Below, one piece after another: positions 1 through 53,495 of a stretch of DNA of 53,495 nt (its first letter is position 1; each line of letters starts with the position of its first letter). A program made the translations under genes and the position numbers. Origin of the DNA: Nitrososphaerota archaeon (GTDB taxonomy: Archaea > Thermoproteota > Nitrososphaeria > Nitrososphaerales > Nitrosopumilaceae); contig JAGWGA010000010.1 of NCBI GenBank assembly GCA_028867675.1, positions 1-53,495 of the forward strand, in the 5' to 3' direction. A model generated the notes under the pieces. It had not been told where the DNA came from. It ran no database searches and saw only the letters and a program-made list of their open reading frames with translations.

Positions 1-320
1 AAGAATTGTTTAAAGTTAGACTTGAGTGTACCGTTAAATGGGATCTTTGTAAATGTGTCTCCCTTTGGATCAACAATATCAATTTCTCCAGCTTCTGTTG
101 GTTGTAATCCACTTACTATCATGAAGATATTCTCTCCTAATTTGTATTGATTCTTATTAATTGAGAATGGTCCTGATACAACCCATTTCCACTGTCTGGA
201 CTCTAAATCTTGTTGTTGATAATAAGAATAAACTGCTGCTGCAACTATGCCTGCTATTATGATTAATCCGATTATTTTTCCTAGATGTTTCTTCTTTTTT
301 GATCTTTGTTTTATTTTCAA
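1..320 (-). CDS. Membrane-anchored protein of unknown function, N-terminal part
   Basis: The gene runs off the left edge; only about 106 N-terminal residues are visible. Reading leftwards from a TTG at 320, the frame gives a lysine-rich start (KQRSKKKKHLGK), one hydrophobic helix (IIGLIIIAGIVAAAVYSYY), then a polar extracellular-looking segment with phrases such as WKWVVSGPFSINKNQYKLGENI. This suggests a protein anchored by its N-terminus with a beta-rich outer domain. I do not recognise the family. An in-frame TAG lies shortly upstream of the TTG and a TATA-like element sits 26-37 bases before it, so the TTG start is well supported. A longer open frame at 157-378 on the same strand is an out-of-frame shadow of this gene. 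Confidence 0.6.
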   Translation of the reverse strand, partial: MKIKQRSKKKKHLGKIIGLIIIAGIVAAAVYSYYQQQDLESRQWKWVVSGPFSINKNQYKLGENIFMIVSGLQPTEAGEIDIVDPKGDTFTKIPFNGTLKSNFKQF

Positions 321-345
321 TTTTCGAGTTACGTTCTAATGTTAT

Positions 346-357
346 CATTAATATTTC
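346..357 (-). promoter_or_regulatory. TATA box of the membrane-anchored protein gene
   Basis: On the minus strand this reads GAAATATTAATG, 26-37 bases before the TTG start at 320, the spacing expected for a leaderless archaeal transcript. Confidence 0.45.
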
Positions 358-486
358 TTCTACTTGTAAAAAATGCATAAAATCTCTTGATTTACAAAAT
401 TTTCAAGTTCTACTTTTTTTACCATTGGAGATCTTTTCTAGAATTATGTCAAAATTTGTATTAATTTTCACTTAATCCTGATGTTT

Positions 487-519
487 CCTAAATTAAGTAT
501 CACTTAACTTAATATTAGG
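487..519. repeat. Imperfect inverted repeat just upstream of the thrC TATA box
   Basis: CCTAAATTAAGT (487-498) faces ACTTAATATTAGG (507-519), which is its reverse complement apart from one inserted base. It directly abuts the TATA element of thrC, so it could be an operator for a dimeric regulator. No regulator is known from the sequence. Confidence 0.35.
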
Positions 520-520
520 A

Positions 521-530
521 TTTTTTATCT
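521..530 (+). promoter_or_regulatory. TATA box of thrC
   Basis: TTTTTTATCT lies 26-35 bases before the TTG start of threonine synthase at 556, consistent with a leaderless or nearly leaderless mRNA. Confidence 0.5.
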
Positions 531-555
531 ACTATTTTATAAAGTTAGAGTTATC

Positions 556-1773
556 TTGGGAAAAATAAAATTTCTACAATGTAGAGAATGTAAAAAGGAA
601 TACGAACCTACATTCAAGTACATTTGTGAAGAATGCTTTGGTCCTCTTGATGTATGTTATGATTTTCCAACTGTAGACAAGAATACTTTTTCAAATCGTG
701 AACATACGTACTGGAGATATCATGAACTTTTACCAATTGAATCAAAATCAAATATTGTAAGTATTGGTGCTGGAATGACTCCATTGATTAAAGCAGAAAA
801 ATTAGGTAAATCGCTTGGTCTGAATAATCTTTACATAAAAAACGATTCAGTAAATCCTACATTTTCATTTAAAGATAGACCTGCAGGAATAGCAGTATCA
901 AAAGCAAAAGAATTTGGTCTTTCTGCAGTAGGATGTGCATCAACAGGAAACCTTGCATCAGCTACAGCTGCTCATGCAGCAAAAGGCGATTTTCCATGTT
1001 ACATATTTGCACCCAGTGACATCGAACATGCAAAGATAACACAAGCTCTCTCTTATGGTGCTAATTTCATTTCTGTAGATGGAACATATGATGACGCAAA
1101 TCGGATTGCTGCACAGATAGGTGATAGTAAAGGTATAGGTATAGTAAACATAAACATGCGTTCGTATTATGTAGAAGGTTCAAAGACATTAGCTTATGAA
1201 GTGGCAGAACAACTTGACTGGAAAGTTCCAGATCAACTTATTGTGCCAGTTGGTAGTGGTGCAATGCTAAATGCAATTTGTAAAGGCTTTGAAGAATTAG
1301 AAAATATTTCTTTAATTAATCAAGTTTCTAATATGCATATGATTGCAGCTCAGCCACATGGATGTGCACCTATTGTTAATGCCTTTAAGAAAAAACTTTC
1401 ACAAGTAACTCCTGTAGAAACTCCTGATACAATAGCCAAAAGTTTAGCGATAGGTGATCCTGGAGATGGACAGTATGTACTAAGACGTCTGAAACAATAC
1501 AACGGTTTTGCTGAAGAATCAAACAACAAGGAAATTTTGGATGCTATTCTTTTGCTAGCTAGAACTGAGGGCATATTTACAGAGCCTGCAGGTGGTGTTT
1601 CTATAGCAGTCTTGAAAAAGATGGTTGATGAAGGAAAAATCGACAAGAACGATTGTACTGTGTGTTATGTTACTGGAAATGGTCTAAAAACAACAGAAGT
1701 CATGATGGAAGTACTTCCAAAGCCTCAAGTGATGCAGGCTGATGTAGGCAAAATTTCGGCTTTGGTGAGATAA
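556..1773 (+). CDS. thrC: Threonine synthase (PLP fold type II)
   Basis: The predicted reaction is O-phosphohomoserine to threonine plus phosphate, in the cytoplasm. The 405-residue protein has the N-terminal zinc ribbon of archaeal threonine synthases (C9, C12, C24, C27), a PLP-binding lysine in SFKDR (K106) and a glycine-rich phosphate loop GSGAM near residue 233, followed by the C-terminal part of the fold (TEGIFTEPAGG). Start is TTG at 556, supported by the TATA box upstream. The next gene begins on the base after the stop codon (TAAATG), so the two are probably translationally coupled. That partner is a fused sulfur-carrier/E1 protein, which raises the possibility of a thiocarboxylate-using sulfhydrylase activity instead of or besides threonine synthesis. 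By sequence alone, threonine synthase is the best call. Confidence 0.88.
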   Translation: MGKIKFLQCRECKKEYEPTFKYICEECFGPLDVCYDFPTVDKNTFSNREHTYWRYHELLPIESKSNIVSIGAGMTPLIKAEKLGKSLGLNNLYIKNDSVNPTFSFKDRPAGIAVSKAKEFGLSAVGCASTGNLASATAAHAAKGDFPCYIFAPSDIEHAKITQALSYGANFISVDGTYDDANRIAAQIGDSKGIGIVNINMRSYYVEGSKTLAYEVAEQLDWKVPDQLIVPVGSGAMLNAICKGFEELENISLINQVSNMHMIAAQPHGCAPIVNAFKKKLSQVTPVETPDTIAKSLAIGDPGDGQYVLRRLKQYNGFAEESNNKEILDAILLLARTEGIFTEPAGGVSIAVLKKMVDEGKIDKNDCTVCYVTGNGLKTTEVMMEVLPKPQVMQADVGKISALVR

Positions 1774-3090
1774 ATGACAAATATCAAATTTACAATTCCA
1801 TCGGTACTAAACAAAGGCGGGGGAGAAAAGAAAGTAGACTTGGTAGCTACTACTCTATCTGAAGCATTTGCAAAAATCTCCGAACAATTGGGCGATGAAT
1901 TCAAAAGACGTGTTCTTAATCCAGATGGTTCTCCCAGATCTCTCATTAACATATACATCAATGGAAAAAATATGCGCTTTTCAGGAGGAATGGGAACAAC
2001 ACTAAAGGATGGAGATGAGATTTACATATTGCCTGCAGTAGCTGGCGGATCTGAACTCTCAAGTAGAGACCTTGAAAAATATTCAAGACAAGTAATGCTT
2101 GAAGAAATTGGTTATGAAGGCCAACTCAAACTAAAAAAAGCAAAAGCATGTGTAGTTGGAGTAGGCGGACTTGGTAATCCTATAGTGACACGACTAGTTG
2201 CTATGGGAATTGGTACGATAAGAATTGTTGATAGAGATGTAATTGAATTATCAAATCTACATAGACAAACAATGTTTGATGAATCTGATATTGGTCAAGT
2301 CAAAGTTGAGGTAGCGGCAAAAAAATTAAAAAAAATGAATTCTGATGTTATTATTGAAGCATTACCTGTTTCTGTAAATGACTATACTGCATTAGATGTA
2401 GTTGAGGGATGTGATGTTGTAATAGATGCCCTTGATAGTGTTAATGCAAGATATTCTCTTAACAAGGCTTGTATCAAAAAAAATATTCCATTTGTAACAG
2501 GAGCAGCAGTAGGAGTTTCAGGTCAGGTGTTTACTATTTTGCCACATCAAACTGCATGTTATCATTGTATTTTTCCATCACTAGATGAAAATTCTATGCC
2601 TACATGTAGCACAGAAGGAGTTCATCCCTCAATACTATCAATTGTTGGGGGAATTGAAGTAGCAGAAGCCGTCAAAATCATAATAGGCAGACCTCCAACA
2701 TTGACAAATAAGTTACTCTACATTGATCTTGACAATTTGGATTTCAATACTGCTGCTTTCAACAAAGTAGATGAATGTCCTGAATGCGGTTCTGGTAAAC
2801 ACGAAGAATTACCAACCCAGGAGCTTATTGTCGAAGAATTATGTGGACGTAATAGAGGAAAACGTACTTTTTCTATTACTCCTACAACGATGATTGAGAT
2901 TGATGTTCCAAAGATAACCAGTATTGCATCTGAGAAAGGCTTCAAAGTACAAAATCAAGGTGAACTTGGATTATCAATTTCTACTAATGATATCTATGTA
3001 AGTTTCTTGAAACGTGGTTCAGCTGTAATTGTGGGAGAAAAAGATGAAAATTCAGCTATTGTGTTATACAAGAAATTAGTTAATGCATAG
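1774..3090 (+). CDS. Fusion of a MoaD/ThiS-like ubiquitin-like domain with a MoeB/ThiF E1-like adenylyltransferase
   Basis: Residues 1-92 form a beta-grasp sulfur-carrier domain that ends in the diagnostic Gly-Gly (ILPAVAGG, G91-G92). Residues 96-345 form an E1-like domain with SRQ at 104-106, the ATP loop GVGGLG at 129-134, the DRD acidic motif near 153, a CxxC pair (C262, C265), a candidate catalytic cysteine in PTCSTEGV (C278) and the second zinc CxxC (C335, C338). About 90 residues of unrecognised C-terminal domain follow. MoeB/ThiF proteins adenylate the C-terminal glycine of the carrier to prepare thiocarboxylate formation. Here the Gly-Gly is internal, so the carrier would need cleavage, or the domain is regulatory. 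The gene is coupled to thrC. NcsA at 16979-17887 is a possible sulfur acceptor in tRNA thiolation. Confidence 0.82.
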   Translation: MTNIKFTIPSVLNKGGGEKKVDLVATTLSEAFAKISEQLGDEFKRRVLNPDGSPRSLINIYINGKNMRFSGGMGTTLKDGDEIYILPAVAGGSELSSRDLEKYSRQVMLEEIGYEGQLKLKKAKACVVGVGGLGNPIVTRLVAMGIGTIRIVDRDVIELSNLHRQTMFDESDIGQVKVEVAAKKLKKMNSDVIIEALPVSVNDYTALDVVEGCDVVIDALDSVNARYSLNKACIKKNIPFVTGAAVGVSGQVFTILPHQTACYHCIFPSLDENSMPTCSTEGVHPSILSIVGGIEVAEAVKIIIGRPPTLTNKLLYIDLDNLDFNTAAFNKVDECPECGSGKHEELPTQELIVEELCGRNRGKRTFSITPTTMIEIDVPKITSIASEKGFKVQNQGELGLSISTNDIYVSFLKRGSAVIVGEKDENSAIVLYKKLVNA

Positions 3091-3106
3091 TAATTTTTTC
3101 TGAAAT

Positions 3107-4129
3107 CTATTTTATTTTCATTACTTCAACTAATTTCAAATAAGGATCTTCCATTGACAATAAAACTTTTTTTGCTTTTTCTTTATTTGCTTTGTTATAG
3201 TTTAACATTTTTTCAATTAATGTAGAAATTTTCTTTGGATTTGTTTCTCTCTTTACTAATCCTATACGAACAAGATATTTCTCAATAGGATTTGGTACTG
3301 CATCGTATGATATTGTTGGCACTCCCATTAAAGCAGCTTCTGCAGTCATAGTGCCTCCGGAACCAATGAAAAGATCTGTAATCTTAAGAAGTGATTTTCC
3401 ATCTACAACTTTATCCATGATAGTAATTTTTTTACCAAATTTCTCTTTCAGTCTGGCCTTTTGCGAATCATATCTAGCTAAAACTATGACATTATGAGAC
3501 TCTGATTTCTTACTAACTTCCTGAATTATGTTATCACTATATGTCTTTCCTAAAATGTATGCAGCTTCTGATTCTTCTGGTCTAATTACAATCGTCTTCT
3601 TTGTTCTATCAAAATTTATATTTTCAATTCTTGATTTTTCCTTTACAATTACAGAGGCATCAATAGCTTTGTAGTGAATAATGTCTTTTTTTGAGATTCC
3701 GTATTTTACAAATTCATTCTTAGGTATTACCCAAGGAATGAGAAGTTTCTGTACTAATGGAACTGAAAGTTTCATTACTGCTTCGGCTTGAGGTGAATCT
3801 GAAAATGCAACATGTTTGATGCCTATTCCATAGGAAACTCTTGCAGCTTCAGGAGAACAGAAACTAACTGTCAAATCTGGAGAAAAATCTGATACTACAT
3901 CTAGGAGATGATTCATTCGTTGTATACTTGAATGAATCTTACCTTTTTTGGTAGAACCACCATGTTTTCCAATTAATCTAAGATTTATCTTCTTAATCTT
4001 CGATAACTCGACAACTTCACGATAATTTCGTGAAGTACAGAGTATTTTGTGATTTTTACTCAGTCTACTTACCATTGGAGCAAAGAAAAGCAGCTGTTTA
4101 GGTGTCAGAATGTCAAACCAAATTTTCAA
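3107..4129 (-). CDS. DUF354 family protein, GT-B glycosyltransferase-like
   Basis: This is a 340-residue protein with the DUF354 layout: an N-terminal Rossmann half beginning KIWFDILTPKQLLFFAPM, and a C-terminal half with VIRPEESEAAY and the loop LFIGSGGTMTAEAALMGVPTISY, which resembles the nucleotide-sugar-binding region of UDP-GlcNAc 2-epimerase and MurG-like proteins. The family is common in archaea and thought to act in glycan or lipid-linked sugar metabolism, but no reaction is established. The start is TTG at 4129. It is convergent with the E1 fusion gene and divergent from the next gene, with a 65-base shared upstream region. There is no membrane segment. Confidence 0.7.
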   Translation of the reverse strand: MKIWFDILTPKQLLFFAPMVSRLSKNHKILCTSRNYREVVELSKIKKINLRLIGKHGGSTKKGKIHSSIQRMNHLLDVVSDFSPDLTVSFCSPEAARVSYGIGIKHVAFSDSPQAEAVMKLSVPLVQKLLIPWVIPKNEFVKYGISKKDIIHYKAIDASVIVKEKSRIENINFDRTKKTIVIRPEESEAAYILGKTYSDNIIQEVSKKSESHNVIVLARYDSQKARLKEKFGKKITIMDKVVDGKSLLKITDLFIGSGGTMTAEAALMGVPTISYDAVPNPIEKYLVRIGLVKRETNPKKISTLIEKMLNYNKANKEKAKKVLLSMEDPYLKLVEVMKIK

Positions 4130-4194
4130 ACATTTTTGATATAATCTGAGGGTGGAAAAAGTTTTTCTTAGCCCGTACTCCTAGTCAGGATGAA

Positions 4195-5328
4195 TTGGTT
4201 GCAACGAAAATTGTTGTTTATGGGTTAAGTACTGAAGGATATTCGATTGCATGCCAAATGGCAATAAAAGGAGCTGATGTCTTTATCGTTGATGAATCTG
4301 CTCATATGGCAATTTCTCTAAAAGCAGAGATTGCTAAGACTTATCCTAATGTGACATCGTTGAAAGAAGATGAACCACTTTTAGGTGTTGAACCAATTGA
4401 TGTTGCGATATCTCATTCTGAATATCTTTTCTTTGCTCCGCGTATAAGAAAAACAGGTCAAGAAGCTAAGATGGAAATTCATTCAAAATTCAAAGATGCT
4501 ACATCCTCAATAAAGAAAGGTGGTTCAGTGATTTACAATCTTCCTACCGGTATAGGTGGAAATAACGAAACCATTTCGCTCCTGGAACATGTTTCAGGTC
4601 TTGAGATGGGAAAAGGTATATCCTATTTCTATTATCCTCTTTCAAAAAATAATGTACCAGAAATTATTGGTTCATTTAATGTAAAAGATGATGAAAAGTT
4701 AGCCAAATTGTTAGAGTCTGACAAAAAAGGAAAAAAGTTTGTCTCTATATCTTCTGCTGAAATCCTACATGCAATTAAAATTCTCACTCAATTTTCAAGT
4801 TTGTCTAGTGTACTAGAAGTATCCAAGTTTGCCCAAGACCCACAAACAAGAAATGATCTAGTTCTAACTGAATACAATAATCTCTTCCTTGATGATATGA
4901 CTAACGGACTCTATGATTTAAGATCCCTTGGAACATCTGTTGAAGGTGCTGGTACTATGATGTACCTAGTAAATGGCAGCATAAAGGGAATCGAAGGTTA
5001 TGTTAAAAGACTGATTGACGAAATTCGTTCTACGTTGAAGAAAAATGAACTAAAAGCCAGTAGAACAAAAGTAGTTCTAGTATGGACCCAGGATTCCTAT
5101 GAAATGCGAGGAGACAAAGTAGACATGCTAAATTCTCTTGTAACAAAATTACGTGATTACATAGGTGATGTAGAAATACATCAAGGGCCTGAATTAGATA
5201 TATTCCATAGTGATAAAACAACTATCATAGTGGCATGTTCAAAGTTTGATTATGATAAAATAACAAAAAATGGAAAAGACTCTGATGTTATAGTGATTAA
5301 AACAAACCCTCTTTGCGAGATATTATAA
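4195..5328 (+). CDS. Rossmann-fold protein resembling a degenerate nucleotide-sugar dehydrogenase
   Basis: The N-terminus (IVVYGLSTEGYSIACQMAIKGADVFIVD) is a dinucleotide-binding Rossmann segment like that of UDP-glucose/GDP-mannose dehydrogenases. A middle helical part (AEILHAIKILTQFSSL, residues about 190-260) could be the dimerisation domain. The C-terminal third (ASRTKVVLVWTQDSYEMRGDKVDML) looks like a second alpha/beta domain. I see no catalytic GG-x-C motif, so dehydrogenase activity is doubtful. The start is TTG at 4195 with a T-rich element about 26 bases before it; an ATG at 4190 is out of frame. The gene lies 28 bases upstream of grpE in the same direction, so it may be co-transcribed with the Hsp70 chaperone genes. 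The function is unknown. Confidence 0.6.
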   Translation: MVATKIVVYGLSTEGYSIACQMAIKGADVFIVDESAHMAISLKAEIAKTYPNVTSLKEDEPLLGVEPIDVAISHSEYLFFAPRIRKTGQEAKMEIHSKFKDATSSIKKGGSVIYNLPTGIGGNNETISLLEHVSGLEMGKGISYFYYPLSKNNVPEIIGSFNVKDDEKLAKLLESDKKGKKFVSISSAEILHAIKILTQFSSLSSVLEVSKFAQDPQTRNDLVLTEYNNLFLDDMTNGLYDLRSLGTSVEGAGTMMYLVNGSIKGIEGYVKRLIDEIRSTLKKNELKASRTKVVLVWTQDSYEMRGDKVDMLNSLVTKLRDYIGDVEIHQGPELDIFHSDKTTIIVACSKFDYDKITKNGKDSDVIVIKTNPLCEIL

Positions 5329-5356
5329 TAAGGGTAATTGAAAAATAATATTTGAC

Positions 5357-5911
5357 TTGTCCGACACAAATGATATGACTCAAAATGATTTAGAAGAAAA
5401 TCAAGATCCTCATTATCAAAGAGATGGTGGAATAAAATCTGAACAAGAACTTATGGAGACGATGAAAATTCAGTTAGAACAGGAAAAAGAAAAAGTATCT
5501 TCATATGAAAAAAAAATACAATATTTGCTTGCAGATTTTGAAAATCTAAAGAAAAGATCAGAAATTGATATTCAAAACCGCGTAAATTCAATTACTGACG
5601 GAATTATTCTTAAATTTCTTGGAATATATGATGATTTTGTTCGTGCTAGGGATGCTTTATCAAAACAGGGCACAAAAACTGATGGTTTAGATGCCATTTT
5701 AAAAAATATGGATACTTTTCTAGTGGAATCGGGTGTACTACCTATTGATGCGGTTGGTGAGATTTTTGACCCAAAATTGCATGAAGCCATATCTGTAAAA
5801 GAAGATCTCACATTAGATGATAATACGATCATTACAGAACTTCGTAAAGGATATATTTTGAAGGACAGAGTTATTAGACCAAGTTTAGTGGAGATATCGA
5901 AGAGAAATTAA
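5357..5911 (+). CDS. grpE: GrpE, nucleotide exchange factor of DnaK
   Basis: GrpE drives ADP release from DnaK in the cytoplasm. The 184-residue protein has the acidic unstructured N-terminus, a long coiled coil at about residues 28-75 ending in YLLADFENLKKRSE (family signature), and the C-terminal beta domain with FDPKLHEAISV and the terminal LKDRVIRPSLVEISK typical of GrpE. The start is TTG at 5357. It lies 18 bases upstream of dnaK and forms one transcription unit with it. In archaea the DnaK system is restricted to some lineages and is regarded as acquired from bacteria; mesophilic Thaumarchaeota carry it. Confidence 0.93.
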   Translation: MSDTNDMTQNDLEENQDPHYQRDGGIKSEQELMETMKIQLEQEKEKVSSYEKKIQYLLADFENLKKRSEIDIQNRVNSITDGIILKFLGIYDDFVRARDALSKQGTKTDGLDAILKNMDTFLVESGVLPIDAVGEIFDPKLHEAISVKEDLTLDDNTIITELRKGYILKDRVIRPSLVEISKRN

Positions 5912-5919
5912 AAGGAGAG
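5911..5919 (+). promoter_or_regulatory. Shine-Dalgarno sequence of dnaK
   Basis: AAAGGAGAG ends about 10 bases before the dnaK ATG at 5930. A clear ribosome binding site is expected here, since dnaK is an internal operon gene, whereas most first genes in this window look leaderless. It supports ATG 5930 over the nearby out-of-frame ATG at 5924. Confidence 0.6.
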
Positions 5920-5929
5920 ATGAATGTAA

Positions 5930-7777
5930 ATGGCTAAAGTTATTGGTATTGATTTAGGAACAAGTAATTCTGCTGCAGCCGTCATGATGGGTGGAAAACC
6001 CACACTGATTCCTGCATCTGAGGGAACTACTGTTGGAGGAAAGGCATTCCCATCTATTGTAGGCTTCACAAAAGATGGTCAACTCATAGTTGGAGAGCCT
6101 GCTCGAAGACAGGCAGTAACAAATCCTGAAGGTACAGTAGTAGCTGCAAAACGAAAGATGGGAACAGATCACTTTTTTAAAATTTATGATAAAGAGTACA
6201 AACCTCAACAAATCTCTGCCTTTATCTTACAAAAAATAAAAAGAGATGCTGAGGCATTTATTGGCGAGAAAGTTGAAAAGGCCGTAATCACAGTACCTGC
6301 ATATTTTAATGATAATCAAAGACAGGCTACAAAAGATGCTGGACAGATTGCAGGTCTTGATGTTGTAAGAATAATTAACGAACCTACTGCTGCTGCACTT
6401 GCATTTGGTCTTGACAAGCTAAAACAAGACATGAAAATTATGGTATTTGACTTAGGAGGAGGAACACTAGATGTAACCATAATGGAAATGGGAGGTGGAG
6501 TCTTTGAAGTCATGAGTACATCAGGAGATACTCAGCTTGGAGGAACTGATATGGATAAAGTTTTGATTGATTATGTTGTTGACAGCTTTAGAAAAACATC
6601 TGGAATAGATATTTCTAAAGATAGTGCAGCAATGGTAAGAGTACGAGAAGCAGCAGAAAAAGCAAAGATTGAACTTTCTTCAATATTTGAAACTGATATC
6701 AATCTCCCGTTTATTTCATATGATCAATCTTCGGGACCAAAAAATCTTGAATTAAAGATAACTAGAGCAAAGTTTGAAGAACTCATAAATCCAATAGTTG
6801 AAAGATGCAGACCTTCTGTTACAAAAGCTCTTGAAGATGCAAAACTTACTCCAGCAGATGTTAGTAAAATTATCTTAGTTGGAGGTCCTACTAGAATTCC
6901 ACTTATCAAAAAGTTTGTAGCTACTTTAATGGGAAAAGAAGCTGAGGCTGGAATTGATCCAATGGAGGCAGTCGCATTAGGAGCTGCTGTTCAGGCAGGA
7001 ATTATTGCAGGTGAAGTTACAAGCGATATTGTACTTTTGGATGTAACTCCTCTTACTCTTGGTTTAGAAGTACTTGGAGGATTACGAGAAGCCTTAGTCG
7101 ATAGAAATACAACAATTCCTACCTCTAAGAGCAAGATTTTCACAACTGCTGCCGATAATCAAACTGCAGTAACCATTCATGTAGTTCAAGGAGAAAGACC
7201 CATGGCTGCAGATAATGTATCACTTGGAAGCTTTAACCTATCTGGAATCTTGCCTGCTCCAAGAGGAATTCCTCAAATTGAAGTTAAATTTGACATAGAT
7301 GCAAACGGCATTCTCAATGTTACTGCAAAAGATATGGCAACACAAAAAGAGGCAAAAATTACTATTTCTGCCAGTACAAAGCTTGACAAAAAAGATATTG
7401 AAAAGATGACCAAGGATGCTGAACTTTTTGCTGAGCAAGACAAAAAGAAAAAGGAGGAAGTATTAATCAAAAATGAGGCGCAGCAATCAATCTATGCAGC
7501 TGAAAGTTTAATCAGCCAACAGAAAGACAAGATATCTCAGGAACAAGCTGTCAAGGTAAGTGAAGCAATGAAAGAACTAAAAGATGTTCTTGATAAAGGC
7601 ATTGAAGAAATAAAACCAAAACTTGATTCCTTAACCAAAATAATAAATGAAATTAGTACAGAACTTTACAAAAATGCCACACCTCCACCTGGCGCAGCTG
7701 GTCAAAGTGGACCTGGCACAACTGATTCAAGTGGACCAGGTGCAGCTGGACAAGATACTGGCAATCCACCAAACTGA
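5930..7777 (+). CDS. dnaK: Hsp70 chaperone DnaK
   Basis: This ATP-dependent chaperone binds exposed hydrophobic peptides, working with GrpE and DnaJ encoded on either side. The 615-residue protein starts with the actin-fold signature [13 protein letters not shown], followed by [17 protein letters not shown], the phosphate loop [13 protein letters not shown] and [10 protein letters not shown], all Hsp70 signatures. The substrate-binding domain starts after the interdomain linker ([15 protein letters not shown], about residue 365), with a helical lid to about 580. The last 30 residues are a Gly/Pro/Ser/Gln-rich tail with two imperfect SGPG-x-AGQ-like repeats. The start at ATG 5930 has a good ribosome binding site. 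Length is normal for the family. Confidence 0.96.
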
Positions 7778-7778
7778 T

Positions 7779-7786
7779 CTTTATAC
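7779..7786 (+). promoter_or_regulatory. Possible TATA box of dnaJ
   Basis: CTTTATAC lies 26-33 bases before the dnaJ ATG at 7812, in the 34-base gap after dnaK. DnaJ and the following nucleotidase could therefore be made from their own transcript as well as by read-through. Confidence 0.4.
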
Positions 7787-7811
7787 AATGGAATAATCTA
7801 ATTGAGTTATT

Positions 7812-8918
7812 ATGAGTAGCAAGCGTGATTATTACGAGGTTCTTGGAGTTTCAAAGAACTCTACTCCAGATGAGATTAAATCTCAATATAGGAAAATGGC
7901 TCTTAAATTTCATCCTGATAAAAATAAATCTCCTGATGCAACAGAACACTTTAAGGAAATATCTGAAGCATATGCAGTATTATCTGACTCTGAAAAACGC
8001 AAACTCTATGATACATATGGACATTCTGGAGTAGACGGAAGATACAGTACGGAGGATATCTTTCAGGGTTCAAAAGGTAATTTTGAAGATATTTTTGGAG
8101 GAGGTTTTGATTCTGTGTTTGAATCTATCTTTGGTAGAGGTGGTGGATTTCGATTTGGAGGATTTGACTTTGGAGGTTCTGGAAGAGCCAGAGGTTCAGA
8201 TATCATGTATGAAACAACATTGACCCTGGAAGAGGCGCTAAAGGGAAAACAAGAAGAAATTGATTTGCCTCGACTGATTAACTGTGATGCTTGTAACGGA
8301 ACCGGTTGTTCTCCTGGAACATCTATGAGAACCTGTACTGTGTGTAATGGTCAAGGTCAAGTTAGAACATCCCGTAGTAGTGGTTTTTCTACATTTGTTA
8401 CTGTGCAACCATGTAATACTTGTAGAGGCCAAGGAAAAATCATAGAAAGACCATGTTCAAAATGCAAGGGGAATGGTAAACAGAAGGCAACAAGGAAATT
8501 TTCATTTGAAATTCCTCCCGGAGTGGAAGATGGTGAGTATAGAATCCAAGGTGAAGGAGAATCAATTCCAAATGGCATGAGTGGTGATCTTATAGTTAGA
8601 ATTAGAGTAAAACCACATGACAAATTCAAAAGAGATGGTTCTGATATTTTCTATGATGCACATATTTCCATGATTGACGCAACACTGGGAAAAACAATTG
8701 TGGTTGATACATTAGAAGGAAATGAAAAACTGGATGTAGAATCAGGAAGTCAACCAAATACGATCATCAAACTAAAAGGAAAAGGTCTTCCTCGTCAGAG
8801 TGGAAGAGGTAGAGGAGATGAGTATGTTAGAATTGTTATAGACATACCGACTAAAATAGATAAACATCAGCGTAAGCTACTTGAAGAATTAAAGGATAGT
8901 TTTGACGGGAGACAATAA
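7812..8918 (+). CDS. dnaJ: Hsp40 co-chaperone DnaJ (class I)
   Basis: DnaJ delivers substrates to DnaK and stimulates its ATPase. All class I parts are present in 368 residues: a J domain at 1-70 with the HPD tripeptide at 34-36; a Gly/Phe-rich linker at about 85-125 ([19 protein letters not shown]); four zinc-binding CxxCxGxG repeats between about residues 158 and 225 ([32 protein letters not shown]); and the C-terminal peptide-binding domains. Start is ATG 7812. The downstream nucleotidase gene begins two bases after the stop codon, so both are probably on one message. Confidence 0.96.
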
Positions 8919-8920
8919 AA

Positions 8921-9469
8921 TTGAAAATAGCTCTTGATGTAGATGGAGTTCTTGCTGATGTAATAGAATCTTGGTTATCCTATAATAATAAAATAAGACC
9001 AACTATATCTAAATCACAGATATCTGAATGGGATTTTTGGAAAAATCATGATATAAACAAATTTGATTTTTATAATGAACTTTCAATTTGTTGGAGATCA
9101 TGGAAAGATATTCCTCCAACTGAAAATGATATTGCATCTGCTACGGTACAGTTATCAAATATGGGTACTGTCGATATAGTTACTGCAAGAGATGAATCTA
9201 CTCATAATGATGTTAAAAACTGGTTAAAACTCCATAAAATTAATTTCAAAAATTATGTTGGTGTTGTAGAAGGAGTTGAAAAATCAAAACTTGATTATGA
9301 CGTCTTTATTGACGATTCGCCTCTTAATGCAAAAAACATGCTTGAAAAAGGAAAATCTGTAATACTCTACTCCCAGCCTTGGAATTTGTCTTTTGAAGAT
9401 AAAAGGGCAACAAGAATTCATGAACTAAAAAATGCTGTACCTGTAATTGATAATATAATTAATCAGTAA
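8921..9469 (+). CDS. HAD-superfamily 5'-nucleotidase-like protein (NT5C/5'(3')-deoxyribonucleotidase type)
   Basis: The 182-residue protein starts ALDVDGVLADV, with the two HAD motif-I aspartates D6 and D8. It continues with the motif-II region VTARDE and ends with the motif-IV FIDDSPLNAKNM. Small cap and length match the NT5C group, which dephosphorylates (deoxy)nucleoside monophosphates; the substrate here is unknown. Start is TTG at 8921, two bases after the dnaJ stop codon, so it is co-transcribed with the chaperone genes. No functional link to protein folding is obvious. Confidence 0.75.
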   Translation: MKIALDVDGVLADVIESWLSYNNKIRPTISKSQISEWDFWKNHDINKFDFYNELSICWRSWKDIPPTENDIASATVQLSNMGTVDIVTARDESTHNDVKNWLKLHKINFKNYVGVVEGVEKSKLDYDVFIDDSPLNAKNMLEKGKSVILYSQPWNLSFEDKRATRIHELKNAVPVIDNIINQ

Positions 9470-9556
9470 ATAATTTTGAAATCTAGATAATTTTTTATTC
9501 TGATTTTTGTCTTGTAATAAAGACACTTATTGTAGGATTCTAAATCTCACGTTGTT

Positions 9557-9641
9557 GCGGGGGTCGCCTAGCCTGGTCAACGGCGTAAGGCTCAGAACCT
9601 TATCTTTTAGGAGTTCGTGGGTTCAAATCCCACCTCCCGCA
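9557..9641 (+). tRNA. tRNA-Leu (anticodon CAG)
   Basis: This is a class II tRNA of 85 bases. The acceptor stem GCGGGGG pairs with CTCCCGC, with discriminator A at 9641. The anticodon stem TAAGG/CCTTA is perfect and encloses loop CTCAGAA, giving anticodon CAG. A long variable arm (TCTTTTAGGAGTTC) follows, then the T arm GTGGG-TTCAAAT-CCCAC. The bases after the discriminator are CC but not CCA, so the CCA end is not fully encoded. No intron is seen. Confidence 0.93.
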
Positions 9642-9649
9642 CCTCTTCG

Positions 9650-9658
9650 TTTTTGTTT
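9650..9658 (+). terminator. T-rich terminator after tRNA-Leu
   Basis: TTTTTGTTT begins nine bases after the tRNA and overlaps the gatE stop codon on the other strand. Archaeal RNA polymerase stops at such T tracts without needing a hairpin. Confidence 0.4.
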
Positions 9659-11564
9659 ACTTGGGATCTATCTTGTTCTTGATTTTATTTTCTAAAAGTT
9701 GATTTAATTTCTGACCATCTACTTTACCCCGTAATGTTTTCATGGCTAATCCCATAAGAGGACCCATTGATCTTAGACCTTGTTCTTGGATAATCTTAAG
9801 GTTGGATTCTATCAATTTGTCTAATATTTGATGCAATTCCGTATCTTGTATGGTATTCAATGCATTAGATTGTATGGCATCTGAAATTGTTTTTGCCTTT
9901 CCACTCATGATACTTTCAAATATCATTTCAAGTGATTCTTTTGCTATCTTTTCATCTACTATTAACCTAAAAGCTTCCAAAATATCTGAGGTTTTTAATA
10001 ATTCTGAATTCATACCGCGTCGTTCCAAATTTGTAATAGTTCCACAAAGAATTGAGGCAACAAAATTTGGAGGGACTCTCTTATCCTTGCATATTGTTTC
10101 AAACAGATCTAAATATTCTGAATCAAATACCTGAGCCGAAAGCTGCTGATTTAATTCGTATTGTTTTTGCAATGCTAAAAGATTCTCCTCCCATGATTTT
10201 GGAATCTTATTTCTTGCTTCCTCTATCTCTGTATTATTTACTATAATTGGTGGAATGTCAGTCTCTGGATACATTCTTGAAGAACCTGGTCTTGGTCGTA
10301 GGAACACTGTCTCACCTGTAATTGTGGCAACTCTTGTCTCTGCAGGTATTCCACTTTTTGCATCCTCAATTCTCTTAATGAGGGATTCAATCACAATGTC
10401 TAATTTTCTTTGATTTCCAGCCAAGATGATAAAAGCATCATTAGAACCTGCATCAAGTAACTTCCTTACCTCTTTAATCTCTGATTCTTCAATTCCGTAG
10501 TTTGGTAGTTCATCAGAATGAAATATTCCACCTAATCCAAAGAATCTTACCAGCTCACCTAATTGTTTTCCTAATCTTATTCCTGGATATGGTTCCCATC
10601 CAAACATTCCTGAAAACCCTTTGATTTTCATTGCTTTCATTGATGATCCTTCTGTAAGGGATTTCTGAACAACTTTTGATTTACAATTCTTGAATATACC
10701 AGATACGTCTTTTACATCTTGATCTTTTACTATTTTTTCTGTTTTTAATGTCCTTAATTTCTCTGCAATAATTTTAAGACCATGTTGCCTTTTAGCCTCG
10801 TATTCGATTACTTTTTCTAACTGATCTAGTTTCTGAACTCCTTTTACTTCTATCACTGCTCCGCCCCCTTCTATTGATACATTAACATCCTGTCTGATTG
10901 AACCAAGACCTCTTCCCACTCTTTTTGTTGCACGCAACATTCGACCCAGAGTTAATGCAATATTCTTTATTTCTTCAGGAGTACCAGAAACTGGATCTAG
11001 AGCTATTTCTATTAGTGGTATACCAAGTCTGTCTAAACTATACTCTCTTGTATTTCCTGAATCTTTGAGTAGCTTTGCAGCATCTTCTTCAAGGCAAATA
11101 CTTTGAACACCTATACTCTTACCGTTTACCTCAAGACTTCCACCTGAAGACACCAACATTGTTCTTTGAAAACCTGATGTGTTGGAGCCGTCAATTACAA
11201 GCTTTCTCATTACATAGATCTCATTGAAAATATTTGATTTCAATGCAGAAGATAGAATCAAGACGGTTTCTTTTGCAAGGGGATCTACATCATGTGGTGG
11301 TTCATCATCTTGCTCTACAAGACAACTACTTTCTGGGTTGCTAAAATATGAAATCGTTTTTTCCTTACTTTTCTCAAAAAGAGCACTAGGATCAAACTCT
11401 CCCAACTCGCTACTTGTAATTCTTAATTTGCGTGTAAAATTAATCGAATATTCGTCTGATTCAATAGGCTTACAATTACAAAATAACTTGCGACCTGTTG
11501 CAAGCTGTTGATGTATTTCTAGTCCTACAAGAAGTCCTATTTTATCAATTTGAATTTCAGACAT
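9657..11564 (-). CDS. gatE: Glutamyl-tRNA(Gln) amidotransferase subunit E
   Basis: GatE activates and transamidates Glu-tRNA(Gln) to Gln-tRNA(Gln) with ammonia supplied by GatD, the archaea-specific route. The 635-residue protein begins GLLVGLEIHQQLATGRKLFCNC, the GatB/GatE signature. It carries the family motifs CLEEDAAK, RLGIPLIEIALDP, the insert typical of GatE near residues 270-400, and a C-terminal YqeY-like tail domain that binds the tRNA elbow. The start is ATG at 11564. It lies 32 bases downstream of gatD in the same direction, forming a gatD-gatE operon. Confidence 0.95.
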   Translation of the reverse strand: MSEIQIDKIGLLVGLEIHQQLATGRKLFCNCKPIESDEYSINFTRKLRITSSELGEFDPSALFEKSKEKTISYFSNPESSCLVEQDDEPPHDVDPLAKETVLILSSALKSNIFNEIYVMRKLVIDGSNTSGFQRTMLVSSGGSLEVNGKSIGVQSICLEEDAAKLLKDSGNTREYSLDRLGIPLIEIALDPVSGTPEEIKNIALTLGRMLRATKRVGRGLGSIRQDVNVSIEGGGAVIEVKGVQKLDQLEKVIEYEAKRQHGLKIIAEKLRTLKTEKIVKDQDVKDVSGIFKNCKSKVVQKSLTEGSSMKAMKIKGFSGMFGWEPYPGIRLGKQLGELVRFFGLGGIFHSDELPNYGIEESEIKEVRKLLDAGSNDAFIILAGNQRKLDIVIESLIKRIEDAKSGIPAETRVATITGETVFLRPRPGSSRMYPETDIPPIIVNNTEIEEARNKIPKSWEENLLALQKQYELNQQLSAQVFDSEYLDLFETICKDKRVPPNFVASILCGTITNLERRGMNSELLKTSDILEAFRLIVDEKIAKESLEMIFESIMSGKAKTISDAIQSNALNTIQDTELHQILDKLIESNLKIIQEQGLRSMGPLMGLAMKTLRGKVDGQKLNQLLENKIKNKIDPK

Positions 11565-11596
11565 TTGTAATTTTATTCTTGCACTTGCTTTAAAGC

Positions 11597-12880
11597 TTAG
11601 TCTGAAAATTCAAGCGCAATATTTTCTTTCATTATCTTTGTTACTTCATCAACGTCTTTGAAATTAGCCAGTGCCCACATTGTTTTTACAAGAGCCGTTT
11701 CAGGTATCATGTTTCCAAGTGGTACTACTCCTAGATTCAATAGATCCCTTCCACTATCATAGACGGTCATTCTTACCATTCCGTCAATACACTGAGAAGT
11801 CATTCCAATGAATAATCCCTTTTTCTTTGCTTTTTCTATTGCACCATACATTGTCTTACCCACATGTCCAAGTCCAGTCCCCTCGATGATTACTCCTTTG
11901 TATCTGGAATCTATAGCATAATTCATAATCTCAGGATCAAGGCCGGGATAATATTTTAGCAATAAAACACGATTATCAAATTTGATCTTTGGTGTGTATT
12001 CTCTCTGAGGAACACTGAACAGCTTGTTTTGTTCAATATTGTTTCCTTTTACAATATATGCAGGAGGACCACCTATGGTCTTGAAAGCGTCTCTTCTGCT
12101 TGTGTGATTCTTTCTCACTCGTGTAGCCCAGTTGCAGGCAATTTCATCATCACTTGAATTATTGTGCATTACGACAAAAATGCCAGGAGAGTGTGCTTGT
12201 ATCAAAAATTTGGTCGCAGCTATTAGATTCAATGCTGCATCAGATGATGGTCTATCTGATGATCTCTGAGAACCTACTAAAGCAACAGGCTTTGGAAATC
12301 CAGCCAAAGAAAATGCTAGTGCTGATGCAGTATATTGCATAGTATCTGTACCGTGGGCTACTATGATTCCATCATACTCTGATTTGGAATAATAATCAAG
12401 TTTCTCTGCTATCTTTATCCAGTGCTCGGGAAGTAAATTTTCAGAATATTCTGAAAAAAGTACTTCGGTATCTATGTTAGCAATTGTTGCAAGTTCTGGA
12501 ACACTTGCATTAAGCTCTGCTGCAGAAAGTGCAGGAGTAACACCTCCTGTTCTGTAATCTATTCTGCTTGCAATTGTTCCTCCAGTTGATAATAGAAGAA
12601 TTTTTGGAAGTTTTGGATTTGGTTGTGATTGGTGAATGTTTTCTTTTTTTGTTGTAGGTACGGTCTCTAATTCTATTTTTTTAATTTTATCCAGTTCTAA
12701 TCCTATGTTATATCCACTTTTTAGTTTCAAAACGATGTGATGATCATCACTGTGTTCATATCTTGGCATTACAACTCCTGAGTAAATCAAATCTGCATGA
12801 ATTTTTACTTGACTTCCTACCTCTATCTTGTTATTTGAAAGAAATTCCAGCACTTTTCCTTTGTATCCTAAATATGACAT
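11597..12880 (-). CDS. gatD: Glutamyl-tRNA(Gln) amidotransferase subunit D
   Basis: GatD is the asparaginase-like glutaminase that supplies ammonia to GatE. Residues 1-80 are the GatD-specific N-terminal domain. The asparaginase fold then starts with STGGTIASR (catalytic Thr102) and has the second active-site motif HGTDT at 176-180. Length (427) is normal. The start is ATG 12880. A TATA-like element 21-30 bases upstream supports a short or absent leader, and gatE follows in the same operon. Confidence 0.95.
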   Translation of the reverse strand: MSYLGYKGKVLEFLSNNKIEVGSQVKIHADLIYSGVVMPRYEHSDDHHIVLKLKSGYNIGLELDKIKKIELETVPTTKKENIHQSQPNPKLPKILLLSTGGTIASRIDYRTGGVTPALSAAELNASVPELATIANIDTEVLFSEYSENLLPEHWIKIAEKLDYYSKSEYDGIIVAHGTDTMQYTASALAFSLAGFPKPVALVGSQRSSDRPSSDAALNLIAATKFLIQAHSPGIFVVMHNNSSDDEIACNWATRVRKNHTSRRDAFKTIGGPPAYIVKGNNIEQNKLFSVPQREYTPKIKFDNRVLLLKYYPGLDPEIMNYAIDSRYKGVIIEGTGLGHVGKTMYGAIEKAKKKGLFIGMTSQCIDGMVRMTVYDSGRDLLNLGVVPLGNMIPETALVKTMWALANFKDVDEVTKIMKENIALEFSD

Positions 12881-12900
12881 TCACTAGGTTGTGGAAAAGT

Positions 12901-12910
12901 TATTTTATTA
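12901..12910 (-). promoter_or_regulatory. TATA box of the gatD-gatE operon
   Basis: On the minus strand TAATAAAATA lies 21-30 bases before the gatD ATG at 12880. It sits between the 3' end of cdc48 and gatD. Confidence 0.4.
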
Positions 12911-12913
12911 AAA

Positions 12914-15115
12914 TTACCTATAGTAAGGTACTGCGATTTTTTCGCCTATCTTTAGTTCTTTTTGGGTCTTTACCTTTCTTACGGCTTCCTCAAAATGTCT
13001 CATGGTGACCTTTGCCTCAGCTGCCTGTTTTTCTGCTTCCTTTTGGTCAGGATATTTATCAAGAAATTCATGAATGACTAGAGATACTGCAGTATTTGCT
13101 ATGGAAGCTACATCTGCACCACTCATTCCATCAGTAGCTTCTGCAATTTTGTCAATGTCTACATAATCTGGATTCTTGATTCCATTTGTCATGGGTTCTC
13201 TTATTACAGGAATTTCCTTTGTGTTTATCTCCAAGATCTTCTTCCTTCCTTCTTTATCTGGCAATGGAACAAGTATGATTTTATCAAATCTGCCTGGTCT
13301 TAGTAATGCGGTATCTATCATGTCTGCTCTATTGGTTGCAGCAAGTACCACAACACCATGTAAGCTTTCTATTCCATCTAATTCAGTTAAAAGCTGACTT
13401 ACCACTCTTTCTGTAACTGCTGTTTCTCCTCCTACTCCACGTATTGGAGCAATGGAATCAATTTCATCAAAAAATATTACACAAGGTGATGCTTGTCTTG
13501 CACGTCTGAAAATTTCTCTTATACCTCTCTCTGATTCTCCTACCCATTTTGATAATAATTCTGGTCCTCTTACAGAAATGAAGTTAGCTTCACTTTCAGT
13601 AGCTACAGCTTTTGCCATCAAAGTTTTACCAGTTCCACTAGGGCCATGCAATAGAATTCCTCTTGGCATTCTATGTCCTAGCTTAGTGTAAAGAGTAGGA
13701 TATTTCATTGGCCATTCTACAGCTTCTTGAAGTTCGCGTTTTACATTTTCAAGTCCACCTACTTCGTCCCAACTTACGTCAGGATTTTCAATGAATACTT
13801 CACGCATTCCAGATGGAGTAACTTCTCTTATTGCATTCTGGAAATCGTCTCCATTCACTATGAGTTTATCAAGTGTCTCTGGTGGGAGTTTCTCATCTTC
13901 TAAATTCAATTCAGGAAGTAGTCTTCTAAGACATTTCATTGCACCTTCCTTGCATAGGTATTCTAAATCAGCTCCGACGTAACCGTGACTTATTGCTGCA
14001 ATCTTATCTAAATTGACATCGTCACTAAGTGGCATGTTTCGTGTGTGTATCATTAAGATGTCCTTTCTACCTTTCTTGTCAGGTACTTTAATCTCAATTT
14101 CTCTATCAAATCTTCCAGGTCTTCTAAGAGCTGGATCAATTGCGTTTGGTCTGTTAGTTGCAGCTATTACAATTACTTTTCCTCTAGCTTCAAGACCGTC
14201 CATCAAAGAAAGTAACTGGGAAACTACTCTTCTTTCAACTTCTCCTGTGACCTCTTCTCTCTTTGGAGCTATTGAATCAATTTCGTCAATAAATATGATA
14301 GATGGTGATTTCTCTTTTGCCTCTTTGAAAATTTCTCTTAGTCTAGCTTCACTTTCACCATAAAATTTACTCATTATTTCTGGTCCTGATATGCTTATGA
14401 AATGTGCATTACTTTCATTTGCAACAGCTTTTGCCAAAAGTGTTTTTCCAGTTCCTGGGGGTCCATACAATAATACACCTTTTGGAGCTTCAATTCCAAG
14501 CTTCTCAAAAATCTCTGGATGTCTCAGAGGAAGTTCTATCATTTCACGAACTTTCTTAATTTCATCAGTTAATCCTCCAATGTCTTCATAGGTTACTTGT
14601 GGTACACCCCGAAGCGTTTCTCCTTTTTCGGCAATGTGGAACACTGTCTTTTGTGTAACAAGTACTGCATCAGCCGCAGGTGTAACTCCTATGACTTGAA
14701 AAGTTAACCTTCCACCAAAATATGGAACCATTACATTGTCTCCTTTTATCAAAGGAACACTTTCTAATGCATCAGCAAGATATCTTTCATCAATTGGTGG
14801 TATTGCTTCTAGCGGAGCTACAACAATTTTCTCAGCAGCTACTGCCTTGATCTTTTTGACTGCAACAGTATCTCCAATGGCAATTCCTGCATTATTTCGC
14901 ACTAGACCATCTACTCTGATGATACCCTTGCCTTCATCAGAAGGATAAAGTGGTAAACACTTGGCTACAGTCCTTCTTTTTCCCTTGATTTCAATAACAT
15001 CGCCTGTAGAAGCTCCAAGCGAATCCATAGAATCATAATCAATGCGTGCCACTCCTCTTCCAACATCCCGAGTATAAGCCTCAAGTACCTTAAGGGAGAG
15101 TGTGTTCTGGCTCAC
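12914..15115 (-). CDS. cdc48: CDC48/VAT-type AAA+ ATPase
   Basis: This hexameric unfoldase feeds proteins to the archaeal proteasome and disassembles complexes. The 733-residue protein has an N domain (double-psi barrel, about 1-180) and two AAA modules. The first has Walker A GPPGTGKT near residue 220 and Walker [13 protein letters not shown]. The second has Walker A GPSGTGKT near 495 and [10 protein letters not shown]. Both have arginine-finger regions of the [10 protein letters not shown] type. The last residues PYYR form a hydrophobic-Tyr-X tail, the motif that docks ATPases on the 20S proteasome. The start is GTG at 15115 with a TATA box 21-32 bases upstream. It is divergent from rpl2. 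Confidence 0.95.
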
Positions 15116-15135
15116 AGTTTTAGCACCCTCAAACT

Positions 15136-15147
15136 AATTTTTATACC
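15136..15147 (-). promoter_or_regulatory. TATA box of cdc48
   Basis: On the minus strand GGTATAAAAATT lies 21-32 bases before the GTG start of cdc48, a strong TATA match with leaderless spacing. Confidence 0.55.
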
Positions 15148-15183
15148 TTTGTTGCCTTTGATCCAGAACAATAGATCAGAAGA

Positions 15184-15193
15184 TTAAAATTTA
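15184..15193 (+). promoter_or_regulatory. TATA box of rpl2
   Basis: TTAAAATTTA lies 24-33 bases before the TTG start of ribosomal protein L2. With the cdc48 box it makes a 101-base back-to-back promoter region. Confidence 0.45.
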
Positions 15194-15216
15194 CAGGATA
15201 AGGCAAAATCGATACA

Positions 15217-15948
15217 TTGGGTAAGCGACCACTAGTAAGAAGACGAGGTAGAGGAGGTATGCAATTTCGTGCAGCTTCTACTGGCAAGTTACTTCCAGCA
15301 AAGTATCCTCGATTTCCATTGGCTGAACAACATGAGGCTAAAGTGGTAGATATTGTTCATGAGACTGGAAGAGATGCTCCTCTTGCTAAAATTCTATTTG
15401 AAAATGGATTATTGTCTTTCATTCCGTCAATTCTTGGTACTAAAATTGGTTCAAAATTATTCTTTGGTCTAAAATCTGCAATTTCTCCTGGTAATGTAAT
15501 CAGTATTCAAAACATTCCAGATGGTACTATAGTATGTAATGTCGAGAAACATTTCGGTGATGGAGGAGCTATAGTAAAATCTGCTGGAACATATGCAACA
15601 GTCTTTTCTCATAGTACTGAAGGTGTAACAATAAAACTCCCATCTGGAAAATTTACAACTCTTAATCCACAAAACCGCGCTATGATTGGGGTTCTTGCTG
15701 GAGGGGGTGTTGGTGATAGGCCATTTATGAGAGCTGGTCCTGCTTGGAGAAGAAAGCGCTCAAAGGGACACAAATATCCAATAGTCAGAGGTGTTGCTCA
15801 AGCAGTATATGTTCACCCACACGGTGGTGGAAGACATCAACACGTAGGAAGAAGCTCAACAGTTTCAAGAAACGCTCCTCCAGGACGCAAGGTCGGTAGC
15901 ATCGCAGCTAGAAAGACTGGCCGTTCCAGAATGAAAGAGCGAGCATAA
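15217..15948 (+). CDS. rpl2: Large ribosomal subunit protein uL2
   Basis: L2 binds 23S rRNA at the peptidyl-transferase centre and the subunit bridge. The 243-residue protein matches archaeal/eukaryotic L2: RRRGRGGMQFRA near the N-terminus, the central RNA-binding fold (GTYATVFSH, LPSGKFTTLNPQNRAMIGVLAGGG), and the universally conserved C-terminal PIVRGVAQAVYVHPHGGG. Start is TTG at 15217. It stands outside the large ribosomal protein operon that includes L2 in many other archaea, divergent from cdc48 and 39 bases upstream of an acylphosphatase. Confidence 0.95.
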   Translation: MGKRPLVRRRGRGGMQFRAASTGKLLPAKYPRFPLAEQHEAKVVDIVHETGRDAPLAKILFENGLLSFIPSILGTKIGSKLFFGLKSAISPGNVISIQNIPDGTIVCNVEKHFGDGGAIVKSAGTYATVFSHSTEGVTIKLPSGKFTTLNPQNRAMIGVLAGGGVGDRPFMRAGPAWRRKRSKGHKYPIVRGVAQAVYVHPHGGGRHQHVGRSSTVSRNAPPGRKVGSIAARKTGRSRMKERA

Positions 15949-15987
15949 TTTCTCAAGACTAATTAGTAGTTTTCAAAAAGAAATCTT

Positions 15988-16266
15988 ATGAATTCAAAAA
16001 GAGTTCATCTTTTGATTAGTGGTAGAGTTCAAGGTGTTTACTTTCGTCAGGGAACAATGGAAACAGCTGAAAAAAATAATGTCCTAGGCTGGGTACGAAA
16101 TCTTCCAGACAATAGAGTGGAATCTATTCTGGAAGGAAATTCTTCAAGTGTAGATGCTGTAGTGGAATGGGCCCATTTTGGTCCTGCGGGAGCAGTAGTA
16201 GATGAATTAAAAATTATGGAAGAACCCTACGTAGGAGAATTCTTGGAATTTGAAATTCGATATTAA
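15988..16266 (+). CDS. acyP: Acylphosphatase
   Basis: This small enzyme hydrolyses acyl phosphates such as acetyl- or carbamoyl-phosphate. The 92-residue protein has the family signature GRVQGVYFRQ with catalytic Arg20 and the second motif GWVRNLPDNRVE with catalytic Asn38. Length is typical. The start is ATG 15988, 39 bases after rpl2. The 3' end overlaps the convergent neighbour by four bases. Confidence 0.93.
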   Translation: MNSKRVHLLISGRVQGVYFRQGTMETAEKNNVLGWVRNLPDNRVESILEGNSSSVDAVVEWAHFGPAGAVVDELKIMEEPYVGEFLEFEIRY

Positions 16267-16592
16267 TGAATATTGGTATATGCTTCTAAAAGAAGTTTCT
16301 TGATTTCATCAAGATTGTCATTTAATTTAATTTCTATTTCTTTTTCAGGTTCTTTTCTATCTCTCTTGATTTTTAGTATGATAAAATCTCGTTGAGGTTC
16401 GATATCTGCAAAATTTCTAAATGTCATGGATTTTGAAAACACGATTCTATGCATACGTATGTCTTCTACTACGTTTTTTCCAAGTGTAAAACAATAACTG
16501 CGAAGTTCATCAAATAGTGTTGCTACATTGGAGGGTAAAGTTGCTCTAAATTCTTCATAAGTTCTCTTCTTTCCCGAGATTAATCCTTCCAT
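16263..16592 (-). CDS. DUF5655-like protein
   Basis: The 109-residue protein resembles the DUF5655 domain: a helix with LFDELRSYCFTLG, then KNVVEDIRMHRIVFSKSMTFRNFADIEPQRDFIILKIK. The strand pattern and the 'F-A-D-x-x-P-Q-R-D' segment fit that family, sometimes found next to or within restriction or transport-annotated proteins; no activity is established. The start is ATG 16592. It overlaps the end of acyP by four bases and lies downstream of the SRP RNA in the same direction. Confidence 0.6.
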   Translation of the reverse strand: MEGLISGKKRTYEEFRATLPSNVATLFDELRSYCFTLGKNVVEDIRMHRIVFSKSMTFRNFADIEPQRDFIILKIKRDRKEPEKEIEIKLNDNLDEIKKLLLEAYTNIH

Positions 16593-16622
16593 GTTATTTC
16601 TAGTTTGATTTAAGAATATTAA

Positions 16623-16939
16623 GGTAGTAGATCCGCTAGTTCCAGTCTAGACAAGCGGTCTCATCTCAAGTCAAGCAAGATCCGCCACGTAGACGAAGCA
16701 GCGTGGATGTTCTACCTTAGGATTGCTCCCTCCCGGACCTCATCCCTTTCGGCAGTTCAAACTTGAGAGCCATCCCTTCGGATAACCTCAGTCTTATATC
16801 CACCCGCTTCGGCGTGATTTCATATCCGCAAGTCAAGCGAGTACCGTCTATCTAGAGATTTATCCAGCGGTTACTGGTCTCTGCATATAGCCGGTTTCAG
16901 AGGCAGGGCACGGCTAGCGCCCCAACCCTACCTACTACC
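16623..16939 (-). ncRNA. ffs: Signal recognition particle RNA (archaeal 7S RNA)
   Basis: Read on the minus strand, the RNA starts GGUAGUAG and ends CUACUACC, closing helix 1 as in archaeal SRP RNAs, for a length of about 317 bases. The diagnostic helix-8 element AGGUCCGGGAGGGAGCA (16724-16740) matches the universal SRP54-binding motif AGGUCCGGAAGGAAGCA with a GNRA tetraloop (GGGA). A further hairpin CCACG...CGUGG next to it fits helix 6, the SRP19 site. It is the only gene-sized non-coding block in the window. The exact ends are inferred from the terminal pairing. Confidence 0.9.
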
Positions 16940-16959
16940 AAATTTATTGTAATTACAAG

Positions 16960-16969
16960 TTCTTTATTT
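16960..16969 (-). promoter_or_regulatory. TATA box of the SRP RNA gene
   Basis: On the minus strand AAATAAAGAA lies 21-30 bases before the inferred first base of the SRP RNA at 16939, within the gap after ncsA. Confidence 0.5.
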
Positions 16970-16978
16970 GCATTGGGT

Positions 16979-17887
16979 TTAGTTCAATCGGAGATTAGTC
17001 AATGTACTACAGACCGAACAAATCTCTCCTGTGCACTCATTTCCACATTTTGAACAGACTTTCCATTCTGAATTATTGGAATCTTTGAGAGTAGAAGATA
17101 TCTTTAGAATTGATCTATACATATTATTTTTAATACCACTATGAGTCTTTTCTAAAGAATTTAGAAAATTACGAATTTCTGTTCTAATTCCCTCATTCAT
17201 ATGTGGACATTCTTCTGACTGGAATGGAATTTCATTAGTAAATGCATAGAAGACAATCTCGTTTTCATAAATTTCACAAAATGGCTTTATCTTTCGTATT
17301 TTGTTTTCCGAAGTATCTGGTTCCATCCAGCCAATTTTCTTTGTATCTCCAGAAATAATATTTATGATAAAAGTTTGCAGCATGTCATCCAAGTTGTGAC
17401 CTGTTGCTATTACATCTACTCCAAGATCAGAAGCACCAAAATCTATTGCCCTTCTTCTTAATATTCCACATATGGAACAAGATGAAATTTTATCATTACC
17501 TCTAAGTTCGAGGGTCTGTTCTAGAGTCGTCCCAAAGAGGGAATAATATGGATATACTTTATGTTCCACATCTAGCTTTTTGCAAAACTCTTCTACAATC
17601 TTAAGAGCTTCATCTCTGTATCCTGGAATTCCTTCATCGACTGTTATAGCTTTTATCTTGAAATTATGTTCTAGGGAAATTTTTTTTAATACTTGTAATA
17701 ATGAGAGTGAATCTTTTCCGCCGGATACTGCAACTCCTACAACATCACCAGATTTTATCATGTTGTACTTTGCGGTAGTCTTTGCAGCTTTGTGAATAAT
17801 TGAATTTGAAAAGCATTCTGAACAAAGATTCTCTCCTGAATATTTTCTAGAGTAAACTACAACATTCTCACAACGGTCACACTTCAT
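16979..17887 (-). CDS. ncsA: tRNA thiolation enzyme, TtuA/NcsA family
   Basis: These enzymes adenylate a tRNA uridine and insert sulfur, taken in archaea from a ubiquitin-like carrier. The 302-residue protein has an N-terminal zinc finger (CDRC...CSEC), the PP-loop SGGKDS at 55-60, cysteines C137 and C140 (CSIC) plus C227 (EECPH), which match the three [4Fe-4S] ligands of TtuA, and a C-terminal zinc ribbon (CSKC...CSVC). Whether it modifies wobble U34 or U54 cannot be told from sequence. The start is ATG 17887. It follows the site-2 protease gene by 56 bases. The fused carrier/E1 at 1774-3090 is a candidate partner. Confidence 0.88.
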   Translation of the reverse strand: MKCDRCENVVVYSRKYSGENLCSECFSNSIIHKAAKTTAKYNMIKSGDVVGVAVSGGKDSLSLLQVLKKISLEHNFKIKAITVDEGIPGYRDEALKIVEEFCKKLDVEHKVYPYYSLFGTTLEQTLELRGNDKISSCSICGILRRRAIDFGASDLGVDVIATGHNLDDMLQTFIINIISGDTKKIGWMEPDTSENKIRKIKPFCEIYENEIVFYAFTNEIPFQSEECPHMNEGIRTEIRNFLNSLEKTHSGIKNNMYRSILKISSTLKDSNNSEWKVCSKCGNECTGEICSVCSTLTNLRLN

Positions 17888-17943
17888 GGCGCAATTATCT
17901 ATCTCCCAAATTTAACCATATGTTGATTACAAAAATATCTATT

Positions 17944-19146
17944 TTAGATAGTTATGAAGCCTGATTTTACTGCTGAGAGAGCAATATTCAAGCCAAATAG
18001 AACAAATGTTACAGCATATACTGATACCATGGCTCCTTTCAAGACTTTCTCAGATACCTTCTTTTCAATTATTGTATGAATGAATTTTCCTCCATCTAAA
18101 ATTGGTAAAGGTAACATGTTGAATATTCCTATGAAAAATGATAGCATCCAAAGCCATAGCAGGAACATGAATACTTCTGGACTCCAATTGATATAATATG
18201 GAACTACAGGTTGGTATGATGGCAAGGCAGCTCTTAAAATTCCAAGCATTCCTATTTTTGGATCTTTTTCAGAAGGTGTAGTTACAACAGGAATCTGTAG
18301 TATTTTTCCATCCCTTATTATAGAAACAGTAACGGTGTCTCCTGGCTTTAGTTTTATCTTGGCAAAATCTTGTGGAAGAGTAATGTGATTTCCATTAATT
18401 GCTGTAATGATGTCGTTTTTTAGCAGTCCTGCCTTTTCAGCACCAGAACCTTCTGTAACTGAAACTATTGGAACTCCTAAAGGTTCGTGATACATCATAC
18501 TTCTGATTGGATCTGGCATGATTAAGGCAAATGATGGATTGAATATCAAGAGTCCTGCTATTATGAATGAAAATAAAACATTTGATGTTGCTCCAGCTCC
18601 TATCACTCTGAGGCGTGAGATTTTTTTTGCTTTTGCAAATTCTTCCTCATCTGGTTCAACAAATCCTGCAAATAATGCAATAAAGACTGCAAATCCTCCA
18701 GTCTTGATTCTAATCTTCTCTAATGTGGCTACAATTCCATGTGCTCCCTCGTGAATTACTAGAACAATTGGTACCGAAAGAAGAAAATATGCAATATTTG
18801 CACTTGATTGAATTGTAACTCCAGGAATTAGTACCGTCATTTCTGAGAATGATTCTGGCTTTACAAAAAAGTTTGATAAATTAGAAGCAAGATACCAAAA
18901 TGCTGCACCCATCATTACAAAACCCAAAATCACACTTACATTGGAGAAAATTCTAATTCCTCGCTGGGTTCTATTTAGAATCCTTGTAAGAATTTGTTGA
19001 ACATTTGGATTCTTGTAAGTAAGACTGTATGGCTTTATTTCAAAACCATGTTTGTCAAGTTTCAAGCCTTTTGCTATACTAAATACAACAACCCATGCAA
19101 TCAAAACATAGATGATAGAATTATGTGTTAAAAATGAGAAGTCCAA
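17944..19146 (-). CDS. Site-2 protease family intramembrane zinc metalloprotease with PDZ domain
   Basis: S2P enzymes cut membrane-spanning substrates, often to release regulators. The 400-residue protein has several hydrophobic helices, the zinc-binding HEGAH at 132-136 (HExxH), a PDZ domain at about 222-290 (GSGAEKAGLLKNDIITAING), and the third zinc ligand in NMLPLPILDGG at 343-353. Metal ligands are therefore complete. The start is TTG at 19146 (MDFSFLTHNS). It is divergent from cutA and upstream of ncsA on the same strand. The substrate is unknown. Confidence 0.88.
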   Translation of the reverse strand: MDFSFLTHNSIIYVLIAWVVVFSIAKGLKLDKHGFEIKPYSLTYKNPNVQQILTRILNRTQRGIRIFSNVSVILGFVMMGAAFWYLASNLSNFFVKPESFSEMTVLIPGVTIQSSANIAYFLLSVPIVLVIHEGAHGIVATLEKIRIKTGGFAVFIALFAGFVEPDEEEFAKAKKISRLRVIGAGATSNVLFSFIIAGLLIFNPSFALIMPDPIRSMMYHEPLGVPIVSVTEGSGAEKAGLLKNDIITAINGNHITLPQDFAKIKLKPGDTVTVSIIRDGKILQIPVVTTPSEKDPKIGMLGILRAALPSYQPVVPYYINWSPEVFMFLLWLWMLSFFIGIFNMLPLPILDGGKFIHTIIEKKVSEKVLKGAMVSVYAVTFVLFGLNIALSAVKSGFITI

Positions 19147-19190
19147 ATTAATTGATACTCTTTTTAGTCAGGGCAAATTTATCAGTTGCT

Positions 19191-19538
19191 ATGGGAATTG
19201 TCTTAGTTTCAACATATCCTGACAAAAAATCAATTTCTAAAGTGGCACATATTGTGGTGGAAAAGAAGCTAGCAGCTTGTGTAAACTATACAAAAATCAA
19301 TTCTGTTTACACCTGGAAAGAAAAAATTGAAGATACCAAAGAATTTCTAGCACTTTTCAAAACTACTACAAAATCAAAACAAAAACTCAAGGAAGCAATA
19401 GCCAAGTCTCATCCATACGATGTTCCAGAAATAGTAGAGCTCAAAATGGATGATGTCAACCTACCGTATTTGAAATGGCTTGAGCAATCAACTTTGAGGG
19501 GCAAACCTAAGAAGCGAAATCACTCCACCAAGAGATGA
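19191..19538 (+). CDS. cutA: CutA-like protein
   Basis: CutA forms trimers and has been linked to divalent-metal tolerance in bacteria; its exact role is unsettled. The fold is clear: GIVLVSTYPDKKSISKVAHIV, AACVNY (family C-x-N signature) and the C-terminal HPYDVPEI and YLKWL. I place the start at ATG 19191, giving 115 residues, because the family begins at this strand. An upstream in-frame start at 19152 would add 13 unmatched residues. After WLEQS the protein has a basic tail of about a dozen residues. This tail overlaps the 3' end of the convergent pelota gene by 51 bases. Confidence 0.88.
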   Translation: MGIVLVSTYPDKKSISKVAHIVVEKKLAACVNYTKINSVYTWKEKIEDTKEFLALFKTTTKSKQKLKEAIAKSHPYDVPEIVELKMDDVNLPYLKWLEQSTLRGKPKKRNHSTKR

Positions 19539-20540
19539 GACTCTAAGTCCAACGTCTGTAGTGGAATCTACTGAATAGACTTCAACCCCTTTTGATTCTA
19601 CTTGGTTGAGAAATTCTATTATTTTATCTTCATCTTGTTTTTCAAAGATTCTGTCTGAAAATACTAACGATTCTACAGCCCCCATCTCATTTGCTCTTGA
19701 TGTTTCATCAAACCCCATGGTGAACTTGGTACTTTTTTTATTTGCTCTCAACATTATTTCATCTAGTATGGCAGAAACCTTTGCAATTTTGCTGGTCTCT
19801 AGAGTCTGCTTCATTATGTCTGATTTAATAAAAGTGTAAATGCCGTCTTCGCCAGACGAATCAATTCCATCAACTACTTGTATCTTATGTCCTTTAAGTG
19901 ATGGAACCTCCAAAAGAAAATTAGCTAATCTTTTCTTCGTTTCTCCTGGTCCAAATATTATGATGCTGTCCTCTTCTCTGATTAAAGTCGATATTGCACT
20001 CTGAACATCTTTGAAAAAGTCTTGAATGTTGAATTTAGATTTGTATCTCTTTCCGCTTGCACCTGAATACATGTTGGGCAAAAGTTTGAGATGGGTACCG
20101 CTTAATCTTCCTAAACCGCAATCGGTTGTATCTATTGCTACAAGAAGAAAAGTACTATGATCTTTTTTCTCAAAGATTAACTTTCGTTCAATTTCACTCC
20201 AACTTTTTTTGACAAGTGTAACGGCATCACCAATTTTTAATGTCAAAGAATGATGTGATCCTTTGCTTACTGATGGATTATCTGACTCTATTATAGTCCC
20301 CTGAACTCTTAACCTGTCAACTACTTCATCAATGGAAACTTTTTCAACATCAAGAGCTATGCGAATTTTAATCCGCTCTCCTTTATCTGGTCTCGAAAAA
20401 TCTTTCTCAAGTTTAACAGCTCTTGAAGTATCCCCTACTATTCTGTCCCCTTTACTTATGATACGTCTTAATGTAAAGAGATCATCTGATTCCTCTGGTA
20501 TCAGAGCAACCGCATTATCATCTATTTTTTTAACAATCAA
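19488..20540 (-). CDS. pelA: Pelota/Dom34, ribosome rescue factor
   Basis: Archaeal pelota with aEF1A and ABCE1 splits stalled ribosomes. The 350-residue protein has the N-terminal Sm-like domain (GDRIVGDTSRAVKLEKDFSR and RIALDVEKVSIDEVVDRLRVQGTI), a central eRF1-like domain (VAIDTTDCGLGRL, IIFGPGETKKRLANFL) and a C-terminal domain (SLVFSDRIFEKQDEDKIIEFLNQ...VYSVDSTTDVGLRVSSLGGVISLLRF). The GGQ of eRF1 is absent, as expected. The start is ATG 20540. The 3' end overlaps cutA convergently. Confidence 0.94.
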   Translation of the reverse strand: MIVKKIDDNAVALIPEESDDLFTLRRIISKGDRIVGDTSRAVKLEKDFSRPDKGERIKIRIALDVEKVSIDEVVDRLRVQGTIIESDNPSVSKGSHHSLTLKIGDAVTLVKKSWSEIERKLIFEKKDHSTFLLVAIDTTDCGLGRLSGTHLKLLPNMYSGASGKRYKSKFNIQDFFKDVQSAISTLIREEDSIIIFGPGETKKRLANFLLEVPSLKGHKIQVVDGIDSSGEDGIYTFIKSDIMKQTLETSKIAKVSAILDEIMLRANKKSTKFTMGFDETSRANEMGAVESLVFSDRIFEKQDEDKIIEFLNQVESKGVEVYSVDSTTDVGLRVSSLGGVISLLRFAPQS

Positions 20541-20581
20541 TCTGATACCTTTGTGGAACTATAATAAAAAAGAAAAGTAAT

Positions 20582-21055
20582 CTAGTTTGTTAACTCATCC
20601 GTTTTTGCTTCCTTCTTTTCTTCTGCCTTCTTTCTAAGGTAATTCTGGACCCACTCTTGTGTTATAACTCCAGATTCAGTCAAGTTAACAAGCGTATTGG
20701 TTGAAGCCTCACCAATTACTTTGCCCATGTTTCTCCTTATTTGTCTCCATTTTAGATTCGTATTGCCACTTTTTGATGAATAAATTATGCCAAGTACCTC
20801 TTTTGCATTAACAAAAGTCATGTCACGAATCTTTTTTAGAGTAACCTTGTCTGCAGCTTCAACATAAATTGAACCTGGAGAAGTTTCGCGTTCTGGGAAT
20901 ACTTCGTAATCCTCCATGTAACTTTCAGGAATGTATGAATTACAAGTACTTAGGATTACAAATCTCCTAAAACTTTCAAGGGAACACGTTGCATCGATTG
21001 TTACCATTTGTGTAACCAATGCCTCGCCTTTTATCAAGCTTCTTGAAAGACTCAA
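20582..21055 (-). CDS. Conserved-looking protein of unknown function
   Basis: The 157-residue frame has good coding character but I do not recognise the family. Visible features are an alpha/beta N-terminal part (TIDATCSLESFRRFVILSTCNSYIP), a segment KIRDMTFVNAKEVLGIIY, and a charged lysine/glutamate-rich C-terminal helix (LRKKAEEKKEAKT). It has no membrane segment or catalytic motif. The start is uncertain: TTG at 21055, or the ATG 16 codons further in. It lies 41 bases upstream of pelA in the same direction, so it may be co-transcribed, and it is divergent from the YjbQ gene. Confidence 0.55.
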   Translation of the reverse strand: MSLSRSLIKGEALVTQMVTIDATCSLESFRRFVILSTCNSYIPESYMEDYEVFPERETSPGSIYVEAADKVTLKKIRDMTFVNAKEVLGIIYSSKSGNTNLKWRQIRRNMGKVIGEASTNTLVNLTESGVITQEWVQNYLRKKAEEKKEAKTDELTN

Positions 21056-21178
21056 GTAGGAACAAACAAAATCGTTGATTGCAGGCGTTGATGACCATAT
21101 CCATTTGATTTGATGAGAAGGATCTTGAGTTCTGAGCCTGCACTTGATTTTTATCGGTATGTTGATTTTATTAATATC

Positions 21179-21598
21179 GTGAAATCACACACGGAATATC
21201 TTACATATCATATTCCATCAAGGCGAGGATTTGTCAATATTACACCTGAGGTAAGAAAGATAATTCAAAAGAGTGGCATCAAAGAAGGTCTCTGTTTGGT
21301 TAACGCCATGCACATTACTGCAAGTGTTTTCATTAATGACAACGAGAGTGGATTACACCATGATTATGAAAAGTGGTTAGAAGAACTTGCACCACACGAA
21401 CCAATATCGAAATATGAACACAACAATACGGGAGAAGATAACGCAGATGCACATCTGAAAAGACAAGTTATGGGAAGAGAGGTTGTGATAGCTATTACTA
21501 AAGGCCAACTTGATTTTGGTACGTGGGAGCAGATATTCTATGGAGAATTTGATGGTAAAAGACCAAAAAGAGTTCTTGTTAAAGTAATAGGTGAATAG
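21179..21598 (+). CDS. YjbQ family protein (UPF0047)
   Basis: The family is a small trimeric barrel; some members have weak thiamine-phosphate synthase activity, and the physiological role is unclear. Diagnostic segments are [23 protein letters not shown], the metal-site histidines in [13 protein letters not shown], and [19 protein letters not shown] choose GTG at 21179 ([14 protein letters not shown]), giving 139 residues, the usual family length; a TATA-like TTTTTATC lies about 25-30 bases before it. An upstream ATG at 21110 would add 23 residues with no family match. It ends one base before the convergent zinc-ribbon gene. Confidence 0.85.
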
Positions 21599-21754
21599 TT
21601 AAGATAAAGAGCCACGCTTCTGAGCTCCCTCTTCTAATGGCTTTAGCTTGAAGCTTTCTTCATGATTCTGGGCACCATGATTGCATTTTACACAACCGAC
21701 TTTGAATCCATTACTGTCCTTGACAAAAGTCTCACAGCCACAGAAGCATGTCAT
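21599..21754 (-). CDS. Small zinc-ribbon protein, 51 residues
   Basis: This is a short reading frame of 51 codons on the minus strand, from ATG 21754 to TAA at 21599. The product starts MTCFCGCETFVKDSNGFKVG and continues with CVKCNHGAQNHEESFKLK. Cysteines C3, C5, C7, C21, C24 and His26 look like a zinc-binding knuckle pair. It sits exactly between the YjbQ stop and the DtxR gene, with no spare sequence on its 3' side, which supports it being real. It lies 40 bases downstream of the dtxR-like gene on the same strand and may be its last operon member. The function is unknown. Confidence 0.6.
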   Translation of the reverse strand: MTCFCGCETFVKDSNGFKVGCVKCNHGAQNHEESFKLKPLEEGAQKRGSLS

Positions 21755-21794
21755 AAAATAATCATTTCTTATCTGTGATATAACCTATTTCAAT

Positions 21795-22250
21795 CTAATT
21801 TTTACAACAATTTCCACGTGGAATGTCGTGATTGTGTGGACATTTTCTTGGATGCTTGAGCATCGTACATAATGCATCTGTAAATTGGGCATTCATGTGA
21901 TGTTCAATACCACAAACCATCTCTTCGTCAATGTCTACTTTGAGTGCACTGTCCATCAAGACTTCAAGCAATCTACTATTTCGCATCATGTTTGAGCCTA
22001 TATCTTCACCGTTCTTAGTAAGTGAAACTCCACTTTTGTTATAATTTACTAATTTTGATTCATTTAGCTTTTTCAACATCTGTACCACACTTGGCTGTCT
22101 TACATTTAACATCTTGGCAATTGTGCTTATTTTTACAGGATCTCCAGCTTCCTTGATGTGCCAAATTGCTTTGAGATACATTTCAACATGTTCTGCTTCT
22201 GCAGTTCCAACAAACAAAACTTCTTGATCTTTCATTATTTTCTCTCTCAC
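21795..22250 (-). CDS. DtxR/MntR family metal-dependent transcriptional regulator
   Basis: These regulators bind DNA as dimers when loaded with Fe(II) or Mn(II). The 151-residue protein has a winged helix at about residues 18-80 (AEHVEMYLKAIWHIKE, ISTIAKMLNVRQPSVVQMLKKL), then the metal-binding and dimer domain with C113, E116, H117 and CPHNHDIP at 137-144, ending in a Cys-Cys pair. There is no SH3-like third domain, as in MntR. Its ATG overlaps the last four bases of the TrmB-like gene upstream, so the two regulators are translationally coupled. Confidence 0.87.
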   Translation of the reverse strand: MREKIMKDQEVLFVGTAEAEHVEMYLKAIWHIKEAGDPVKISTIAKMLNVRQPSVVQMLKKLNESKLVNYNKSGVSLTKNGEDIGSNMMRNSRLLEVLMDSALKVDIDEEMVCGIEHHMNAQFTDALCTMLKHPRKCPHNHDIPRGNCCKN

Positions 22251-23026
22251 TTACTTGATTTTACGTCTTTTGATTCCTTTAGTAAATATTCGAAATATTC
22301 GCGAGCAAAACCTGCTAAACCTGAATGATCTGCCCATATTGCGACTGCCTCTTTTGTTCCAGTAGTACCAAGTTCCTCGCCAAGAAGTAATACTACATAT
22401 CTTTTATCAGATATGATTCCGCCTCCAAACATGCCTTTCTTTACTTTTACCTTTGCCAGTCTTGCTAATGATTTGAGTGTGTCAGTATCAACATCTTCTG
22501 AAACTAGAATTGTAATGTCTACACCTCTATCATGTAATAGTCTAAGTTTAGGCAATGCCTCCTTTGCCAATTCTTCTGCAACTTTTGGTATGGCAATCAT
22601 TACTTCATTTCTACAAGAATCCACCATTTCGAGAATCTTTGTTGCTATGTTGATTACACCAGAAATTATCCAAATGTCTGGTCTCTCACTTATTCCACTT
22701 TGTTCATAAAGTGGGATGAGTTCTTTTAGTACAATATTTTCATTATTTTTAAATTCCGTTTCAAATTGCTGCTTTGATGTCTGTATTGCAGTAGCCGGAG
22801 ATTTTGCAAAGTATTGAGTAGGTCTTGAATCATCAGAGCCTATCCATCCTTTATCTTCCAAAGTTCCAAGAACCTCATAAATTTTTGAATATGGTACTCC
22901 GGATTTCTGACTCAGATCTGATGCGGTGATGGGACCAGTTCTTAAAAGTGAAGAATATGTCTTTATTTCATAACTTGTAAGACCGATCTTTTCTAATGAT
23001 TTTCTTGCTTTATCAGAAAGATTCAT
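22247..23026 (-). CDS. TrmB family transcriptional regulator
   Basis: TrmB proteins are archaeal winged-helix regulators, classically sugar-responsive. The 259-residue protein has the TrmB HTH at about 1-70 (LEKIGLTSYEIKTYSSLLRTG, ASDLSQKSGVPYSKIYEVLGTLE) and a C-terminal phospholipase-D-like effector domain (EVMIAIPKVAEELAKEALPKL, DITILVSED). The start is ATG 23026 with a TATA box 25-32 bases upstream. It is coupled to the DtxR-like gene by a four-base overlap and is divergent from the tetraether synthase candidate. The effector is unknown. Confidence 0.85.
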   Translation of the reverse strand: MNLSDKARKSLEKIGLTSYEIKTYSSLLRTGPITASDLSQKSGVPYSKIYEVLGTLEDKGWIGSDDSRPTQYFAKSPATAIQTSKQQFETEFKNNENIVLKELIPLYEQSGISERPDIWIISGVINIATKILEMVDSCRNEVMIAIPKVAEELAKEALPKLRLLHDRGVDITILVSEDVDTDTLKSLARLAKVKVKKGMFGGGIISDKRYVVLLLGEELGTTGTKEAVAIWADHSGLAGFAREYFEYLLKESKDVKSSK

Positions 23027-23050
23027 CTGATATAATCGAGGCTCTTTTGG

Positions 23051-23058
23051 TATATATG
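23051..23058 (-). promoter_or_regulatory. TATA box of the TrmB-DtxR operon
   Basis: TATATATG in plus orientation, reading CATATATA on the minus strand, lies 25-32 bases before the ATG of the TrmB-like gene. Confidence 0.45.
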
Positions 23059-23117
23059 TCTAGGATTATTTCATGAACAGGATCTACTGATTCATCTGGT
23101 GTCTTGTAGGAAATCAA

Positions 23118-23126
23118 TTAAATACT
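23118..23126 (+). promoter_or_regulatory. TATA box of the tetraether synthase candidate
   Basis: TTAAATACT lies 29-37 bases before the ATG at 23155. It overlaps the left arm of the inverted repeat at 23122-23151. Confidence 0.4.
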
Positions 23127-23151
23127 ATCTCCTAAGATATGCGTATAGTAT
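23122..23151. repeat. Inverted repeat over the promoter of the radical SAM gene
   Basis: ATACTAT (23122-23128) and ATAGTAT (23145-23151) are exact reverse complements separated by 16 bases. They span from the TATA box to the start codon of the downstream gene, where a bound regulator would block transcription. The divergently encoded TrmB-like or DtxR-like protein is an obvious but untested candidate. Confidence 0.35.
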
Positions 23152-23154
23152 CAC

Positions 23155-24819
23155 ATGGCTCTAATTCAGATATCTAATCAGAAGACTCCCACTCTAGGAA
23201 AGAAATCTAGTATTAGATTTACTCAGAGTATATGTCCTGAATGCAACATGATTCTTGATGCAGAGGTATTTGAGAGAGACGGCAAGGTCTTCATGACAAA
23301 GACCTGTCCAACACACGGCGAATGTGAAGAACTCTATTTTGGCTCTTATGATATGTACAAGAAATTTAGTACCTACTGGATGGATGGAAAGGGTGCACAT
23401 GCTCCAAACGTAATGATTGACAAATGTTCATGTCCTAACAACTGTGGTCTGTGTTCTAATCACTTGTCTCACAGTGGACTTGCAAACATGATAGTTACAA
23501 ACAGATGTGACTTGACATGCTGGTATTGCTTTTTCTATGTAAAGAAAGGACTTGAAGGCGCATACATGTACGAGCCAACTCAAGACCAAGTAAGAGCAAT
23601 GATGAAAACACTAAGAGCAGAAAGACCAATTCCAGGTAACTCTATGCAGATTACTGGTGGTGAACCAATGCTTAGAGAAGATATTGTTGATGTTATAAAA
23701 ATAATGAAGGAAGAAGGTGTTGATCATATTCAGATGAACACAAACGGAATTAGATTTGCACTTGACCCAGAAGCAATGAGAGAGGTTAGACTTGCAGGTG
23801 TCAATAACTTGTATCTTAGTTTTGATGGTGTAACACCAAGAACAAATCCAAAGAATCACTGGGAAATTCCATATGCACTAGAAAGTGCAAGAAAGACTGG
23901 AACTACTGTAGTATTTGTTCCAACTGTTATCAAATCAATCAATGATCATGAACTAGGTCCAATTATTAGGTATGCTCAAAAGAACATGGATGTTGTTCAC
24001 GCTGTAAACTTCCAACCAGTATCTCTAACAGGAAGAATGGGCAAGAAAGAACGTGAAAAATACAGAATCACTATACCAGACTGTATACAAAGAATTGAAG
24101 AACAGACACAAGGTGAAGTAACCGTAGATGACTGGTTCCCAGTTCCAAGCTGTATGCCGCTAACTAATGTAATTGAAGCATTCTCTAGCAAACCAAAGTA
24201 TGAATTGTCAATCCACTTTGCATGTGGTGCAGGTACATACATCTTTGAAGATGAAGAGACCAAGAAATTTGTACCACTAACAAGATTTGCTGACATTCAA
24301 GGAATGTTGGAACTCTTTGAAGACAAGGCAGAAGAAATCAAGTCTGGAAAGAACAAGTACTTTACCATGCTAGAAGTAGTAAGAAAATTATCCAGCTTTA
24401 TCGATAAAAAGAAACAACCAGCAGGCCTTGACTTGGCAAAGATGTTTGGTAGCATATTGATGAAAAGATCATTTAATGCTGTAGGTTCATGGCATGTCAA
24501 AGGTTTGTTCTTAGGTATGATGCACTTCCAAGACAAATACAATGAAGATTTAGAAAGACTTCAAAGATGTGATATTCATTATCTGACACCAGACTTGAGA
24601 GTTGTACCATTCTGTGCCTTTAACGTAATTCCAGAATGGTACAGAGATAGAATCCAAAAGAAATATTCCATATCGGTAGAAGAATGGGAACAAAGAGTTG
24701 GTGCAAAACTTGAAGATGGTCTCTACAGAGGAATCATGAGAAGAGGTTCAGGAGATGAACTTGCTGCAGGTTGTGCCAAGAGCCAGATGATGCATGAAGC
24801 ATCTCAATCTTTAATGTAG
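23155..24819 (+). CDS. tes: Radical SAM protein, tetraether lipid synthase (Tes)-like, MJ0619 family
   Basis: Tes joins the phytanyl tails of two archaeol lipids to make membrane-spanning tetraethers (GDGTs), the main lipids of Thaumarchaeota. The 554-residue protein has an N-terminal Cys/His region (C27, C30, then TCPTHGE at 50-56), a cysteine cluster C91, C93, C97, C100 for an auxiliary Fe-S centre, the radical SAM CxxxCxxC (C118, C122, C125), the SAM-binding GGEP motif and a C-terminal half with further cysteines. It lacks a B12-binding domain, unlike the GrsA/GrsB ring-forming enzymes. The start is ATG 23155. It is divergent from the TrmB-DtxR operon. The family call comes from memory of MJ0619-type sequences; another radical SAM role is possible. 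Confidence 0.78.
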   Translation: MALIQISNQKTPTLGKKSSIRFTQSICPECNMILDAEVFERDGKVFMTKTCPTHGECEELYFGSYDMYKKFSTYWMDGKGAHAPNVMIDKCSCPNNCGLCSNHLSHSGLANMIVTNRCDLTCWYCFFYVKKGLEGAYMYEPTQDQVRAMMKTLRAERPIPGNSMQITGGEPMLREDIVDVIKIMKEEGVDHIQMNTNGIRFALDPEAMREVRLAGVNNLYLSFDGVTPRTNPKNHWEIPYALESARKTGTTVVFVPTVIKSINDHELGPIIRYAQKNMDVVHAVNFQPVSLTGRMGKKEREKYRITIPDCIQRIEEQTQGEVTVDDWFPVPSCMPLTNVIEAFSSKPKYELSIHFACGAGTYIFEDEETKKFVPLTRFADIQGMLELFEDKAEEIKSGKNKYFTMLEVVRKLSSFIDKKKQPAGLDLAKMFGSILMKRSFNAVGSWHVKGLFLGMMHFQDKYNEDLERLQRCDIHYLTPDLRVVPFCAFNVIPEWYRDRIQKKYSISVEEWEQRVGAKLEDGLYRGIMRRGSGDELAAGCAKSQMMHEASQSLM

Positions 24820-24824
24820 GCATT

Positions 24825-25601
24825 TTAATTTCTTATTGCAATGATACAAGATGGATGATGATTATCCTTAGTACAACTAAAATTGTATCTCTTCAAAATT
24901 TTCATACAGTCATCAATATTTGCTGGCTTGTGAATTTCAATTTTCATTGATTTAATATTTTTGATCCATTTTGAAGGATCTTCCAATACTGTTTTTTCTG
25001 CTCCCTCGATATCCATTTTCAGATAGTCAATAGAAGTCAAACTAAAATCATCAAGTATCTTATCAAGAGTCTTTGCAGGTGATGTCCCTCCAATCTTATT
25101 AACCGTATTATCTATTTTATTGAATATGCTGAAATTGTTCTCATCATGACCTTCATAGGAAATTTCTGTATTTTCAGACCAAACTGCTGCATGAATAATT
25201 TTACATCGATCATTAAAGTAGGATATGTTCCTTTGAGCAAGGAACACATTGTCAAAATCCATCTCAACTCCATAGATTCTGGCATCAGGATATAGAAAAG
25301 CAAAGTGAGCCATTGTGTAACCAACATTGGCTCCCAAATCTAAGATATTTGCGTTTTTACCCAATTTGTATGGTGGTAAGTGGTACTTGTGGTAAAAAGT
25401 ATCCCACAAAACTCCATGATCACTGGTATTGGGTCTACATAACATTGGTTTTCCGCCAGTTTCTCTTATGTGAAGAACAATAGGTGCTGAAGAATTATTT
25501 ATTTTATTTTTCCATAATTTTCGAAACTTCCAGGCATCCATAGGGTTTGAAAATACACTTAGATAATTTGATATCAAATCAAACTTATTTTTTATGCCCA
25601 T
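24825..25601 (-). CDS. FkbM family methyltransferase
   Basis: The 258-residue protein has the SAM-binding motif ILDLGANVGYTMAHFAF and the FkbM signature region SIDYLKMDIEGAEKTVLED. FkbM enzymes mostly O-methylate sugars or polyketides. The N-terminal 70 residues are typical of the glycan-linked members. The start is ATG 25601. It is the first gene of the glycan island, convergent with the radical SAM gene and divergent from a glycosyltransferase. A second FkbM protein lies at 46202-46972 but differs greatly in sequence, so it probably methylates another position or sugar. Confidence 0.82.
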   Translation of the reverse strand: MGIKNKFDLISNYLSVFSNPMDAWKFRKLWKNKINNSSAPIVLHIRETGGKPMLCRPNTSDHGVLWDTFYHKYHLPPYKLGKNANILDLGANVGYTMAHFAFLYPDARIYGVEMDFDNVFLAQRNISYFNDRCKIIHAAVWSENTEISYEGHDENNFSIFNKIDNTVNKIGGTSPAKTLDKILDDFSLTSIDYLKMDIEGAEKTVLEDPSKWIKNIKSMKIEIHKPANIDDCMKILKRYNFSCTKDNHHPSCIIAIRN

Positions 25602-25692
25602 ATTATATGAGAAAAACCTAAAAACATTTGATTGTTTTCATTTGAATTCAAAAGTTTCATTAAACCTTTGATTAATGACATATACTATTGTT

Positions 25693-26646
25693 ATGAAAAT
25701 ATTATTCATATCTCCTAGATACTCTGGAGGGAGTGGCGGACATGCAAATATGCTTGCTCAAAAATTACGCAAACAGGGATACAACATAACTCTGATGCAT
25801 ATACCACATATTCCTATTAAGAATCTGAAAAATCCTAGCTTTGCAATATTTGGAATGCTCAAGGCATTATTTTCAAGTGAAAAATATGATATTGTACACG
25901 CCTTTAATGTCCCATCAGCTTTTGTGATGAAATTTGTAAAAGCAAAGAAAAGAGTGTTATCGGTTCATGGTGTTTATGCTGAGCAGATAGCCTCTCTTCA
26001 CTCTACTGGTATAAGTAGTGTAGTTACATCTGCAGAGCCAAGAGTGTTAAAATGGGCAGACAAGTTAACAACTGATTCGGGTTTTGTCAAAAAGATATAC
26101 AAGGAGAAATTGAACTTGGATTTTGAATTACTTCCATCTCCAATAGACGAAACACGTTTTAAAGATATCCCAGAAGTTTCTAAAGAAAAAAATCAAGTTG
26201 CTTACGTAGGAAGAGACAGCTATGAAAAAGGGATTGACATCTTGAAAAGTATTGAATCCAAAATTAATGGAAAAGTTATTTATTGTACAAATGTCTCATG
26301 GAAGGAGGCAATGCTTACTCTGAAATCCTCTGCAATTCTTGTAGTGCCATCTAGAATGGAGAGTATGCCATTCACAATCAAGGAAGCATTTTATCTGAAG
26401 ATACCTGTTATTGCAACAAATGTTGGTGGAATTCCTGAGATAGTGCAAGACAAGTTTAACGGAATCCTGATACCTTCTGATGATCCAACTTCACTTTTGA
26501 ATGCAATAAATTTTCTACTCAATAACCAAGAAGAAGCTAAAAGACTAGCCCATAATGGGTATCAATATTTTATTGATTATTTAGCTTATGACAAAGTTCT
26601 ACCTAAATATATTAAATTCTATGAAAATCTACTTGAGAAATCTTAG
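25693..26646 (+). CDS. Family 4 glycosyltransferase (GT-B)
   Basis: The protein starts MKILFISPRYSGGSGGHANM, with the usual N-terminal GT4 glycine loop. Its C-terminal donor-binding half has KEAFYLKIPVIATNVGGIPEIV with the E-x7-E arrangement. It is about 317 residues, slightly short for the family. I place the start at ATG 25693; an in-frame ATG at 25675 would add six residues. There is no membrane helix. It presumably adds one sugar to the lipid-linked surface glycan; donor and linkage are not deducible. The 3' end overlaps the convergent epimerase gene by four bases. Confidence 0.82.
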   Translation: MKILFISPRYSGGSGGHANMLAQKLRKQGYNITLMHIPHIPIKNLKNPSFAIFGMLKALFSSEKYDIVHAFNVPSAFVMKFVKAKKRVLSVHGVYAEQIASLHSTGISSVVTSAEPRVLKWADKLTTDSGFVKKIYKEKLNLDFELLPSPIDETRFKDIPEVSKEKNQVAYVGRDSYEKGIDILKSIESKINGKVIYCTNVSWKEAMLTLKSSAILVVPSRMESMPFTIKEAFYLKIPVIATNVGGIPEIVQDKFNGILIPSDDPTSLLNAINFLLNNQEEAKRLAHNGYQYFIDYLAYDKVLPKYIKFYENLLEKS

Positions 26647-27554
26647 ATCTTTTTTGGACTAAGAATCTGAACTAACCAATCACGTAATTCCATCTTCGCT
26701 TCCCAATTCAAAGTCTTTCTTGCAAAATTTATGTCAGCTTGACTTTCTTTCACGTCACCTTCTAATGGTTTTCCATGAATTGGTTTTACTTGCATACCTG
26801 CTACATCTATCATCATGTTAGCAAGATCAAGTATTGATATGATTTTTCCAGTTCCTACATTAATAAAACAAGAATCAATTTTTTTTTCCATAGCTAAAAG
26901 ATTTGCTTCTGCAACATCTTTAACATATACAAAATCTCGTACTTGCGAACCCTCTCCATTGATAATAGGTGGATTATGTTCTTTCAATCTGTCAAGGAAT
27001 TTTGTAATTACTCCTGCATAAGAAAGAGTCTGACCTTTTCCATAGACGTTAAAATATCTTAAACCTATTATTGTGACTCCCTCTCGACTATATTTTTCCG
27101 CTAATAATTCATCCTGAAGCTTCGTTTCTCCATATGGATTAAGAGGTTTTCTTGGAGCATTTTCTCTTATTGGTATTTTTTCTGGATTTCCATAAACACT
27201 AGAACTACTAGCATATACCACTTTGAAGCCAAATTCTTTAGCTAACTTGAATATATTTTCAGTACCTACAACATTTACCATGTGATATTCTTTAGGTTTA
27301 TCATAAGATTCTTGTACAACCGTAAGTGCAGCTTCATGAAATACTCCATCGGCATTTTTTACTATGTTTTTTAATTTATCGTATTCCAAAATGTCTATTT
27401 TATGAAACTTGATATCATTGTCTAAACCCTCTAGATTTTCCATTCTACCACTGTGTAAATTATCAATAACCTCTACCGAATGTCCTCTTCCTAACAAATG
27501 ACGTACTAAGTGATTTCCAATAAAACCTGCTCCTCCTGTTACTATAAAATGCAT
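26643..27554 (-). CDS. NAD-dependent nucleotide-sugar 4-epimerase (GalE/WbpP-like)
   Basis: This 303-residue extended SDR has the Rossmann loop GGAGFIG at 7-13, the active-site segment SSSSVYG and Tyr141/Lys145 (YGETK). Its overall pattern matches archaeal GalE-like UDP-glucose or UDP-GlcNAc 4-epimerases. It is divergent from the UDP-HexNAcA-type dehydrogenase at 27635, so a UDP-N-acetylhexosamine substrate is reasonable but not proven. The start is ATG 27554. Confidence 0.8.
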   Translation of the reverse strand: MHFIVTGGAGFIGNHLVRHLLGRGHSVEVIDNLHSGRMENLEGLDNDIKFHKIDILEYDKLKNIVKNADGVFHEAALTVVQESYDKPKEYHMVNVVGTENIFKLAKEFGFKVVYASSSSVYGNPEKIPIRENAPRKPLNPYGETKLQDELLAEKYSREGVTIIGLRYFNVYGKGQTLSYAGVITKFLDRLKEHNPPIINGEGSQVRDFVYVKDVAEANLLAMEKKIDSCFINVGTGKIISILDLANMMIDVAGMQVKPIHGKPLEGDVKESQADINFARKTLNWEAKMELRDWLVQILSPKKI

Positions 27555-27609
27555 AAACTGTTCCTGTTAACCATATCTTTAAATCTTGAGCGAATCAGCT
27601 AGACCCAAA

Positions 27610-27620
27610 TTTATATAAAC
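27610..27620 (+). promoter_or_regulatory. TATA box of the dehydrogenase-amidase operon
   Basis: TTTATATAAAC is a strong TATA match. Its spacing of 15-25 bases to ATG 27635 is short, so transcription may start just inside the annotated gene and translation at ATG 27665. Confidence 0.5.
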
Positions 27621-27634
27621 TCAAAAAAATCACC

Positions 27635-29056
27635 ATGCCACTAGTTGAAAAGAATTTGACTAACATGAATCAAGAAATAAAAAACATATTCCCATCTGAT
27701 ATCAACCAAATTCAAGAATGGTTAAAATCGGGAGATGTACGAGTTTGCGTGGTTGGAATAGGGAGAATAGGTCTTCCAACAGCGCTTTCGTTTGCCCATG
27801 CTGGACTTCCTACCATCGGTATTGATATAAACGCAAATTTAGTTCATATGGTAAACTCGGGAAATTATCCACTCAAAGATGAACCTGGATTCGATAAGAT
27901 ATTTGAGGAAGTTATAAAGAACAAGAAATTAAAAGCTACTACTGAAATTTCAGAAGCAGTACCTCAGTGTAATCTTATTTTGTTATCATTGCCTACTCCT
28001 ATGGACAAGAATAATGTTCCAGATTATTCTGCAATAGTATCTGTTGGAAAGAGTTTGAGTTCACTGATTAGAAAAGGATCTATTGTAGTAGTTGAAAGTA
28101 CTATTGAACCAGGATTTGTTGAAAATGAATTGACATCAATCCTTGAAGGATCTGATAAGAGATTAAAAGCTGGTCAAGATTTCAGTATTGCTACTTGTCC
28201 TGAAACAGCTAATCCTGGCGAAATACTGAGTGATTTCAAAAAATTACCTCGATTGGTAGGTGGAATTAATGAAAGAACCGCAAAGATAGTTTCTAAGATC
28301 TATGGACATGTATTTGGTGTAGAAATAATTGAAATGCCTGACTGTAAGACTGCAAATGCAGCAAAACTTACTGCAAACGTATTTCGAGATATCAACATTG
28401 CATTTATCAACGAACTCGCAATTTTATTTGAGAATTTGGGTATAGATATATTGAAAGTTCTAGAAGCTTGTGATAAAAAGTACAACTTTGAAACACATTA
28501 CCCTGGTGCAGGTGTAGGTGGACCATGCTTACCTGTTAATTCTTATCAAATTCTCAATTCTGCACGAGGAATGGAAAATAATGGAATGCTTAGAATAATT
28601 CGTGCTGCAAGAGAAACAAATGAATCGATGCCCTATCATGTAGTCGAACTTCTTGCCGATGCTCTAAATGATATAGGAAAATCTGTAAAGGACAGTACTA
28701 TTACATTACTTGGAATTTCATACAAACCTAATGTGAAAGATATTCAATTAGCCCCCGCAGAGGCAATAATAAAAAGACTCGATCAATTACAAGCCAAAAT
28801 CAAGATTTATGATCCTTATTTCAAAGACAGTACCGTATTTTCGCACAAGACTGAAACAAATCTAGATGATGCATTAACAAATTCTGATGCAGTAGTTATC
28901 GTTACAGCTCATAATGAATTTCGTACCATAGAGCCGTCATTATTTGTAGCTAAAATGAAAATTCCAGTTGTTATAGATTCTAGAGGAATAATTAATTCCC
29001 ATGCAGCAAAAAAGGCAGGTTTAGTCTTCAGAGGAATTGGACGTGGAGGAGTATAA
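27635..29056 (+). CDS. Nucleotide-sugar dehydrogenase, UDP-ManNAc/GlcNAc 6-dehydrogenase type
   Basis: These NAD-dependent enzymes oxidise C6 of UDP-sugars to uronic acids. The 473-residue protein has the Rossmann loop VGIGRIGLPTALSFAHAG, PTPMDKN, the helix KLTANVFRDINIAFINELA, and the catalytic Cys298 in GVGGPCLPVN. That motif resembles the WecC/WbpA group more than UDP-glucose dehydrogenase (GGSCFPKD). The start is ATG 27635; a TATA box at 27610-27620 might instead favour the ATG at 27665. The gene overlaps the following amidase gene by 20 bases, so the two probably act in sequence, giving a hexosaminuronic acid and then its amide. Confidence 0.85.
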   Translation: MPLVEKNLTNMNQEIKNIFPSDINQIQEWLKSGDVRVCVVGIGRIGLPTALSFAHAGLPTIGIDINANLVHMVNSGNYPLKDEPGFDKIFEEVIKNKKLKATTEISEAVPQCNLILLSLPTPMDKNNVPDYSAIVSVGKSLSSLIRKGSIVVVESTIEPGFVENELTSILEGSDKRLKAGQDFSIATCPETANPGEILSDFKKLPRLVGGINERTAKIVSKIYGHVFGVEIIEMPDCKTANAAKLTANVFRDINIAFINELAILFENLGIDILKVLEACDKKYNFETHYPGAGVGGPCLPVNSYQILNSARGMENNGMLRIIRAARETNESMPYHVVELLADALNDIGKSVKDSTITLLGISYKPNVKDIQLAPAEAIIKRLDQLQAKIKIYDPYFKDSTVFSHKTETNLDDALTNSDAVVIVTAHNEFRTIEPSLFVAKMKIPVVIDSRGIINSHAAKKAGLVFRGIGRGGV

Positions 29057-30245
29057 TCAAATTGATTCTCTGAAAAGTATTCTTACACTCCGTTATGATC
29101 ATACCATACCGCCATCCTTGAGAAAGTTATCGTGGTCAGATTTTGTAGAGAAGAATTCTGTTAATGAAACAGATGCAATTGAGAATTATCTTATAGACAA
29201 TATAAGAAATGAACTTTCACAAACAAAAAAAATTTCTATAGCTCTAAGCGGCGGAATTGATTCTTCACTTATGCTTGCTCTGATTAGAAAAACCATACCC
29301 GATATACATATCACAGCAATTTCTATAATCTTTGCTGAAAGTTTTGATGAATCAAAAGAAGCAGGAAAACTAACAGAACAATTTGATGCTGAACATAAAA
29401 TTATATATGTTGAAAATTTCTTCAGGGAACTTCCGAAATCTATCTATATAATAAAAAGACCATTTTGGGATTTACACTGGTATACTATATCTAAAGAAGC
29501 AAGTAAACTCTCTGACTCGCTTGTTTCAGGAGATGGCGGAGATGAATTATTTGGAGGTTATGCATTTCGATATCAAAAGTTTCTCTCATTAATTAATCCT
29601 GATTCGTCTCCATTAGAAAAGATCAAAGCATATCTGCAATGCCACGAAAGAGACTGGGTACCAGATCAAGACAAAATATTTGGAAAAAAGATTCCATTTG
29701 ATTGGAATGAAATTTATTCTTTATTTTATCCATACTTTGATAATTCATTACCTCCTTTAGCTCAAGTTTTCTTGGCCGATTATAACGGAAAATTACTCTA
29801 TAATTTTTCTCCTATAAATACAGCATTTCATAAATTCTTTAAAATAAAATCTGTTACTCCTATAATAAATGAGAATTTAATTTCTTATTCATCTCATTTG
29901 AAATATGATTTAAAATATGACATAAAAGATAATTTGGGCAAGCCATTACTTAGAAAGATTCTCTCCAAAAACTTGCCTAATTTTCCAATTTCCGATGTAA
30001 AGCGTGGATTTTCTGTAGATACTGTAAATCTATGGAAATCTTATGGTTACAAATTATGCAATTATTATCTATCTACCTCAAGAATTGTTGATGATGGTTT
30101 GGTTAGTAAAGAATGGATTGATACACATTTGAAAAAGGAATTAGATGTAAGATATGTAAATAAATTCTATGGATTACTTGCTACTGAAATTTGGTTTAGA
30201 TTATTTATTACAAAAGAAATGAAAGAAAATGAAACGTTAGATTGA
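29037..30245 (+). CDS. Asparagine-synthase-like amidase lacking the glutaminase domain
   Basis: The 402-residue protein contains only the C-terminal synthetase part of AsnB-type enzymes: the pyrophosphate loop SGGIDS at 71-76, the family motif GDGGDELFGGY at 165-175 and a downstream arginine-rich segment (DVKRGFS). The N-terminal glutaminase domain with its Cys2 is absent, so free ammonia would be the nitrogen source. The first 60 residues are an unrelated short lead. The start is TTG 29037 (GTG 29043 possible), inside the end of the dehydrogenase gene. WbpS-like AsnB relatives amidate uronic acids in bacterial O-antigens; that role fits here. True asparagine synthesis is less likely in this setting. 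Confidence 0.78.
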   Translation: MDVEEYNQIDSLKSILTLRYDHTIPPSLRKLSWSDFVEKNSVNETDAIENYLIDNIRNELSQTKKISIALSGGIDSSLMLALIRKTIPDIHITAISIIFAESFDESKEAGKLTEQFDAEHKIIYVENFFRELPKSIYIIKRPFWDLHWYTISKEASKLSDSLVSGDGGDELFGGYAFRYQKFLSLINPDSSPLEKIKAYLQCHERDWVPDQDKIFGKKIPFDWNEIYSLFYPYFDNSLPPLAQVFLADYNGKLLYNFSPINTAFHKFFKIKSVTPIINENLISYSSHLKYDLKYDIKDNLGKPLLRKILSKNLPNFPISDVKRGFSVDTVNLWKSYGYKLCNYYLSTSRIVDDGLVSKEWIDTHLKKELDVRYVNKFYGLLATEIWFRLFITKEMKENETLD

Positions 30246-30247
30246 AT

Positions 30248-31342
30248 CTATTTGTAAACATTATGAATACTCTTATTCAATATTGGTAAAAACTCTCTTG
30301 CAATCTTTTCCCAACTAAAATATTCAATTACAAACTTACGACCATCCTTACCCATTTGTTTTGCTTTATTATTATCCTTGATCAATATGGATATTTTATC
30401 AATCCAATCATTATAATCTCCTTTTTCAACAAGAAATCCAGTTTCTTTATCCTTCATTAATTCTGGTATGCCTCCTGCATTTGTTGCAATTACTGGCTTT
30501 TCCATTAGTTGTGCTTCTTGTAATGTAAGAGGTGACATGTCAATTCCACTCACAAGAGCATAAATGTCTATTCCGGCAAGATATTCTCTTACCTTGCCTG
30601 GATATTCCAAAGAACCTAACCACTTGAAGTTTTCATATTTTTGCAAGGATGAAAGAATTTTATCTCTGTAAGGTCCATCCCCTGCCCAATAAAATGTCAC
30701 GTTGGGCATAGATTCTAAAACCTTTGTCAATGTTAACATCTCTTTTGCTTTTCCCCAAATCCATGCTCCCTGTAAAATTCCTACACATGGATGTTTTAAC
30801 TCCATACCAGTTACAGGAAACCAGCGAGAACTTTCTATACCTCCATACAAAACATATGATTTCTTATCTGGATAATGTTCTCTGACTCTGTTTTCAAGAT
30901 ACTTGCAAATTGGTAAAATTATTGTTGCTCCCTTGAAACATTGTCTGGCCATCCTATCTTTCAAGTAGATTACAGTTCGTTTCAACGGTCCTTTGTATAA
31001 TGTCTCTTTGGCCCATTTTATCTCTGACCAGTAGTCTCCTCTGAGATGTACAAATAATGGCAAATTTGCTTTCAAAGCAGCTATGCCGAAATGACCCATT
31101 CTATCAATAAAAACCGCATCTGGCTTGAATTCTTTTACAAGATTATTGAATTTTTTACGTGTCTGAAACCAATTTCGGATATTCCTACTTGGAAAACCTG
31201 TGTAAATGTCCAAGTCATGTACTAATTTACATTCTACACCAAGTTTTGTTAGTGCATCAGCAAATTCAGTTAAATGGAAAAATTTTGGTTTAGCCCCTGC
31301 TATAAGTAACTTCAATTTGTTAAGATACAATCTTTTATACAT
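30248..31342 (-). CDS. Family 4 glycosyltransferase (GT-B)
   Basis: The N-terminal domain starts KLLIAGAKPKFFHLTEFADAL. The C-terminal domain has FYWAGDGPYRDKI, IDIYALVSGIDMSPLTLQEAQ and EKPVIATNAGGIPELMKDKETGFLVEKGD, a standard GT4 donor site. The listed start is ATG 31342. A TATA-like GTATAAAAG at its very beginning suggests the real start may be TTG 31315 (LKLLIAGAKP), where homology also begins. It is convergent with the amidase gene, with a two-base gap. The donor sugar is unknown. Confidence 0.82.
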   Translation of the reverse strand: MYKRLYLNKLKLLIAGAKPKFFHLTEFADALTKLGVECKLVHDLDIYTGFPSRNIRNWFQTRKKFNNLVKEFKPDAVFIDRMGHFGIAALKANLPLFVHLRGDYWSEIKWAKETLYKGPLKRTVIYLKDRMARQCFKGATIILPICKYLENRVREHYPDKKSYVLYGGIESSRWFPVTGMELKHPCVGILQGAWIWGKAKEMLTLTKVLESMPNVTFYWAGDGPYRDKILSSLQKYENFKWLGSLEYPGKVREYLAGIDIYALVSGIDMSPLTLQEAQLMEKPVIATNAGGIPELMKDKETGFLVEKGDYNDWIDKISILIKDNNKAKQMGKDGRKFVIEYFSWEKIAREFLPILNKSIHNVYK

Positions 31343-31383
31343 ATATTTAACTGATTGAAAAGAAAATTCTAATTATGAAATAA

Positions 31384-32184
31384 TTATAATCTCTTTAGAA
31401 TATTTGATAGTCTGCCTGATTTTTGAGAAGCCATCACGTTTGCAGATGATTTAGCTGCCATTTCTGTATTTTTGTGGAAAAACACAGGTATGGCAAAAAA
31501 AGCCAATCTACCTATTGGTTCTTTATTTTCTAATGGAATTATTTTTCTAACTCCGTGCTTTAAGGCTCCATCAAAGAACAATACGCTTCCAGGTTTCATT
31601 ATGTTGTCTACATCGACTATCTCTTTTGTTTGTCTATCTTGAATAGTCAAACCGCCATCTGCATAATCTTGATGCTTGAATGTTAACGGAACCATAAAAT
31701 GTAATAATGCAAAAGTGGATTTATCTTTAGGATAACCATCTTCATGTTCTTGCAATCTACCAACTGAAGGCGGGTAGTAACTTATTGAATTATAGAATCC
31801 GTAACATTGTGGATTGTATGTTTCTCCATAATTGTCAGTCAGTCCTAATGTAATATTTCTAATTCTGTTTAATTCTATACATGCATTACGAGTAGGTTCA
31901 TGAGTAGGAGTATTCCAAAGAAAGTCAAAGTATCTATAAAGTGTCCAAAAATCTGAATCTGTAAATGAGTTCAAATTATTCTGACCTAATACAAGGTCTC
32001 CTCTTAATACATCAGCAGATGGTTTGTTGGTACGAAAATAGTTTAACCAAAATTCTCTAGATTCTTTAATGAAGTTGATGCTAATTACGTCATTATATAC
32101 GCCATATCCATTTTTAATTACATCTGCTTTAATTTGAGAAGGAGAAGGAAAATTTGGATTGAGATAAGTTGAACCCTGGATCAC
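31384..32184 (-). CDS. 2-oxoglutarate/Fe(II)-dependent oxygenase-like protein
   Basis: The 266-residue protein has the facial triad of 2OG-Fe(II) oxygenases: H147-x-D149 in RLQEHEDGYP, a distal H210 in FFDGALKHGVRKI, and R226 sixteen residues later for 2-oxoglutarate. The strand pattern between them fits a double-stranded beta-helix. Such enzymes hydroxylate or desaturate small molecules, lipids or sugars. In this island a glycan or acyl-group hydroxylation is plausible; the substrate is unknown. The start is GTG 32184. It lies 41 bases upstream of the glycosyltransferase gene on the same strand, so the two may be co-transcribed. Confidence 0.68.
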   Translation of the reverse strand: MIQGSTYLNPNFPSPSQIKADVIKNGYGVYNDVISINFIKESREFWLNYFRTNKPSADVLRGDLVLGQNNLNSFTDSDFWTLYRYFDFLWNTPTHEPTRNACIELNRIRNITLGLTDNYGETYNPQCYGFYNSISYYPPSVGRLQEHEDGYPKDKSTFALLHFMVPLTFKHQDYADGGLTIQDRQTKEIVDVDNIMKPGSVLFFDGALKHGVRKIIPLENKEPIGRLAFFAIPVFFHKNTEMAAKSSANVMASQKSGRLSNILKRL

Positions 32185-32407
32185 GTTTCAGAGTAAGTCT
32201 CGTAAAATAAAAGCATATCGAAAATTTTCATTCATTACAAAAATATTTGAAAAAATATCCTTAATGAATTATTGAAATCCACCATGGCATCTTTACGTAT
32301 GTATTGAGATTTGTTTGTATTTTTATTGAATCTTTGATTGAATCTAACTATGTATCCATTAGTTTCAATTACTTTTTATTTACCTCAAAAATAGACTCAA
32401 ATCAGTC

Positions 32408-33451
32408 TTGAAATCTAGTCTGATGGAATACATTGTCTGTCCATCATGTGGTAATGATTTTAACTTAAAAATCTTAAAAAAACAAAAAAATGAAATTATA
32501 GAAGGTTTACTCACATGTAAGAAGAACCATAAATTCAAGATAACAGACGGAATTCCACGATTTGTATTTGATATTACAAAAAATTTCGTTAAAACAGAAG
32601 ATGCCTTTTCCTCAAAATGGAGGCAATATCATAAATCATATCATGAGAAAAAATGGTTTGATTTTCAAAAGGATTGGTTTTTGAGTAGATTTGGATGGAA
32701 AAAAATTGATGACTTTAATAGTTTTTTGGATACGCGACATTACATTTTGGATGCAGGAACCGGTCTTGGTAATAGTGCAAAACTTATTTCAAAAAATAAA
32801 AATGCACAAATCTTTGCATTGGATGCAAGCGAGAGTATTAACTTTGCATACCGAAAATATGGTGATATTGAAAATATTCACTTTCTTCAGGCAGATTTAA
32901 GACAACTTCCATTTAGGAAAAAATTCTTTGATTATGTATATTCTGATCAAGTGTTACATCATACAAAGAATACTGAAACATCATTCAAATATCTCACTAA
33001 ATTTCTTGTTGATTCTGGTTATATTTCCATTTATGTATATAATAAAAAAGCACCAATACGTGAATTTGCAGATGATTATATCAGATCAAAGACTGTTAAT
33101 ATGACAGCAAAAGACTGTATCGAATTTTCAAAGGACATGACATATCTTGGAAAAAGTCTTGCAAATCTGAAAAAGAAAATTACAATTCCTCGTGATATTC
33201 CACTTCTTAACATAAAAGCAGGCACTTATGATGTACAGCGTTTTATTTATTGGCATTTCTTAAAGTGCTTCTGGGCTGAGGATGGAGATTTTGAAAGAAG
33301 TGTAGGAGTTAATTTCGATTGGTATTATCCAAAATTTGCATATAGACATACTCCTGAAGAAGTTCGTAAATGGTATGGAGATAGTAAAATCAAGATAACT
33401 CACTTTAAAGAAATTGAAAGTGGAATAAGTGTTACCGGTAAAAAAATCTAA
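32408..33451 (+). CDS. SAM-dependent methyltransferase with N-terminal Trm112-like zinc domain
   Basis: Residues 6-55 form a Trm112p-like zinc ribbon (YIVCPSCGNDF ... LLTCKKNHKFKITDGIPRF). From about residue 110 a class I methyltransferase domain begins (HYILDAGTGLGNSAKLI, FALDAS, DYVYSDQVLHHT). This architecture is common in glycan clusters, acting on sugars or lipid-linked intermediates. The start may be TTG 32408, with a TATA-like CTTTTTATTTA 29-39 bases upstream, or ATG 32423. The 220 bases before it hold only A/T-rich sequence and this promoter. Confidence 0.75.
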   Translation: MKSSLMEYIVCPSCGNDFNLKILKKQKNEIIEGLLTCKKNHKFKITDGIPRFVFDITKNFVKTEDAFSSKWRQYHKSYHEKKWFDFQKDWFLSRFGWKKIDDFNSFLDTRHYILDAGTGLGNSAKLISKNKNAQIFALDASESINFAYRKYGDIENIHFLQADLRQLPFRKKFFDYVYSDQVLHHTKNTETSFKYLTKFLVDSGYISIYVYNKKAPIREFADDYIRSKTVNMTAKDCIEFSKDMTYLGKSLANLKKKITIPRDIPLLNIKAGTYDVQRFIYWHFLKCFWAEDGDFERSVGVNFDWYYPKFAYRHTPEEVRKWYGDSKIKITHFKEIESGISVTGKKI

Positions 33452-33529
33452 TTATAATATATTTTGTTATCTGTAATGATATGAAAAATTAATCCACTTC
33501 ATGGAATTATTTGATTAAGAATTATTCTA

Positions 33530-34186
33530 TTACAATTTTTTCTTTTGCTTTCCAGGAACTCCAACAAATAATGATTTGTCTGGTACATCACTAATTAGGA
33601 CAGTTCCTGCTCCTATGATACACCATTTACCTATGGATATTTTTTCTTTTGTTACTGTACCAGAGCCAATAAATGTTCCAGTTTGAATAAAATTATTACC
33701 ATTTATGTTCACACCTGGTGATAAATCCACATAATCTGATATTTTTGCATCATGGGCTATGGTACAATTTGTATCTATTCTACAATGGTTTCCTATAGTT
33801 ACATCAACAGTCAAAACAGATCCAGCTTGAATAATTGTTCCTTTTCCTACCTTTACTGAATCCGACATTATTACAGAAGGATGTATTACTGTGATAAATT
33901 CCACACCAATTCTTTCTAGTTTTTCTACAATCTTTTTTCTTATTTTGCCATCTCCGATCGCTATTACACATTTCACTTTTTGTGTTGGTTTATTTGAAAA
34001 CCATTCAAAACCTCCTAATACTCTTTTTTTATGCTTAATTTTATTGTGCAATTGTTCATCCTCATCGATGAATCCTAGTACATCATATTTTTTTGAATTC
34101 TTGTTGCAATCTGATAATGTCCAGAGTACCTCTCTACCTAGATTTCCTGCTCCAACAATGACAACTTTTATTATTTTTACAACCAT
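33530..34186 (-). CDS. NeuD-like sugar O/N-acyltransferase (left-handed beta-helix)
   Basis: An N-terminal Rossmann-like domain (KVVIVGAGNLGREVLWTL, CVIAIGDGKIRKKIVEKLE) is followed by hexapeptide repeats (VGKGTIIQAGSVLTVDVTIGNHCRI ... ) and the end motif PDKSLFVGVPGK. NeuD/PglD-type enzymes acylate amino sugars using acetyl-CoA or other acyl donors. I choose ATG 34186 (MVVKIIKVVIVGAG), giving 218 residues; a longer frame up to 34258 would add 24 residues with no homology and would run across the divergent promoter. It is a candidate acceptor for the ACP-borne acyl group made by the genes at 49.6-52.4 kb. Confidence 0.82.
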   Translation of the reverse strand: MVVKIIKVVIVGAGNLGREVLWTLSDCNKNSKKYDVLGFIDEDEQLHNKIKHKKRVLGGFEWFSNKPTQKVKCVIAIGDGKIRKKIVEKLERIGVEFITVIHPSVIMSDSVKVGKGTIIQAGSVLTVDVTIGNHCRIDTNCTIAHDAKISDYVDLSPGVNINGNNFIQTGTFIGSGTVTKEKISIGKWCIIGAGTVLISDVPDKSLFVGVPGKQKKKL

Positions 34187-34212
34187 TTTTATATAAAAAT
34201 GATAAAGATGAC

Positions 34213-35064
34213 GTGTTGATAAATACTGCTGTAATACCTGCTGCTGGATTTGGTACAAGGCTACTAACGTTAACTAAAGAAACACCTAAGGAAATGGTAC
34301 CGTTATTTTATAGGATAAATGATGAAATTGTAACTTGTCCACTAATAGAGAGGATATTTTCACAATTATTTGACTCTGGTATCAGAAACTTTTGCTTTAT
34401 AGTTGGTAAGAAAAAAAGAGCAATTGAGGATCACTTTACTTTGGATAATGATTATGTGAAGTTATTGCAAAAAAACAATAAAACCTTTCAATATATACTA
34501 CAAGATTTTTACAAAAAAGTAGAACAATCCAATATCGTTTGGATTAATCAAAACATACCTAAAGGATTTGGTGATGCAGTTTTACACGCAAAGGAATTCG
34601 TAGGTGATAAACCGTTTCTAGTACACGCAGGTGATGCATTTGTACGAGATAGTAATGAACACATTCCAAAATTAATTGATGCTCACGCCAAGAATGATTC
34701 AGATATTACATTATTTCTAAGGGAAATTAAAAACCCCAGATCATATGGAGTTGCCCAGGCAAAAAAAATTGGTAAGAATTTATACTATGTAAGAAAAGTG
34801 GAAGAGAAACCCAAACAACCAAAAAGCAATTTTGCCTTGATGCCGTTGTATATTTTTGAGCCAATTATTTTTGATGCACTTCAAATTACTAAACCTGGTC
34901 TGAGAAATGAATTACAACTAACCGATGCAATTCAACAGGTTATAGAATGGGATGGTGATGTAAAAGCAATTAAATTTATGCGTGCTGATGATTGCATAGA
35001 CATAGGTACACCAGATAACTATTTCAGGGCACTCAAAGTTTCATATAGAGACAGTCTATTCTGA
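34213..35064 (+). CDS. galU: UTP--glucose-1-phosphate uridylyltransferase
   Basis: GalU makes UDP-glucose from UTP and glucose 1-phosphate. The 283-residue protein has the nucleotidyltransferase signature VIPAAGFGTRLL and K-x2-PKEMVPL at about 22-31, the GalU-specific VRKVEEKPK and the C-terminal FMRADDCIDIGTPDNYFRAL. That pattern separates it from dTDP-glucose pyrophosphorylase. The start is GTG 34213 or the adjacent TTG 34216; a TATA-like TTTTTATATAAA lies about 15-24 bases upstream. It is divergent from the NeuD-like gene, with 26 bases between start codons. Confidence 0.88.
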   Translation: MLINTAVIPAAGFGTRLLTLTKETPKEMVPLFYRINDEIVTCPLIERIFSQLFDSGIRNFCFIVGKKKRAIEDHFTLDNDYVKLLQKNNKTFQYILQDFYKKVEQSNIVWINQNIPKGFGDAVLHAKEFVGDKPFLVHAGDAFVRDSNEHIPKLIDAHAKNDSDITLFLREIKNPRSYGVAQAKKIGKNLYYVRKVEEKPKQPKSNFALMPLYIFEPIIFDALQITKPGLRNELQLTDAIQQVIEWDGDVKAIKFMRADDCIDIGTPDNYFRALKVSYRDSLF

Positions 35065-35087
35065 TAAGGAAAAATTCTATACATTAG

Positions 35088-36233
35088 TTATCCCTCTCTT
35101 TCAAAAAATTCTTTTATGCTCTCTATAATGTAATTCATCTCTGTTTTCTTTAGATGTGGATACATGGGAAGACTGAGGATCTTATCCGCGATGCGTTCAG
35201 TATTTTTTAATAAACCTTTTTTGTAACCAAATTTTCTCCTATAAAAACTAGTTAGATGTATTGGTTCATAGATTATCTTTGTTTGTATTCCCTTCTTTGT
35301 CATAAAACTATGTAATTCATCACGTTTTCTTCTTCCTTCTCTAACTTTTACAGTATACAACATGAAATTACTTTTTCGATCATTTGAAATTACCGGAGAC
35401 TCGATTGTTTGAACATTAGAAAGTAATTTAGTCAAATATGCTGCATTATTATTTCTCATTTTGATCAGTTTTTCTAATTTGTCTATTTGAGAAATGCCCA
35501 AGGCTGCAGTCATGGCAGACATTCTCCAATTATATCCAAGTGATGTATAATCAGATGAATTGGCAGACATGAAATAATTTTCAGTATCGATTCTTCCATG
35601 GGAACGAATTCTGATTAGATCTTCGTAGATCTTTCTTGAGTCTGTAACTGCTGCACCGCCTTCTCCTGAAGTTATTATCTTATTCCAAGCGAAACTTATG
35701 ACTGAAGCATCACCAAAGGAACCCCCACTCTTACCATTGATCTTTGAACCTAAAGCTGTTGCGGCATCCTCAATTAATGTCAATTTGTAATCGCTAGCAA
35801 TTTTTCTTATTTCGTTTATTTTGCAAATATTTCCTGCATAATGAACTGGCATTATTGCCTTTGTTTTTTTAGTTATTTTTGATTCTACATCATGTGGATC
35901 TAAACCATAGGTTGAATCCTCAATATCTGCAAACCTTGGAGTTGCGTTTACAAACATGACTGAATTTGATGAGGCAATGAATGTAAATGATGGAAGTATT
36001 ATCTCATCTCGATTCGAAAATTTGTATGATATCATTAGAGCATGTAATGCAGAAGTGGCAGAATTGAAAACAACACAATATTTTCTATCTGTTTTTTCGG
36101 CAACCTTTTTTTCTAACTCGATAGTTTCTGACGAAAGACCCCAATACATTCCTCTCTTTAACACAGAAAGTACTTTTCTTCCATCATTTTCATCATAATG
36201 CATTTTGAAGAGAGGAATCTTCCACTGTGACAT
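35088..36233 (-). CDS. DegT/DnrJ/EryC1/StrS family aminotransferase (1)
   Basis: PLP enzymes of this family transaminate keto-sugars bound to nucleotides. The protein, 381 residues from ATG 36233, has the internal segment NSATSALHALMIS, VHYAGNICKINEI, the aspartate EDAATALGSK, and the PLP lysine in SFAWNKIITSGEGGA (K185 from this start). Most relatives have a Pro-Thr-Lys or similar there, so 'WNK' is a mild variant. An in-frame TTG at 36251 would add six residues. It probably acts on the 4-keto-6-deoxy product of the dehydratase at 37410-38357 or a related keto-sugar. Confidence 0.86.
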   Translation of the reverse strand: MSQWKIPLFKMHYDENDGRKVLSVLKRGMYWGLSSETIELEKKVAEKTDRKYCVVFNSATSALHALMISYKFSNRDEIILPSFTFIASSNSVMFVNATPRFADIEDSTYGLDPHDVESKITKKTKAIMPVHYAGNICKINEIRKIASDYKLTLIEDAATALGSKINGKSGGSFGDASVISFAWNKIITSGEGGAAVTDSRKIYEDLIRIRSHGRIDTENYFMSANSSDYTSLGYNWRMSAMTAALGISQIDKLEKLIKMRNNNAAYLTKLLSNVQTIESPVISNDRKSNFMLYTVKVREGRRKRDELHSFMTKKGIQTKIIYEPIHLTSFYRRKFGYKKGLLKNTERIADKILSLPMYPHLKKTEMNYIIESIKEFFEREG

Positions 36234-36342
36234 AAAAGTGCGTATTATCAATCAATAATTAAACTGTATTACTATACTCTCCAAACTTTTTTTATTTTAT
36301 TTCTACATATTTAGAATAGAAATATTGATCAAGACAAATATT

Positions 36343-36352
36343 AATTATATAT
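36343..36352 (+). promoter_or_regulatory. TATA box of the glycosyltransferase-like gene at 36380
   Basis: AATTATATAT lies 28-37 bases before the TTG start, supporting that start codon. Confidence 0.45.
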
Positions 36353-36379
36353 GGAAATAAAGTCTGTTGGATATTAAAA

Positions 36380-37369
36380 TTGGATAGAAAAATTAAAGTT
36401 GCATTCGTATACAGACCATGTGTTTCACTAAGAAATGATCATTTTTTCACTATTAGTTATAATTTCTTTATGAAAGCATTACAAAGAAATCCTAGAATTG
36501 AAATGAATTACATTACTACCGACAGAACTTTTGATTCTTCTAAATTAAAGAGTAATTTTGATATAGTCTTGTTTTTTGAAAATGGCGAAAATCCAGATGG
36601 CTGTGTACCAAGTGAAATAATGGGGATTAAAGATCTTGATATTCCAGTTATAGCAAAAATAGGTGATCCGTGGGCAGCTCCAAACAAAAATATTCAAAAA
36701 ATTCATGAGGATTACAAAATAGATGCATATTTTGGATATCAACATGATAGTCTCTTTTACAAATATTACCCAAAAAACTACAAATACAAAATAGTTCTTT
36801 TTGGCCTAGAACCATCATTATTTCAAAATCTAACTCCTTATAAAAATAGAATAAAAAATAGAATTCTTAATTCGGGAGCTGTTGCAAATAAGAAGATTGC
36901 ATCAAGAATTCTAAGCAAGATTACAAAAGGAGAAGCAGATCCTATGAAGCATTATAAATTAAGAACACAATGCAATGAATTGCCCTATGTAGATTATACA
37001 GCAACCTTACAACATGAATTTATTGGTGACAAATACCCTCTACTCTTACAAAAATATGCTACTTCAATTGCTTCATCTAGTGTGAATTATACCACTAAAT
37101 ATATGGAAATTCCTGCTGCGGGTTGCTTAACCTTTATGGAAATAACTGAAAAAAATCATGGAGATTATCTTAGATTCGAAGATGGTAAAACTGCTATATT
37201 CATAAATGAAAAAAACTACAAAGATAAATTTGAAGAATATCTTCAAGATTTAGATAATCCCAAATGGGAAAAAATAGCTAATGCGGGAAGAGAATATGTT
37301 ATGACTCATCTAAATAATGATCTTGCGACTAATTCTCTGGTGGATTTGATGGAAGAGTTGTTGCATTAA
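36380..37369 (+). CDS. Glycosyltransferase-like protein, probable GT-B (Glyco_trans_1_2/CgeB-like)
   Basis: The 329-residue protein starts KIKVAFVYRPCVSLRNDHFF. It shows alternating alpha/beta structure (DIVLFFENGENPDG, VIAKIGDPWAAP) and ends in KYMEIPAAGCLTFMEI ... WEKIANAGREYVMTHL, a pattern seen in the C-terminal donor-binding part of CgeB-like glycosyltransferases. Similarity is weaker than for the other transferases here. The start is TTG 36380, supported by a TATA box. It stands alone between the aminotransferase and the dehydratase genes. Confidence 0.6.
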   Translation: MDRKIKVAFVYRPCVSLRNDHFFTISYNFFMKALQRNPRIEMNYITTDRTFDSSKLKSNFDIVLFFENGENPDGCVPSEIMGIKDLDIPVIAKIGDPWAAPNKNIQKIHEDYKIDAYFGYQHDSLFYKYYPKNYKYKIVLFGLEPSLFQNLTPYKNRIKNRILNSGAVANKKIASRILSKITKGEADPMKHYKLRTQCNELPYVDYTATLQHEFIGDKYPLLLQKYATSIASSSVNYTTKYMEIPAAGCLTFMEITEKNHGDYLRFEDGKTAIFINEKNYKDKFEEYLQDLDNPKWEKIANAGREYVMTHLNNDLATNSLVDLMEELLH

Positions 37370-37409
37370 ACCAAATTATCAAATTGACGATTTTTATAAT
37401 ATCTCTGAA

Positions 37410-38357
37410 TTAGTTATCAAACCAATTATTATTTTTGATATACCATTCTACCGTATTCTTTACACCGTCTTCAAAATTCACCTTGGGGGACCATTTCAAT
37501 TTTGATCTTATTTTTGATGAATCTAGGCTGTATCGATAGTCATGACCAGGTCTATCTTGTACAAATTCATAGAGATCTGATGGTTTATTCATTATGGACA
37601 ATATCTTGCCAATTACTGTCAATACATCAAATTCATTATGTGCTGATATGTTGTATGATTCTCCAGACTCGCCTTTTTCTAATACATTCAAGATGGCACT
37701 ACAGTGGTCTTCAACAAATATCCAATCTCTTACTCCTTTACCGTGATTTTGTATTGGTATTTTTTTATTTTTACCTGCAAACAAAATTGCCTTGGGAATA
37801 AGCTTCTCAGGAAACTGTCTTGGTCCATAATTATTTGTACATCTAGTTATGACTGCATCTATGCCATGTGTAACTACATAGGAATTAATCAAGAGTTCTG
37901 CAGATGCCTTTGTAGCAGAATATGGGCTGGAAGGATTTAATCTGAAACTCTCATCAGCACTATCATGTTCTAGACTCCCAAAAACTTCATCTGTAGAAAT
38001 GTGAACTAGTCTTTTCTTATACTTCCTTAGTATTTCTAATATGGTGAAAACACCCAAAAAGTTTGAATCTATGAATGGTCTTGCATTTTCAATACTGCGA
38101 TCCACATGTGATTCTGCAGCAAAGTTGACTACTGCATCACAATCTGCTATTAATTTATTCATAAGGGTATGATTATTTATGTTGCCTTTTACAAAATTGT
38201 AATTACTTGACTTTTCTATTTCGTAAAGATTCCTATGATTTGAACCAGTGAGTTCATCATCAACATTGACTATTTCATAATTTTCATAATTGTTAAGAAC
38301 ATGCAATATGAAATTGCTACCAATAAATCCAAGTCCTCCTGTAACTAGCATCTTCAT
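37410..38357 (-). CDS. rfbB: dTDP-glucose 4,6-dehydratase
   Basis: RmlB/RfbB converts dTDP-glucose to dTDP-4-keto-6-deoxyglucose. The 315-residue SDR has GGLGFIG at 7-13, AAESHVDRSI, the diagnostic STDEVFG with D123-E124, Y146/K150 (YSATK) and TRCTNNYGPRQFPEKLIP, all hallmarks of this dehydratase. The start is ATG 38357 with a TATA box 27-36 bases upstream. The usual partners RmlA, RmlC and RmlD are not in the window. The product could feed a DegT aminotransferase to give a 4-amino-4,6-dideoxy sugar. Confidence 0.88.
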   Translation of the reverse strand: MKMLVTGGLGFIGSNFILHVLNNYENYEIVNVDDELTGSNHRNLYEIEKSSNYNFVKGNINNHTLMNKLIADCDAVVNFAAESHVDRSIENARPFIDSNFLGVFTILEILRKYKKRLVHISTDEVFGSLEHDSADESFRLNPSSPYSATKASAELLINSYVVTHGIDAVITRCTNNYGPRQFPEKLIPKAILFAGKNKKIPIQNHGKGVRDWIFVEDHCSAILNVLEKGESGESYNISAHNEFDVLTVIGKILSIMNKPSDLYEFVQDRPGHDYRYSLDSSKIRSKLKWSPKVNFEDGVKNTVEWYIKNNNWFDN

Positions 38358-38383
38358 AGATAACCATTATTCAGTATTGGCTT

Positions 38384-38393
38384 AATCTATATC
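38384..38393 (-). promoter_or_regulatory. TATA box of rfbB
   Basis: On the minus strand GATATAGATT lies 27-36 bases before the rfbB ATG. Confidence 0.45.
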
Positions 38394-38485
38394 ACCTTAA
38401 CGGATTGAAAAATAATTAATTTTAGATAAACCATAATCAATAAATTCTATTAATCAACTGACTCAATTTTGGTTAGTTGTATGTT

Positions 38486-38493
38486 GATATAAC
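38486..38493 (+). promoter_or_regulatory. TATA box of the small membrane protein gene
   Basis: GATATAAC lies 20-27 bases before the GTG at 38513, which favours that start over the upstream TTG at 38477. Confidence 0.45.
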
Positions 38494-38512
38494 TCTCCAC
38501 ATATGTAATTAC

Positions 38513-38995
38513 GTGGCAGGAAAAAAAAATCTAGTCTTTCGTGCTTGGTTTTACTTTAGACAGGGATGGAGTACATATTTTGCATTCATACTAGCAGCTA
38601 TAAACACCATGGTTACAACCTATTATTTGGCAATAAAAGATGTACCTGCACTAAAAGTGATATTTCCTTCTTTTCTTGCATACGTGTCAATTCTATCATT
38701 TATTGGAATTCCGACCCTAGTTGCAGTCGGCTATCTTCATTTTAAGAGAAGTGGGGCTTTCAGGGCTGAGGCAGATATATCAATTGAAGTAAATCCATAC
38801 ACACGAAGAATGCTGGAAAATACTGAAATTCTTTTATCATTGTATCCGAAACTAAGTGAGATTCTAGTTAAGATATCAAAAAATGAGAAATTGTCCGAAA
38901 AAGAAGTTGAAGAGATTTCTAACTTACAGAATGAGATAAAAGATCACATGAAAAATCAATTAATGAAAGAAAAAAATAAATCAAGTTTTCGTTAA
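38513..38995 (+). CDS. Two-helix membrane protein of unknown function
   Basis: From GTG 38513 the product has about 160 residues: a basic, aromatic start (AGKKNLVFRAWFYFRQGWS), helix 1 (YFAFILAAINTMVTTYYLAI), helix 2 (FLAYVSILSFIGIPTLVAVGYL) and a cytosolic-looking C-terminal part ending in a charged coiled-coil (KISKNEKLSEKEVEEISNLQNEI). The upstream TTG 38477 would add 12 residues lying over the TATA box. I do not recognise the family. It separates the nucleotide-sugar genes from the membrane glycan-assembly genes and might scaffold them, but that is a guess. Confidence 0.6.
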   Translation: MAGKKNLVFRAWFYFRQGWSTYFAFILAAINTMVTTYYLAIKDVPALKVIFPSFLAYVSILSFIGIPTLVAVGYLHFKRSGAFRAEADISIEVNPYTRRMLENTEILLSLYPKLSEILVKISKNEKLSEKEVEEISNLQNEIKDHMKNQLMKEKNKSSFR

Positions 38996-39018
38996 TACAT
39001 AAATCATAAAAAATTAAT

Positions 39019-40578
39019 TTAATTTATCTGATCAAACTTGTTATAATTTATTTGGTATATTTTTACATGATATTTTAACTTATTATCAGTAGAGTCATAC
39101 ACTTTTAGTAAATATGGATATTTCTCGTCATGGAAATAAACATCGTTTAGAAAAGCTGGTCTGTCCTTATCTCCATCTAGAACCAAATGAGTCAAACCTT
39201 TGCTTTTGGAATCTTTGATATATTTTTCAAGAGAGTCAAATCCTTGGGTTGAAATGGCATGAACATGAAAATTGACAGATGTTTTTAATGCGGGCCAATT
39301 TTCTGGCAGTTCTGCTGGAATTATGTAGCTGTCCTCTGGATAGTAGTCATTTATTCCATTGGCTAGAACTGCTACATGATTTCCTACCTCAAAAGACTCT
39401 CTTTGATGTTCATAATCGTATTTCTTGATATCCAAGAAAATGATTGATGAAAATACAATTCCGCCTACAATCAAAATAAGAAAGATATTGCTTGCCTTCA
39501 TTTTTTTTCTTATTGCCTGTATGGTGAAAATTGTCATTATGCAAAAAAGAGGATACAAAATATACAGATATCTTGTATCCTGAATACCTCTTGCATAGGC
39601 ATAAAGTGCAGGTATTGTCATTATGATGATTGATATAATTACTGTTATCTTGTTGTAATCTCGATTTTTGAAAATATAGTATATACCCGTGGGTAAGAAA
39701 AATATAAAAAATGGCAACGAAATCCAGCCTAGATATTTGAACAAATTCTCAAAGCCAGTAGCCACAAATCCCAAGAATCCAAATTTGGAATTTTCACTGG
39801 ATGAAATAGTTATTGCTGAATCACCGCCGGCAATTATGTGGCTAGTCAAACCGTCACTTCCCGTGGTCTGAATTCTGACATAGGCAACGGGAACAAGCAA
39901 CAGAACAAAAATACTTACTCCCAGTAAATAACGCAGAATTACTTTATTTTCTCTCCTAAAACGCAGGAAAAATACTATTGATAGTACACCAAAAAGCAAC
40001 AAACCCTCGTAACGTGCCATTGCGCATAATGATGCAATTGCAAATGATGCATAGACAGCCTTGATCTTATTGCTCATTAGCAGAAACAGCGAAGTAGTAG
40101 CAAGAAGTATGTACAATGGATCTGTTATTCCAAGTAAAGAGTTTTGAATTACATGTGGTTCAAAGGCAAATAATAACGCACCAAGCAATGAATATGTTCT
40201 ATTAAAAAATCTATTACATAGAAAATAAACAGGAATTGTTGTAAGTGTCGAGACAGAAACACTAAGGAGTCGCTGTAATGTCATGTAATCCAAAAAATTA
40301 TTGAAATGAAATGTGGAAAAGAAAACTGATACTAATGCAGGCCATCCATTATTTGGAAAATTATAACCAGATGGAAAATGACCTAAAATACTGGTATCTG
40401 TGGCATAGAAAAAGTAGTTTAATGAATCTAAAATGAGCGGGACATTATATGGAAAGTAGTAGAGTCTCAGAAGTAACGATGCACAAACAATAACAAACAA
40501 GGAAAATGCCGGTCTCTTTGTCAAGTAGTCTAGGCTGTTCTTAAGATGAGGTGATCTAATTGGGGTTGATTCAGACAA
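39019..40578 (-). CDS. Polytopic membrane glycosyltransferase (GT39/PMT-ArnT-like, GT-C fold)
   Basis: The 519-residue protein has about ten hydrophobic helices in its first 370 residues and a soluble C-terminal domain. The first outer loop after helix 1 holds Asp51 (VPLILDSLNYFFYATD), in the position of the catalytic acidic residue of PMT/ArnT enzymes, and the segment FEPHVIQNSLLGITDPLYILLAT fits the family. Such enzymes transfer a sugar from a polyprenyl phosphate to a protein or lipid on the outer face. The start is GTG or TTG-type at 40578 region (MSESTPIRSP). It probably ends the pathway together with the GT2 dolichyl-phosphate enzyme at 41825-42712. Confidence 0.76.
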   Translation of the reverse strand: MSESTPIRSPHLKNSLDYLTKRPAFSLFVIVCASLLLRLYYFPYNVPLILDSLNYFFYATDTSILGHFPSGYNFPNNGWPALVSVFFSTFHFNNFLDYMTLQRLLSVSVSTLTTIPVYFLCNRFFNRTYSLLGALLFAFEPHVIQNSLLGITDPLYILLATTSLFLLMSNKIKAVYASFAIASLCAMARYEGLLLFGVLSIVFFLRFRRENKVILRYLLGVSIFVLLLVPVAYVRIQTTGSDGLTSHIIAGGDSAITISSSENSKFGFLGFVATGFENLFKYLGWISLPFFIFFLPTGIYYIFKNRDYNKITVIISIIIMTIPALYAYARGIQDTRYLYILYPLFCIMTIFTIQAIRKKMKASNIFLILIVGGIVFSSIIFLDIKKYDYEHQRESFEVGNHVAVLANGINDYYPEDSYIIPAELPENWPALKTSVNFHVHAISTQGFDSLEKYIKDSKSKGLTHLVLDGDKDRPAFLNDVYFHDEKYPYLLKVYDSTDNKLKYHVKIYQINYNKFDQIN

Positions 40579-40618
40579 TTTGTAAACTGATAATCCATAG
40601 AGATTAAAAGGTAATAAA

Positions 40619-41788
40619 TTATCCCAGAGTTTTTGTTTCTTTGAATATTCTATTGATAATTACATAAAATATTGCTTCTGACGTACCTGCTAAAACTAAT
40701 GCGGTTGCAACGCCTCTAATACCAAAGTTCGTTCCTAATGCTAAAATCAGCACAACTTCCATAATGATGTAAATTAATGATCCTGTCAAAATGAATCTGC
40801 TTTTTTCAGCACCCAAAAACTTTGATTGATAAATTAATATCGTTGAACTTGGAATTGTTCCTAAACTTATTATTTGTATTACCTCAGTGGCTTGAATAAA
40901 TTTTGGGAATATGATTGGAATTAAAATGGGAGAAAAGAAAATGCCAATTACAGCAAAACCAATTGACATCAAAAATATAATCATCTTTAATTTTTTGTTA
41001 GGATTTCCACTTGCATCATGTGGTAACATGTATTTGTACGCTATTGATGGAAGAATTTGTAAAATAGAAAAAAATTGTAAACCAAGTTGGTAATTTCCAA
41101 GAACAGTGTATCCTAAAATTGGGGCAATTATTATTTTATCAATAGAACCATTAATTGCTCCTGCCAAATTCAACACAAAACTATTGATCATAAAACCAAA
41201 ACGAGGTTTAATGAGTGAAAAATCAAGGTTTGTTTCTTTGAATCCTTTGTATATTCTTATACTGTAAGGGAAAAATGCCAATCCGATACCCAAAATTACA
41301 CCTTCCCATCCTGAAAGATAATAGAATCCAATTGATAATCCTACCATCAAAACCTTGTTAGTTATCACGTATTTTGTATAACTGTTATACATCTTCTTGC
41401 CGAGAACCTCAAAACTTGCTAGTCCAAAAATTACTGCACCAAAAGCATAGATGCTTGTTCCTATATCATGAAAAATAAAGTATAAAACTAAAGATGATAT
41501 GCAACCTGCAACTATCGAAATAAAAAAAACAGGGGCTTCTATTTTGATATTTTTGGCAGTATACACAGATAACATATTGGATGCACCAACCAATGAAACT
41601 GTAGATGCTATACTTCCAATAGCAAGAAAATAACTGACTTTGCCATAAGCATCTACTCCTAGTAAAGATGCCATATAAAACCAAAAAATTGCAGCTATTC
41701 CATTTGATGCTATGTCAGCTATTCCTATGGTTGCAAGTCCTCTCAGGCCAGTACCCATATTTTTGATCTTATTCCAATTATTATTCAT
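40619..41788 (-). CDS. Wzx-like oligosaccharide flippase (MOP superfamily)
   Basis: This 389-residue, almost wholly hydrophobic protein has about eleven or twelve helices. It starts with GLRGLATIGIADIASNGIAAIFWFYMASLLGVDAYGKVSY split over two segments, the 'lipopolysaccharide exporter' start typical of Wzx/RfbX. It is shorter than most bacterial flippases (about 420-480). It would turn lipid-linked oligosaccharides to the outer side of the membrane. The start is ATG 41788. It is flanked on the same strand by the GT2 gene (36 bases upstream) and the GT39-like gene (40 bases downstream), giving a probable membrane assembly operon. Confidence 0.8.
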   Translation of the reverse strand: MNNNWNKIKNMGTGLRGLATIGIADIASNGIAAIFWFYMASLLGVDAYGKVSYFLAIGSIASTVSLVGASNMLSVYTAKNIKIEAPVFFISIVAGCISSLVLYFIFHDIGTSIYAFGAVIFGLASFEVLGKKMYNSYTKYVITNKVLMVGLSIGFYYLSGWEGVILGIGLAFFPYSIRIYKGFKETNLDFSLIKPRFGFMINSFVLNLAGAINGSIDKIIIAPILGYTVLGNYQLGLQFFSILQILPSIAYKYMLPHDASGNPNKKLKMIIFLMSIGFAVIGIFFSPILIPIIFPKFIQATEVIQIISLGTIPSSTILIYQSKFLGAEKSRFILTGSLIYIIMEVVLILALGTNFGIRGVATALVLAGTSEAIFYVIINRIFKETKTLG

Positions 41789-41824
41789 GATTAATGGTTT
41801 TAGAGTGATGATAAAATAGATAAA

Positions 41825-42712
41825 TTATTCACTACGTCTTTCTCTTACAACATTTACTAGTGAAAATAGCATAATTGCGGTCATAATCAACATGGTTGCA
41901 ACTATGATCGAAGCTAGTCCTATTAATGCTACATTGGTAACAACTTGACGGGTAATTGTAAAGATCTGAATTGTCCAAACTATGAAACCTAATCCTAATG
42001 CCAAAAAGAAAATACCAGGAATACCGTAAAATTTCAGTGGATGTTCTATTGAAATAAATTTCATTGTACTAAGTATGACTGATATGCCGTGAGATACGGG
42101 ATGGTGAGTTGAAGTATCTCCTTCGTAAAGTATGGTTATTGGAACTTCCTTTATTTTGAATCCCTTTTTACTAGATTTGATCAAGATCTCAGTAGAAACA
42201 CCCATTCCTTGGTCTGAGGGAGTTATTTCCTTTAACACCCTTTTATTATATGCTCTAAATCCACTCTGAGAATCAGTTAACTTGATATCTGTTGAAATGT
42301 TGGCTAGGCTGGTTATTGTTTTAATTCCAGCTTTTCTGTAGGCAGGAACATTTTTTCCATTGTTTCCAAGAAACCTTGAACCTATGACTATGTCTACTTC
42401 ATTTTTTAGAATGGGTTCTAATACTGGATTGATATCTTCAATACGATGCTGACCATCTGCGTCAAATGTTATCAAAGCATCAGCATTCATATCGCTAGCT
42501 TTTTCAAAAAGAGATCTAATTGCTGCCCCATATCCGAGATTTTTGGTATGTGTAATAACAATTGCCCCCATTTTCTCTGCAACAGGGCCAGTTAGGTCAG
42601 ACGATCCATCGTTGCATACTATGATTTTATCTGTTATCTTCTTAAGCTTAAGTATGATTGACGCAATATTTTTTTCTTCATTAAATGCTGGTATTCCAAT
42701 TACTACTTCCAT
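41825..42712 (-). CDS. Family 2 glycosyltransferase, dolichyl-phosphate sugar synthase-like, with two C-terminal membrane helices
   Basis: The 295-residue protein has the GT-A fold signature: VVIGIPAFNEEKNIASII, CNDGSSDLT, the metal site TFDADGQHRIEDI, and FLGNNGKNVPAYRK / DSQSGFRAYNK, which are typical of DPM1/DPG-synthase relatives. Two helices near the C-terminus (PGIFFLALGLGFIVWTIQIF; LIGLASIIVATMLIMTAIML) anchor it. It likely makes polyprenyl-phosphate sugars that are used by the GT39-like transferase. The start is ATG 42712; CTTTAATATG on the minus strand 26-36 bases before it can serve as TATA box. Confidence 0.85.
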   Translation of the reverse strand: MEVVIGIPAFNEEKNIASIILKLKKITDKIIVCNDGSSDLTGPVAEKMGAIVITHTKNLGYGAAIRSLFEKASDMNADALITFDADGQHRIEDINPVLEPILKNEVDIVIGSRFLGNNGKNVPAYRKAGIKTITSLANISTDIKLTDSQSGFRAYNKRVLKEITPSDQGMGVSTEILIKSSKKGFKIKEVPITILYEGDTSTHHPVSHGISVILSTMKFISIEHPLKFYGIPGIFFLALGLGFIVWTIQIFTITRQVVTNVALIGLASIIVATMLIMTAIMLFSLVNVVRERRSE

Positions 42713-42836
42713 ATTCCAAATTCTCTCTGTACGTAGACATATTAAAGTTGTAGATTTTTTGAGAAATAGTAAATTTTCTGATATGATTATTGTGGGAAAT
42801 TACACTTGATTCAATTATTTGTTTGATTGATAAATT

Positions 42837-44012
42837 CTATGAACTGCTTTCTTGTATGCCTTTGATTACTATGTCCTGCTCATTTCTAGTTATGTTAGGA
42901 TAAAATGGCAATGAAATCATTTCGCTGTATAATGCAATTGTATTTTTCAAATTATCTGTATGATTCTTAAATTTTCTAAAAACTGTGAATTGATGTAACG
43001 GTTTATAGTGTACTGAAGTACTTATTCCTCGTTCTAATAGTCTTCTAAAAAGTTCATCTCTATTTATTCCATATTCCTTTTCGATTCTAATTATATACAA
43101 ATGATATGCATTATGATCAACTCTTGAAGAAACTGGAGTTATTACTCCTTTAATTTTACTTAGTTTGGAATTATAATAATCATGAGCTTTTTTCCGCATG
43201 AAATTTAATTTTCGTATTCTTTTTAGCTGACTTATTCCTAATGATGATCTAATCTCATCCAGTCTAAAATTATAGCCAGATTCAACTACGTCATAATCCC
43301 ATGGTTTTCCATGAGTGTATCTTTGTATAAGTGATTTTGTAATTCCATGATTTCTTGCCATGTTTACATATTCTGCAATTTTTTTAGAGTTTGTAATTAT
43401 CATACCTCCTTCTACTGTTGTAATGTTCTTAGTAGGATAGAAACTAAAACAACCTGCGTCGCCAAATGTTCCAACGTGTTTCTTTTGAGATGTTGCTCCA
43501 ATGGCATGAGCACAGTCTTCTATGACCATTAGGTTATTTGATTTTGCAATTTTAATTATTTCTTTCATGTTGCACGCTCTTCCAGCAAAATGGACAGGTA
43601 AAATTACCTTAGTTTTTTTTGTTATGTTATTTTTTATTGAATTAATTGAAATATTCATCTCTTCTTTATCAACATCGGTAAAAACCGGAGTTGCACCAGT
43701 ATGTACAACAGCATTTGCAGTAGCGACAAATGTGAGGTCTGGGAGAATCACCTCATCTCCTTTTCCTATTCCACAAGCCTTCAAAGACAAAAATAATGCA
43801 GATGTGGCATTTGATACCCCTATGGCATAGCGAGTACCCGTGAATTTTGCAAAATCCGATTCGAATTGGCGAAGTTTAGGTCCATCAGTGAGAAATGTAG
43901 AATGCAATGCATCCATTACGGCTTTTCTATCCGAGTTTGTAACCCATGGTGAAAAAAAAGGCACTTTAAAAGAAGAATTTCTTGATGAACTTCTTATACT
44001 CTTACTCTTCAA
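42837..44012 (-). CDS. DegT/DnrJ/EryC1/StrS family aminotransferase (2)
   Basis: The 391-residue protein has all family elements: VSNATSALFLSLKACGIGKGDEV split around residues 67-87, VHFAGRACNM, EDCAHAIGA and the PLP lysine K195 in SFYPTKNITTVEGG. It differs clearly from the first DegT protein of this island (35088-36233), so it probably works on another keto-sugar or position (for example C3 versus C4). The listed start is TTG 44012; the first 15 residues are Ser/Arg-rich without homology, so a later start is possible. Confidence 0.88.
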   Translation of the reverse strand: MKSKSIRSSSRNSSFKVPFFSPWVTNSDRKAVMDALHSTFLTDGPKLRQFESDFAKFTGTRYAIGVSNATSALFLSLKACGIGKGDEVILPDLTFVATANAVVHTGATPVFTDVDKEEMNISINSIKNNITKKTKVILPVHFAGRACNMKEIIKIAKSNNLMVIEDCAHAIGATSQKKHVGTFGDAGCFSFYPTKNITTVEGGMIITNSKKIAEYVNMARNHGITKSLIQRYTHGKPWDYDVVESGYNFRLDEIRSSLGISQLKRIRKLNFMRKKAHDYYNSKLSKIKGVITPVSSRVDHNAYHLYIIRIEKEYGINRDELFRRLLERGISTSVHYKPLHQFTVFRKFKNHTDNLKNTIALYSEMISLPFYPNITRNEQDIVIKGIQESSS

Positions 44013-44051
44013 ACCGCAATTAGAATAAAAAACAATGATCTTATTAACTGT

Positions 44052-45233
44052 CTAGCCTAGAATCGTCTCATACAATTTTAAAGTGTTTGATGCCATCTGC
44101 ATAGAGTTACAAGTATCATTTACCATCTTGTAGCCTGCTAATCCTAATTCGATTTTCATATTCGAATTCTTTAGAAGTTTTAAAATTGCCTCTGATAAAC
44201 CGGTATGGTCTTCTGGCTCTACAAGAAGGGCATTTTTTCCATCTTCAATAGTGTATGGAACTCCATGAGTTTTTGTACTGATTACAGCTTTTTTGAAGGC
44301 AAAACCTTCCAATGGAGTTAGTGGTGATAACTCCCACCTTGATGGCAAAACCAAAAATTCACATGCCTGATATGCAGCTATCACATCTTCTCTCGGAGGT
44401 TTTTTTATCACAATGACACTATCTCCAATATCTAAATCCTTAATCATTCTAAACATCTCAGATTCAAATCCAAAATCTACTCCCATAATTACTAATTTGA
44501 TATTCTGAGCCTCTGATTTGTTCTTGAGAAGTTCCCATGCTCTTAAAAGAACATCAACTCCTTTTACTTTATGGAATCTTCCAAGAAATAAAATAAAATT
44601 TTGGTTTATTGAGTATTTCTTTTTAAAATCTATGTTATTTGACTGCATGCTATCTAGATTGATTCCATTTTTAATAGTTGTAATTTTGGATTTGTCCTTA
44701 AATTGTTCAAAAATGTCTTTTTCATAATCATTTGCAACACTAATCTTTGAAGCTTGATTTATTATGAATTTCACCATAGGCATTTGTAGTTTGTAAATTA
44801 TTTTTTTAATAATGCTACCGCCGGTCAAATCAGGATGAGTAGTGAGACCTCCCTGATCTGATATCACAAGTGGAATTTTATGCCTCTTGGAAACTAATGC
44901 GGCTATTAATGATTGAAAACTCCTGATCCCTACAGTATGTATGATGTCAGGTTTGTCATTTTTAATTCGATTATACATACTAGGATTCACATAAAAAAGC
45001 TGGAATGAGAACCATACATGCGTTCGATTTATTTTGAATCCCTGAATTTCCTCTAATCTTGGAAGTTTTTTATTGAATGTCTTTGGATTATTGGCAAAAT
45101 CTAGATCTGTAGTATATATGGTAACATCATGACCAATTTTTGCTAATTCTCTTGCGATATCAACACACAAAAAGAGTATTCCTCCAAACTGTGTAGCAGG
45201 CAAAGATGCAGGACAAACAAGTGCAATTTTCAT
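44052..45233 (-). CDS. Family 4 glycosyltransferase (GT-B)
   Basis: The 393-residue protein starts MKIALVCPASLPATQFGGIL with the GT4 N-terminal loop. It has SVANDYEKDIF, FLGRFHKVKGVDVLL and the donor site EGFAFKKAVISTKTHGVPYTIEDGKNALL, split by conserved acidic residues. It is full length. Acceptor and donor are unknown. The start is ATG 45233. It lies 39 bases upstream of the second DegT gene on the same strand and may be its operon partner. Confidence 0.86.
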   Translation of the reverse strand: MKIALVCPASLPATQFGGILFLCVDIARELAKIGHDVTIYTTDLDFANNPKTFNKKLPRLEEIQGFKINRTHVWFSFQLFYVNPSMYNRIKNDKPDIIHTVGIRSFQSLIAALVSKRHKIPLVISDQGGLTTHPDLTGGSIIKKIIYKLQMPMVKFIINQASKISVANDYEKDIFEQFKDKSKITTIKNGINLDSMQSNNIDFKKKYSINQNFILFLGRFHKVKGVDVLLRAWELLKNKSEAQNIKLVIMGVDFGFESEMFRMIKDLDIGDSVIVIKKPPREDVIAAYQACEFLVLPSRWELSPLTPLEGFAFKKAVISTKTHGVPYTIEDGKNALLVEPEDHTGLSEAILKLLKNSNMKIELGLAGYKMVNDTCNSMQMASNTLKLYETILG

Positions 45234-45365
45234 TTTATGTACAATCTATCTGAAACTATGATGACTTTAATTGCTTTTAGTAAAAATATGCAAAGTATTC
45301 CCTTAGGTTTAAGATACAAACAACACCTTTATGTAAACTATGGTGGCTGAATTTGAATCATAACC

Positions 45366-46181
45366 ATGAATAATCTGTCATTTCTTCTGTCTGTTTTGAA
45401 ATATTCGATTACTCATCCAGGTGTAGGACGAGAACTGTTAAAATCAAAATACCAAACATGGGACGATTCTAGAAAAAAATACTCGATTTTTGATTATAAT
45501 AGTAAAAAAATGGAGCTTGATGAAATACTCGAAAGATTATTTCCAGAACTAAAAGGCTCATTTTCAGATCTTGAAAAAAACACAATTAATCTACAAAACC
45601 ACACACGTATTTTCTTTGATAAAATTAAAGACATCGATTATCCTTCACACACAAAACCTTATCCTATAGAATATACTTTGGATAACACTAGTGGTTTTTT
45701 TCTATATGTTTTGTGCAAGTTGTTAAAACCTGATACAGTTGTCGAAACTGGGGTTGCGTATGGGTCAAGTAGCATGTATATCCTTCAAGCACTGTCTGAA
45801 AATAACAAGGGAACATTATATTCAATTGATTTTGCATTCAGCCCATGGCAATCTGAAAAAATGATCGGAGCAGCAATTCCTGATGACTTGCGTAAAAATT
45901 GGAAGTTAATCTTTGGACCCTCATCACAAGAACTACCGAAATTACTGCCGACAATTAGTCCAATAGATGTGTTTTTTCATGACAGTCTGCATACTTTCAA
46001 AAATATGACTTCTGAATTTGAGACAGCATGGCCTCACATAAAGAAAGGTGGATTTTTGATATCTGATGATATTTCAGGTAACAATGCTTTCTACAAATTT
46101 TATTCCAAATTGAATCTAGACCCTTTCGTATTGCCACAAAAATCATCGCCGAATTCTTTTTTAGGAATTCTTCAAAAATAA
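45366..46181 (+). CDS. Class I SAM-dependent methyltransferase (Methyltransf_24-like)
   Basis: The 271-residue protein has the SAM motif VVETGVAYGSSSMYILQAL, the acidic strand LYSIDFAF and VFFHDSLHTFKNMTSEFETAW, a pattern of the Methyltransf_24/cephalosporin-hydroxylase-like group found in glycan and antibiotic clusters. The first 100 residues are specific to this protein. The start is ATG 45366 with CTTTATGTAA 30-39 bases upstream as TATA box. It is a monocistronic gene, convergent with the second FkbM gene. Confidence 0.75.
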   Translation: MNNLSFLLSVLKYSITHPGVGRELLKSKYQTWDDSRKKYSIFDYNSKKMELDEILERLFPELKGSFSDLEKNTINLQNHTRIFFDKIKDIDYPSHTKPYPIEYTLDNTSGFFLYVLCKLLKPDTVVETGVAYGSSSMYILQALSENNKGTLYSIDFAFSPWQSEKMIGAAIPDDLRKNWKLIFGPSSQELPKLLPTISPIDVFFHDSLHTFKNMTSEFETAWPHIKKGGFLISDDISGNNAFYKFYSKLNLDPFVLPQKSSPNSFLGILQK

Positions 46182-46201
46182 TAACTATAATTATATTTAT
46201 T

Positions 46202-46972
46202 TTACCTTATTGCATACAAAAATCCAATACTGTTAGAAATATCTCTGGATTCTGTTTTATATGATAGGGAAGTTAATTTTTTAATCATGTTTTCTAACAA
46301 TTGTGGTTTTTCATCAATAAAATGATATTCAATACACATTTTTTTTATTTTATCAAAATACTTGATGTCAAGCGAATCTATTATTTCATATTCTACACCT
46401 TCACAGTCTAGCTTTATAAAATCACATTTTTCTAATTTGTTTGAATCAATAACTTCTTTTAGTGAAGTTGATTGGATCTGAATTGATTTTGTACCAGAAA
46501 TGAACATGCTGTGGCCTGATTCGTCCTCATTAAGATAAATTTTAACTTCGCCTATTTTTTGTGATACAGCACTGTTGAATGGTTTTACATTTGTTATATT
46601 ATTGAGTTTCAAATTATCTACCAACAAATTGTAATTTTCCTTTACTGGTTCAAAGCACAAAATTTTTCCGGATTTGCAGAATTGTGATGCATATAGTGCA
46701 AATAAACCAATATGTGCTCCTATGTCTATAATTGTATCATTATCATGAATTTCAAAACCTGGTTTGTTATATTCTTGCAAAAGCCATACATGAGTAAATG
46801 CCATTAAATCAGTTGAATCAACTCTTAATTTTATTTTGATTCCAGATTTTGTTTCTAGTATGTAATATTGCGATTTAATCCAACCTAGATAGATGAAAAT
46901 GTATGCGTACCAATTTTTGATTATTTTAGTAGCTTGAATTAAAATCTTCAACTTTTCCAGAGTTTTGGTCAA
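46202..46972 (-). CDS. FkbM family methyltransferase (2)
   Basis: The 256-residue protein has TIIDIGAHIGLFALYASQF as SAM loop, CFEPVKENYNLL, and the FkbM signature CDFIKLDCEGVEYEIID. A hydrophobic N-terminal stretch (NWYAYIFIYLGWI) may attach it to the membrane. It is divergent from the SDR gene at 47058 and convergent with the Methyltransf_24-like gene. It likely O-methylates a glycan sugar; sequence differs strongly from the FkbM protein at 24825-25601. Confidence 0.82.
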   Translation of the reverse strand: MTKTLEKLKILIQATKIIKNWYAYIFIYLGWIKSQYYILETKSGIKIKLRVDSTDLMAFTHVWLLQEYNKPGFEIHDNDTIIDIGAHIGLFALYASQFCKSGKILCFEPVKENYNLLVDNLKLNNITNVKPFNSAVSQKIGEVKIYLNEDESGHSMFISGTKSIQIQSTSLKEVIDSNKLEKCDFIKLDCEGVEYEIIDSLDIKYFDKIKKMCIEYHFIDEKPQLLENMIKKLTSLSYKTESRDISNSIGFLYAIR

Positions 46973-47057
46973 CTAGGTTTAATGTAACCATGTTTCGTTA
47001 AATAGCTAACGATAATGGAATGAACTTTTAATTAGCAATTCTAATAGATTTAGATCT

Positions 47058-47993
47058 ATGAAAATTATGATTACTGGTGGTTCTGGCTTTATTGGAAGCC
47101 ATCTATGTGATGAATTTCTTAAAGATAATCATGAAGTAATAGTCTTGACAAAAACCAATTCCTCACTACATAATTTGTCTCATATATCAAAACAAATACT
47201 AATTGAAAGAATTGATGTTACAGACTTTGATAAACTGGGAAAAAGCATCGAAAAAAACATGCCTGATGTATTAATTCATCTAGCAGGTGAAACATCACAT
47301 TCAAAATCATTTGAAAATCCGCTATATGACGTTGATGTAAATGCCAAATCAACATTATTTCTACTTGAAAAAATACGACAGATATGCCCAAAATGTAAAT
47401 TTATTCTAGGAAGTACCTTTATTGTAATAGGAAAACCCGAAACATTACCAGTAACAGAAGATACTCCCTGTAATCCTACTACCATCTACGGTACAAACAG
47501 ATTGGCAAGTGAACATTATTGTAAAATATATCATAATGTGTATGGTTTGAATACTCTTGTCTTTAGAATTACAAATTCATATGGTCCAAGAGAGCAGGTT
47601 ATCCCCACTAAAAATGCAGTGAATTTTTTGATTTACAAAGCTTTCAAAAATGAAGATATATCAATTTACAATAAAGGTGAATTCTTCCGTGATATTGTCT
47701 ACATATCAGATGTTGTATCTGGAATAAAGACAATCATGCTAAAGGGTAAACCTGGAAATTTGTATTGGATATCATCTGCAAAGAAAACATGGTTTTATGA
47801 GTTAGGCAAATGGCTAAACGAACTCACAAAAGCAGAGGTAAAGTATGTGGAAAGTCCACAGTATACAAAAAAAGTTGATGTTGGTAATTTTGTAGTGGAT
47901 AACTCTAAACTAAGGTCGTTAGGATGGGAAGCCAAAGTATCTGTAAAAGATGGAATTCAAAAAACTCTGGAATTTTTTAAATCACTGAATTAA
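47058..47993 (+). CDS. NAD-dependent epimerase/dehydratase (extended SDR) with Lys-to-Arg change in the active-site motif
   Basis: The 311-residue protein has the cofactor loop GGSGFIGSHL at 7-16, LAGETSHSKS, GSTFIVIGKPETLPVTEDTP and a complete C-terminal domain (FRDIVYISDVVSGI). The YxxxK motif reads Y144-G-T-N-R148, so arginine replaces the usual lysine. This may alter or remove activity, or mark a subfamily with a different mechanism. The substrate is presumably a nucleotide sugar. The start is ATG 47058, with ACTTTTAATTA about 25-33 bases upstream as a possible TATA box. Confidence 0.8.
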   Translation: MKIMITGGSGFIGSHLCDEFLKDNHEVIVLTKTNSSLHNLSHISKQILIERIDVTDFDKLGKSIEKNMPDVLIHLAGETSHSKSFENPLYDVDVNAKSTLFLLEKIRQICPKCKFILGSTFIVIGKPETLPVTEDTPCNPTTIYGTNRLASEHYCKIYHNVYGLNTLVFRITNSYGPREQVIPTKNAVNFLIYKAFKNEDISIYNKGEFFRDIVYISDVVSGIKTIMLKGKPGNLYWISSAKKTWFYELGKWLNELTKAEVKYVESPQYTKKVDVGNFVVDNSKLRSLGWEAKVSVKDGIQKTLEFFKSLN

Positions 47994-48022
47994 AATTCAA
48001 ATCTTTTGTGCTATGTAATTTA

Positions 48023-48859
48023 CTACACTAAACCTTGAGAGATAAAACGGCTAAACGAAGTAAATTTGAATTTTTTAATTATTCTATCTAATCGTTTTAA
48101 TGTATTTCCAAGATTATAGTAGGTTACAAAATTTTCAAGAAAAGATAATGGTACCTTAGGCATAAATTCTGGCGTTAGCTCCCATGAATGAATGTAGAAT
48201 GTAGCAGGAAAGTTATTGGAATTGATGTTCTTAATTGCATTTTCAATTACTCTTAGAGGTAATAATCTTAGATAAAATCCTCCACAGGCAGGAATAGTTC
48301 TTCCAAAGATTTTGGTTGTCAAAAGAGGAAATTCTAATAATTTTCCTTCAGAATTGTTTTTTTCTATGTTTTTACTATTGATTCTATATGGAACAGTCGG
48401 TGCGTTAGGGAGTCCGTATAATCTTGTCTTTGCTGGAACAATACTGCTGTCGTATTGATAACCTGCATCTTCAAGTGCATCGATTGCCCAGGCGCTTGTT
48501 TGATTCAAAGAAAAAGTTGGAGCCCTAAAACCCTTTGATTTCTTAGATGTCAAAATATCAAATTTTTTAATCTCATCAGAAAATTTCTCTTTAAAGTTTG
48601 GTGAATCGAGTCTTGTATGATACATTGTGTGAAATCCGATCTCATGGCCTCCAGCTAAAATCTTGTCTAACAGATCTGGCTTTGATTCTAATAATTCTCC
48701 AACCATAAAAAAAGTTGCGTACGTTTCATTTTTTCTTAACCATTCTAATATCTTGTCAATACCATTAACAACAGTTGGTTTGTTATCTTTTGTTGTAAGA
48801 TGTCGTTGAATAAATTCAGGATGATACCAATCTTCAAAATCTATTCCTAGTAGATTCAA
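48023..48859 (-). CDS. Polysaccharide deacetylase (NodB domain, XrtA/DUF3473-associated type)
   Basis: The 278-residue protein starts LLGIDFEDWYHPE, the start typical of exosortase-linked polysaccharide deacetylases. Metal ligands are visible: the aspartates of DFED at 7-10 and H77/H81 in HEIGFHTMYH. GFRAPTFSLNQTSAWAIDALEDAGYQYDSS follows in two conserved blocks, and the C-terminal FPATFYIHSWELTPE is the expected last motif. It removes N-acetyl groups from sugar residues. There is no signal peptide, so it may act in the cytoplasm on lipid-linked intermediates. The start is TTG 48859. Confidence 0.82.
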   Translation of the reverse strand: MNLLGIDFEDWYHPEFIQRHLTTKDNKPTVVNGIDKILEWLRKNETYATFFMVGELLESKPDLLDKILAGGHEIGFHTMYHTRLDSPNFKEKFSDEIKKFDILTSKKSKGFRAPTFSLNQTSAWAIDALEDAGYQYDSSIVPAKTRLYGLPNAPTVPYRINSKNIEKNNSEGKLLEFPLLTTKIFGRTIPACGGFYLRLLPLRVIENAIKNINSNNFPATFYIHSWELTPEFMPKVPLSFLENFVTYYNLGNTLKRLDRIIKKFKFTSFSRFISQGLV

Positions 48860-48926
48860 TTCACGATTCCTTCTATTGGATTAAAATTAATCGTTTTGTA
48901 TAAAACTTGGTAGATCATCTCTATAG

Positions 48927-49463
48927 TTAATGTTCTATTTTTTTTATGACACGAGCTGGATTACCCATTACTACACAATAATCCGGTATGTCTTCAAAAA
49001 CAACACTGCCTGCTCCGACAATGGAATTTTCACCAATTGTGACTCCCGCAGTTATTATTGAACCTGGAAATAAAACTGCTCCAGATTTTATTGTGACCTG
49101 CTCTACCTTGCGAGGATAGATTCCTTTCTTTAAAAATAGATTAGCTGTAGGATTGGCATGTGCAAAGATTAAGGCATTTGAACCAATTGTAACATTGTTT
49201 TCTATCTTAACTAAACTGGGATAAACTAAATCAATCATAACATAAGGGGAAATATGGCAATTCTTGCCAATTTTTACTCCTCTTGCCTTCTGCATTTTGA
49301 TTGCAAATCCTGAGCTTGGACAAGAATATGCTAGAGAATGCAGTATCCATGTCCTTAAGAACTTCAGTTTTAATATGAAATGACCGCATGAACCCTTGTA
49401 GCCATAAAATTCCATTATCTCATTTTCATTTAGAGTAGAAGTATCCTCCACAATATCTGTCAT
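48927..49463 (-). CDS. Hexapeptide-repeat acyltransferase (WbbJ/maa-like)
   Basis: The 178-residue protein has an N-terminal part containing HSLAYSCPSSGFAIKMQKARG, then left-handed beta-helix repeats (VKIGKNCHISPYVMIDLV, IENNVTIGSNALIFAHA, TIKSGAVLFPGSIITAGVTIGENSIVGAGSVV in parts) and the end PDYCVVMGNPARVIKKI. Such enzymes O- or N-acylate sugars from acyl-CoA or acyl-ACP. The start is ATG 49463. It is divergent from the FkbH-ACP operon with 103 bases between them, making it one of two candidate users of the ACP-bound group. Confidence 0.83.
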   Translation of the reverse strand: MTDIVEDTSTLNENEIMEFYGYKGSCGHFILKLKFLRTWILHSLAYSCPSSGFAIKMQKARGVKIGKNCHISPYVMIDLVYPSLVKIENNVTIGSNALIFAHANPTANLFLKKGIYPRKVEQVTIKSGAVLFPGSIITAGVTIGENSIVGAGSVVFEDIPDYCVVMGNPARVIKKIEH

Positions 49464-49536
49464 ATACTTAAGAAGAAGAATGAAGTCTTAATCTAAAACC
49501 TTTCTAAGAAGAAATACTGACAAGAATGAACTAATA

Positions 49537-49547
49537 GAAATTTATTG
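49537..49547 (+). promoter_or_regulatory. TATA box of the FkbH-ACP-MaoC-AcpS operon
   Basis: GAAATTTATTG lies 20-30 bases before the ATG at 49567, correct spacing for a leaderless transcript. Confidence 0.5.
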
Positions 49548-49566
49548 CCAAAATGAGGTATAACAC

Positions 49567-51321
49567 ATGCCTATGGAGCCAAAATTATCTCATTATATTA
49601 ATGCTGCAAGTACTCTGGACACTAGTAACCTTGAGAAAAAAATACGCATTGGGATACTTGGAAGCTTTACATTAAATGGTCTTGAAGAGATATTACAAGT
49701 AAAATGCGCTGAGAAAAAAATAAGTGCTTCCATTTTTGTTTCAGGGTATAATCAATATAATCAAGATATTCTAAATGACAAAAGTAATCTCTACGATTTT
49801 TCACCAGACATCACCTTTCTAATACTGGATACAAGAAGTATCCTTGGAAATTTTTTTTATACTGTTTACTCATTATCTGTAGATCAAAGAAAAGAGTTGA
49901 TTGAGAAAAAGTCTGAGGAAATTATAAATCTATTACAAATTTTTACAAAAAAATCAAAATCAAAACTAGTTGTAACAAACTTGAGTATACCAACTTACTC
50001 TCCATATGGAATATGTGAGACAAAAGCAGAATTTGGTTTGGTGGAAATGGTAATTAATCTTAATTCAAAATTGGTTAATTATGCCAAAGATAATCCGTCT
50101 GTATACGTGTATGATTTCAATGGATTTGTCACACGTTTTGGGGAATCAAATATTTTTGATTTTCGTCAATTCTTCTTTGGAGATATTAAAATCAATTTAG
50201 AATTCCTACCTACATTTGCGGAGGACTTGATGGGATATGTAAAAGCGATGATGGGAATAAACAAAAAATGCATTGTACTTGATCTTGATAATACTCTTTG
50301 GGGAGGTATAGTAGGTGAAGATGGGTTTAATGGAATAAAATTAGGTCCTACTGCTCCAGGTAATGCCTATGTCGAGTTTCAGCGTTCTATACTCGCACTA
50401 AATCAGAGGGGAATTATTTTGGCCATAAATAGTAAAAATAATGAGGATGAGGCGCTTGAAGTATTACGAAATCATCCTCACATGATCCTACGTGAAGAAA
50501 ACTTTGCAAGTATTAGAATAAACTGGAATGATAAAGTATCTAATATGAAAGAAATTGCAGAGGAATTGAATATTGGACTAGATAGTATGGCGTTCTTTGA
50601 TGATGATCCGGTAAACAGAGAATACATGACTTTGAATTTACCGGAGGTTCTAACGGTAAACCTACCATCTGACCCTGCTCTGTACGCTTCAACTTTATAC
50701 TACATTAGCGATTTTAACGTGCTCAAGATAACTGATGAGGACATAAAACGAAAAGATATGTATCTTCAAGAGAAAAAAAGGAAAGATTTTGAAAAAGATG
50801 CAACTAACCTTGAAGACTTTATAAAACAACTTGATGTAAAACTCAAGATAAAAAAGGCAGATCAGTTTACCATTCCAAGAATATCACAACTCACACTAAA
50901 GACAAACCAATTCAATTTAACAACTAAAAGATATCAAGAAGAAGAGATAAGACAATTTTCCCAAGATGGGAATATGTTGGTAGGATGTGCTCAAGTTGAG
51001 GACAAGTTTGGTGATAATGGTATAACTGGTGTATTTATTGTAAAAAAAGAGAATACCAAAGAGTGGATGATTGATACTTTTCTTCTAAGCTGTAGAGTAA
51101 TGGGACGAGAAATTGAAAAGGGAATATTATCTCATATAATAAACAAGGCTAGTGAAAATAAAATTGAACGTCTAAAAGCACAATTTGTTCCAACCAAGAA
51201 AAATAAACCTGTAGAAAATTTTCTACCTGACTGTGGATTTCATAAGGAAGGTGATTATTGGGTTTATCCAATAAATTCTTCATTTAAGGTTCCAGATTAC
51301 CTAGGAATTAGTGTGGAATAA
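49567..51321 (+). CDS. fkbH: FkbH-like HAD-superfamily protein (subfamily IIIC) with C-terminal GNAT domain
   Basis: FkbH proteins take 1,3-bisphosphoglycerate, remove phosphate and load a glyceryl unit on an acyl carrier protein; relatives in sugar clusters may load other hydroxyacids. The 584-residue protein has an N-terminal SGNH-like half (about 1-225), the HAD domain with the nucleophile D239 in VLDLDNTLWGGIVGEDG, NSKNNEDEA and FFDDDPVNRE, and a C-terminal GNAT-like domain (CAQVEDKFGDNGITGVF; SCRVMGREIEKGIL). Length is typical. The start is ATG 49567 (ATG 49573 possible). Its stop codon overlaps the ACP start by one base, strongly implying joint function. Confidence 0.88.
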   Translation: MPMEPKLSHYINAASTLDTSNLEKKIRIGILGSFTLNGLEEILQVKCAEKKISASIFVSGYNQYNQDILNDKSNLYDFSPDITFLILDTRSILGNFFYTVYSLSVDQRKELIEKKSEEIINLLQIFTKKSKSKLVVTNLSIPTYSPYGICETKAEFGLVEMVINLNSKLVNYAKDNPSVYVYDFNGFVTRFGESNIFDFRQFFFGDIKINLEFLPTFAEDLMGYVKAMMGINKKCIVLDLDNTLWGGIVGEDGFNGIKLGPTAPGNAYVEFQRSILALNQRGIILAINSKNNEDEALEVLRNHPHMILREENFASIRINWNDKVSNMKEIAEELNIGLDSMAFFDDDPVNREYMTLNLPEVLTVNLPSDPALYASTLYYISDFNVLKITDEDIKRKDMYLQEKKRKDFEKDATNLEDFIKQLDVKLKIKKADQFTIPRISQLTLKTNQFNLTTKRYQEEEIRQFSQDGNMLVGCAQVEDKFGDNGITGVFIVKKENTKEWMIDTFLLSCRVMGREIEKGILSHIINKASENKIERLKAQFVPTKKNKPVENFLPDCGFHKEGDYWVYPINSSFKVPDYLGISVE

Positions 51322-51560
51322 TGTCCAAAAGACTCTATGATCTCATTGGTAAGGTAATGAATGTGCCAGTATCTCAAATTAATGATAATTCTGGTCCTGA
51401 ATCAATTGAGAGCTGGACATCATTCAATGGCTATGTTTTATTGTATGAACTGGAACATGAATTTAATGTAAAATTTACTATGGAGGAAGCCATTGATGTT
51501 AAGACAATCTCCGATATTAAACGGCATTTGCAAAATCATGGAGTAGTATTTAATGACTGA
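51321..51560 (+). CDS. Acyl carrier protein
   Basis: The 79-residue acidic protein has the four-helix ACP pattern: an N-terminal helix, then GPESIESWTSFNGYVLLYELEHEFNV in two parts, ISDIKRHL at the end. The phosphopantetheine serine is S34 in WTSFNG, where most ACPs of this FkbH-linked type have W-D-S-L. The start ATG 51321 overlaps the fkbH stop, and its end overlaps the MaoC gene by eight bases, so three genes are translationally coupled. A dedicated holo-ACP synthase is encoded 450 bases downstream. Its cargo is unknown; a glyceryl or short hydroxyacyl thioester is the best guess. Confidence 0.87.
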   Translation: MSKRLYDLIGKVMNVPVSQINDNSGPESIESWTSFNGYVLLYELEHEFNVKFTMEEAIDVKTISDIKRHLQNHGVVFND

Positions 51561-51978
51561 AATGTGTGAAGAACACAAATTAGAAGAAATTCAAATAGGA
51601 CAGAAAAAATTTTTTTCTGTTAAAATAACAGAATCATTAGTGAATGAATTTGCAAAGATCTCCGGTGATTTTAATCCATTGCACATGGATGAGCAATATG
51701 CAAAATCGACAAACTTTCAGAGACGAGTATGTCATGGTATGCTTTTGGCATCATTCTTTTCTAAAATGATTGGCATGTATCTGCCTGGAAAAAATGCTTT
51801 ATATTTTTCGCAGACTCTAAATTTCAGATTACCTTGTTTCATACAAGATAATGTGACTGTAGAGGGAGAAGTGCTTGAGAAGAGCCTGGCAAGTAGAATG
51901 CTTACTCTTAAAACCGTAATAAATAATGAAGACGGAAAATGTCTAGTAGACGGAATTGCCAAAGTTTTAGTAAGATAA
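51553..51978 (+). CDS. MaoC-like (R)-specific enoyl-thioester hydratase
   Basis: This hot-dog-fold enzyme adds or removes water at a 2-enoyl thioester. The 141-residue protein shows the complete (R)-hydratase signature in FAKISGDFNPLHMDEQYA, with catalytic D39 and H44, then CHGMLLASFFSKMIG and an overhang LNFRLPCFIQDNVTVEGEV typical of the family. Many relatives act on CoA esters in 3-hydroxybutyrate/crotonyl metabolism; here the coupling to the ACP gene argues for an acyl-ACP substrate. The start is ATG 51553 (ATG 51562 possible). Confidence 0.87.
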   Translation: MTEMCEEHKLEEIQIGQKKFFSVKITESLVNEFAKISGDFNPLHMDEQYAKSTNFQRRVCHGMLLASFFSKMIGMYLPGKNALYFSQTLNFRLPCFIQDNVTVEGEVLEKSLASRMLTLKTVINNEDGKCLVDGIAKVLVR

Positions 51979-52010
51979 TAAATCATTATTTCAAAAATAG
52001 ATGAAAATTT

Positions 52011-52394
52011 ATGATTGAAAAGTTTGGTATTGGAATAGATATTGTTGATGTAGCATCATTTGAGAAGATTCCATATTCATCCAAACGAGGATTCTATGAA
52101 AAAATATTCTTGCCCTCAGAAATAAAATACTGTCTAAAATACAAAAATCCATATGAAAGATTTGCAGGAAAATTTGCAATAAAAGAAGCAGTAAAAAAAT
52201 CAATTAGTGAGAATGTATCCCCGCTTAAAATCTTGGTATCTCACTCAAACTCAAAACCAAAAGTTGATTTGATAGGAATGAAAAAAACGAATTACACCTT
52301 CATTGCTTCTATTAGTCATGACAAAAAACTTGCTGTTGGTGTAGTTTTAGCAGAAAAAATAAAAAGTAAAACTAAGACAAAATCGAATTCTTAG
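52011..52394 (+). CDS. acpS: AcpS-type 4'-phosphopantetheinyl transferase (holo-ACP synthase)
   Basis: This enzyme moves phosphopantetheine from CoA to the ACP serine. The 127-residue protein has both AcpS motifs: FGIGIDIVDVASFEK with the magnesium ligand D10, and ERFAGKFAIKEAVKKS with E59, plus the C-terminal FIASISHDKKLAVGVVL. Length is normal. The start is ATG 52011, 32 bases after the MaoC gene, so it is the last gene of the operon. Its presence shows that the ACP is meant to be functional. The 3' end overlaps the convergent glycosyltransferase gene by 23 bases. Confidence 0.87.
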   Translation: MIEKFGIGIDIVDVASFEKIPYSSKRGFYEKIFLPSEIKYCLKYKNPYERFAGKFAIKEAVKKSISENVSPLKILVSHSNSKPKVDLIGMKKTNYTFIASISHDKKLAVGVVLAEKIKSKTKTKSNS

Positions 52395-53445
52395 CTTTTC
52401 TGCTAAGGGAAGAAAGTATCTTGTTAAAAAAATTGTTTGTTGTACTACTAGAAACGTTAATGGGAACATAAATGTCATCAGGAAATGTTTTGATTAGTTC
52501 TATATCTGAAACGAGTTTCTTGTCTTCCAGCTCTTTGTATCTCTTAGATATCTGCTCTTTGTTTCTAAGAATATCAATCTCCGCCCTTATTTTTGATACT
52601 AAAAATCCTTTATAGATATAGAAAAACCAAACCAGAATATCTACAAGTATTAGTGAAGGAAGTATCTTGCGATATGTTTTCTTGGAATAATGAGTTAGTA
52701 TGCAATATCGTCTATTTCTTTCCAGCCAGAAGAATTTTTTTGCACTCCATTTGAGGATGTAGCTCTCAGCATGATAAATAACTGCAGATGGTACGAAATA
52801 CGATTTGATCCCTAGCTGTGAAGCTCGCCAACCAAGATCAAGATCATCATGATATAGAAAAAGAAATGGATCAAGAAAATCCAGACTTTTAAGAACAGAT
52901 GTAGAAGTAAACAGACATGTCCCAGAAGCATATCCAATTTGTTCAATTTCATTTCTCTGATTGTTATCTCTTAATCCCTTGTCTCTTGCAAATCCAAAAC
53001 CAAATAGATGAAGCATATTTCCTGTGCTTTGGAGGATTCCTTTTTCGTAAAGTGAGAGTATCTTTGGTTGGTAAAGTCCTATGCCTTTTTTTCTATATGC
53101 ATCAAGTAGACCAATTAACCAATTTGGTTCAACTATTGTATCCGGATTTAGTATAACTATGAATTCTCCGTTAGCATTTCTTATTCCTACATTATTTCCT
53201 TCACAATATCCCAAATTAGTTTCATTTCTAATTACGTGAATTTTATCAAATCTTTCTTTACATGTTACATGACTCTTATCTGATGAGGCATTATCTACTA
53301 CAATTATCTCAATATTCTTGTAATTACTCTTGAATACTGAATCAACACAATTTAACAATAATTCTCCTGCATTGTAATTAAGAATGACAATACTGACTAG
53401 AGGTTGATGTTCAGTAGACAATTCTATTCTAAAAACGTACCACAA
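52372..53445 (-). CDS. Family 2 glycosyltransferase (rhamnosyltransferase-like)
   Basis: The 357-residue protein has the GT-A pattern VSIVILNYNAGELLLNCVDSV, VVDNASSDKS, the metal-binding region ILNPDTIVEPNWL, and the acceptor part FLFLYHDDLDLGWRASQLG, as in WcaA/rhamnosyltransferase-like enzymes. A hydrophobic stretch near residue 270 (ILPSLILVDILVWFFYIY) may sit at the membrane. The listed start is TTG 53445; TTG 53421 is an alternative closer to the homologous core. It shows the glycan island continues to the right edge. Convergent with acpS. Confidence 0.84.
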   Translation of the reverse strand: MWYVFRIELSTEHQPLVSIVILNYNAGELLLNCVDSVFKSNYKNIEIIVVDNASSDKSHVTCKERFDKIHVIRNETNLGYCEGNNVGIRNANGEFIVILNPDTIVEPNWLIGLLDAYRKKGIGLYQPKILSLYEKGILQSTGNMLHLFGFGFARDKGLRDNNQRNEIEQIGYASGTCLFTSTSVLKSLDFLDPFLFLYHDDLDLGWRASQLGIKSYFVPSAVIYHAESYILKWSAKKFFWLERNRRYCILTHYSKKTYRKILPSLILVDILVWFFYIYKGFLVSKIRAEIDILRNKEQISKRYKELEDKKLVSDIELIKTFPDDIYVPINVSSSTTNNFFNKILSSLSRKAKNSILS

Positions 53446-53495
53446 TTACAGTTCTTAAGTTTGAGTGAGTAATCATTGTAAATATTAAAGTGAAA

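Follow-up and report, generated by a model that had tools for sequence, protein, structure and literature searches.

Pseudaminic acid of Campylobacter jejuni can carry a di-O-methylglyceroyl group in place of its acetamido group, and prior removal of the acetyl by an amidase-like protein has been proposed (PMC3068675). The flagellin glycosylation locus of C. jejuni NCTC 11168 holds an fkbH gene, cj1302 (PMC7099621). FkbH proteins make glyceryl-acyl carrier protein (glyceryl-ACP) (PMC7489565, PMC8949500) and supply bacterial polyketide synthases (PMC7489565). In P. syringae, mutants and mass spectrometry have shown that a viosamine island controls N-acyl viosamine (PMC3927599). Most archaea lack ACP and the enzyme that activates it; where present, the two have been viewed as sporadic bacterial acquisitions (PMC3533463). 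Our literature search found no paper linking FkbH with archaeal glycans and nothing direct on FkbH with O-antigen or with archaea. We analyzed a 53,495-nucleotide stretch of a Nitrosopumilaceae genome (the window), in which a first-pass annotation had proposed that four consecutive genes (FkbH-ACP-MaoC-AcpS) make an ACP-bound glyceryl or 3-hydroxyacyl group that a nearby hexapeptide protein places on an amino sugar of the surface glycan.

Results

The four open reading frames were confirmed with exact coordinates, overlaps of 1 base (FkbH/ACP) and 8 bases (ACP/MaoC), and a gap of 32 bases (MaoC/AcpS). The catalytic residues named for them, FkbH D239, ACP S34 (17/17), MaoC D39/H44 (11/11), and AcpS D10/E59 (15/15), are present and invariant in the archaeal cassettes, as are FkbH D241, K323, D345, D346, and C509 and AcpS K63 (15/15). 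As a unit, however, the four genes were drawn too narrowly. The unit is FkbH-ACP-MaoC-AcpS plus the divergent Hex and CE4 deacetylase genes, with a conserved flanking GT2 gene that is convergent with AcpS and overlaps it by 23 bases (Table 1). Genome-wide searches found one FkbH, one ACP, one AcpS, and one MaoC in this genome, all at this locus.

Table 1. Genes of the locus and its conserved flanks, by position in the window
Gene	Position	Strand	Length	Family and assignment
Extended SDR	47058-47993	+		PF16363/PF01370; nucleotide-sugar epimerase/dehydratase family; other conserved flank
CE4/NodB-type deacetylase	48023-48859	-		DUF3473, XrtA-type; TIGR03006 (199.6 bits), PF01522, PF11959, CE4 structure matches
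Hex	48927-49463	-		LbH hexapeptide acyltransferase, PF00132; putative acyl-ACP-to-sugar transferase
FkbH	49567-51321	+	584 aa	SGNH-like N-domain, HAD-IIIC phosphatase, GNAT-fold acyltransferase
ACP	51321-51560	+	79 aa	PF00550; phosphopantetheine Ser34
MaoC	51553-51978	+	141 aa	PF01575; MaoC/PhaJ-type (R)-hydratase/dehydratase; optional acyl-tailoring enzyme
AcpS	52011-52394	+	127 aa	PF01648; AcpS-type phosphopantetheinyl transferase; private ACP activator (predicted)
GT2 glycosyltransferase	52372-53445	-		PF00535; conserved flank

In Nitrosopumilaceae the conserved order is deacetylase-Hex, divergent from FkbH-ACP-MaoC/VOC-AcpS, followed by GT2, and the carriers of the cassette form a patchy set. 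The core of AcpS, FkbH, ACP, Hex, and deacetylase recurs in Asgard archaea. A gene-order neighborhood search, proposed with the original annotation, recovered the order in over a dozen further genomes of archaea, indicating that it is not due to chance. In two genomes (G188 and G246), an AMP-binding ligase stands instead of FkbH, with Hex, ACP, AcpS, and GT2 all retained. In a congener (G013), and also in G041, one GNAT acetyltransferase lies between the same deacetylase and GT2. The GT2 gene stays when the cassette is swapped, both beside the GNAT variant (L150, L151) and beside the AMP-ligase variant (L132, L133), and the flanking extended SDR has an orthologue at the same position in L150 and L151. 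MBOAT/SGNH O-acyltransferase genes adjoin the same loaders in relatives. The cassette seems to be a mobile gene set in ammonia-oxidizing archaea, and four substitutions point to its function: the exchange of MaoC and VOC, the replacement of FkbH by an AMP-ligase, the replacement of the cassette by a GNAT, and the addition of an MBOAT.

The FkbH protein scored 321.6 bits against TIGR01686 (cutoff, 146.65) in a profile search, and its N-terminal domain scored 58.5 bits against PF21211 (FkbH_N). It matched the structure of B. fragilis BF1531 (PDB 3SLR; E=3.8e-55), of which only the N-terminal part was solved. The FkbH model (pLDDT 85) matches this structure over the N-domain plus HAD, an architecture common to both, with a TM score of 0.91 by target length. 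A fold search also matched the model to GNAT acetyltransferases, presumably via the C-terminal part; this GNAT part had no Pfam match and is visible by fold only. The ACP match to PF00550 is weak but above threshold (23.2 bits; cutoff, 20.8) and is the sole match to this family in the genome. Its motif is W-T-S-F, with T in place of the usual D before the serine, as in several relatives. AcpS matched PF01648 with 41.3 bits; it fell below the cutoff of the TIGR00516 equivalog (53.0 versus 59.8) but above that of TIGR00556 (55.3 versus 45.35), with 5XUK as a structural match. An AcpS gene lies near FkbH in 33/39 archaeal/CPR loci compared to 1/53 loci of other bacteria (Fisher counts, with relatedness ignored).

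The MaoC protein matched PF01575 with 66.9 bits and has a hot-dog domain with an Asp/His dyad. It resembles PhaJ, with 1IQ6 as a structural match (E=4.7e-28). The known substrates of PhaJ are enoyl-CoAs, not glyceryl-ACP, a counterpoint to the explanation favored below. MaoC had been taken as a core member of the operon, which was not borne out, as relatives have a VOC protein in the MaoC slot with the rest kept. We counted 23 loci with MaoC only, 21 with VOC only, and none with both (counts ignore relatedness). One of the MaoC cassettes (L052) is that of Ca. Nitrosotenuis chungbukensis MY2. Bootstrap trees contained two to three MaoC/VOC swaps, of which well-supported branches force only one. 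The SDR went with MaoC in 5/6 cases and with VOC in none; the majority of MaoC cassettes are without an SDR. Supply of a tailoring SDR from elsewhere in the genome was considered and dropped, as the SDRs found there are only generic (best E=1.4e-12) and uninformative. The FkbH-DH-KR loading module of bryostatin, which yields lactyl, is a lead only. The methylmalonyl-CoA epimerase family of VOC has a catalytic Glu; in the cassette VOC proteins, metal-binding-type residues look kept, but this Glu is apparently replaced (K/S or A/S before QKV). We therefore do not claim epimerase activity for VOC and rejected its assignment as a classical methylmalonyl-CoA epimerase.

Genome-wide searches of this draft, which is 97.46% complete so that a gene could be missing, found no match to the malonyl transacylase PF00698 and no condensing enzyme; PF00109/PF08545 matched only a thiolase on contig C145. 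A fatty acid or polyketide synthase, whose presence would have overturned the original proposal, was therefore rejected. The lack of PF00698, the thiolase identity of the ketosynthase-like match, and the single ACP, AcpS, and MaoC all support the proposed private carrier system with a purpose other than fatty acid synthesis.

Hex H102 is invariant in the alignment, and the Hex model has a pLDDT of 93. Among 101 relatives, an intact Hex orthologue was found in 5/5 FkbH-positive genomes compared to 0/96 others, plus one pseudogene (counts ignore relatedness), which supports the suggested transfer by the hexapeptide protein. An MBOAT transferase, although carried by relatives, was not found in this genome and was discarded as a candidate. 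In both sequence and fold, Hex is nearest to CoA-dependent O-acetyltransferases (galactoside and maltose), and because of this it may catalyze O- instead of N-acylation or use CoA; its fold matches also include AntD, an N-acyltransferase. The deacetylase residues D7/H77/H81 are invariant in the archaeal cassettes, and no obvious signal peptide was seen in the protein. It is a conserved neighbor of the cassette in Nitrosopumilaceae, while family f27 has a different, NodB-type protein, as do Asgard archaea, where it is related to the deacetylase; no deacetylase was found beside L045 or beside the AMP-ligase variants. The deacetylase is also found without the cassette (G013 and G041), another counterpoint to the favored explanation. 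The free amine to be re-acylated need not come from an aminotransferase only, and the adjacent CE4 deacetylase, missed earlier, is its likely source.

Discussion

We propose, with a probability of about 0.6, that the locus encodes a portable, self-sufficient ACP module for acylation of the surface glycan, in which an amino sugar is deacetylated and then re-acylated with an FkbH-loaded C3 acyl group. Judging from the protein families, AcpS would transfer phosphopantetheine to Ser34 of ACP, and FkbH, the proposed loader, would take up a C3 acid in phosphorylated form, with 1,3-bisphosphoglycerate as the likeliest, and dephosphorylate it to form a glyceryl thioester on ACP. MaoC may tailor this thioester at C2-C3. 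In the simplest case, glyceryl-ACP would lose its beta-hydroxyl by dehydration and become an enol-pyruvyl form; where a cassette includes an SDR, that enzyme could reduce this form to lactyl. The VOC protein may take the place of MaoC in this tailoring in relatives. The order of the genes, their co-occurrence, and the replacement by a GNAT suggest that the CE4 deacetylase would strip the N-acetyl off an amino sugar in the glycan precursor and that Hex would move the ACP-bound acyl group to the freed amine. Of the two products first suggested, glyceryl or 3-hydroxyacyl, a C3 glyceryl-derived acyl is more likely, because making a viosamine-type 3-hydroxyacyl group requires a condensing enzyme and none was found.

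The 3-hydroxyacyl product could also arise by another route, with MaoC hydrating crotonyl-CoA of the 3HP/4HB cycle and FkbH acting as a transacylase, so that a group such as (R)-3-hydroxybutyryl passes to ACP and then to the amino sugar. We consider this rather improbable. PhaJ, to which MaoC is nearest, hydrates enoyl-CoA with (R) specificity, and these archaea have an autotrophic 3HP/4HB cycle with a crotonyl-CoA step. The P. syringae island, moreover, makes an N-(3-hydroxybutanoyl) group with an ACP, KASIII, KR, and LbH transferase (PMC3927599). However, the HAD phosphatase residues of FkbH are intact, which a CoA donor would not need, VOC replaces MaoC in relatives with the remainder kept, and genome-wide searches turned up neither KASIII nor any other condensing enzyme. 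It is also unlikely that the ACP thioester serves O-acylation of a glycan or lipid hydroxyl, with the deacetylase being an unrelated glycan-maturation gene. The closeness of Hex to O-acetyltransferases, the MBOAT/SGNH genes adjoining the same loaders in relatives, and the existence of the deacetylase without the cassette would all fit O-acylation, but the GNAT that occupies the same slot by the deacetylase belongs to a typically N-acyltransferase family, Asgard archaea and family f27 retain a deacetylase, albeit as a different protein, and AntD is among the fold matches of Hex. A part in a lipid, fatty acid, or polyketide pathway is very improbable: even though ACP, AcpS, and MaoC all come from fatty acid synthesis families and bacterial FkbH supplies polyketide synthases (PMC7489565), the genome-wide searches yielded neither a transacylase nor a condensing enzyme, the genome has just one ACP, and the locus lies in a glycan island both here and in relatives.

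Read as a glycan-acylation module, the locus gives ACP and AcpS in archaea a concrete likely job outside lipid synthesis, within surface-glycan islands. The module brings its own AcpS along into hosts mostly without a fatty acid synthase (archaea and CPR). It yields mass-spectrometric predictions for cultured ammonia-oxidizing archaea, and such modules would provide a set of compact natural systems for linking C3 acyl groups to sugars. More speculatively, such cassettes may form a widespread, horizontally moving archaeal family of modular carrier-protein systems with exchangeable loaders (FkbH or AMP-ligase), tailoring enzymes (MaoC, MaoC plus SDR, or VOC), and transferases (LbH or MBOAT/SGNH), each with its own AcpS. 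VOC and MaoC variants acting on the same glyceryl thioester might then give different C3 acids, e.g., pyruvoyl and lactoyl, so that close relatives would differ in their surface acyl groups, possibly under selection by viruses or grazers; we hold this wider proposal only tentatively.

The FkbH/ACP glycerate-utilization operons of tetronate and methoxymalonyl-ACP pathways (FK520 and tetromadurin) differ from the cassette in that their product enters a polyketide. They lie outside glycan loci, with tailoring via dehydrogenases or FabH-like enzymes, and the available portions of their descriptions report no private AcpS. The P. syringae viosamine island likewise has a dedicated ACP, a reductase, and an LbH acyltransferase in a glycan island (PMC3927599), but there KASIII (vioS) builds the acyl group, which is reduced to 3-hydroxybutanoyl, and its seven-gene list is without FkbH, AcpS, or a deacetylase. 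A KASIII pathway of this type was ruled out here, as the cassette contains neither KASIII nor a ketoreductase, and an SDR is present in some relatives only. A bacterial precedent, as cited in the first-pass annotation, does exist. The 3-hydroxybutanoyl-viosamine island that has been documented relies on KASIII rather than FkbH, however (PMC3927599), and Campylobacter is closer (PMC3068675, PMC7099621). In Campylobacter, deacylation is assigned to an aminopeptidase-like protein rather than to a CE4 enzyme, the glyceroyl is methylated, and the bacterium has its own fatty acid synthesis. At the level of gene content, a module for deacetylation and glyceroylation recurs here: a glycan locus holds the CE4 deacetylase next to FkbH-ACP in a conserved arrangement, with the deacylase family different. 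A trick known from bacterial flagella seems here to be packaged for a cell without fatty acid machinery. Of the known systems, the di-O-methylglyceroyl pseudaminic acid on the flagellin of Campylobacter (Cj1295) comes closest; there, a glyceroyl amide replaces the acetamido group on an amino sugar of a surface glycan, in parallel to the chemistry proposed for the cassette.

Genomic setting and gene organization

The window is the complete contig G000:C11 of a genome with 97.46% completeness, and its family, f1, includes Ca. Nitrosotenuis and Nitrosarchaeum and thus corresponds to Nitrosopumilaceae. From about 24.8 kb onward, its genes are mostly glycan related: glycosyltransferases, nucleotide-sugar dehydratases/epimerases and dehydrogenases, sugar aminotransferases, methyltransferases, and a weakly flippase-like protein. 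The carrier-protein cassette has a G+C content of 29 to 36%, close to the 32% of this island. We interpret it as an ACP-dependent acylation module of a surface glycan (probability of about 0.8). The acyl group is probably glyceryl derived, and the chances are roughly even that it is amide linked to a deacetylated sugar.

Genes of the cassette and its flanks
Gene	Position	Strand	Family support
Deacetylase	48023-48859	-	
Hex (hexapeptide acyltransferase)	48927-49463	-	
FkbH	49567-51321	+	Pfam and NCBIfam
ACP	51321-51560	+	Pfam and NCBIfam
MaoC	51553-51978	+	Pfam and NCBIfam
AcpS	52011-52394	+	Pfam and NCBIfam
GT2	52372-53445	-	

The first-pass annotation had described a four-gene operon. Its positions, families, and spacings (FkbH/ACP, -1; ACP/MaoC, -8; MaoC/AcpS, +32) were all borne out, and the catalytic residues that it named are invariant across archaeal relatives. 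The GNAT part of FkbH was recognized by fold and was undetected by Pfam. The ACP motif is W-T-S-F, with Thr in place of the Asp that usually precedes the phosphopantetheine Ser (TSF, not DSF), as in several relatives, among them several Nitrosopumilaceae; this may reflect coadaptation with the private AcpS.

The four-gene order recurs in relatives, but the limit to four genes did not hold. The deacetylase and Hex lie on one strand, FkbH-ACP-MaoC (or VOC)-AcpS lies on the opposite strand, and a convergent GT2 follows; because this order is conserved, Hex and the deacetylase are parts of the unit. The deacetylase is of the CE4/NodB type and TIGR03006-like, with no obvious signal peptide. Among 101 related genomes, an intact Hex orthologue occurs in precisely the 5 with FkbH above the cutoff, and 1 further genome has a pseudogene. 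In G067, which lacks FkbH, a broken Hex pseudogene with three stops (L152, near 9333-9773) is possibly the remnant of a lost cassette.

A private carrier system

AcpS, the PP-binding protein, and MaoC are each single copy in the genome and all lie in the cassette, which supports a private carrier system. In f1, MaoC above the cutoff is confined to FkbH cassettes (13 genomes). A complete fatty acid or polyketide synthase was rejected for this 97.46%-complete genome: no malonyl transacylase was found, and the sole match in the ketosynthase-family search was a thiolase. Elsewhere in the phylum, PP-binding frames of >1,000 amino acids (G112:C3:100996-104400 and genomes of family f18) suggest NRPS/PKS-like proteins in some Nitrososphaerota.

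AcpS is no more than six genes away from FkbH at 33 of the 39 loci from archaea or CPR versus 1 of 53 loci from other bacteria (raw counts, kinship ignored); the six exceptions are mostly on cut contigs. On the simplest reading, AcpS has to travel with the cassette where the host lacks a fatty acid synthase.

Natural substitutions

The third slot holds MaoC at 23 FkbH loci and VOC at 21, never both; a ketoreductase-type SDR occurs together with MaoC in 5 of 6 cases and with VOC in none. Within Nitrosopumilaceae, bootstrap trees show two or three exchanges of MaoC and VOC in this slot, and supported branches require at least one. In G188 and G246, an AMP-binding ligase replaces FkbH while the same Hex, ACP, AcpS, and GT2 are retained. 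The transferase also varies: an MBOAT, often with an SGNH-like protein, adjoins the loader genes in several relatives (none was found in the own genome). In G041 and the congener G013, a single GNAT acetyltransferase is flanked by the same deacetylase and GT2, which places the whole cassette where an acyltransferase would follow the deacetylation step. Together, the four swaps suggest a scheme of loading, tailoring, and transfer.

Related arrangements were also observed. AcpS is adjoined by ACP, the ligase, and Hex at L132 (10270-12508) and L133 (10157-14949) (G188 and G246), and in G246 SGNH-like and MBOAT genes follow, a Dlt-like arrangement in an archaeon. G330 has, besides its FkbH cassette, a second locus with an SGNH-like protein, ACP, SDR, and MBOAT (L134:8810-12532). 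At the FkbH loci L086, L087, L120, and L060, MBOAT is an alternative transferase: in CPR bacteria its gene neighbors AcpS-FkbH(-ACP)-MaoC, a Micrarchaeote has it together with AcpS-FkbH, and in a Nitrosopelagicus it is next to FkbH-ACP-MaoC.

Distribution and exchange

Of 101 near relatives, 5 have FkbH above the cutoff; the corresponding figures are 17 of 398 genomes for the phylum and 0 of 36 for the sampled congeners. In the decaying cassettes L050 and L051 (G324 and G456), FkbH has stops or frame breaks, and MaoC and AcpS are shortened. This patchy presence and decay fit an accessory module that is gained and lost. In the tree, 20 Nitrosopumilaceae-type FkbH sequences group in a single clade (100) whose neighbors come from DPANN and Nealsonbacteria, which makes exchange among these groups likely. 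A core of AcpS, FkbH, ACP, Hex, and NodB-type deacetylase also occurs in Heimdall-, Loki-, and Thorarchaeota and in f27, a further family of Nitrososphaerota; these groups have a second FkbH lineage in common. The assembly Nitrosopumilales AM_0615 carries two cassettes (L054 and L056), one containing MaoC and the other a VOC of 67 amino acids that looks truncated; it may be a mixed bin.

Proposed mechanism and comparison with bacterial systems

Glyceryl-ACP carries a hydroxyl at its beta carbon, and its alpha-proton is acidic. Dehydration by MaoC could give the enol of pyruvyl-ACP, which an SDR could reduce to lactyl-ACP; at the same carbon, VOC would act as an alternative enzyme. The acyl group would next pass, through Hex, to the amine released by the deacetylase. 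Among solved structures, those closest to Hex are CoA-dependent O-acetyltransferases, and the N-acyltransferase AntD stands further down the list; O-acylation in place of N-acylation, or use of CoA in place of ACP, is thus also plausible.

Deacetylation followed by glyceroyl reacylation is already known as an idea in bacteria. In Campylobacter jejuni NCTC 11168 flagellin, the 5-acetamido group of pseudaminic acid is replaced by a 2,3-di-O-methylglyceroyl amide, and Cj1295 was proposed to cleave the acetamido group first (PMC3068675); the flagellin glycosylation locus includes an fkbH gene (PMC7099621). The Pseudomonas syringae viosamine island resembles the archaeal cassette in its carrier-protein logic but uses KASIII, not FkbH (PMC3927599). 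Relative to these bacterial systems, the new features are an archaeal host, a private AcpS, a CE4 deacetylase, and interchangeable parts.
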